A stretch of DNA of 39,960 bases from positions 1-39,960 of the forward strand of contig JALOQC010000044.1 in assembly GCA_025453555.1 (NCBI GenBank), given 5' to 3'. Shown piece by piece: positions 1 to 39,960 of this stretch (the first letter of the stretch is position 1; each line of letters starts with the position of its first letter). The position numbers and the translations under genes were made by a program. The DNA comes from Myxococcota bacterium (GTDB lineage: Bacteria; Myxococcota_A; Polyangia; Polyangiales; Houyiibacteriaceae). Under the pieces are notes generated by a model. It made no database searches, was not told where the DNA came from, and saw only the letters and a program-made list of their open reading frames with translations.

Positions 1-119
1 CACCGCTTCGGACACCGCTTCGGACACCGCTTCGGACACCGCTTCGGACACCGCTTCGGACACCGCTTCGGACACCGCTTCGGACACCGCTTCGGACACG
101 GCTTCGGACACCGCTTCGA
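1..119 (+). repeat. 12-bp tandem repeat (CACCGCTTCGGA), coding for TASD
   Basis: Nearly ten head-to-tail copies of a 12-bp unit run in from the left edge, with a single C-to-G variant at position 100 and a truncated last copy. The unit is a multiple of three and encodes Thr-Ala-Ser-Asp in the frame of the DUF2723 gene. By comparison with the family, it sits in the loop between the second and third hydrophobic helices. The true array length is unknown because the window begins inside it. Confidence 0.95.
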
Positions 120-1657
120 GCTCTGGTCCTCTCGCCACACGGCTCGCACCCCACGTGGCCGCGCTCGGCGCACTCTTGACGCCGCCCCTGCTCGCGCAGA
201 CCACGCGCGTCGAGGTCTATGGGCTCGCGCTCGTCCTCTCCCTCGTGTCGATGCGCGCGCTCCTGGCGTGGTGGGAGACGCCTCGCGTCCGCTCCTTGCT
301 CGTCGGTGCTTTCGCCGCCGGCCTGGCCGCTGCGGTGCATCCTCCCCACGGCCTCGCGCTCATCGCGCTGGGATTCGTCTTCGCGCTCGCTCGCTGGCGC
401 AACCTCCGCCCGCGCGCGTTGGTCGGCGCCGCCTGTGTGTTCCTCCTCGCGGCGCTCGGCCTCGTCCACCTCCCGCTGCGCGCGCTCGCCGGAGCGCCGA
501 TGTGGGGGCAGCCCACGACTTGGGCGAGCTTCGTCGACTACGTCACCGCGCGTGCGTACGCCCAAAACGTCGGCGTCGCGAGCGACCACGCGCTTTGGGA
601 CCAGACGGGCGCGGTCGTCCTCTTCCTCGCGAGCCTCGCTCCCGTCGCGCTCCTGAGCGCGCTCGTCGCGCGCCGCTGGGTGCTCCTCCTCGGCGTGCTC
701 GCGACGACCAGCGCCGCGATGCTCCAGCCGCTCGACCCCGCGATCCCCGACATGGTCGCGTACCTCGGTCCCGCGGTGGTCCTGCTCATTGCCGTCGGCG
801 CCGCGTCGCTCACGCGCCTGTCCCTGCGCACGCCGCTCGCCGTCGCGAGCCTCCTGGCCCTCGTGGTCCCCGGCTTCGCGATCCCCCGCGTCCTCGCCGA
901 CCTCGACGCCCATCATCCCGAGCTCGAGACCCTCGCCGCCATCTACCTCGAGTCACCGACACCACGGTCGGTGGTCGTCGTCGACACCGACTTCGTCGCG
1001 GCCGCGTGGATGGAAGCACGCGCGATCGAAGGCGCCCGCCCGGACACGCTGCTCGTGATCAGCGGCCTCATCACCTCGTCTTGGCATTGGGACACGTTCG
1101 CCAAACACCCCGTCTTCGACGGCACCCCAATCCGAGGCCCGGGTGACGACCCGCGCGAAGCCTTCCTCCTCGGCGTCGGAATCCGTGCGAAAGACCAAGT
1201 CGACCTCGTGAGCGAGCTCGAGCGCTGGGGTCTCCCGGGAGCGCGTGGCCCCTACGCGCAGAACCGACCCACGCTCCGTATCGGACGAGACTGGCTGCCG
1301 AAGCTGGCGATGGACGCGTGGCCAGTGGAGGGCGATGGGGCCGTCGCGGCCGTGGTTCGCCACGCGGTCGCTAGACACGCTCTCCGCCTCGCCGAACGGG
1401 CGCTCCCCGGCCCAGCGTTGGTGACGTGGTCGTCGATCGACGCAAACATCTCTCGGAGCCCCGCGGGCCTTGGACCGCTCCCCATCTGGATCGACGACTC
1501 GACGACCTTTCTGGTCGGTTCCGCGGACGCGCGACGGCTGAGCAGCGTGCTTTTGGTGCGCGCAGGGCTCACCAACGAAGCCCGCATCTTGCTCCATGGC
1601 GATCTCGACCCGCTCACGATCATCCAAACACGAGAGAACCTCGTCTCCGCCCCCTGA
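1..1657 (+). CDS. DUF2723 (TMEM260-like) GT-C family membrane protein, 5'-partial
   Basis: The reading frame is open from the left window edge, so the N-terminus is missing. About 550 residues are visible. The first 40 are TASD repeats. Then comes a chain of hydrophobic segments beginning with a helix that ends in TRVEVYGL, which matches the AEVY-type motif after the third helix region of DUF2723 proteins. The C-terminal 230 residues are soluble and include SVVVVDTD and RPDTLLV, as in the extracytoplasmic domain of this family. The related gene at 7141-9012 shows the N-terminal DSGE and HPTG motifs that this one must carry upstream of the window. TMEM260, the eukaryotic relative, is a protein O-mannosyltransferase; the bacterial substrate is unknown. 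The gene converges on the next one with a 3-bp gap between stop codons. Family assignment is fairly sure; function is inferred. Confidence 0.75.
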   Translation, partial: TASDTASDTASDTASDTASDTASDTASDTASDTASDTASSSGPLATRLAPHVAALGALLTPPLLAQTTRVEVYGLALVLSLVSMRALLAWWETPRVRSLLVGAFAAGLAAAVHPPHGLALIALGFVFALARWRNLRPRALVGAACVFLLAALGLVHLPLRALAGAPMWGQPTTWASFVDYVTARAYAQNVGVASDHALWDQTGAVVLFLASLAPVALLSALVARRWVLLLGVLATTSAAMLQPLDPAIPDMVAYLGPAVVLLIAVGAASLTRLSLRTPLAVASLLALVVPGFAIPRVLADLDAHHPELETLAAIYLESPTPRSVVVVDTDFVAAAWMEARAIEGARPDTLLVISGLITSSWHWDTFAKHPVFDGTPIRGPGDDPREAFLLGVGIRAKDQVDLVSELERWGLPGARGPYAQNRPTLRIGRDWLPKLAMDAWPVEGDGAVAAVVRHAVARHALRLAERALPGPALVTWSSIDANISRSPAGLGPLPIWIDDSTTFLVGSADARRLSSVLLVRAGLTNEARILLHGDLDPLTIIQTRENLVSAP

Positions 1658-1660
1658 CGC

Positions 1661-3337
1661 TCAGTCGAGCAACGGCCGCCGAGAGGCCATCAACGACTCC
1701 GCGCGCGACCGGGCGGCGAGCGCTTCGGTGTGGTTTCCGGCACGAGCGAGCACTTCTGCGGCGAGCAGCTGCGCGGCGGCCGATCTCGGCACTCGAACAG
1801 CGTGTTCGAGGATCTCGCGTTCGAGCTCAGGTGTCCGCGCATCGAGCCGCGGCAGGACCGTCGACGGCCGAAGCTCGCGGTACCCCGCTGGCTCGAGAGA
1901 CCGGTCGTTGCGGACGCGAACCACACCCACGTCATCCCAGTAGATGATTCGCCAGTTTGGATCGGTATCCAGAAAGGCAAAGCTCGGATCGTCAAACCCG
2001 TTCCATCGATGTGCTACCCAAGTGATCTCGCGCTCTGACACCACCCGTTGGAATACAACGGGATCTGTTGGTGCAAGAAACGCATCGAGACAGAGCTCAT
2101 TCGAGAACACCGTATCGTAGCGTCCATCCACGAATGTCCGCAGGGGTTCCTCGCCGGTATCCTCCCCGCCGGGTCCGAGTCGAAACAGGAGATAGCCGCC
2201 GAAGTCGACGGGATTGAGCACGTTTCCACGGGGGCGTCCACGAGCGAGGAAGTCGACGAGGTCGACGGGAACGCGACTGTCGACCACGCCGAGCCGGACG
2301 TACGCGGGAGAGAACCTCGACGCATAGGAGTAGACGAGGCTCGCGACCGCGAGCGCGCACACCGAGAGCGAACGGACCGATGGGCGAACGCGCGTCAGCT
2401 TCGAGAGCGCGACGTCGAGTCCGCGTGCAGCGTCGGGGACCAGCGCGAGCGCCAGGAAAGGCGTCAAACGCGCGCCACGCCATGCCAGGAACCCCGTTCC
2501 GAGAGCGATCCACAATCCGGCGTCGAATGGCCGAGCACGCCGCCCGAAGAGGAACAGAGCGACGAGCGGAATGAGCGTGAAGTGGCGTGTCGTGAGTGAC
2601 TCGAGAGACATGGGCTGCCACTCGGCGACGAAGTCGCGCAGCGAGCTCCGCCCGACGACGTCGAACGCCGACGTGAGGTACGCGGTCCCGTAAGGATTGA
2701 TGCAGAGGCTGCCGACCGCGAGAAGCGCAAGCAGCCCTGCGCGCGAAACGGTCACTCGGTTGCGAAGCACCAGTCCGTGGAACGCCACCGCTCCCAGAGT
2801 CGCGACGCCGAGCAACCCACCTCGGTGTAGGTTCGCCCACGCGACGAACACCACGAACGTAGCCGCCGTGAGACCACGGCTGGGCAGAGGGGTTGACTCG
2901 AGCTCCAAGCGCGCGACGAGGCGAAGGCTCAGCGCAAATCCGAGATACGAGAAGATCTGCGGCTTCGCGGCGAGCGCGGGGTGACTTGCGACGACCGCGA
3001 GGATCACGGTGGCCACCGTGGCGGGGTCGGATGCTTTACGCCGCGCGCCTCGATAGCTCACGAGGGCGATCACCGTGACCAGCAGCGCGTGGAGGAGCAC
3101 GAGCCCCGGTTCTCCAGCGACCTTCCAAGCGCCGAAGTCGATCACTTGCGCGAGCCATTCGGCGTAGCGCACAGGACCCTGCGAGGTGTACGCGAACGGA
3201 TCCGTGCGAATCCACTCGAGGTGTTCGACGACGTGACGCCCCGACGCGACGTGCCACCAGATGTCGCCGCCTCCGAGTCCGAAGAGCATGCTCCCGAAGA
3301 CGACCACGGAGAGCGGAACGGCGAAACGTGCGCTCAC
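1661..3337 (-). CDS. polytopic membrane protein, GT-C glycosyltransferase-like
   Basis: The protein has about 558 residues and multiple membrane helices. The first helix is followed at once by GGGDIWWHV and then DPFAYTSQG and YAEWLAQ. This acidic first extracytoplasmic loop is typical of GT-C fold glycosyltransferases that use lipid-linked sugars. The C-terminal third is soluble (FVDGRYDTVF, then a helical, TPR-like end). I chose the GTG at 3337, 11 bp after the stop of the upstream gene. The open frame extends to 3622, but that extension only mirrors the upstream gene in another frame and is compositionally unlike a protein N-terminus. An ATG at 3289 is possible but would cut the first helix. 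It is probably co-transcribed with 3349-4173. A sugar-transfer role on pili or envelope polymers is inferred from context. Confidence 0.7.
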   Translation of the reverse strand: MSARFAVPLSVVVFGSMLFGLGGGDIWWHVASGRHVVEHLEWIRTDPFAYTSQGPVRYAEWLAQVIDFGAWKVAGEPGLVLLHALLVTVIALVSYRGARRKASDPATVATVILAVVASHPALAAKPQIFSYLGFALSLRLVARLELESTPLPSRGLTAATFVVFVAWANLHRGGLLGVATLGAVAFHGLVLRNRVTVSRAGLLALLAVGSLCINPYGTAYLTSAFDVVGRSSLRDFVAEWQPMSLESLTTRHFTLIPLVALFLFGRRARPFDAGLWIALGTGFLAWRGARLTPFLALALVPDAARGLDVALSKLTRVRPSVRSLSVCALAVASLVYSYASRFSPAYVRLGVVDSRVPVDLVDFLARGRPRGNVLNPVDFGGYLLFRLGPGGEDTGEEPLRTFVDGRYDTVFSNELCLDAFLAPTDPVVFQRVVSEREITWVAHRWNGFDDPSFAFLDTDPNWRIIYWDDVGVVRVRNDRSLEPAGYRELRPSTVLPRLDARTPELEREILEHAVRVPRSAAAQLLAAEVLARAGNHTEALAARSRAESLMASRRPLLD

Positions 3338-3348
3338 GGCGGCTGGCT

Positions 3349-4173
3349 TCAATCCGAGCTGACCGGACGGGGAGAACGTACGAGAACGAAGAAGTCGATC
3401 GGTAGCCAGGGGTACTGGCGCGATGCGTCCTCGAGAAGCTCTCGCTCGGCCGCGCGCAGCGCCTCCAGCCGGGCGTCCGCCCGCATCTGCTCCAGCCGCG
3501 CCTCGATCTGCGCGCGAAGCTCCTCGTCCTGCGTCATCGCGTGCATCTCGGCGAGGTGGTGAATCGCGCGGTCCATCTGCCCGAGGGCTTCGAGCTGGGT
3601 GGCATTCGTGAGGGCCAACCAAGCCGGGCCCCCACCCAGACGCGCGGCCAGCACCATGTGCTCGGCGCCAATCTCACGGAACCGCTTCTTCTCTTCGACG
3701 TCTTGGGTGAACGAGGGGAGCTCGTACGACCACGCCGCCGCGCGTTGCCAGGCGATCTCGGGATCGTCGGGGAACCGCGTCGCTGCGTGGTCGAGATACG
3801 AGACCGCTCGCACCGCATCGTCCAACGTTGGGGAGACTGGGCGGTACAGCCCCATCGTGGCCCCCCACGAGTAGGCGCGTCGAAAGTCGGGGTCCAACGC
3901 GACGATCGTGTCGGCGTAACGAAAGACGTGCTGCAGGGCTCCGCGGTGCTCGAACTCGTTCCCGATGTAGACCAGACCTTTCATCCACGCGAGATCTGCC
4001 GCCGCCTCCCGATGCCCGAACGAGAGTACCTGCAGCATGTCGGGGGGCGGAAGGTAGTACAGGTCTTCATAGGTCTTGGTGCTCAGCACGTGGGTCATCG
4101 ATGGGCCGCGCAGGGACACGACGGCGACCAGCGCGACCACGACGACCAAGACGAAACCGAACGGGCGGAGCAT
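3349..4173 (-). CDS. membrane-anchored TPR-like protein
   Basis: The 274-residue protein starts with one N-terminal hydrophobic helix (residues 5-20), probably a signal anchor. A conserved-looking block, LPPPDMLQVLSFGHRE followed by ADLAWMKGLVYIG, resembles proteins common in deltaproteobacterial lineages that carry PxxLxxLSxG and ADLLW motifs followed by helical TPR-like repeats. Residues 75-200 have paired helices with TPR spacing, and the end is a charged coiled-coil-like helix (residues 205-250). It lies between pilA and the GT-C-like gene, 11 bp upstream of the latter, suggesting an assembly or scaffold role in the same pathway. No catalytic motif is visible and the exact function is unknown. 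Confidence 0.7.
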   Translation of the reverse strand: MLRPFGFVLVVVVALVAVVSLRGPSMTHVLSTKTYEDLYYLPPPDMLQVLSFGHREAAADLAWMKGLVYIGNEFEHRGALQHVFRYADTIVALDPDFRRAYSWGATMGLYRPVSPTLDDAVRAVSYLDHAATRFPDDPEIAWQRAAAWSYELPSFTQDVEEKKRFREIGAEHMVLAARLGGGPAWLALTNATQLEALGQMDRAIHHLAEMHAMTQDEELRAQIEARLEQMRADARLEALRAAERELLEDASRQYPWLPIDFFVLVRSPRPVSSD

Positions 4174-4210
4174 GGGCGTTCGGAGATTCTCACATCGGAG
4201 GCGCCAAACG

Positions 4211-4233
4211 AGAAAGGGGCCCGGAGGCCCCTT
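4211..4233 (-). terminator. hairpin terminator downstream of pilA
   Basis: AAGGGGCC and GGCCCCTT form a perfect 8-bp stem around a 4-nt loop (stem 4214-4221 and 4226-4233). Read on the minus strand, the hairpin begins 19 nt after the pilA stop and is followed by a T-rich run (CTTTCTCGTTT). It probably ends or attenuates the pilA message, so that the genes downstream are expressed at a lower level. Confidence 0.75.
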
Positions 4234-4252
4234 GGCTAGGCTCGTTCTCGGT

Positions 4253-4867
4253 TCACTCGAGCTCGAGGTTCAAGAAGATCTCCGCGTTGCGGTACAGCGT
4301 GTTGCCCTGGTCGAGACCGACCGAAAGCTCGAACGTGCTGATGCTCATGTCGTTGTCGATGTCACCGTTCGCGGCGAACGTGTACACCGAGTCGTTGACC
4401 ATCGCCGAGTCGCCGCACGTGACGCCGGGGTTGATCACGGTGCCGCCCATGCCGGCCGAGACGACTGCGTACTGGTAGTACAGGGGATCCGAGGCCTGCC
4501 AGCTCAGAGCGGCGAAGCCGAGCTCCGTGGCGGAGGTGGGCTCAGCCGGCCAGGTCAGGGTGTGCTTCTGGTCGCTGACCATCGCGCCGACCGCCGACGT
4601 ATCGATCGTCGGGGTGTAGCAGCGAGTCGAGTTCGAGGTGCCAGTGCCACGGGCGATGACGCCGCGGGCGGCGGTGCCGCGCTGGTAGAGCGACGCCGAG
4701 CCTTCGAACAGGGCCTTCAAGTTCGCGGGGGCCTCGGACGTCTTGGAGCGCTTCACGTAGTTGATGAACGCCGGGATCGCGATGGCGGCGAGGATGCCGA
4801 TGATGGCGACGACGATCATGAGCTCGATGAGGGTGAAGCCCTCCTTCTTCTTCAGCAGCTTGTTCAT
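4253..4867 (-). CDS. pilA: type IV major pilin PilA
   Basis: The 204-residue protein has a class III prepilin leader [10 protein letters not shown] followed by [20 protein letters not shown]. The prepilin peptidase should cut after Gly10 and methylate Phe11; Glu at mature position 5 is present. A short basic stretch (YVKRSK) follows the helix. The C-terminal globular domain has two Cys (in TRCYT and GVTCGD), fitting a stabilising disulphide, and a D-rich loop GDIDNDM before the last strands. The ATG at 4867 has a good ribosome binding site (AAGGAG, 8 nt upstream). Its own sigma-54 promoter lies at 4916-4931 and a hairpin terminator follows, as expected for an abundant pilus subunit. A second pilin gene lies just upstream. 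It is the likely filament subunit for twitching or social motility and adhesion. Confidence 0.93.
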
Positions 4868-4915
4868 TCGGACGAACTCCTTGCGCCGAGGGTTGACCGG
4901 CGTCGCGACGGGGTG

Positions 4916-4931
4916 AGCAGAGAGCGTGCCA
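4916..4931 (-). promoter_or_regulatory. sigma-54 (-24/-12) promoter of pilA
   Basis: On the minus strand the sequence is TGGCACGCTCTCTGCT. Against the sigma-54 consensus TGGCACRNNNNTTGCW it has a single mismatch, with the invariant GG and GC dinucleotides at the correct spacing. The predicted start is near 4905, giving an untranslated leader of about 38 nt that contains the pilA ribosome binding site. pilA genes are classically sigma-54 and PilR dependent, and a PilR-like activator is encoded at 9019-10419. Confidence 0.85.
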
Positions 4932-4959
4932 GCTGATTTTTGCGAGAGTTTTTATGGTG

Positions 4960-5010
4960 GTGACGAAGTTCGTCACTGCTCCGCCGACCGCGAGTGACGA
5001 CCTACGTCAC
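4960..5010. promoter_or_regulatory. two 17-bp palindromes, probable activator (PilR-type) binding sites
   Basis: GTGACGAAGTTCGTCAC at 4960-4976 is a palindrome with 8-bp arms. GTGACGACCTACGTCAC at 4994-5010 has 6-bp arms and the same outer GTGACG/CGTCAC. Their centres are 34 bp apart, and they lie about 63 and 97 bp upstream of the predicted pilA start, separated from the promoter by an AT-rich stretch (4934-4957). This arrangement fits an enhancer for a sigma-54 activator. The distal site overlaps the stop codon of the upstream pilin gene. Binding by PilR is inferred. Confidence 0.7.
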
Positions 5011-5531
5011 TCCCAGCCCTGGGTGTTGCTCGCCCAAACGCCCTCGCGGTGCGAGGTGATGTCGAAGCAGATGAAGTTGCCGTCGCCGTCGAGGTCTCCG
5101 ACCGCCTGCGCCACGAACCAAAACTCGGTGTCGATCACCCCGGCCGCAGAGCTGCCGCAGCCCGTCAAGCCACCCGGCACGGCTTGACCAGGAAGCCCCG
5201 CGACGGTGTCGAACTGGAAGCGCACCGCGTTGTCTGGTGCGGCGCCTAGTTGCTGCCAGGGCCCAGGGCTCGCCCATCCAAACTGGGCGCCTCCGCTCGG
5301 AACCGTCGCCGGATGCGGTGTCGCGACGTTCGCGTATTGATTGAACTCCGCGCGGTATGACTCCTGGCGTTGTTTGATCTCCGCGAGGAAGGTCGTCGCT
5401 TCGGTCGTGCGGCTGCGATGCACGTACGCAGTGAACGAAGGAATGGCGATCGCGGCGAGAATTCCGACGATCGCGACGGTGATCATCAGCTCGATGAGGG
5501 TGAACCCACTCTGGCTTCTTCGACTACGCAT
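5007..5531 (-). CDS. type IV pilin-like protein (second or minor pilin)
   Basis: The 174-residue protein has a 9-residue leader MRSRRSQSG, then [20 protein letters not shown], with Glu at mature position 5 and a basic patch after the helix (YVHRSR). The globular part has two Cys (GLTGCGSS and NFICFD) and a GDLDGDGN loop close to the C-terminus, echoing PilA. The ATG at 5531 is preceded by GAAGGAG, which makes it a better start than the longer open frame reaching 5624. The gene follows the membrane protein at 5557 by 25 bp and precedes the pilA promoter. It could be an alternative major pilin or a minor pilin; the sequence alone cannot decide. Confidence 0.88.
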   Translation of the reverse strand: MRSRRSQSGFTLIELMITVAIVGILAAIAIPSFTAYVHRSRTTEATTFLAEIKQRQESYRAEFNQYANVATPHPATVPSGGAQFGWASPGPWQQLGAAPDNAVRFQFDTVAGLPGQAVPGGLTGCGSSAAGVIDTEFWFVAQAVGDLDGDGNFICFDITSHREGVWASNTQGWE

Positions 5532-5556
5532 CTGGGCTCCTTCGATCGGGCGAGGT

Positions 5557-7005
5557 TCAGGGTACCACGGGCGCCGGAGGCAAGTCGTGCGCCGGGCGGG
5601 GCGCGCGCTGCAGCAAGAGGACATTGTCGCAGCTCATCGCGTCGAAAGCGTCGAGCTCGTCACCGAGCATCGCGGCGGGGTCTTGGATCGGGATGGTGAG
5701 GATCGTGTCGTAATCGCGCGCTCGGTTGGGTGTGTAGAGCATGGGAAGCGCGTGGAGGAGCATGGTGTCCCGATCGGGCAGTCGCGCGGGGTCGCGAGCG
5801 CGGAGCGGATGAGCTCCGGTATGGAAGGTCTCGTGAAACGGGACGCCACCACGCCGAGCTGCCACGAGGAGGCCCACGTGATCCAAGACGGGTTGTGCGT
5901 AGCCCTCCGGTGGCGACCGTCCCACCAAGGTCAACGTTCGACCCGGGTCGCGCATCTCGTCGATCACGGTTGCGACGCACTCGGTCCTTCGAGAGAAGTC
6001 GTATCCAGAGACGGCTGTGACTGCACTCGAGGCGAACGCAAAGACGCACCCAAGGGTGAGCGCGAGGCGGCTCGCGCGAGAGGAAACGATGGGGAGGGTC
6101 GCGATCGAGAACACGGTCGCGAGCACCGAGAACCGGAGGGGCAAGAAGTAAGCACGCGGCGATGCGAGCACGCAGCACAGGAGGGCGCCCGCGGCCGCGA
6201 GTCCGTACCGCAGCTCTCGATGCGTCCACGCATCGCGCTCTCGGGCGGAGAGTCCGAGCTGAATCACGAGCGCACCCCAAGTCGCGTAGGCAAAAGGGGC
6301 CGAGAGGTCCGTGAGCCCGTAGGCGGCCGAGTCGGTCACGACGGATGCGGCGCGGGCCAGCGAGGGCTCGAGGGGCGACGTCACCTGGGCGTCGAGCGCT
6401 TCCATGTACGGCGTGGACTGGAACGTCAGCCGGTACGCGAGCAGCAGCCCCGCCGATACGAGCGCGCCCAGCGCTGGGATGACGAGCAGGCGCCGGGGGA
6501 CGTCGCGGTGCACGAGCACGAAGCAGAGCGCGACCACGCCCGCGAGCCACACGAACGCGTGGGCGTAGTAGAGCACGAGGAAACCGAGCGCGAGCGCGAC
6601 GGCTTCACGTGGTCGTGGAAACGTGGCGAGGCGCTCGGCGATCCCGAGCCACACCGCCAAGACCGGCAGACCCGCGACGAGCCCGACGAAGCCCCAGGCT
6701 GGCATGGCGCCGAAGACGACGAGGACGGAGTACGCGCCGTGAAGTGGACGGGCACCTCGCGCCGAGAGCCAGAACCCAAACGCCAGCGGGGTGAGCGCGA
6801 GGTAGAGCGCGAGCGTGAGCCGTGTGGCCGTGTATGGGTCCACGAAGGCGGTGAGCGGGATGGCGGTCGCGTGGAAGAGCCAATAGGGAGCGAGGGGATT
6901 GGCCTCGACCCCGAGCGCGTCGCGTTGCGGCTCGGGGTAGTCGACCATCAGCGCGAGAAGGCGCGCGTGGGAGGGCAGGTCGACCGACGGAACTCGCTCG
7001 GGCAA
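5557..7005 (-). CDS. polytopic membrane protein, GT-C-like; true start unresolved
   Basis: At least 482 residues are encoded, with about ten hydrophobic helices and a soluble C-terminus. Near the N-terminus is SVDLPSHARLLALMVDYP, an acidic plus His first loop like those of GT-C glycosyltransferases. The only usable initiation codon is a TTG at 7005. The same frame, however, stays open up to the stop codon of the upstream gene at 7141 and encodes KDWVTLGFLALALAIFLAVA, an ideal first membrane helix, just before that TTG. No ATG, GTG, TTG or CTG exists in frame between 7006 and 7140. The annotated start is therefore probably wrong, or the start region is damaged. The gene lies between a DUF2723 gene and the pilins, probably in one operon. 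The substrate is unknown. Confidence 0.65.
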   Translation of the reverse strand: MPERVPSVDLPSHARLLALMVDYPEPQRDALGVEANPLAPYWLFHATAIPLTAFVDPYTATRLTLALYLALTPLAFGFWLSARGARPLHGAYSVLVVFGAMPAWGFVGLVAGLPVLAVWLGIAERLATFPRPREAVALALGFLVLYYAHAFVWLAGVVALCFVLVHRDVPRRLLVIPALGALVSAGLLLAYRLTFQSTPYMEALDAQVTSPLEPSLARAASVVTDSAAYGLTDLSAPFAYATWGALVIQLGLSARERDAWTHRELRYGLAAAGALLCCVLASPRAYFLPLRFSVLATVFSIATLPIVSSRASRLALTLGCVFAFASSAVTAVSGYDFSRRTECVATVIDEMRDPGRTLTLVGRSPPEGYAQPVLDHVGLLVAARRGGVPFHETFHTGAHPLRARDPARLPDRDTMLLHALPMLYTPNRARDYDTILTIPIQDPAAMLGDELDAFDAMSCDNVLLLQRAPRPAHDLPPAPVVP

Positions 7006-7140
7006 CGCGACCGCGAGGAAGATCGCGAGCGCGAGGAAGCCGAGCGTGACCCAGTCCTTGCGTGAGTGTCCGGACGCGATGCGCGGAACGTACCACCGAG
7101 CGGCGCGGCTCGTCGTCGGCTTTCGCGTGCCGCCAACGCC

Positions 7141-9012
7141 TCAGCGCCCGCTGCGGCCGAGCTCCTCGCGTGCGCGCGCGAGCGTGCTCTCCGGAACGTG
7201 CTCGGCGGCTTGGTCGAGGGTCGCGAGGCCGGCTCGTGGGTCCAGCGCAGCGCGATATCGGGCGAGGTTGATCCACGCGGTCACGCGTGTCGGCTCGAGC
7301 CTCGTCGCGAGCTCCGTCATCGAGATCGCCTCTTCGAGATGTCCGGTGCGCGCGGCGACGACGGCGAGGTTGACCCAACCGACCGCGCGCTCGGGGGACG
7401 CCACGACGCTGCGGGCGAACGCGTCGCGAGTGGCCTCGAGGTCCTCGTCGCGAAGGTGGCTTCGCCCCAACGCTTCGTAGCCGCGGGCGATGATGTCGCG
7501 TCCACGCCGCGAAGATGCGGCGCGCGCGTGGAAAAAGGTCGACCAGGCTTGGTTGACGTTTGGGTGCGTCGTGGTGAGGCCGCAGGTCAGCGGCGCAGTG
7601 GCGCGAAGGCGGTCTCGGAAGGGAATGGCGGCTTCGTCTTCGAACCGTACGGGTCGCGTGCTCGAAGCCACTCGGGCGAGGGTGCGCTGCGCGAGCTCGG
7701 CGCGTGCGCTGCCCGTTTCGGGGCGGGTCACGTCTGGGCCGAGCTCGGAGAGCTTGGCGCGTTCGCGTGGCTCCCACAGGTGCTGCGCGACGAGCACCGC
7801 GACGTCGGGGCGCTCTCCCACCGCGTAGCGTGCGAAGAGAGCCGACGCGCACGCATCGTCCGACGCACAGACGTAGACGCTTCGAGGCGGCAACACTGCG
7901 AGCACGCCGCCGCCTCCGAGCGTCGAGTCGCTGCCGATGGGATCGATGTCGGTGTGGACCGCAGAGAACATGACGCCGAGCGCGAGCGCCACCGCGCCGG
8001 CGAGGGCGGTGAGCCGACGCGGTGGTTGGAGCGGCAGCGCCGCCTCCACGCCGACCCCGGCGAGCGCTGCGAGCATCGCGCCCGCGAGGTGTCCGACTTG
8101 TCGATCCACGATGCCCATGGGGTTCACGAAGAATGCGTAGGCCACGTCGAGCACGAGGAGGAGGATCGGAACGACGAGCCGCGCTCGCTCACGCGTGACG
8201 GCAATGGCTGCGAGTGGAAGGCACCACGCGAGCTCGACGAGCTGTCGGAAGAAGGGGCGAGGATCGGTCTCGGTGTCGGCGAACGCGGTGCGAATGCGGC
8301 CAGCCGACAGGTGCTCCCACACCCGTTCGGGTGTCTGCGGGTCACCCCAATCGAACGCAGCATCGGCTGCACTACGGAGCGGGAGGTAGGCGATGCCGAG
8401 GGCGACGACGAGCGCGCCGAGCACGCCCGCCGCGAGCCATCCACGAGTCGTCGCCGCTCGAGGTCGTGCGACGAGGGTCGCGACGAGCACCGTCGAGCAC
8501 GCGAGCCATGCCGTGACGTGCGCGCCGATCGCCAAGCCGGCGATCGCGACGAGCACGGGGACGCGAGGGCGCTCACTCAGGTGCTCGCGCAGCGCAGCGA
8601 GGGAGAGCAAGAGCGACGTCGAGTAGACCTCGATGAGCGTGGCGGTTCCGAGGAACGTCGCGAAGGTTCCCAGCGCGGCGACTGCGACGAAGCCTCCGAC
8701 GGCGTGTTGACGCTGCGACACACGCTCGACGACGTCGAAGAGCAGCACCAACGCCACTGCGGACGCGAACGCGACGCCGAGCGACATGCGAAACGCCGCG
8801 GAGCCGATCGGCAGCCACGTCCACGCGTGGAGCCAAAGCATGTCCAACGAGAAACCTGTCGGATGCGCGATGCCGAGCTGCCACGCGGCTCCACCGAGCT
8901 CTCCCGAGTCGCGAAATGCGACGTCGGGAGCAAGGAGCGCGGCAAGGCCGATCCAAGCTGTGGCGAAGATCGCGGCGCGCACGTTCGGAGCGTATTCGGA
9001 ACGAGTCTGCAC
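7141..9012 (-). CDS. DUF2723 (TMEM260-like) GT-C family membrane protein with TPR-like C-terminus
   Basis: The 623-residue protein has the N-terminal signature VAFRDSGELGGAAW, then LGIAHPTGFSL and an AFRMSL helix, which are the hallmark of DUF2723 (acidic residues in the first outer loop, then HPxG). A helix follows that ends in TLIEVYSTSL, matching the TRVEVYGL of the first gene in the window. About ten to twelve helices fill residues 10-390; the rest is soluble and ends with TPR-like helices (residues 510-620). The start is a GTG at 9012, 6 bp after the pilR-like stop. TMEM260 transfers O-linked mannose to proteins; here a pilin or other exported protein is a plausible but unproven acceptor. 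Confidence 0.82.
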   Translation of the reverse strand: MQTRSEYAPNVRAAIFATAWIGLAALLAPDVAFRDSGELGGAAWQLGIAHPTGFSLDMLWLHAWTWLPIGSAAFRMSLGVAFASAVALVLLFDVVERVSQRQHAVGGFVAVAALGTFATFLGTATLIEVYSTSLLLSLAALREHLSERPRVPVLVAIAGLAIGAHVTAWLACSTVLVATLVARPRAATTRGWLAAGVLGALVVALGIAYLPLRSAADAAFDWGDPQTPERVWEHLSAGRIRTAFADTETDPRPFFRQLVELAWCLPLAAIAVTRERARLVVPILLLVLDVAYAFFVNPMGIVDRQVGHLAGAMLAALAGVGVEAALPLQPPRRLTALAGAVALALGVMFSAVHTDIDPIGSDSTLGGGGVLAVLPPRSVYVCASDDACASALFARYAVGERPDVAVLVAQHLWEPRERAKLSELGPDVTRPETGSARAELAQRTLARVASSTRPVRFEDEAAIPFRDRLRATAPLTCGLTTTHPNVNQAWSTFFHARAASSRRGRDIIARGYEALGRSHLRDEDLEATRDAFARSVVASPERAVGWVNLAVVAARTGHLEEAISMTELATRLEPTRVTAWINLARYRAALDPRAGLATLDQAAEHVPESTLARAREELGRSGR

Positions 9013-9018
9013 GACCGA

Positions 9019-10415
<1,397 letters not shown>

Positions 10416-10419
<4 letters not shown>

Positions 10420-11471
10420 CGCGACGCAGTGTCCGACGAAACGGGCGCGGGTTGAAGCGAGTCCGTCTCGGGACTGTTGCGGTCCGAGTCGGAGGCGGAG
10501 GCCGTGTCGGAGCCAGTGTCGTCGGAGTCAGAGTCGGTGACAGTGTCGGAGTCGGTGACGGTGTCGGAGTCGGTGACGGTGTCGGAGTCGGAGCCCGTGT
10601 CGGAACCGGAGACGTCGCCCCGACTTGTGCGGCGTCGTTCGGAGCTCTGCGTCGATGCGGCGGTCGCGCGCAGCCGTCGGTACGCCACGAGCCGCGCTTG
10701 GTAGGGGCGCGGATCGTCGGCGACCTCGACCGCGCGGGCGAACGCGGCTTCGGCTTCGTCGTAGCGGCGGAGCTCGTGGAGCAAGATGCCGCGGCCGACG
10801 TGGGCAGCGGCGAACCGACGATCGGTCTGCAGCACCGCGTCGTAGATCGCGAGCGCGTCCTCGTAGCGGCGCGCGTTGACGAGGAGCGCAGCGAGGGGGA
10901 GCTGGAGCGTACGCTCGTTCGGTCGGTGGCGGAGGCCTTCGCGGAACGCGGACTCCGCGCCCGCGCGATCGCCGAGCTGATGGCGAGCGAGGCCGAGCGC
11001 CTTCCAGGTCTCGGCGTGGGTGGGCTCGAGCGCACACGCGCGCGCGAGGGGATCGAGCGCGGCGTCGGCTTGGTTCCAGCGGAGCAGGCGGGTGCCGAGG
11101 ACGCGGTGGGCGTAGGCGCTCTCGGGGGCGATCTCGATCGCGCGGCCGTACGCGCGCAGCGCGGCGTCGTAGTCACGCTGGAGCTCGTGGGTGAAGGCGA
11201 TCTCGACGACGGGGCGCGGATCGTTCGGGCGGAGCGCGGCGAGGCGCGCGAACGCGGCGCGCGCGCGCTCGGGGCGATCCGCGAGGAGCTCGGCGCGCGC
11301 GAGCTCGAGCCAGCGCGAGCCCTTCTGCGGTTCTTCCGCTGCGGCACGGGCGAAGCGCTCCGCGGCTTCGTCGAAGCGGCCTTCGGACATCGCGCGCCGA
11401 CCGAGGCGGACGTCGCGGGGAGAGCACGCGACGACGAGCGCGAGGAGGGCGAAGAGCGCGACGCGCTGCAG
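10416..11471 (-). CDS. TPR-repeat lipoprotein with low-complexity ends
   Basis: A lipoprotein signal (QRVALFALLALVVAC, lipobox VVAC) is followed by five to six TPR units (for example SEGRFDEAAERFARAA and RRYDEAEAAFARAVEV). The protein ends in a Ser/Asp/Thr-rich tail made of SDTVTD repeats. No ATG, GTG or TTG lies in frame anywhere near the signal peptide. The nearest candidate is the CTG at 11471; upstream of it the frame runs through a second tandem repeat (SPTRAP units) and then into antisense of the neighbouring gene. The repeat may have displaced the original start. The stop overlaps the pilR-like start by GTGA. It may be a pilotin or assembly-type outer-membrane TPR lipoprotein linked to pili, but the identity is not certain. 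Confidence 0.7.
10475..10613 (-). repeat. 18-bp imperfect tandem repeat encoding SDTVTD, C-terminal tail
   Basis: Plus-strand units such as GTGTCGGAGTCGGTGACG recur three to four times, flanked by degenerate GTCGGAG copies. In the minus-strand lipoprotein gene they encode SDTVTD, SDTG and SDSD blocks of the C-terminal tail. All units keep the frame. Confidence 0.85.
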
Positions 11472-11477
11472 CGGAGT

Positions 11478-11646
11478 CCGAGACGGAGGCGGAGTCCGAG
11501 ACGGAGTCCGAGACGGTGACGGAGTCCGAGACGGTGACGGAGTCCGAGACGGTGACGGAGCTCGAGACGGTGACGGAGCTCGAGTCGGTGACGGAGCTCG
11601 AGTCGGTGACGGAGCTCGAGTCGGTGACGGAGCTCGAGTCGGTGAC
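11478..11646 (-). repeat. 18-bp tandem repeat at the 5' end of the TPR lipoprotein gene
   Basis: Eight exact-length 18-bp units occupy 11503-11646: three GGAGTCCGAGACGGTGAC, one GGAGCTCGAGACGGTGAC and four GGAGCTCGAGTCGGTGAC. Degenerate 12-bp units lie on the low-coordinate side. The step-wise change along the array points to successive local duplications. In the lipoprotein frame it would read SPTRAP/SPSRTP, but it probably lies upstream of the coding start. Confidence 0.9.
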
Positions 11647-11702
11647 GCGCTCGGCGCCTTGCGCGCTTGACGGCCTCCGTCGCGCCGCGAATGCTCGCGC
11701 GC

Positions 11703-11987
11703 ATGGAACGAAGCACCCTCGCGCGCATCTTGACGCAGGCCACCGGCGTGAAAGGCGACGCCGAAACCTGGGAGACCGAAGAGGGGCATCGGCTGACGTT
11801 CTACATCGGCCAAGCGGGGCAGGCGATGGTCGTCGCGAACGTCGCGAAGGTGCGCTTCGACGAGGGGTTCGTGCAGCTCTCGCGTCCGGGCCGCGACGGT
11901 GACCTCTTCATCACCTACGAGCTGGTGCACGGGCTCAGCGTGGTGCTCCCCGAGGAGAAGTCGGGGCGGCGCGCCGGCTTCCTCTGA
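11703..11987 (+). CDS. conserved-looking small protein of unknown function (94 aa)
   Basis: The ORF begins MERSTLARILTQATG and continues with mixed beta-strand sequence (HRLTFYIGQAGQAMVVANV, then DLFITYELVHGLSVVLPE), ending in KSGRRAGFL. It has no signal peptide and no membrane helix. The balanced composition and third-base GC bias suggest it is real. An upstream in-frame ATG at 11667 is possible but adds a poor N-terminus. It is divergent from the TPR lipoprotein gene and convergent with fabH. I do not recognise a family. Confidence 0.6.
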   Translation: MERSTLARILTQATGVKGDAETWETEEGHRLTFYIGQAGQAMVVANVAKVRFDEGFVQLSRPGRDGDLFITYELVHGLSVVLPEEKSGRRAGFL

Positions 11988-11995
11988 CGCTCACG

Positions 11996-12085
11996 CGATG
12001 GTCTCGTGAGGCCGCGTCTCGCGAGAGCGTGAGAGCGCGTCTCGTAGCGTGAGAGCGCGCGTCTCGTGAGAGCGCGCTTCGTCCG
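11996..12085. repeat. imperfect short repeats between convergent genes
   Basis: Three to four imperfect copies of GTGAGAGCGCGTCTCG-like units fill the gap between the small unknown gene and fabH. Because GAGAGCGC and GCGTCTC-type halves are partly complementary, the region can fold into alternative hairpins and may act as a weak bidirectional terminator. There is no T-tract. Confidence 0.5.
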
Positions 12086-12099
12086 CGGATCGAGCGAGC

Positions 12100-13152
12100 T
12101 CAGAGGCGGATCAAGCACGCGCCCCAGTGCAGGCCGCTGCCGAGCGCGAAGAGGCACGCGAGCTGACCTTCGCGGACCTTGCCGTCGCGGCGGAGCTCGT
12201 CGAGCAGGATGCCGATGGTGGCGGCGCTGGTGTTGCCGAAGCGTTCGATGTTCGAGGGCACCTTCGCCTCCGGCACGCCGAGCGCCTGGCGTACCGCGCC
12301 GTTGATGCGGTCGTTGGCCTGGTGCGCGAGGAACCAGTCGATGTCGTCGAGCGTGACGCCGTGGGTCTCGCAGACCGAACGTACGGTGCGGCTCAGCTCG
12401 GTCACCGCGGTCTTCATCAGGTCTTGGCCCTGCATCCGCGGGATGTGCTCCTCGCGGTGGAACATCTCGGGCGTGAAGTAGGGGCGGCTCCGAAACCCGC
12501 CGCTGGGGATGAAGATGCGATCGTAGAGGCGACCGTCGGAGTGCAGCTCGGCGCCGAGGAATCCGCGGCCCTCGGGGGCCTTGCGCAGCACCATCGCCGC
12601 CGCGCCGTCGCCGAAGAGCACCGCCAGCCCGCGGTGGCGGTTGCCGCGCGCCATCGCCTCTTCGGTCACCGGCCGATCGACCTCGCCGTAGAGGACGTCC
12701 CAGTCGTCCCAGGGCATGAAGCCCGCGTGCGCGTCCGCGCCGACGAAGAGGATCGTCTTGGCCGCGCCGGTCTCGATGAGGCCGTTGGCGACCTGGAGCG
12801 CGTACGGGACCGCCGCGCACTGCTGGCGGATGTCGAGCGCGGGCACGCGCGGGATGCCGAGCTTCGCGCCGAGCAAACCGCCGGAGCCGGGGAAGATGAA
12901 CTCCGGCGTCATCGTCGCGAACACGATGAAGTCGACGTCCTCCGGCTCGAGGCCGGCGTCCTTGAGCGCGCGGCGCGACGCGACGAGGCCGAGGTCGCTC
13001 ACGCCTTCGCCTTCGGTGACGAAGTGGCGCTGACCGATGCCGGTGCGCGGACGGATCCAGGCGTCGCTGGTGTCCATCACGCGCGAGAGCTGGTCGTTGG
13101 TGACGGGCTGTCCGGGGACGTGGTGGCCGGTGCCGACGATGGTGATGCCCAT
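12100..13152 (-). CDS. fabH: beta-ketoacyl-ACP synthase III
   Basis: The 350-residue protein begins MGITIVGTGHHVPG and contains the KAS III active-site Cys in DIRQQCAAVPY (about residue 111), His in FLAHQANDRI and Asn in IERFGNTSAATIG. These give the Cys-His-Asn triad that condenses acyl-CoA with malonyl-ACP to start fatty acid synthesis. The usual DTSDAWIRPRTGI and GDGAAAMVL motifs are present and the length is normal. I chose the ATG at 13152 because the frame extension to 13266 lacks homologous character. It is a single gene, not next to other fab genes, so an alternative role in starting a specialised lipid cannot be excluded. Confidence 0.92.
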   Translation of the reverse strand: MGITIVGTGHHVPGQPVTNDQLSRVMDTSDAWIRPRTGIGQRHFVTEGEGVSDLGLVASRRALKDAGLEPEDVDFIVFATMTPEFIFPGSGGLLGAKLGIPRVPALDIRQQCAAVPYALQVANGLIETGAAKTILFVGADAHAGFMPWDDWDVLYGEVDRPVTEEAMARGNRHRGLAVLFGDGAAAMVLRKAPEGRGFLGAELHSDGRLYDRIFIPSGGFRSRPYFTPEMFHREEHIPRMQGQDLMKTAVTELSRTVRSVCETHGVTLDDIDWFLAHQANDRINGAVRQALGVPEAKVPSNIERFGNTSAATIGILLDELRRDGKVREGQLACLFALGSGLHWGACLIRL

Positions 13153-13210
13153 GCGGCGCGGCGTAGCAGGCTTCCGCGCGGCGGCACTGACGCGGCGCGT
13201 CGTGCGCGTG

Positions 13211-13223
13211 ACGCATGATGCGT
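13211..13223. promoter_or_regulatory. 13-bp palindrome upstream of fabH
   Basis: ACGCATGATGCGT is a perfect palindrome (6-bp arms, central G) about 60 bp upstream of the fabH start, in the 174-bp gap after the asparaginase-domain gene. The position fits an operator, but no regulator can be named. Confidence 0.35.
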
Positions 13224-13326
13224 GGCGCGCGACGTTCGTCCTCGTCGACGTGAACCGAGACGACACCTTCGCGAATCGCGTCGCTCGCCGTGCGAACGAT
13301 CCGCGCGATCGTGCTCGCGCATGCGA

Positions 13327-13860
13327 TCACTCGCGCTCGAGCTCTTCCTTCGGCACGAAGGTCCCGTTCGAGCGGTCCTTCACCACGCCCGGGAAACGCA
13401 GCAGGCGGTTGTGCATCGCGACGTAGACACCCGGGCTCGCGACCTGCACCGCGAGCAGCGCCTCGGTGAGGTTCTGCATCGCGTCGGTGTTGCGGAGCGC
13501 GAAGGGCCGCATCGCGCCGGTGAGCACGATGGGCACCGGCGGCTCCGGCAAGAGCGCGTGGATCGCCTCGCCGCTCACCGCGAGCCGATCGGTGCCGTGC
13601 ACGATCACGACGCCGTCGTGCGACGACGCCATCACGTCCGCCGTGCGCGCGATGAGCGCGTGATCGTCGGGCGTCATCTCGAGGCTGTCTTTGTTCATGA
13701 GCGGTACGCGCGTGATCACCACGCCGCGCAGCTCCAGGCTCGCGAGCATCACGTCGAGGTTCGACACCGCATTGATGAGCACGCCGTGCAGCTCGTCGTA
13801 GGTCTTCTCGATCGTGCCGCCGGTGGTGACGAGGGCGATGCGCTTCTTGGTCGAGGCCAC
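13327..13860 (-). CDS. short asparaginase-domain protein
   Basis: The 177-residue protein resembles the N-terminal (catalytic) domain of L-asparaginases. TTGGTIEKTYDE carries the nucleophile-type Thr (residue 16) and VIVHGTDRLAVSG carries the Thr-Asp pair, followed by IVLTGAMRPF, PGVYVAMHNR and NGTFV. The length matches the stand-alone short asparaginase-domain family, which lacks the C-terminal domain. The Lys that normally precedes the IVLTGAM-type strand (Lys162 in E. coli AnsB) appears to be Val here, so classical asparaginase activity is doubtful. The start is a GTG at 13860; the long open frame beyond it is antisense to the next two genes. It is divergent from the M48 protease gene. Confidence 0.75.
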   Translation of the reverse strand: MASTKKRIALVTTGGTIEKTYDELHGVLINAVSNLDVMLASLELRGVVITRVPLMNKDSLEMTPDDHALIARTADVMASSHDGVVIVHGTDRLAVSGEAIHALLPEPPVPIVLTGAMRPFALRNTDAMQNLTEALLAVQVASPGVYVAMHNRLLRFPGVVKDRSNGTFVPKEELERE

Positions 13861-13941
13861 GGGCGCAGAGGTAGCATGACCGGCGCTCGTTCGAGACCGC
13901 TCGTTGCCGTGGGCGCCGGAGGGCCTTAGCCTTTTCAGTCG

Positions 13942-14880
13942 ATGAGCGACCAACGCAGCCTCGCACCTTCGGACCCGGTGTCTGCGGACTTCGCGTCCTT
14001 CGTGAGCCGGAGGCGCGAGGCGGTGCGCGGCGGCGGGACGGAGGAGGGGACGCGCTACGCGTTCGGCGCCGACCTGCAGATGCTGCGCACGATGCGGCGG
14101 ATGAAGCCGCTCGAGATGTTCGTGGGGACCGCAGTGCGCGCGATGGGGCAGTTCCTCGCGTCGCAGAACCTCGGGACGATGGTGCGGGTGGGGCCGACGC
14201 AGAGCCCACGCATCTACCGCATCGCGCGCGAGTGCGCGGACGCGCTCGGGGTCGCGGTGCCGACGCTCTACGTGGCCAACAGCCCCGTGATGAACGCGTA
14301 CACGTACGGAACCGACGACGACTCGTTCATCGTGGTGCACGCGAAGCTGATCGACGACTTCACGGACGAAGAGCTGAAGTTCGTGATCGGCCACGAGATG
14401 GGTCACATCCAGAACCGTCACGTGGTCTACCTGACCGCGATGCGGATGCTGACGAGCGGCTTCGCGCAGCTCATCCGCTTCATGCTCGAGCCGGTGCTGC
14501 TCACGTGGGCGCGGCGCGCCGAGATCACCTGCGACCGCGCGGGGCTGCTCTGCTGCGGCGACGTCGACGTCGCGACGCGCACGTTCCTGAAGATGGCGTG
14601 CGGTTCGACCAAGCTCTACGACGAGCTCAACGTCGAGGCGTACCTCGATCAGCTCGAAGCGAACCAAGAGAGCGCGGGGCGCTTCTCGGAGCTCTTCGCG
14701 TCGCACCCGTACCACCCCAAGCGCATCCGCTCGCTGCAGCTCTTCGCGGAGAGCGAGCTCTACCGCAAGTGCCTCGGGCTCCCGGGCGGGATGACGATGG
14801 AAGAGGTCGACCGCCGCACGCTGGAGATCGTGCAGGTGATGAAGGGCAAGAGCGTGCCACAGCTCGCGCCTGGCGAATGA
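13942..14880 (+). CDS. M48-family zinc metalloprotease
   Basis: The 312-residue protein carries the zinc site HEMGH (about residues 150-154, in FVIGHEMGHIQNRH) and a downstream Glu ligand in RRAEITCDRAGLLC, the M48 pattern. There is a weakly hydrophobic stretch around residues 170-190 but no clear signal peptide, so it is probably cytoplasmic or membrane-associated. The C-terminal SHPYHPKRIRSL is the typical HPxxxxRI motif near the end of M48 peptidases. HtpX- and LoiP-type relatives degrade misfolded membrane proteins; the substrate here is unknown. Confidence 0.87.
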   Translation: MSDQRSLAPSDPVSADFASFVSRRREAVRGGGTEEGTRYAFGADLQMLRTMRRMKPLEMFVGTAVRAMGQFLASQNLGTMVRVGPTQSPRIYRIARECADALGVAVPTLYVANSPVMNAYTYGTDDDSFIVVHAKLIDDFTDEELKFVIGHEMGHIQNRHVVYLTAMRMLTSGFAQLIRFMLEPVLLTWARRAEITCDRAGLLCCGDVDVATRTFLKMACGSTKLYDELNVEAYLDQLEANQESAGRFSELFASHPYHPKRIRSLQLFAESELYRKCLGLPGGMTMEEVDRRTLEIVQVMKGKSVPQLAPGE

Positions 14881-15144
14881 ACGTGCGCGTCGTCGATGGC
14901 GAGCGACGGACGTGACGCTGCGTGGGAATCGAAGAGGCGCCGCAACGTTCTTCTCCTGTGGTTTCTTCGCGGCCACGCGTCGGTCACCGGGCACCGAGTG
15001 CACCGGGCACCACGACCGCACCGCGAAGCTCGTGAGCACGGAGTCACGGAGTCGCGGAGACATACGAACGTTTTCGAGCGCTTCCCTCGACGGGTCGATG
15101 CTCGGTAGGCTCGCGGCGCGCGTCACGGACGCAGCGGAGGGAAC

Positions 15145-16908
15145 GTGATCGACTACGGTGATCTCAAGATCCAGGTCCTCGGGGGGCTCCGCGAGGTCGC
15201 GCGCCTCGCGGAAGAGAGCGGCGCCAAGAGCCTCGCGCGAGGCCTCCGCGAGGACCGCATCGCGCGGCTCGAGGACGAGCGCTTCCACCTCGTCGTGCTC
15301 GGCGAGTTCAACCACGGCAAGACGACGTTCGTGAACGCGCTGCTCGGCGCGTCGGTGCTGCCGATGGGCGTGACGCCGACGACCGCGGTGATCCACCGCA
15401 TCCAATACGGTGCCGAGCAGGCCGCGAAGGCGTTCGGCGAGGACGGGCTGGTGAAGTCGGTGCCCTTCGACGCGCTCGGCGACTACGAGGTCGACGGCAA
15501 GGCGCTCGCCGACGCGGTGCAGCACCTCGACGTGTTCTTTCCGGCCGAGTTCCTCAAGGACGGCGTGGTGCTGGTGGACACCCCCGGCGTCAACGACCTG
15601 AACGAGGCGCGCGCCGAGATCACCTACGGGTACATTCCGCGCTCGGACGCCATCCTGTTCCTGCTCGATGCCGGGCAGATCCTGAAGGAGAGCGAGCGTC
15701 AGTTCGTCGCGAACAAGCTGCTCGCTCAGTCGCGGGACAAGGTGATCTTCATCGTCAACAAGATGGACCTCCTCGACGACGAAGAGCGCCAAGAGGCGAT
15801 CGCTTACGCGCGGATGAACCTCGGCAAGCTCATCGAGGAGCCGAAGCTCTTCGGCATCAGCGCCGAGCGCGCGCTGGAGGGCGATCGCGCCGGCTCGGGC
15901 ATGGACGCGCTGGTCGACGAGCTCGAGCGCTTCCTGAAGGAAGAGCGCGGCCGCGTGTTGCTCGACAACGCGCTCGACGCGGGGATTCGCACGGCGGCGA
16001 CGCTGCGAACGGGCATCGAGATCCAGAAGCGCGCGCTCGCGATGGAGCACGGCGAGCTCGAGCGGCGCCTGCAGGCGCTCGAGAACGATCTGGAGACGAG
16101 CGCGGAGCGCATGGCGGAGCGCAAGGCTCGCATCCGGGAGTCGCTGGCGGCCGTGAAGGCGCTCGTGCGGGCGGACGTGGAGGGCTTCGCGCGGCGCTTC
16201 GCGGCGCAGCTTCCGGACGAGATCGATGCCGCGGAGGCCAAGGATCTGCGAAAGTATCTCGCGGGATTTTTGGAAGAACGCTTCAAGCGGTTCGCGGAAC
16301 AAGAGACCGAAGAGGTCGCGCGTCGCTTGGAGAAGGTGGCAGAAGAGGCGATCGCGTTCGTGACCGAGGACACCGCGGCGCGGGCGGAGCACCTGCGGGC
16401 GCTGCTCGGCGACGACGCGCCCAAGCTGGACCTGCAGGTCAGCACCTTCGCGAGCGACGTGGGCGTGTTCGTGATCGGCGCCTTCGGCGTGACGCTGATG
16501 GTGCTCTCGAACGTGCTCGTGGGTGGCGCGCTGGCGCTCGCGGCGCCAGTGCTCGCGTACGTGGTGCGCGGACGCGCGGACAAGCAGCTCAAGGAGAAGG
16601 CGAAGGAAGAGGCGCCCAAGGCCGTGATCGCGGCGGCAGAGAAGATGGCCGACGCCTTCGACGAGCGCATCGACGAGGTGGGCGAGAAGCTGCTGCACTT
16701 CGTGAGCGCGGCGAACGCGGACGTGACCAAGAGCGTCGCGGAGCTCGTGCGCACCGCGCGGGAAGCGACGCAGCGTGGGACCGAGGCGACGGAGGAGCTG
16801 ACGAGCGCGACGGGGATGAGCCTGGCGCGCCTCGCGGACGTCGAGTCGCGCATGACGCGGACACGGCAGACGCTCTGGGCCAACGGGAGCGGCGAGACGA
16901 CGCACTGA
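15145..16908 (+). CDS. bacterial dynamin-like GTPase
   Basis: The 587-residue protein begins with a GTPase domain: P-loop GEFNHGKTT (about 53-61), switch I PTTAV, DTPGVND (about 146) and NKMD (about 205). Long amphipathic coiled-coil helices (about 285-420) follow, then a hydrophobic paddle or membrane hairpin (about 435-470, from VGVFVIGAFGVTLMV) and another coiled coil. This is the bacterial dynamin-like layout used for membrane remodelling or repair. The GTG start at 15145 is supported by GGAGG 5 nt upstream. The preceding 264 bp (14881-15144) hold no recognisable gene. Only one dynamin gene is present, whereas such genes often occur in pairs. Confidence 0.88.
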   Translation: MIDYGDLKIQVLGGLREVARLAEESGAKSLARGLREDRIARLEDERFHLVVLGEFNHGKTTFVNALLGASVLPMGVTPTTAVIHRIQYGAEQAAKAFGEDGLVKSVPFDALGDYEVDGKALADAVQHLDVFFPAEFLKDGVVLVDTPGVNDLNEARAEITYGYIPRSDAILFLLDAGQILKESERQFVANKLLAQSRDKVIFIVNKMDLLDDEERQEAIAYARMNLGKLIEEPKLFGISAERALEGDRAGSGMDALVDELERFLKEERGRVLLDNALDAGIRTAATLRTGIEIQKRALAMEHGELERRLQALENDLETSAERMAERKARIRESLAAVKALVRADVEGFARRFAAQLPDEIDAAEAKDLRKYLAGFLEERFKRFAEQETEEVARRLEKVAEEAIAFVTEDTAARAEHLRALLGDDAPKLDLQVSTFASDVGVFVIGAFGVTLMVLSNVLVGGALALAAPVLAYVVRGRADKQLKEKAKEEAPKAVIAAAEKMADAFDERIDEVGEKLLHFVSAANADVTKSVAELVRTAREATQRGTEATEELTSATGMSLARLADVESRMTRTRQTLWANGSGETTH

Positions 16909-16930
16909 ACGTGGCTCGGGAGGCGAGACT

Positions 16931-16957
16931 CGCGCGGCGCGATTCTTCCGCCGCGCG
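16931..16957. terminator. GC-rich hairpin after the dynamin-like gene
   Basis: CGCGCGGCG and CGCCGCGCG form a perfect 9-bp stem with a 9-nt loop, 22 nt after the stop codon. There is no following T-tract, so termination efficiency is uncertain. Confidence 0.35.
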
Positions 16958-16984
16958 CGCGACTTCCGTTAGCATCCGGCGGTC

Positions 16985-18112
16985 ATGGCATTACGCATCG
17001 GCGACATGCTCGTCGCGGCCGGGTTCGTCACCGAAGAACAGGTCCGCGAGGCGCTCACGGAGCAGCGGTCGTCGGGGCGGCGGCTCGGCGAGGAGCTGGT
17101 CTCGCTCGGCTTCGTGACCGAGGTCCAGCTCATCCAGGTGCTGAGCAACCAGCTCTCGGTGCCCTGGGTCTCGCTGCATCACATCGAGATGACGCGCGAG
17201 CTGCTCGACCTGGTGCCCGCCGAGGTCGCGGATCGCTACGGGCTCATCCCCGTGTACAAGCGCGTGGTGCGGCGCGAGGGCGAGACGCTCTTCGTCGCGA
17301 TGGACGACCCGACCAACGAAGACGCGATCCGCGAGGTGTCGCGCGCGTGTGGGCTTCCCGTGAAGCCGATGGTCGCGCCGCCGACCGACATCCGGAATGC
17401 GATCCGGGTCTACTACCTCGGCATGGCGCCGAAGCCGCCCGAGGCGCCGAAGCGCGCGCGTCGGCACACGGACGACTCCGTGAAGGTGATGACCGCGAAC
17501 GCCGAAGCGAAGGCCGCCGAATCGGCCGCGGCGGACGTCGCCGATCCGGTGAGCGCGTCGGCGCGGAGCACCGCGACGGTGCCGGAGTCGACGAGCACGA
17601 AGCCAGCCCGCGCGCCGGAGTCGGAACCGGTCCCCGCCGCCGCCGTCCCCGCCTCCGCCGTCCCCGCCGCCGACGTCCCCGCCGCCGACGTCCCCGCCGC
17701 CGACCGGACTTCGGCGACGCCGACCGCCGCAGTGACGGCACCGACCGGGAGCGACACGGCGCGCGCGCCGACCGAGACCGCGGCCGCGAAGCCGACGCCG
17801 GCGTCGAAGACCGAGACCAAGCCGAAACAACGTTTCGTCACGCTGACGCTGCTCGACGGGACGACGGTGCGCTTGCCTGCGCAGCGCAAGCCGAGCGGAG
17901 ACGCGGAAGAACCCTTGCGAGGCGGCGGGCTCACGGGCGCGGATCTCGTGCGCGCGTTGCTCGCGAAGGGGCAGGGCGCGGCGGTGGACGACGTGCTCGG
18001 TGGCGCGAGCTGGGAGGTCCTCTGCGCGACCATCCTGCAGCTCATGCTGAAGAAGGGGCTCGTCGCGGACTGGGAGTTCGTCGAGGCCTACAAGAAGAAC
18101 CTCGGGCAATGA
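16985..18112 (+). CDS. stand-alone MshEN (c-di-GMP receptor-type) domain protein
   Basis: The 375-residue protein opens with a full GspE-N/MshEN domain (residues 3-145). The twin nucleotide-binding half-motifs are RIGDMLVAAGFVTEEQV (from R4) and RRLGEELVSLGFVTEVQL (from R32), each ending in an xxLxxQ element. This motif binds cyclic di-GMP in MshE-type ATPases. The secretion ATPase domain that normally follows is absent. Instead there is a 170-residue Ala/Pro/Thr/Ser-rich linker, including PAADV repeats from a 15-bp DNA repeat around 17655-17703, and a small C-terminal domain (residues 275-375: FVTLTLLDGTTVRLP, then helices). It is a likely adaptor that relays c-di-GMP level to a partner, perhaps in pilus or secretion machinery. 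The partner is unknown. Confidence 0.8.
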   Translation: MALRIGDMLVAAGFVTEEQVREALTEQRSSGRRLGEELVSLGFVTEVQLIQVLSNQLSVPWVSLHHIEMTRELLDLVPAEVADRYGLIPVYKRVVRREGETLFVAMDDPTNEDAIREVSRACGLPVKPMVAPPTDIRNAIRVYYLGMAPKPPEAPKRARRHTDDSVKVMTANAEAKAAESAAADVADPVSASARSTATVPESTSTKPARAPESEPVPAAAVPASAVPAADVPAADVPAADRTSATPTAAVTAPTGSDTARAPTETAAAKPTPASKTETKPKQRFVTLTLLDGTTVRLPAQRKPSGDAEEPLRGGGLTGADLVRALLAKGQGAAVDDVLGGASWEVLCATILQLMLKKGLVADWEFVEAYKKNLGQ

Positions 18113-18215
18113 CACGTTCGATCGAGCCTTCGTCGCATGTGACCAGGTCGAGTTCCACGTCGTCGAACGAGACGTCGAAAGAGACGTCGTCGAAAGAGAT
18201 TGGGTCGGAGGAGAA

Positions 18216-18476
18216 GTGACGGGCTTGGTGAAGTCGCTCTTGGCCTTGGTGGGGCTCGCGGTGGTCGCGTACGTGGTGCTCTTCATCCCGCTCGGGCGCT
18301 ACACGCTCTACCAGCACGCGCAGCGCATCGCGGGGACCGACGAGGCGCAGGAGCTCGGCGATGAAGCCGCGATCGCCGCAGAACGCCTGCGCGAGCACGT
18401 GGAGGGCGAGCTCGACCAGCACGTGCGCGACGCGGGACCGCGCGACGCGGGGATCGACACTGGCGCCGCGCGCTGA
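18216..18476 (+). CDS. small single-pass membrane protein (86 aa)
   Basis: The GTG start at 18216 is preceded by a strong GGAGGAG. A hydrophobic helix fills residues 5-26 (LVKSLLALVGLAVVAYVVLF), followed by an acidic, helical tail (DEAAIAAERLREHVEGELD) that ends in DAGPRDAG. It follows the MshEN gene by 103 bp and may be co-transcribed. The family is not recognised; it could be a membrane-tethered partner of its neighbour. Confidence 0.6.
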   Translation: MTGLVKSLLALVGLAVVAYVVLFIPLGRYTLYQHAQRIAGTDEAQELGDEAAIAAERLREHVEGELDQHVRDAGPRDAGIDTGAAR

Positions 18477-18564
18477 TCGACGAGCGCGCGCGGTGGTCGA
18501 GCGCCGCGGCACCTCGAACGATCGCGCTCGTGGACGTGTGGATCGCGTCGCGCCCCGTGCCGCG

Positions 18565-19785
18565 TCAGTCGAGGCGGCGGCTCGGGATCGCCACCACGTC
18601 CTCGATGCGCGGAGCTCCGAGCACCAACATCACGAGCCGATCGAAGCCGAGCGCGTTTCCGCCGCTCGGTGGCAGGCCTTCTTCGAGCGCGCCGAGGAAG
18701 GCTTCGTCGATCGGGTAGACGGGGAGGCCAGCTGCACGTCGCGCCTGCTGATCGCGCTCCAGGCGGTCGCGTTGCTCGACCGGATCGACGAGCTCGGCGA
18801 AGCCGTTGCAGAGCTCCATGCCGTCCACGTACGCCTCGAAGCGCTGGGCGACCTTCGGGTTGCGCGGATCGAGGCGCGCGAGCGAGGCCATGCTCGCGGG
18901 CCAATCGGTCACGAAGACCGGGCGAAATCGTCCGAGCTGCGGCTCGATCTGATCGACCAAGATCCGGAAGAACGTCTCTTCGCCGCTCGCGAGCACCGCG
19001 TCGACGTCGAGGCCCGCGTAGCGCGTGAACGCTTCGGCCACCGTGAGCCGATCCCACGGCGGCGCGACGTCCACCGGCGTGCCGCGCGCGGGGATGACGG
19101 TGCTGCCGTCGAGCACGGACTGCGCGACGTGCGCGACGAGTTGCTCGGTGTCGCGCATCACCTCGTCCGCGCCGGAGAACGCGCGGTACCACTCGATCAT
19201 CGTGAACTCGGGCTCGTGGCGCTCGCCGAGCTCGCCGCGGCGGAAGCACCGACACATCTGGTAGATGCGTGGCGCGCCACCCGCGAGGATGCGCTTCATC
19301 TGGTATTCGGGGCTCGTGATGAGCCAGCGCGCGGGATCCGCGCCCGCGATGGGGAACGCGTCGAGGTGCAGATCGAGCCCCGGGCTCGGCACCATCGAGG
19401 GCGTCTCGACCTCGAGGAACGCGCGCCGATCGAAGTGCTCGCGCACCGCGCGTCGCATCACGGCGCGCTTCTTCAAACGTTCGAGCCGACCTTCGCTCTG
19501 AAAGAAGAGCCACTCGCCGCTCGCCTTGGGGAAGGGTACCCGCGGCGGGTTGAGCAGACGACACGAGGCCTGTGCGATCCGCGTTCCGTCGAAGGTCCCC
19601 TCCACCGTCACCCACGCGCCGAGCACGGGCGACACCTCGTCCGCGACGTCGACCCAGACGCTGCCGCTCACGTCGCGCACGAGCACCGCAGGGCCGTCGA
19701 CGTGGATGACTCGTCCGCCGATCTTCGCGGGCGCGGGCGGCCGGAGACGGAGCGCGATCTCGATGGGATAGCGGGGCGTGGACAT
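18565..19785 (-). CDS. epmA: EF-P beta-lysine ligase EpmA (PoxA/GenX), with extra N-terminal domain
   Basis: The 406-residue protein is a class II lysyl-tRNA synthetase paralogue. Motif 2 is RIYQMCRCFRRGELG followed by EPEFTMIEWYRA, and motif 3 is NALGFDRLVMLVLG. Ala in motif 3, where LysRS has Gly, is the EpmA signature linked to (R)-beta-lysine use. EpmA normally has about 325 residues and no anticodon domain; here about 80 extra N-terminal residues (GGRVIHVDGPAVLV, VTVEGTFDG) look like a reduced OB fold. It joins beta-lysine to the conserved Lys of EF-P, and efp lies just upstream on the same strand, which strongly supports the assignment. EpmB (lysine 2,3-aminomutase) is not in the window. 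Confidence 0.9.
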   Translation of the reverse strand: MSTPRYPIEIALRLRPPAPAKIGGRVIHVDGPAVLVRDVSGSVWVDVADEVSPVLGAWVTVEGTFDGTRIAQASCRLLNPPRVPFPKASGEWLFFQSEGRLERLKKRAVMRRAVREHFDRRAFLEVETPSMVPSPGLDLHLDAFPIAGADPARWLITSPEYQMKRILAGGAPRIYQMCRCFRRGELGERHEPEFTMIEWYRAFSGADEVMRDTEQLVAHVAQSVLDGSTVIPARGTPVDVAPPWDRLTVAEAFTRYAGLDVDAVLASGEETFFRILVDQIEPQLGRFRPVFVTDWPASMASLARLDPRNPKVAQRFEAYVDGMELCNGFAELVDPVEQRDRLERDQQARRAAGLPVYPIDEAFLGALEEGLPPSGGNALGFDRLVMLVLGAPRIEDVVAIPSRRLD

Positions 19786-19892
19786 CGGGCCGTGTTTTCG
19801 TCGCGAGGCGTGTCGCGACGCGGGCGGGTGGGGCTGACCGAGGTCCGAGGATGACCGAGGAGCCGACGTTGCACACGAAAAACGCGCACACG

Positions 19893-19918
19893 AAAAAGGC
19901 GGACTCGAGGTCCGCCTT
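19893..19918 (-). terminator. Rho-independent terminator of efp
   Basis: A perfect 9-bp stem (AAGGCGGAC with GTCCGCCTT, 5-nt loop TCGAG) lies 35 nt after the efp stop. On the minus strand the stem is followed directly by TTTTT. A partial duplicate of the T-tract (TTTTTCGTGTGC) follows. Confidence 0.9.
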
Positions 19919-19953
19919 CCGTGCGCACTCCGCGCCCGTCAGCTCGCGCGGTG

Positions 19954-20517
19954 TCAGCCCTTCACGCGCTCGACGTACTCGCCGGTGCGCGTGTCGATCT
20001 TCAGCATCTCGCCCTCTTCGACGAAGAGCGGGACGTTGACCACGAGGCCCGACGAGAGCGTCGCCTGCTTGGTGGTGTTGCCGCTCGTGTCGCCCTTGAA
20101 GCCGGGCTCGGTCGAGACGACCTGCAGATTCACGAACGTTGGCGGCGTGATGCCGATCGGACGCCCCTGGAAGAGCATCACGTACACGTTCATGTTGTCG
20201 AGCAGGTAGAACTTGTTGTCGCCGAGGTCCTCCGCGCTGATGCGCATCTGCTCGTAGGTCTGCGTGTCCATGAACACGTAGTCCTCGCCCTCCGGGTAGA
20301 GGTACTGCATCTCGACCTCTTCACACTCGGCCTTGTCGACCTTCTCGCCGCTCTTGAAGGTGCGCTCGAGCGTGTTGCCCGTGATCATGTTCTTGAGGCG
20401 CGTGCGGACGAACGCCTGGCCCTTGCCGGGCTTCACGAACTGATGATCGACGACGGAGTAGGGCTGTCCGTCGAGAAGCATCTTGAAGCCCTTCTTGATG
20501 TCGGTCGTGTCGGCCAT
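19954..20517 (-). CDS. efp: translation elongation factor P
   Basis: The 187-residue, full-length EF-P has the KOW-like N-terminal domain, the domain II OB fold (MDTQTYEQM) and the C-terminal OB domain with VNVPLFVEEGEMLKIDTRTGEYVERVKG. The tip loop is KPGKGQAF with Lys32 in the position that E. coli EpmA modifies (Lys34), rather than the Arg used in rhamnosylated EF-P. It rescues ribosomes stalled at polyproline; the proline-rich proteins in this window (for example the linker of the MshEN protein) would be clients. It has its own terminator and epmA follows. Confidence 0.96.
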   Translation of the reverse strand: MADTTDIKKGFKMLLDGQPYSVVDHQFVKPGKGQAFVRTRLKNMITGNTLERTFKSGEKVDKAECEEVEMQYLYPEGEDYVFMDTQTYEQMRISAEDLGDNKFYLLDNMNVYVMLFQGRPIGITPPTFVNLQVVSTEPGFKGDTSGNTTKQATLSSGLVVNVPLFVEEGEMLKIDTRTGEYVERVKG

Positions 20518-20633
20518 GTCGAACCTCGGTCGGCCCGCTCTCTGGCGGGATGTTTTCTCTGCGTCGCCGACCCCTGTCGGTAGAAGGCGGTCGGCCGCAA
20601 GTCTCGAGCGCTCTGGGAGCGCGTCAGTCTACG

Positions 20634-21047
20634 TCAGTCTCCGCCCCCGACCTCGCGGTCGGCCACCAGCACGTCGCTCGGGGTCACCGCTGCGCCGTCG
20701 GCCTCCGCGGTCACCTTGAGCGTGAACTGCGTGTGGGGCGTGGTCGCCATCAGGCGGCCCTGGCGCGCGTCGTCGTCGTACTCGAGGTTGCCCGCCTTCG
20801 TCGGCGTGCCGTTCGCTGGGACGACCCAAACCGCGTAAGTCGTCATGCCGTCCGCCAGCCGGCTCGGCGGCGGCAGATGATCGAGCACCAGCGTGAGCAT
20901 GCGGTTGCCGCCCTCGATCTCTTCGAGCTGCAGCAGCCCGTCCGTTCCGGCGGCGCGCGGCGATCCGACGACGGCGTACTCGGAAGGTCCGCCGCACCCG
21001 AACGCAGGAGCGAGCAGAAGGACCGCGAGCACGACGACGGAGCGCAT
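20634..21047 (-). CDS. lipoprotein with RskA-like C-terminal fold
   Basis: The 137-residue protein has a lipoprotein signal (RSVVVLAVLLLAPAFGC, lipobox AFGC). The core has YAVWVVPANGTPTKAGNL, then HTQFTLKVTAE and a PSD motif, resembling the extracytoplasmic domain of anti-sigma-K (RskA-type) proteins. There is no cytoplasmic or membrane domain, so it is not a complete anti-sigma factor. It is transcribed toward efp with a 116-bp gap; divergent from the TPR/coiled-coil gene at 21140. The role is unknown. Confidence 0.65.
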   Translation of the reverse strand: MRSVVVLAVLLLAPAFGCGGPSEYAVVGSPRAAGTDGLLQLEEIEGGNRMLTLVLDHLPPPSRLADGMTTYAVWVVPANGTPTKAGNLEYDDDARQGRLMATTPHTQFTLKVTAEADGAAVTPSDVLVADREVGGGD

Positions 21048-21139
21048 GGCGGGCGCTTCTAGAAGACGGCCCGCACGCCGTCAAGGAGGGCCGCTACCGC
21101 GTTGCGCGCGGTGTCGGTCGGCGGTAGGCCCCGTCGATC

Positions 21140-22021
21140 ATGATCGACGCCGACGAGGAGATCCGCGAGATCAAGAAAGAGATCATCGAGTCTCGCGGCT
21201 TGAGCATCCGGACGAACAACCTCGTCAACTCGCTCGGCGCCGACATCAAGTCGATCGCGAAGCGGCAGGCGGGCTACGAGCGGCGCCTGAACTGGAACGG
21301 CGGCGTGTTCTTGGTGACCGTGGCCGCGCTCTCCTTCGCGGGCCTGAAGCTCGCGAGCGACGCGCGCATCCGCGAGATCGAGTCCGAGATGGACACGCTA
21401 CGCGATCAGGTGACGGAGCTCGAGACGGAGCTCGCGGAAGAGACGCGCCGCGCCGAGGAGCGCGCGCGCGCCGAGGCGAGGGCCGCGCGCTTCTACGATC
21501 TCGTGCGGCAGCAGAAGCGCCAAGAGGCGGTCGAGGAGTACGCGGAGATCACGCAGGAGAACCTCTCGCGCGCCGAGGCAGCGTTCTTTCGGGACACGTA
21601 CGATCGCTTTCGCTTCGACCTAAGCGTGACCGCGTACCAGAGCGCGCTGGAGCTACTGCGCAACGGGCGCTACGCGGAGGCCGCCGAGAAGCTCCAGGAG
21701 TCGATTCGTCTTCGCGACGAGGCCGCCCACATCCCGTCCGTGAAGTACCAGCTCGCGCGGACGCTGCGGCAGCTCGGCCGGCAGAGCGAGGCGATCGTCT
21801 ACGCGCGCCAGGTGATCGAGCAGCAGGTCGATCGCGAGCTGCAAGACGACGCGACGTGGCTGCTCGCGACGTGCGCGGAGGAGCTCGACGACCTCGACAC
21901 CGCGCGCGAGGCGCTCAACACGCTCCTGCGGCGTTGGCCCCGCTCGGCCCTCGCGCGCGACGCGCGTCCGAAGCTCCGCGACCTGACGCGGCGCGCGATC
22001 CGCGGCGACTCCGCGGGCTGA
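21140..22021 (+). CDS. membrane-anchored coiled-coil and TPR protein
   Basis: The 293-residue protein has a charged N-terminus (residues 1-50), one membrane helix (about 53-73, GGVFLVTVAALSFAGL), a coiled coil (about 75-130: REIESEMDTLRDQVTELETEL) and TPR-type helices (about 160-285, for example LLRNGRYAEAAEKLQESIRL). The geometry suggests a type II-like membrane protein whose TPR region faces the periplasm. It may organise a complex, but no partner is obvious. The ATG at 21140 is the likely start. Confidence 0.72.
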   Translation: MIDADEEIREIKKEIIESRGLSIRTNNLVNSLGADIKSIAKRQAGYERRLNWNGGVFLVTVAALSFAGLKLASDARIREIESEMDTLRDQVTELETELAEETRRAEERARAEARAARFYDLVRQQKRQEAVEEYAEITQENLSRAEAAFFRDTYDRFRFDLSVTAYQSALELLRNGRYAEAAEKLQESIRLRDEAAHIPSVKYQLARTLRQLGRQSEAIVYARQVIEQQVDRELQDDATWLLATCAEELDDLDTAREALNTLLRRWPRSALARDARPKLRDLTRRAIRGDSAG

Positions 22022-22225
22022 GCGACGGATCGTCCGGGCCCGGCCACCGCGAGCTTCGCGAGCGTACGGTCACGAAGCTTGACTCGGGGAGCCTCGAGAG
22101 GGTCCACTGTGTCCGTCGCGTGTCGTGGTGATTTCACCGTGGCGTGCTTCCAGCGCACGCAGCGTGCTGTCTGCGAGTGCTGGGTGTCTGAGACGTGCTC
22201 GGGGGGGCTGGGCGGTAGTGATTCG

Positions 22226-23038
22226 ATGGCTCGACCGAAAGTAGCGTTCGTGGGCACCGGCGGAGCGACCAAGGGCGTCGCGCACCTCGGGGTCCTCAAG
22301 GCCATGGAAGAGCTCGGGCTCAAGCCCGACATCTACGTCGGCGCCTCCAAGGGTCGCTACTTCCTCGGGCTGCCGAGCGCCGAGCAGCTCGCGAGCCCCG
22401 GCTGGCTCACGAGCGGCCTCTTCTCGATCGATCGGTTCGAGCGCTACCTGCGCGACAAGCTCCCGCACAACGACTTCCGCCAGCTCGACACGCCGCTCTT
22501 CGTGACCGCGGCGGACATCGACGGGCGCGGTCGAGTGGTGTTCGGTCGCGGGCACATCGAGGACGTGCCCATCAGCGAGGCCGTCGCGGCGAGCTCGTGC
22601 GTTCCGATTCTCTTTCGGCCGTACAAGATCGGCGAGCGCTACTTCATCGACGGCGAGGTCGTGCGGACCTTGTCGATGGACGTCGCGGTCGAGGCGGGCG
22701 CCGACGTGGTGATCGTCTCGAACGTCTACCGGCCGCACGTGACGCGGAAGGGCCCGTCGCTCGCGCGTCGCGGTGTCGCGGCCGTCGCGCGGCAGGCGCT
22801 GAACATCGTGCTCTCCGAAAAGGAGAAGCGTGGGATCGACCTGCTGCATCAGCAGTTCCCGCACGTCACGGTGCTCAACGTGACGCCCGATCTCGGGGAG
22901 CACTCGTTCACGTCGCGGCGCGAGTCGCGCAAGCTCCTGCTGCGTGGCTACCGCGAGGCGCTCCGGGTGCTCGCGGCGGCGAAGCGGCGCGGAGTGTTCG
23001 ACGTCGCGACGACGATGCGCAGCGTCGGCGAGGCCTGA
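22226..23038 (+). CDS. patatin-like phospholipase, apparently with shortened core
   Basis: The 270-residue protein has the oxyanion motif GTGGATKG (residues 10-17), the nucleophile elbow GASKG (Ser41) and the catalytic DG in YFIDGEVV (about Asp142), giving the Ser-Asp dyad of patatin acyl hydrolases. In typical members 45-70 residues separate the Ser motif from the GLFSIDRFERYL-like helix. Here only about 23 do (RYFLGLPSAEQLAS and following), suggesting a natural or artefactual in-frame deletion of roughly 30 residues right after GASKG. The ATG at 22226 is preferred to the longer frame from 22079. Activity is therefore uncertain. Confidence 0.8.
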   Translation: MARPKVAFVGTGGATKGVAHLGVLKAMEELGLKPDIYVGASKGRYFLGLPSAEQLASPGWLTSGLFSIDRFERYLRDKLPHNDFRQLDTPLFVTAADIDGRGRVVFGRGHIEDVPISEAVAASSCVPILFRPYKIGERYFIDGEVVRTLSMDVAVEAGADVVIVSNVYRPHVTRKGPSLARRGVAAVARQALNIVLSEKEKRGIDLLHQQFPHVTVLNVTPDLGEHSFTSRRESRKLLLRGYREALRVLAAAKRRGVFDVATTMRSVGEA

Positions 23039-23125
23039 GCTGCGACGCTCGATGGCGAGCTTCGGGCCTGCGCAGCGTCGACGCGGCTCGCGGCGCGAGC
23101 TCGAGGTCGCTCACGGTGTCGATGC

Positions 23126-23680
23126 GTGAGCGACGGCGTTGACACTTTCGCGCCGTCGCCGTACCCAGGTCGAGTGACGCAGGACGCCGACGACACCCCT
23201 GACGCGCCTCCCGACGACGAGCCGAGCGAAGGCTCGGAGCGTCGGCGACGCCTCGAGCGCGTGCTGCGCGAGACGCTGCGGCGCGCGATAGAGAAAGGTG
23301 TCGAGGCCGGCGTGGGCACGCTGAGCAAGGCCGACCGCGCGGTGCGCGGGGTGGTCGACGACGTGCCGCTGCCCAAGGAGCTCGTCGGTTTTTTCTTCTC
23401 GCAAGTCGACGAGACGAAGAACGCGCTCGTGCGAACGGTGGCGGGCGAGGTGCGCGACTTCCTCGAAGCGACGGACGTCGCGGGCGAGCTCCAGCGCGCG
23501 CTCACGAGCCTCTCGTTCGAGATCAAGACCGAGGTGCGCTTCATCCCGAACGACGCGGGAGGCGTGAAGCCGCAGGTGAAGGCACGCGCGATCCCGCGCG
23601 TGCGTCGTCGTCGCGACACCGAGAGCCCTCCGCCGCCCGAGTCGGAGAGCGATGGCGAGGCGGACGACAGCGAGAGCTGA
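23126..23680 (+). CDS. phasin-like helical protein
   Basis: The protein has 184 residues with the GTG at 23126, or 168 from a second GTG at 23174. After an acidic, disordered N-terminus, a helical core (LERVLRETLRRAIEKGVEAGV, VGFFFSQVDETKNALVRTVAGEV) leads to LTSLSFEIKTEVRFIPND, a layout seen in small phasin-like proteins of myxobacteria. The C-terminal tail is Pro/Glu/Ser-rich (PPPPESESDGEADDSES) and ends where the tandem repeat begins. Association with granules or membranes is plausible; no enzyme motif is seen. Confidence 0.6.
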   Translation: MSDGVDTFAPSPYPGRVTQDADDTPDAPPDDEPSEGSERRRRLERVLRETLRRAIEKGVEAGVGTLSKADRAVRGVVDDVPLPKELVGFFFSQVDETKNALVRTVAGEVRDFLEATDVAGELQRALTSLSFEIKTEVRFIPNDAGGVKPQVKARAIPRVRRRRDTESPPPPESESDGEADDSES

Positions 23681-23695
23681 CCGCTGGCTGCGGCG

Positions 23696-23912
23696 AGTCC
23701 GAGACAGAGTCCGTCCGTGACCGAGTCCGAGTCCGAGACAGAGTCCGAGACGGAGTCCGAGTCCGAGACGGAGTCCGAGTCCGAGACGGAGTCCGAGTCC
23801 GAGGAGTCCGAGACGGAGTCCGAGTCCGAGACGGAGTCCGAGTCCGAGTCCGAGACAGAGTCCGAGACAGAGTCCGAGACAGAGTCCGAGACGGAGTCCG
23901 AGACGGAGTCCG
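23696..23912. repeat. 6/12-bp tandem repeat (GAGTCC/GAGACG) filling a convergent spacer
   Basis: About 217 bp of GAGTCC, GAGACA and GAGACG hexamers lie between the stop codons of two convergent genes (23680 and 23916). The array is in frame with the phasin-like gene and would read as a TESESE acidic run if its stop were bypassed; the frame then stays open to about 24004. Codon use resembles the Glu/Ser tail of the gene itself. Confidence 0.92.
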
Positions 23913-23915
23913 TGG

Positions 23916-26333
23916 TCAGCGTGTACAGCGCTGCGTCACGCGCTCGCGACTGTTCGCGGCGGCGCGCAGCGGCGGCGGGGACGACTCGCTCGCCGCGCGG
24001 GTGAGCGTGGCTTCGGCTTCCGCGCCTCCAATGGCGACGAGCGCGTCGATCGCGGCCATCGCGAGATCGACGTCGGGGGCCCACGCGTCGGGGCGTCGGC
24101 CTCGCTCGATCACCGCGGTCAAGGTCGGAACGCCGGCCTCGAGGCATCGCTCGCGTGCGAAACGAATCCCGGCCGAGATGACCTCCGGCCACTCGCCGTC
24201 GTCGTTCATGCGCGCCTCGATGCGCGCCCACGAGCCGTCGTCCGCGCGCACGCGCAGTCCGTCGATCGCGGCGGCACGAACGCGACGTGACGGGTCGTCG
24301 ACGCCGACACGCAAGATCGGCAGCGCGCGCTCGAAGCCCGTCAGCGCTTCGATGCCGGCGGCGCGTACGAGCGGCCACTTGTCGCGGCGCGCCAACACCG
24401 CGATCGCTTCGACGTCGCGCTCCGTCGGCTCGAGCGCCGCGAGCGCGGTCGCGGCGGCGGCGCGCACCCGCGGGTAGGGATCGTCGAGCAGCGGGCGCGC
24501 GAGGGCGCGGCTCTCGTCGTCGTGCGGCCACGTCGCGATGGCGCGCACCGCCTCACGGCGGAGCATCCACTCCTCGGCGTGCGTGAGGTTCGTGACCCAG
24601 CCGTTCGTGCTCTCGCGCGGGAGGAAACGCGCGGCGGAGACGACGCGCCAACGATCCTCGAAGGCGTCGGACCCGTCGAAGCCGGTGAGCACTCGCACCG
24701 CGAGCGCGCGGGTCTCGTCGGCCGGGGCGAGGGCGAGGGTGACCGCCGCGCGCGCGCCCGCGGCGGGCGAGCCGAGCACCCAAGCGTCGATCGCGTCCGC
24801 GCTCCGTGGCGCTCGCGCAGCCGCCACGCGGAGCGCGTCTCGGAGCGCCGGTCGCGACGCGCCGCCGTCGATCGCGAAGGCCGCCAGCAGCGGACGCAAC
24901 GCGACGCTGGGCGCCACGCGCGCGACGCGCACGGCGGCGTCGTCGCCCACCGCAGGATCGATCACCAGCTCGCCGAGGAGCTCGTGGCCAGGCGGACCGA
25001 CGCGCTCACACGCGTCGAGCGCAGCGTCGCGCAACAGCTCCTCTTCGGCGCGCGCGGCGGCGCGCAGGAGCGCCTTGGCGTCGTCGCGGCTCACCGAGCG
25101 CGCGAGCAACGGGACGAGCGCGCGGCGCTCCGCGCTCGGCATGTCGGGCCAGCGCCGCGCGACCTCGGGCATCGCGGCTTCGCCGACGAGGGTGAGCACC
25201 CGCGCGGCTTCGTCGCCCTCGCTGCCGCCTCCGGCTAGCTTCGTGAAGAGCGTGTCGAGGCCACCGCCGGACTCGACCTCGGTGAACGCGCGCACCTCCG
25301 CGAGGCCGGTGTGTGCGGTCGCCGGTTCGCCGGACGGCGCATCGAGGACGACGGAGAGGCAGCGCGTCTCGATCGCGTCGGGGAGGGTGATCCACCACGT
25401 GCCCGGCGCATCGGGGGCGCGGACTCGGACGCGACCTCCGTCGTGGACGAGCCAGACCGCGGAGGGCACGCGCGTGGGCTCGGGAGGTGGGACGAGCGCG
25501 AGATGACGTGCGTGCAGGCCGGTCGCGATCCAGCCGAAGGTCGCGGCCTCCCAGCGGCCGTTGCTCGGGTGTCCTTCGATCCACGCCGTGCTCGTGTCTC
25601 CGTCCGTGAGCGCGGTGGGCGGAGGCGCGACGGCGCTCGCGATGCCCGCGGTGCTGGTGGTCGCGCGGGGTACCAGCGCGCGCACGAGTGGAAGGTCGCC
25701 GGCGAGCTCGGTGGGACGCTCCGAGCGCGCCGCGAGCTCTGGCTCGTTCGGCACCTCGGGGAGCGAGCGGAGCGCCACTGGCCGCAGCTCTCCGCTGCGC
25801 GGATCGATCGCGTGCGGATCGAGCCAGGTCTCGACCCCACAGATGCCGCGCGCTTCTTCGATCGACGCGACCACGACGTCGTCCACGCCGTCGCCCGTGC
25901 GATCCGCGACTTGGAGCACGTCGCGTCGGCGCTCCCCGGGATCGCCGTGAAGCTCGAGGCGCCCCGTCCAGCGCGCGACGGGGCGGCCGCCGGGCGCGTC
26001 GATCACGACCGCGAAGTGCCGCGGGGCCTCACGGAGCTCGACGATCCCCACCGAGCGACCCGCGATCCGCACGACTCGCACGTCGATCGTCGGCGTGCGG
26101 AGCGGGAGCTCGATCCGCGCTTCGGCGCGGCCGCGTCCCACGATCAGCGTGCCGCTCGCGGCGCCAGACCCCGCGTCGACCGCGCGCGCCTCGAAGCGAA
26201 CGGGGAGGGCGGGACCGCCGAGCGCGAGGGAGAGCGCACGCGCGGGAGACGTCGACGGCGGAACCGACGTCGGGGAGGACTGAGCGCTCGCGAGCGAACC
26301 GAAGAGGAGGACGAGAACGAGCCCGAGGCGCAT
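23916..26333 (-). CDS. secreted HEAT-repeat protein with discoidin-like domain
   Basis: The 805-residue protein has a signal peptide ([18 protein letters not shown]). Residues 20-230 are beta-rich and include [13 protein letters not shown]. Residues 240-365 resemble an F5/8-type (discoidin) carbohydrate-binding fold, with [13 protein letters not shown] and a closing LAEVRAF strand. Residues 375-795 are HEAT/armadillo-type helix pairs (for example [20 protein letters not shown] and [15 protein letters not shown]). It is probably a periplasmic or secreted scaffold that binds partner proteins or sugars. No catalytic motif is visible. The ATG at 26333 is divergent from the sigma-factor gene, and the stop abuts the tandem repeat. 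Confidence 0.78.
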
Positions 26334-26818
26334 GCGACGCGTCTACCACGCTTCGCGCGAGGAACGAGCGGACGTCTTCGGTCGCGGGTGGTGGCTACCC
26401 GAGCCACCACCGGCAACCGAATCAGCCTGCCATGCGCGCCCACCTGGCTCGTCGGGTGGCCACCGTCGCTCGCGAGGCGCCACCTCTCTCGGCCGCGCGG
26501 CCGAAGTGCGAGCGGACGCGAACGGGCTGCGCGCCGAGCGGGGCCGTGCGCAGAAAACGCCGTGATCTGGTGATCGCATCGTGCAAACACGAAAGCGACG
26601 TTTCGCGAACGAAAGCCACACGGGCGTCACGAAGGTCGGGAAGGGAATCGACTTTTCCGTGGTTCGTGAGCCCATCGGCAAGTCGAAAGGCCACTCGCGA
26701 GAGCGGCACACGACATGCACTTCTGGCGTGCAACCGATCGCGTGAGGGGAATCAACGCCCCATCCGTTCGTCGAGCTCCGTCCCGACGACACCCTCCAGC
26801 CCTGGTGTGAGGCATTCC
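26334..26818. other. 485-bp divergent intergenic region
   Basis: No convincing gene is present; short open frames here are long only because of GC content. The region must hold the promoters for the HEAT-repeat gene and the sigma-factor gene. A sigma-54-like site occurs at 26704-26719. Confidence 0.6.
26704..26719 (+). promoter_or_regulatory. candidate sigma-54 promoter of the sigma-factor gene
   Basis: CGGCACACGACATGCA matches TGGCACRNNNNTTGCW with two mismatches (first T, first T of the -12 box), keeping GG and GC at the correct spacing. It lies about 100 bp upstream of the ATG at 26819. Such matches can arise by chance in GC-rich DNA and no enhancer palindrome was noticed. Confidence 0.35.
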
Positions 26819-28207
26819 ATGGCGAAGCAGGCAGCACAGCTCCGTAAGAGCAGCAGCAGTTCCAGCAGCAGCAAGAAGGTCGAAGAGGACGTCGAGGTCC
26901 TCGAGCTCGACGACGCCGAAGAGGAGCTCGAGATGAGCGCCGACGCCGGCGAGCCCTCGAAGGAGGCGCTCGAGAAGGCGCGCGCGGACGCCGAGAAGGC
27001 TCTGAAGGAGCTCGAGCGTCAGGGCGCCGGTGACAGCACGCTCTCGCGCTACTTCCGCGAGATGGCGTGTCACCGCGTGCTCACGCCGCAGGAAGAGATC
27101 GAGGCGGCGCGCAACGTCGAGGAGCTCGAGATCGGCTACTGGGAGGCGCTCCTCTCGTACCCGCCGTGCTTCGAGACCGTCGCGACCGTGATCGAGCGCT
27201 GCGTGCTCGAACCGACGCTGGAGCTCACCAACGAGCTCGGCTCGCTCCGCAAGCTCGCGAAGACCGCGAAGCGCGGCAAGCTCGGCAAGAAGCAGCAGGA
27301 GAGCTGGGAGAAGTCCGCCAAGGCGCTCTCCACGATCCTCCGCGCCGTCGACAGCGACCGCCTCTTCGTGCAGGAGTCCGACAAGGCCGTGCATCGCCTC
27401 GCGGGCGACTACGCGACCGAGCGTGACCTCGAGGGCGACGAGATCCGCATCACGCCGGCGTTCAAGACCTACCTGAAGTCGGTCGAGAAGGCGCAGCGGC
27501 TCCAGCAGCGCGCCAAGAACCGCTTCGTCGCGGCGAACCTCCGCCTCGTGGTCAGCATCGCGCGTCGCTACAACCGCGGCCGCCTCCCGCTCATCGACCT
27601 CATCCAAGAGGGCAACATCGGCCTCATGAAGGCCGTCGAGCGCTTCGACCACAACCGCGGCTACCGGTTCAGCACGTACGCGTCGTGGTGGATCCGTCAC
27701 GCGATCAGCCGCGCGCTCGCCGACAAGGGCCGCGCGGTCCGCATCCCGGTCCACATGCTCGACACGTACAACCGCGTGGCGCGTGCGACCCAGGCGATCG
27801 CGACGCGGACGGGCAAGGAGCCCACGCCGGAAGAGCTCGAGAAGGAGACCGGCATCGCGGCCGAGAAGCTCGAGAAGATCAAGGGCTACTGGGCCGAGAC
27901 GCCCTTCAGCCTCGACCGCCCGGTCAACGACGAGGACGGCCGGAAGTTCATCGACTTCCTCGAGCAGGAGAACGTCCCGACCCCGTACGAGCAGCTCGTG
28001 AGCCGCAAGTGGGCCGACGAGGTCCGCCGTCTGCTCGACACGCTCACGCCCATGGAGGCGCGCATCCTTCGCTGGCGCTTCGGCCTCGACGACGAGGACG
28101 AGCTCACGCTCAAGGAGATCGGCGACAAGTACAACCTCTCCCGTGAGCGCATCCGTCAGCTCCAGGAGCAGGCGTTGGCGAAGATTCGCCGTCAGATCAA
28201 GGAGTGA
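26819..28207 (+). CDS. sigma-70 family RNA polymerase sigma factor (group 1/2-like)
   Basis: The 462-residue protein starts with a Ser tract (residues 11-18) and an acidic stretch, with no region 1.1. Region 1.2 is [10 protein letters not shown]...[10 protein letters not shown] (about 73-100). Regions 2.1-2.4 run from about 234 ([50 protein letters not shown]). Region 3 follows, and region 4 from about 409 has [28 protein letters not shown]. It should recognise -10/-35 promoters. A charged insert (about 110-225) separates 1.2 and 2. The ATG at 26819 has GTGAGG upstream; the frame is open further upstream but without protein-like content. It could be the housekeeping or an alternative sigma; the length suggests group 2. 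Confidence 0.9.
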
Positions 28208-28269
28208 GCTTCTTCGGAAGCTAACTTCTTTTCCGGATTCACGTCGGAGGAAACTCCGAAAGATCCGGA
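28207..28269 (+). ncRNA. two tetraloop hairpins in the 3' UTR of the sigma-factor gene
   Basis: AGCTTC-TTCG-GAAGCT (28207-28222) is a 6-bp stem with a UUCG tetraloop that starts on the last base of the stop codon and is followed by AACTTCTTTT. Then TCCGGAT (28232-28238) pairs with ATCCGGA (28263-28269) around an internal loop and a TCGGAG-GAAA-CTCCGA hairpin (28244-28259) with a GNRA tetraloop. The first hairpin plus T-rich run may terminate; the second is unusually well formed and could be a stability or regulatory element. Confidence 0.6.
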
Positions 28270-28292
28270 GCCAAAATACCCAATGCGATCGG

Positions 28293-28331
28293 GAGGGCGG
28301 GGTCACCAGGGTGGCCCCGCTCTCGTTATTT
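28293..28331 (+). terminator. strong hairpin with T-rich tail
   Basis: GAGGGCGGGGTCAC pairs with a complementary arm ending CCCCGCTCTC (about 14 bp with two wobbles, 4-nt loop), followed by GTTATTTG. It lies between the convergent sigma-factor gene and the Cys-rich lipoprotein gene and is likely the main terminator. Confidence 0.7.
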
Positions 28332-28340
28332 GCGGTGTTG

Positions 28341-28540
28341 TGTTCGCTGCGGCCTCCGGCCTTCGCTCACGGAGCGCGGGGAGATCCCCGCGACGCCCTC
28401 CTCGCACCGCACCCTTCGCTTCGCCTTCGCTGCGCTCCGGCTCGCCACGGGAGCGGCGTTCGGACGCTCCGCGGGCCAAGGGGGTTCCCCCCCCTGGGGG
28501 ACCCGTCCCCCGCTCGTGAGCGAAGAGCGGAGCGCGTAGC
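28341..28540. repeat. REP-like intergenic palindromic element
   Basis: The segment has dense inverted repeats. TTCGCTCACGGAGCG (from 28362) is repeated in inverted form, with one base missing, ending at 28524. Between them lie purine/pyrimidine G and C runs (AAGGGGGTTCCCC, TGGGGGACCC) and several CTTCGC motifs. No gene is visible. The pattern resembles a repeated intergenic element, but only one copy is in the window. Confidence 0.45.
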
Positions 28541-28547
28541 GAACATA

Positions 28548-29186
28548 CTAAGTGCCGAAGCCGCAGTCCGCGCAGTCGGTACCGAAGGCACACAGCGACG
28601 TCTGGGCGCCTTCGCGCCCGTCGTCGCATTCGCCGTCTCCGGCGAAACGGCAGGTGTTGCTGCAGAAGGCACAAACGCGGATCTCGTCGCCGAGCAAGCG
28701 CGCGGCTTCTTCGCTCACGATCAGGCTCACCGCGCATTGGGCGGTGCCGCAGTCGAGATCGCTGCGGCAATAGCGGAGGCAGACGTTGTCGTCCGTGCCC
28801 TCGGCGAAGCTCACGCAAGTGGTCCCCGCGCCGCAGCGGAGCGTGTCGTTCGCGTTGTCGCAGGCGTGGGTGTACTCGGGAAGTGGGCCCGCAGTGGCGC
28901 AGACGGGCCCGCTGCTGGTCGTGTAGCAGCCTTGTCCCGGGCTACAGCCGATCTGGGCGTGCGGATAGCACGCGAGCGGGCTCGGGTAGCAGCGAGAGTC
29001 CGCACCGCAGACCCACTCGTTTGGGCACTCGTCCGGCGCCGCGCAGACGAACTGCCCGATTGGCGGCTCGACGTCGACGCACGCGAACGTCACCACGAGC
29101 GCCGCGAGCAGCGCGACGCGTGAGGCCGCGAACGACGAACGGGTCGCGAGAGGGCAGGGCGCCGGAGGGGATGCGTTCGCTCGCAT
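28548..29186 (-). CDS. Cys-rich lipoprotein
   Basis: The 212-residue protein has a lipoprotein signal (ASRVALLAALVVTFAC, lipobox TFAC). About 24 Cys residues follow in paired patterns (for example CPNEWVCGADSRC, CRSDLDCGTAQC, CAFCSNTC, FGTDCADCG), indicating many disulphides in an exported protein. Its ATG overlaps the stop of the upstream TPR gene (TGATG), implying translational coupling. The family resembles Cys-rich surface lipoproteins common in myxobacteria; ligand and role are unknown. Confidence 0.78.
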   Translation of the reverse strand: MRANASPPAPCPLATRSSFAASRVALLAALVVTFACVDVEPPIGQFVCAAPDECPNEWVCGADSRCYPSPLACYPHAQIGCSPGQGCYTTSSGPVCATAGPLPEYTHACDNANDTLRCGAGTTCVSFAEGTDDNVCLRYCRSDLDCGTAQCAVSLIVSEEAARLLGDEIRVCAFCSNTCRFAGDGECDDGREGAQTSLCAFGTDCADCGFGT

Positions 29187-30058
29187 CAGAACGCTCCTTC
29201 GAGGACCACGCCCGTGGGGCCGAGGCGGAGCCGAGCGCCCGCGCGACGCTCGACCCGCTCGGACGGCAGCACGAGCTGCACGAGGCCCGCGCCGATCGCG
29301 ACCACGCCGACGCCGAGGAGCACGAACCCGATCTTCTCGCGACGCGGAGCACGCCGCGCGTCGTCCTCGACCTCCGCCCACACGGTCGCGCTCGTGTCGC
29401 GGACCTGCTTGGCGAGCGAGTGCGCGGTGCCGATCGCGACCGCGCCGCCCACGACGCTCGCCGCGCCGACGCCGAGCAGAAGCACCCCGGGGACACGCGA
29501 GCGTGGGGAGACCACGAGCTCCTCGCGGCCCTCGACCGCTCCCGAGGTGGGGGGCGGCTCGGCCGCTGGGCGAGCAGGGGGCGACGTCGTCGGCGCGGCA
29601 GGAGTCGGCGCCGGAGCCGCATCGGGCGGAGGCGGTGTGGCGTCGCGGGGCGGAGAGGTCTCCGCGAACGGGTTGGGCGCGGGCGGCATCGCGCCTCCGG
29701 GCGGCAGGGCCCGAAGCTCGCCCAAACGCGTCTCGATCCAAGGCCGCTGGGCGTCCTCCGGCACCGACTCGAGGAACTTCTCGTAGGCGGCGATCGCCTC
29801 GGCGACACGCCCGGCGCGATCGGCGGCCACCCCGACATTGAAGAGGAGCTGCGGTCGTTGACTGCGGCGGTAGGCGCCTTGGAAGTGTTGGAGCGCGTCT
29901 TCGTAGCGCCCGGCGTCGAAGGCCGTGCGCCCAGCTTCGAAGAGCGCCCGCGCTTCCGCATCGTACGAAGCGTCCTGCGCCGACGCGTTCGAGACGAGCG
30001 CGGCGCTCGAGCACGCGATCGACGCGCACAGCACCGCGCGCAGCGCGGAACTCCGCAT
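29186..30058 (-). CDS. exported TPR protein with Pro-rich linker and two C-terminal membrane helices
   Basis: The 290-residue protein starts at the ATG at 30058 with a signal peptide (to about ASAQ, residue 28). Two to three TPR units follow (ARALFEAGRTAFDAGRYEDALQHFQGAYRRS), then an Ala/Pro linker (about 125-180) and two hydrophobic segments (VPGVLLLGVGAASVVGGAVAIG and IGFVLLGVGVVAIGAGLVQLV). The frame extension to 30187 lacks signal-peptide character. This TPR plus linker plus two helices layout is frequent in myxobacterial envelope proteins, usually next to lipoproteins or kinases. The downstream Cys-rich lipoprotein is coupled to it. Confidence 0.75.
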   Translation of the reverse strand: MRSSALRAVLCASIACSSAALVSNASAQDASYDAEARALFEAGRTAFDAGRYEDALQHFQGAYRRSQRPQLLFNVGVAADRAGRVAEAIAAYEKFLESVPEDAQRPWIETRLGELRALPPGGAMPPAPNPFAETSPPRDATPPPPDAAPAPTPAAPTTSPPARPAAEPPPTSGAVEGREELVVSPRSRVPGVLLLGVGAASVVGGAVAIGTAHSLAKQVRDTSATVWAEVEDDARRAPRREKIGFVLLGVGVVAIGAGLVQLVLPSERVERRAGARLRLGPTGVVLEGAF

Positions 30059-30250
30059 CCAGCTCACGACGCGTGTCGATTCGCGTCGCACCACTCCAGC
30101 TCGCATCGTCGGCCCCCGCGCGAACTTTGAGCTGGGTCGCCTCGCGTGGGCAAGTCGCGTTTCGGCGACCGGTCGACCGTCGAGCACGGAAGACGTTGCG
30201 GCACCCCGAGCTTTCTCCTACACCTCGCGACCCAAGTTCGGAGAGACGTC

Positions 30251-30400
30251 ATGTTCCTCAACCTTTCGAAGAAGTCGCGCATCAAGAACCGCTCGAAGAA
30301 CGCGCGGCTCAAGGCCAAGGCGAAGGCCAAGAACCGCCGCCGCGAGAACCGCATGCAGGGTCGTCCGCTCGGACAGAAGGCGAAGAAGGGTCCGCGCTGA
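30251..30400 (+). CDS. very basic 49-residue protein
   Basis: From the ATG at 30251, preceded by GGAGAG 5 nt upstream, the ORF encodes 49 residues with 11 Lys, 9 Arg and one acidic residue (MFLNLSKKSRIKNRSKN, then LKAKAKAKNRRREN and QKAKKGPR). The composition resembles ribosome- or nucleic-acid-binding mini-proteins. A hairpin follows the stop. The longer frame to 30146 is less likely because it crosses a region without protein-like character and skips the good ribosome binding site. No known family is recognised. Confidence 0.6.
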   Translation: MFLNLSKKSRIKNRSKNARLKAKAKAKNRRRENRMQGRPLGQKAKKGPR

Positions 30401-30406
30401 GCTCGG

Positions 30407-30431
30407 GATCGCTCGCCACGCGCGAGCGATC
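30407..30431 (+). terminator. hairpin after the basic mini-protein gene
   Basis: GATCGCTCGC and GCGAGCGATC form a perfect 10-bp stem with a 5-nt loop, beginning 6 nt after the stop. It lacks a T-tract, so it may act as a transcript stabiliser instead of, or as well as, a terminator. Confidence 0.5.
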
Positions 30432-30626
30432 TCCGCGACGAGCCCGGCGCCTTCGCTCGGCTCGTCCGCGTTCAGTGTCTGGACCGTCTCGGCGTGCAGA
30501 GGCACCCTGCACCGAGGCGCCGTCTGCTCCGACTCCACCGAGCGGTCGCCGACTTCGGCACCGCGCCGACGAGCGGCTCGCGAATGACAGCAGCGCTGCG
30601 GGAGCCCGCAGCGAGGAGAATCGCCC

Positions 30627-31296
30627 GTGGAACCGAAGCCGATCTTCGTGGTCAGCGACTCGACCGGAGAGACCGCCGAGCGTCGCCTCTTCACGCGCGT
30701 GCGCGACGAGGCCGGCATCCTCGAGGTGATGGATCGCGCGGCCGAGCAGCAGGCGATGGTCGTGTTCACGCTCGTCCGTCCCGAGCTGCGCGACTTCATG
30801 TTCGAGGCTGGGCGTGAGCGTCGCGTCGAGACGGTCGACGTGATCGGCTCGCTCATCCACAAGGTCGGCAACTTCCTCGAGGCGCAGCCGCTCAACATCC
30901 CGACCGCGCAGATGTCGCTCTCGGAGGAGTACTTCCGCCGCGGGACGCGGGCTGAAGGTCGCGAACGTACCGCTGGTGCTCGGGGTGGAGCCGCCGAAGG
31001 AGCTCCACGACGTGCCGGAGCACAAGGTCGTCGCGCTGACGATCGACATCGATCTGCTGCTGGAGATCCGGAAGCAGCGCCTCGCCCAGCTCGGGATGCC
31101 CACCGACGCGAACTACGGCCTGCGCGATCACGTGAAGTCGGAGCTCGACTTTGCGTACGGGATCTTCAAGCAGCACCCCGGCTGGCTCATCGTGAACGTC
31201 TCGAACCGCGCGATCGAAGAGACCGCGACGATCATCCTCGAGGCGACCAAGGATCGCGAAGAGAACCGCTCCTGGGTTCCGCCGCGGATGCTCTGA
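30627..31296 (+). pseudogene. ppsR: disrupted PEP synthase/PPDK regulatory protein (PpsR, DUF299)
   Basis: The first frame (30627 to about 30948) encodes MEPKPIFVVSDSTGETAE, then RRLFTRVRDEAG, VVFTLVRPELRDFM and AQMSLSEEYFRR. Homology then continues in the +1 frame from about 30949 with GLKVANVPLVLGVEPPKEL, KVVALTIDID and RAIEETATIILEATKD, ending at 31296. This matches the DUF299 kinase/pyrophosphorylase that phosphorylates and reactivates PEP synthase or pyruvate phosphate dikinase. About 15-20 residues are missing after GETAE, and about 45-55, including the P-loop region (GVSRxSKTP), are missing at the frame switch. Without the P-loop it cannot be active. A sequencing or assembly deletion is an alternative to true decay. 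Confidence 0.82.
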
Positions 31297-31544
31297 CCAC
31301 GACCGCCCGGTCCTCGCGTTCGGATTCGACGCTCTCGTTCGTCGCACACGTGAGGTCCACGCGGGTCGCAGCGCGGCACTCGTGGTCGATCGCGTCGACG
31401 CGCGCCCGGTCGTCAGGAGGCTCCCGACTCGAGCCGCTCGACTAGCGTGTTTTCCCTGGGTTTGGGGAGCACTGGCCGCGCGCCGGAAAAATCCCGTCAG
31501 AGCGTCCGCGTGATTGCGTGTACGCCCGTCCTCCGAGGGGACTC

Positions 31545-34500
31545 ATGGACGGACGACGGCTGAAGATCACCCACGCTGCGACGGCGGCGTGCCTCTGTCT
31601 GATCGCGGCGACGGCGCGCGGCGACGGCGTGGCGAACGTGATGACCTCGAAGTCGTTGCCGCCCGCGACGCTCGCGGTGATCGACCCGGAGAGCGGCACG
31701 TCGAGCGGCGGGGGCAGCACCGACGTGAACGTCGGGCCGGGCGACATCATCTTCTTCCGGTTCAACTACTACCCGGTTCCGGACAAGATCATCCGGGGTC
31801 TGAACACGTATCTGACCGAGTACATCCCCTCGAACACGCAGGTGGTCGGGGTGCGGATCCTCGACGAGAACGGCCTCGCGCGCACGCCCTTCTATCCGGG
31901 CATCGCGATGGACGACTGCGGCGGTAGCTGTAACAACTTCAACTCGGTCCCGTCGACCGCGGGAACGCGCAACCTCGACAACGGCACCATCGCGCAGCTC
32001 TACGCGGACACCGGTGTCTTCTACGCGCCGCGCCCGGGTTACACGGCGGCGATCACCACCGTCACGCGCAACCCGGCGACCAGCTTCCTCGCGCTGACCA
32101 ACGGCATCCTCATGGATCCGGAGCCGGTGCGGGTGGGCGACGTCTCGACGCTGCTCGGCCTGGTCGGCGACCCCTTCATCCACAACCGCTGGGACTGGGC
32201 TCAGGTGCGCGCCTACGGCATCGCGAACCCGCGTGGGAACGCGAGCGGCAACAACGGCACGGGAAACACGCCGTTTCGCTACGGATCGCCCGTCGCGGGT
32301 CCGGATACGTTCTACGGGTTCGAAGCCACGGAGGTGAGCGCAGGCAACCTCCGCTTCGACGACGTCGTCGGGCCCTGGGGGCGCGTTCAGTACCCGGGCG
32401 GGACGATCGGACGCGGTTGCTCGTACGACAACCGCGCGTCGTGCGTCGAGCCCGGCACCAACACCCTCGGCCGCATGCTCGCGGACGCCTCGACGCGTGG
32501 CCTCGACATCACGCCCGCGAGCCCGCTCCCCGCGAGCGCGCGTGCGCTGCGTTTCGCGCTCGGAGAGGCGCGGGTGGGCGAGCCGCAGGTGGTGGAAGTC
32601 GCGCTTCGCGTGTTGAGCACGCCGCTCGACGGTGTGCAGATGGAGGACGTCGACTGCGCGGAGATCTTCGGTGGAGACACCTCGGCCGCGAGTGAGACCG
32701 TGCGCGCGAAGGACAACGCGTGGAACACCCATCTCGCGTCGGCCGCGTGTGTGTACCTGAAGCTGAAGTTCGATCTGAACGTCGACCGCGCCCTCGCGCT
32801 GACCGGCGATCTGCTCACGTACACCCTCGACGGTTCCAACCTCTCGCGCTTCGATCAGAACTCCGTGGTGGTGCGGCAGCGCTACGACTCGTCGCGCCAG
32901 TCGTTCGTGAGCGCGATCCCCGCCCCGACGCGACAGACCACGTGCGGCGGGCTCGCGTGTCTGGAGTGGGATCTCGCGACGCTCACCCCCGGCGAGGACT
33001 TCGTCATTCAATCGCAGTTCACGGTGGGTGGCGGCGGCCAGACCACGAACGTGATGTTCGCGGAGTACGCGTCGACCGACATCCCGCGCTTCGAGACCCA
33101 GGCGCTGACGATCGTGCGCCCCGTGGGCGTGGTCGACGTGAGCCTGCGGCCGACCTTCGATCCGACGGCGAGCTTCGCGAGCGCGGGCGCCAACGCGTCG
33201 CTCTCCGGCACCCTCGGGAACACGGGCACGGGCGACTTCACCGTCGACACGCTGACCTTCGAGCTGCCCGTCTCCACGTGGCGTCCGGGCGGCTCGCTCG
33301 CGTTGAGCTGTCCGGGCGGCACCAACGCGTCGCTCGCCTGCAACAGCGGCTGCGCGACCAACCGGCCGACGTATCGCCTCAACGAGTCGATCCCGGGCGG
33401 CCGCACCTGCACCTTCACGGTGCCGGTCGCGGTGCCGGCGGGGACGGCGGCGGGGCTCTACCCGATCGCGGTGCAGACGTGGTCGTCGCAGACCGCGTTC
33501 GGTGGCGCATCCGAGACGTGGTTCCGTGACGCGGCGATCCTCAACGTCGGGCAACGGCGCTCGCAGCGGCCGACGCTGACGTGCCCGATCTTCTCGCCCC
33601 AGACGACGATCGCGGGCGCGACGACCGAAGCGACCGGCACGACGGCGCGCGTGTACCTCGGTGGCTATCGGCGTGGCTCGACCGGAACGTCGGTGGCGGG
33701 CGGCGCGTGGACGGTCGGCACCTTCGGGGACACGACGGCGTTCGGTGCGCTCTACGGCGGCCTGGAGGTGCGCGCGACCGCGCAAGCGACGGGCGAGCTC
33801 GAGTCCGAGAAGTCCGATGCGTGCTTCGTCACGCAGCTCCCCGTGTGTGGTGACGGGCTCGACAACGACGGCGATGGGCTCGTCGACTTCCCGGCCGATC
33901 CGGGCTGTTCGTCGACGAACGACCGCGACGAGACCGACGTGCAGTGCAGTGACGGGCTCGACAACGACGGCGACGGGCGGATCGATTTTCCGGACGATCC
34001 GGAGTGCTCGAGCCCGAACGACACCACCGAAGGCGGCACCCCGCAGTGCAGCGACGGGATCGACAACGACGGCGACGGGCTCGTCGACTTCCCGGCGGAC
34101 TCCGACTGCACGAGCGCGGCGGATCGGATCGAGCGCGCGCAGCCGGCGTGCAACGACGGCGTCGACAACGACGGCGACGGCGACGTGGACTTCCCGGACG
34201 ACGTCGGCTGCCACTCGGCGGAGGACACGAACGAGGTCGATCCCTCGCCGACCGAAGGAGAGACGCGCGCGCGCCTGCTGCTCGTGCTCGACAGCTCGGG
34301 CTCGATGAACTGGAACACCTGTTTGGACACCTTCACGGGCGGCGACGGATCGGACGAGTGCGCGGGCGGCGACGTGAGCTGCGCGACGTGCAGCGCGATC
34401 GGCTGTGGCGACGGCGTCGCGAACGACTCGCGCCTCGACAAGGCCAAGCGCGGGCTCTCGCAGGTCGTGCAGGGCTTCGGTGAGGTGGAGTACGGGCTCA

Positions 34501-37500
34501 TGCGCTTCCACCAGCGCGCGATGGACTTCGCCTGTCCGACGCAGAACGCGTCGAACCAGAGCGGCGGTTGGCAGGGCGCGGGCGCGCCGGTGTGCGGCGG
34601 CGGCTTCAACGCCGCGGATCTCTTGGTGGGTTTCAGCCAGGAGAACCAGCGCGATCTGCTCGCGTGGATGGATGGCGAGTCCGGTACCGCGGGGGTTCCG
34701 CCGGCGGGTGGCGACGTGGAGATCCGTGGTTCGGGCACCACGCCGCTCGCGGGGAGCCTCACGAGCGCGCGTGACTACCTCGAGGACGTGGAGGCGATGG
34801 ACGCGCGTGCGTCGTGTCGTCCGTACGTCGTGATCCTCGTGACGGATGGCGTCGAGACGTGCGGGGGCAACCCGGTCGCGGCGGCCGACGCGCTGCGGCT
34901 CGCGGGGTACGTGACCTACGTGGTCGGCTTCGCGGTGAACGATCCCGCGGCGCGCGACTCGCTCGACGACATCGCGGCGGCGGGTGGTGGATCGCCGACC
35001 GCGATCTTCGTGAGCGACGAGGCGGAGCTCGCGACGCGCATCAGCGACATCATCGACGACACCGTGCTCGTCGAGGTCTGCAACGGCGCGGACGACGACT
35101 GCGACACGTTGATCGACGAAGGCGTGCAGAACGCGTGTGGCGCGTGCGGCGCGGTGCCCGGCGAGACCTGCAACGGGGTCGACGACGACTGCGACGGCGT
35201 GGTCGACGACGGCGTGCGCAACGCGTGCGGCGGCTGCGGACCTTTGCCGGCCGAGGCGTGCAACGGGCTCGACGACGACTGTGACGGCGCGACGGACGAG
35301 GGCGGCGTGTGCCCGTGTCCGGCGCCTTCGCCGGAGCTCTGCGACGACAGCGACAACGACTGCGACGGCATCGTCGACGAGGGCCTCGTGCGCGGGTGCG
35401 GGACCGAGGTCGGCGCGTGCTCGGCCGGCACCGAGACTTGCGCGGCGGGCGTGTGGGGCATGTGCACCGGCACCGGGCCGACGACCGAGACCTGCAACGG
35501 GCTCGACGACGACTGCGACGGAATCGTCGACGGCGTCACGCGGCCCTGCGGGACCGACGTCGGCGTGTGTCAGACCGGCGTCGAGATCTGCGTCGGAGGT
35601 GCGTTCGACACCTCGACGTGCGTGGGCGCGGTGACGGGCGGTGCCGAGCTCTGCAACACGCTCGACGACGACTGCGACGGACGCACCGACGAAGGCACGG
35701 ATCCGGGCACGAGCTGCGGCTCGAGCCTCGGGCTCTGCACGACGGGCACGCTGCGCTGCGTCGCCGGCACGCTGCAATGTCAGGGCGGCACGGGGCCGGT
35801 CGCGGAGACCTGCGACGGCGCCGACCAAGACTGCGACGGTCGGATCGACGAAGGCGCGCCGACCGACGGACCGTGCGGCGAATCGACCGGGGCGTGCGAG
35901 CCGGGCGTGCGGACGTGCGTGATGGGGGCGTACACCTGCGTCGGCGCGGTGGGCCCGCGAACCGAGATCTGCAACGCGGTCGACGACGACTGCGACGGAA
36001 GCCTCGACGAAGGCAACCCGGGCGGCGGCGCGGTCTGCGGTGTCACCGAGGGCGCGTGCGAGTCGGGCACCACGACGTGTGTGGGCGGGACGCTGACCTG
36101 CGTCGGCGGTGTCGAGCCGGTGGGCGAGCTCTGCAACGTGGTCGACGACGACTGCGACGGGCTCGTCGACGAAGGCAATCCGGGAGGCGGTGCGCCGTGC
36201 GGCGGAACGGACGTCGGCGAGTGCGAGCTCGGCGCGGAGGCGTGCCGTGCGGGTGCCATCGTCTGCGTGGGCGAGCGCGGGCCGACGGCGGAGCTCTGCA
36301 ACGGCCTCGACGACGACTGCGACGGGAACGTCGACGAAGGAAACCCCGAGGCAGGCGACGCGTGCGGCGACGACACGGGCGAGTGCATGCCCGGTATCAC
36401 CGCGTGCACCGGCGGCGAGCTCGTGTGCGAAGGCGCGACCGGTCCGATGGACGAGGTCTGCAACGGGCTGGACGACGACTGCGACGGAGTCGCGGACGAC
36501 GGGCTCGACGTGGGCGCGCCGTGCGGCTCCGACGAAGGCGAGTGCATCCCGGGCTTCCGGAGCTGCGTGGACGGCGCGATCGTGTGCGAGGGCGAGGTCG
36601 GCCCGATGGGCGAGAGCTGCAACGCGCTCGACGACGACTGCGACGGGCGCGTCGACGAGGAGCTGCCGGCCGGTGGGGTGTGCGGCGCCACGGAAGGCGT
36701 CTGCATGCCGGGCATGCTCCAGTGCGTCGACGGCGCGGAGGTCTGCGTGGGCGGGGTGCCGTCGGCGGACGAGCGCTGCGACTGCGACGACAACGACTGC
36801 GACGGAGAGATCGACGAGGGCTCGCTCTGCGGTGCGACCGGGAGCTGCGTCGACTGTCGGTGCGCGCTGCCCTGCAGCGACAGCGAGTTCGGACGTTGCC
36901 CGACGGGCCGCGTCGAGCTCGACGTGGACGGCGAGTGCTTCTGCGTCGCACCACGCTGCAACCCGGAGACGTGCGGCGACGAGGCGGTCACCGCGGGTGA
37001 CGGAACGGTGCGCTGCGCGCCGGGCATGGACGGCGTGCCCGAGTGTACGTGCGTCGCGAACGAGTGCACGTTCCCCTGCGACGGAGTGGTCTGCGGCGAG
37101 CCGACCGTCTGCAACCCGCGCACCGGACGCTGCGTGGTCGACGACTGCACGGGGCTCGGCTGCCTCTCGACCGAGGTCTGCGAGATCGCCACGGGCGACT
37201 GCATCCCGCACCCGTGCGACGACGTGACGTGCGAGGCGACGGAGGCGTGCCGCGACGGTACGTGCGAGCCGTCCTGCGGCAGCACGACCTGCGACGACGG
37301 CGAGCGTTGTCGCGCGGGCGTCTGCGAGGAGGACCCCTGCGACGGCGTGAGCTGTCCGGTGGGTCTGCGCTGCGACGACACGGGCGAGTGCGTCACCAAC
37401 CCGTGCTCGGGGATCACGTGTCCGGGCGGCACCACCTGCGACCCGACGGATGGCTCGTGCGGCGAGGACCCGTGCGCGCGGGTCATCTGTCCGGGTGAGG

Positions 37501-37774
37501 AGCGCTGCGAGGCGGGCGAGTGTGTCGCTCCGGAGCCGCCACCGATGGACGGCGGCGTACCCGAAGAAGACGCGGGCACGATGGAGCTCGACGCGGGGAT
37601 CGACGCCGGCGGTGATCCGGAGGACCCCGAGGATCGAATCCTCGCCGCGGGCGGCGGTGGCTGCACGTGCCGCGTGGACGCTGGCGACGTGGGTGGGGGA
37701 GAGGAGCCGCTCTCGTGGCTCGTGCTCGCGGTGCCGGTCTTGATCGCGATCCGTCGTCGTCGGGGAGGTGTGCG

Positions 37775-37778
<4 letters not shown>
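31545..37778 (+). CDS. giant surface protein: VWA domain, MopE-type repeats, MYXO-CTERM-like tail
   Basis: The protein has about 2077 residues from the ATG at 31545 (GAGGGG upstream) and a signal peptide to about ARG (residue 26). Residues 27-760 are beta-sandwich-like with few Cys. Four CxDGxDNDGDGxxDFP repeats follow (about 766-905), then a VWA domain (about 912-1170) with the MIDAS motif LDSSGSM and TDGVET. Thirteen CNGxDDDCDGxxDEG repeats (about 1177-1757; MopE-type putative metal-binding motif) precede EGF-like Cys-rich modules (about 1768-2000) and a tail with GGCTC, a hydrophobic helix (WLVLAVPVLIAI) and RRRR. The tail fits MYXO-CTERM sorting to the outer membrane. It is a likely calcium-binding adhesin. 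The 248 bp upstream hold no recognisable gene. Confidence 0.85.

Positions 37779-39960
<2,182 letters not shown>

Follow-up and report, generated by a model that had tools for sequence, protein, structure and literature searches.

The open reading frame considered here raises the question of what an MshEN domain, which binds cyclic di-GMP (c-di-GMP) in Vibrio cholerae MshE, does in a protein that has no ATPase. The frame begins with ATG and encodes an MshEN domain, a linker and a C-terminal module (Table 1). It lies in a stretch of 39,960 nucleotides, called the window below, which comprises positions 1 to 39,960 of contig JALOQC010000044.1 in the genome of a Myxococcota bacterium (GCA_025453555.1), a draft of 699 contigs that is 89% complete. 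Known c-di-GMP receptors are outnumbered in many bacteria by the enzymes of c-di-GMP synthesis and breakdown, which makes the circuits harder to understand (PMC8316039), and a further receptor candidate matters for this reason. Judged from its sequence and those of its relatives, the window protein may well be a cytoplasmic c-di-GMP receptor or adaptor with a novel docking module, a reading to which we assign a probability of roughly 0.55.

Table 1. Coordinates of the MshEN gene, its parts and its immediate neighbours in the window
Feature	Coordinates	Strand	Remark
MshEN-linker-C-terminal protein, coding sequence	16985..18112	+	375 aa; MshEN and a related C-terminal part also at 41 other loci
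c-di-GMP half-motif I, residues 4-27	16994..17065	+	NF053729 match, residue table
c-di-GMP half-motif II, residues 33-56	17081..17152	+	NF053729 match, residue table
MshEN_C subdomain, residues 58-145	17156..17419	+	PF05157 match
Flexible linker, 138 residues (146-283)	17420..17833	+	predicted to be almost without secondary structure
15-bp tandem repeat, 5 copies, inside the linker	17630..17704	+	
Conserved TLLDGTTVRLP beta-hairpin, about residues 284-299	17834..17881	+	
Conserved C-terminal helical module, residues 315-375	17927..18109	+	
Small membrane protein, 86 aa	18216..18476	+	usual neighbour in the window's family f1, not dedicated to the MshEN protein
Dynamin-like GTPase	15145-16908	+	Dynamin_N, E 1.3e-29; directly upstream of the MshEN gene

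The N-terminal part is matched by two family models, both far above their cut-offs: NCBIfam NF053729, the cyclic-di-GMP motif domain, corresponds to residues 4-56 over all 53 of its positions (E 3.6e-21, 74.7 bits, cut-off 38), and Pfam MshEN (PF05157) to residues 58-145 (E 6.7e-19, 68.1 bits, cut-off 23.1). The whole MshEN domain occupies residues 4-145, and its half-motifs are separated by residues 28-32, in agreement with the published motif of two 24-residue half-motifs and a 5-residue spacer (PMC5013675). No ATPase-domain family appears in the Pfam or NCBIfam lists for the 375 residues, and no T2SSE ATPase domain follows MshEN in the Pfam list. The full-length PilB and NfrB models of NCBIfam match the window protein through the MshEN part alone, the PilB model at residues 5-180. 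The initial annotation, made from the letters of the sequence, was therefore correct in describing a stand-alone MshEN protein from which the ATPase is absent. The linker, which is rich in Ala and Pro, had been given as 170 residues, a length that applies when it is counted to residue 315 and becomes 138 if the hairpin at residues 284-299 is assigned to the C-terminal domain; the small C-terminal domain proposed there is present as a hairpin (LLDGTTVRLP) followed by helices, and it is conserved among relatives.

Two AlphaFold2 models, built from four input sequences, are weak (pLDDT 50 for the whole protein and 58 for the C-terminal part) and agree in predicting four helices in MshEN_N, an unstructured linker and a hairpin at about residues 283-299, with C-terminal helices placed near residues 318-329, 343-356 and 363-371. 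The top PDB fold match of the whole-protein model is 5htl, V. cholerae MshEN with c-di-GMP (E 3.4e-7, rmsd 13 A), a match that leans on sequence because of this rmsd and the pLDDT of 50.

NfrB, PA3740, Myxococcus xanthus FrgA and Bdellovibrio Bd2402 resemble the window protein in that MshEN is joined to a part other than a motor ATPase; to our knowledge, none of them carries this C-terminal module. With the MshEN domain of V. cholerae MshE (PF05157, 5htl), the window protein shares the two 24-residue half-motifs, the 5-residue spacer and MshEN_C, and it differs from MshE in having no ATPase, a long linker and a novel C-terminal module. Fusion of MshEN to varied, uncharacterised domains, with as many as 22 genes in M. 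xanthus, has already been published, as has its occurrence away from motor ATPases, and FrgA, PA3740, Bd2402 and phage N4 adsorption in Escherichia coli are named in that context (PMC5013675). The apparent novelty lies in this family and its C-terminal module. Among the titles and abstract openings listed by searches of open-licence papers, none names such a protein, and nothing was found there on MshEN together with Sorangium.

In the ligand site of the window protein, motif II fits the published pattern fully and motif I departs from it conservatively at two positions, where I5 and V20 each stand in for Leu, so that the claim of two intact half-motifs stands for motif II and requires this qualification for motif I. 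The same substitutions recur in a family of 42 loci, with Ile at position 5 in 14 and Val at position 20 in 13 members. When 12 key ligand positions are considered (Arg at R9, Arg or Lys at R38, two Gly, two Gln and six hydrophobic classes), all are kept in 30 of the 42 members with conservative changes allowed, and no member deviates at the equivalents of G11, L29 and G40. Degenerate motif residues in an alignment, which the initial annotation named as an observation that would speak against its proposal, were not seen in the window protein, which keeps the residue class at all 12 positions. One to three key positions deviate in 12 of the 42 members, and binding may therefore be lost in some lineages. 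The isolated MshEN_N of V. cholerae (VcMshEN 1-62) binds c-di-GMP without the ATPase, with a KD of 0.35 uM, and mutation of any single conserved hydrophobic residue of VcMshE lowered affinity more than tenfold (PMC5013675). Because such substitutions are costly in VcMshE, the two changes in motif I of the window protein may matter, mild as Ile and Val are.

Nine MshEN matches are present in the window genome, and among the eight scored (the window's own and 7 of the 8 others, C176 being left out) the window protein is the only one to retain all 12 positions; the most degenerate rows are aligned only roughly. The genome also contains 13 GGDEF matches, two of which are pieces of one frame, and c-di-GMP is therefore very likely made in this organism. 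Two other MshEN frames of the genome deserve mention in their own right: a second short ATPase-free MshEN protein of 223 aa, with degenerate motif residues (L006, G000:C197:4500-7500), and a 485-aa open frame that starts with MshEN and continues, as read by eye, with a receiver and TPR (L007, G000:C526:15500-18500).

The 42 loci comprise the window, 20 loci from related genomes, two from Sorangium and 19 obtained by a profile search with the C-terminal module. In a scan of genome contigs, the same three-part protein was found in one MAG titled Myxococcales (L001) and in two Sorangium cellulosum genomes, a fourth match being to the low-complexity linker only. A search of 37 related genomes, the window's own included, supplied the 20 further loci, of which G001 lies on the same contig as L001; weaker matches, including that of G027 with two stops, were left out. 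In a tblastn search of plasmids, matches were limited to the MshEN parts of other proteins. In a tree, a single branch, with support 73/97 and present in 70% of 200 bootstrap trees, has all 42 members on one side. The shared architecture is partly a product of selection of the sample, because the loci were gathered through matches to the window protein or its end. It is also not uniform: the LDGT hairpin is missing in G010, G246 and G294, the C-terminus is divergent in G008, G024 and G033, and linker length, measurable by pattern in 38 members, ranges between 37 and 240 residues with a median of 96.

Phylogenetic profiling, which had been proposed in the initial annotation, was carried out with a profile of the C-terminal module (A2). 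It matched 29 of 282 genomes of the phylum, once in each, 27 of these belonging to the window's order and 2 lying elsewhere in the class. Within one draw of 43 genomes from the order, the module is thus found in 27, and divergent versions occur in two (G010 and G024) of the 16 without a match. All 19 of the newly retrieved C-terminal matches have MshEN in the same frame, as the remaining 10 were already known to have, so that in none of the 29 genomes was the module seen without MshEN.

Comparison of the window protein with its nearest relative, G001, indicates how the three parts evolve. In this one sequence pair, dN and dS are 0.11 and 0.57 for MshEN, 0.93 and 1.13 for the linker, and 0.21 and 0.65 for the C-terminus, which shows purifying selection on the two ends and hardly any on the linker. 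This pattern also identifies 16985-18112 as a real gene.

The C-terminal module, a putative partner-binding module conserved behind MshEN, yielded no significant match to Pfam (best E 0.0056, in 1 of 19 members) or to PDB sequences (best E 0.44), and no PDB fold with E at or below 0.001 was obtained with the weak model of pLDDT 58; the NCBIfam search had the window's whole protein as its sole query. A third MshEN half-motif was considered for the C-terminal helices and rejected, since hhalign aligns them with a probability of only 1.1%.

The model that we favour is one in which the N-terminal MshEN domain binds one molecule of c-di-GMP between its two half-motifs, as suggested by the motif, and the linker serves as a flexible tether to the C-terminal module, whose hairpin and about three helices would form a docking domain for one conserved partner. 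Binding of c-di-GMP at one end would then alter the action of the other end on this partner. Stand-alone adaptors of the PilZ type work in a similar manner, as small receptors without an enzyme, with a receptor fold unrelated to MshEN. The conservation of the motif, the conserved novel C-terminal module and the selection on both ends argue for the adaptor function put forward in the initial annotation, but the link to pili or secretion that accompanied it is unsupported, and the partner is more likely to be a signalling protein or regulator than the pilus motor. The first candidates are a receiver protein and sigma-54 regulators in one family and a Ser/Thr kinase in another. The family offers a receptor candidate present once per genome with an undescribed putative partner module, and thus a defined target; use of the C-terminal module as bait would be a direct way to what the receptor candidate controls.

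The neighbouring genes allow a more specific but tentative version, in which the C-terminal module controls the receiver, sigma-54 regulators or Ser/Thr kinase encoded beside it and so provides a c-di-GMP input to phospho-signalling. Among the loci of f12 (like f1, the window's own family, a kinship label from the search tool) and Sorangium, the kinase is divergently adjacent in 18 of 19 (16/17 in f12 and 2/2 in Sorangium). Of the 13 f1 loci, 9 have a sigma-54 regulator upstream and 6 have a single-domain receiver immediately upstream. Family searches with one representative each identified the kinase as Pkinase/AAA_16/TPR, both regulators as receiver, sigma-54 activator and HTH_8, and the receiver as a receiver alone. 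However, the f12 and Sorangium loci also share a HAD-like gene (17/19) and a CoA-transferase-like gene (14/19), both labelled by eye, and because unrelated genes recur as well, the adjacency may reflect general synteny. In addition, the neighbours differ between families, none is conserved across all of them, and in the window itself no receiver, sigma-54 regulator or kinase adjoins the gene; the receiver orthologue of the window genome, at 84% identity, lies on another contig.

The neighbourhood of the window gene is unusual among the loci. The dynamin-like GTPase and an M48 peptidase (13942-14880) were considered as conserved neighbours and rejected, neither having a match at E 1e-15 in the stretches retrieved for the other 41 loci. 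Genes around the loci were called with a script based on G+C by codon position, by which some were missed or misplaced (the kinase of Sorangium So ceGT47 was recovered by tblastn), and flanks are cut at several contig ends, leaving 73 bases upstream in G008. As a separate observation, a gene with a GGDEF pattern, identified by pattern only, follows the MshEN gene at a distance of no more than about 3 kb in three loci of f12, L074, L080 and L081 (G273, G246 and G294).

Extended to its full scope, the adaptor model would describe a protein found once per genome and common across a myxobacterial order, which links c-di-GMP to phospho-signalling (receiver and sigma-54, or Ser/Thr kinase) through its own undescribed docking domain and leaves the pilus motor, with its weaker MshEN motif, outside the main circuit; in this complete form the proposal is speculative.

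An unlikely alternative assigns the protein to type IV pili or type II secretion as a part acting in trans, which would dock into the PilB/GspE ring or platform and place a motor with a weaker MshEN motif of its own under the control of c-di-GMP. PilB-like MshEN domains indeed have Gln at the L29 equivalent and Ser or Asn at the R38 equivalent in 18 of 18 rows (L032-L039 and L099-L108, labelled PilB-like by frame length and, in the window genome, also by PDB matches), whereas all 42 stand-alone members have Leu at the first and Arg/Lys at the second of these positions. However, genus g2, which belongs to the family, has PilB-like matches but no stand-alone protein, and the PilB chain of 3jc8, which we take to be an M. 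xanthus structure, likewise has Gln at the L29 position. M. xanthus PilB is also reported to bind c-di-GMP (reviewed in PMC11656802). On both of these grounds, the PilB motif need not be dead.

The pilus locus that the initial annotation had brought forward in support of a relay to pili or secretion contains prepilin-like sequences at positions 4840 and 5507, on the opposite strand and 11-12 kb from the MshEN gene. Around the other family loci, the prepilin-like pattern had no match in 41 near stretches, whose flanks extend to about 7.6 kb at most, or in 20 further stretches. The latter come from 13 genomes, with both sides covered in 7 of them and one side in 6, and only these genomes reach a distance like that in the window; divergent pilins could be missed by such a pattern search. 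The T4P/T2SS ATPase pattern was likewise absent from 39 near stretches and the same 20 further ones. The link to pili or secretion through the gene neighbourhood was consequently rejected.

Still less probable is that the adaptor is tethered to the membrane as a pair with the small membrane protein encoded downstream, which the initial annotation had suggested as its partner. Because 10 homologues align with it, 18216-18476 is a real gene; a plasmid tblastn search with this protein gave no match. It adjoins the MshEN gene, in either orientation, in 13 of the 42 loci (12 of the 13 in f1, and G026), weaker matches are present at G024 and G033, and it lies about 1.3 kb away in two class-level outgroups. 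Its profile, however, matches 40 of the 282 genomes, of which 20 have the C-terminal module, two (G010 and G024) have divergent versions and the other 18 have neither the module nor a divergent copy that was found, and among the 29 genomes with the module, 9 gave no match for the membrane protein. In G002, G016 and G017 it is flanked by the same two sigma-54 regulators at a syntenic locus without an MshEN match, in G004 it lies beside one sigma-54 regulator on a different contig from the MshEN gene, and it is adjacent in none of the 19 loci of f12 and Sorangium. Since it occurs without the module and at syntenic loci free of MshEN, the membrane protein was rejected as a dedicated partner and is better regarded as a companion of the locus, which leaves the suggested partnership weak.

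A scaffold that has lost c-di-GMP binding is the least probable reading, one to which the deviating members and the two changes in motif I of the window protein lend something but against which stands the retention of the residue class at all 12 positions in the window protein and 29 others.

Several further features of the window were recorded. Four G+C-rich tandem-repeat arrays with units of 12-18 bp and similar make-up lie at 1-118, 10482-10604, 11472-11647 and 23694-23912, the last of them between called genes. Side by side on the minus strand are genes presumably encoding an EpmA-type lysyl-transferase-like protein (18565-19785) and an elongation factor P-like protein (19954-20517). A 2086-aa open frame at 31518-37778 on the plus strand contains MopE-type metal-binding motifs, a VWA domain and tandem repeats of 90-159 bp.
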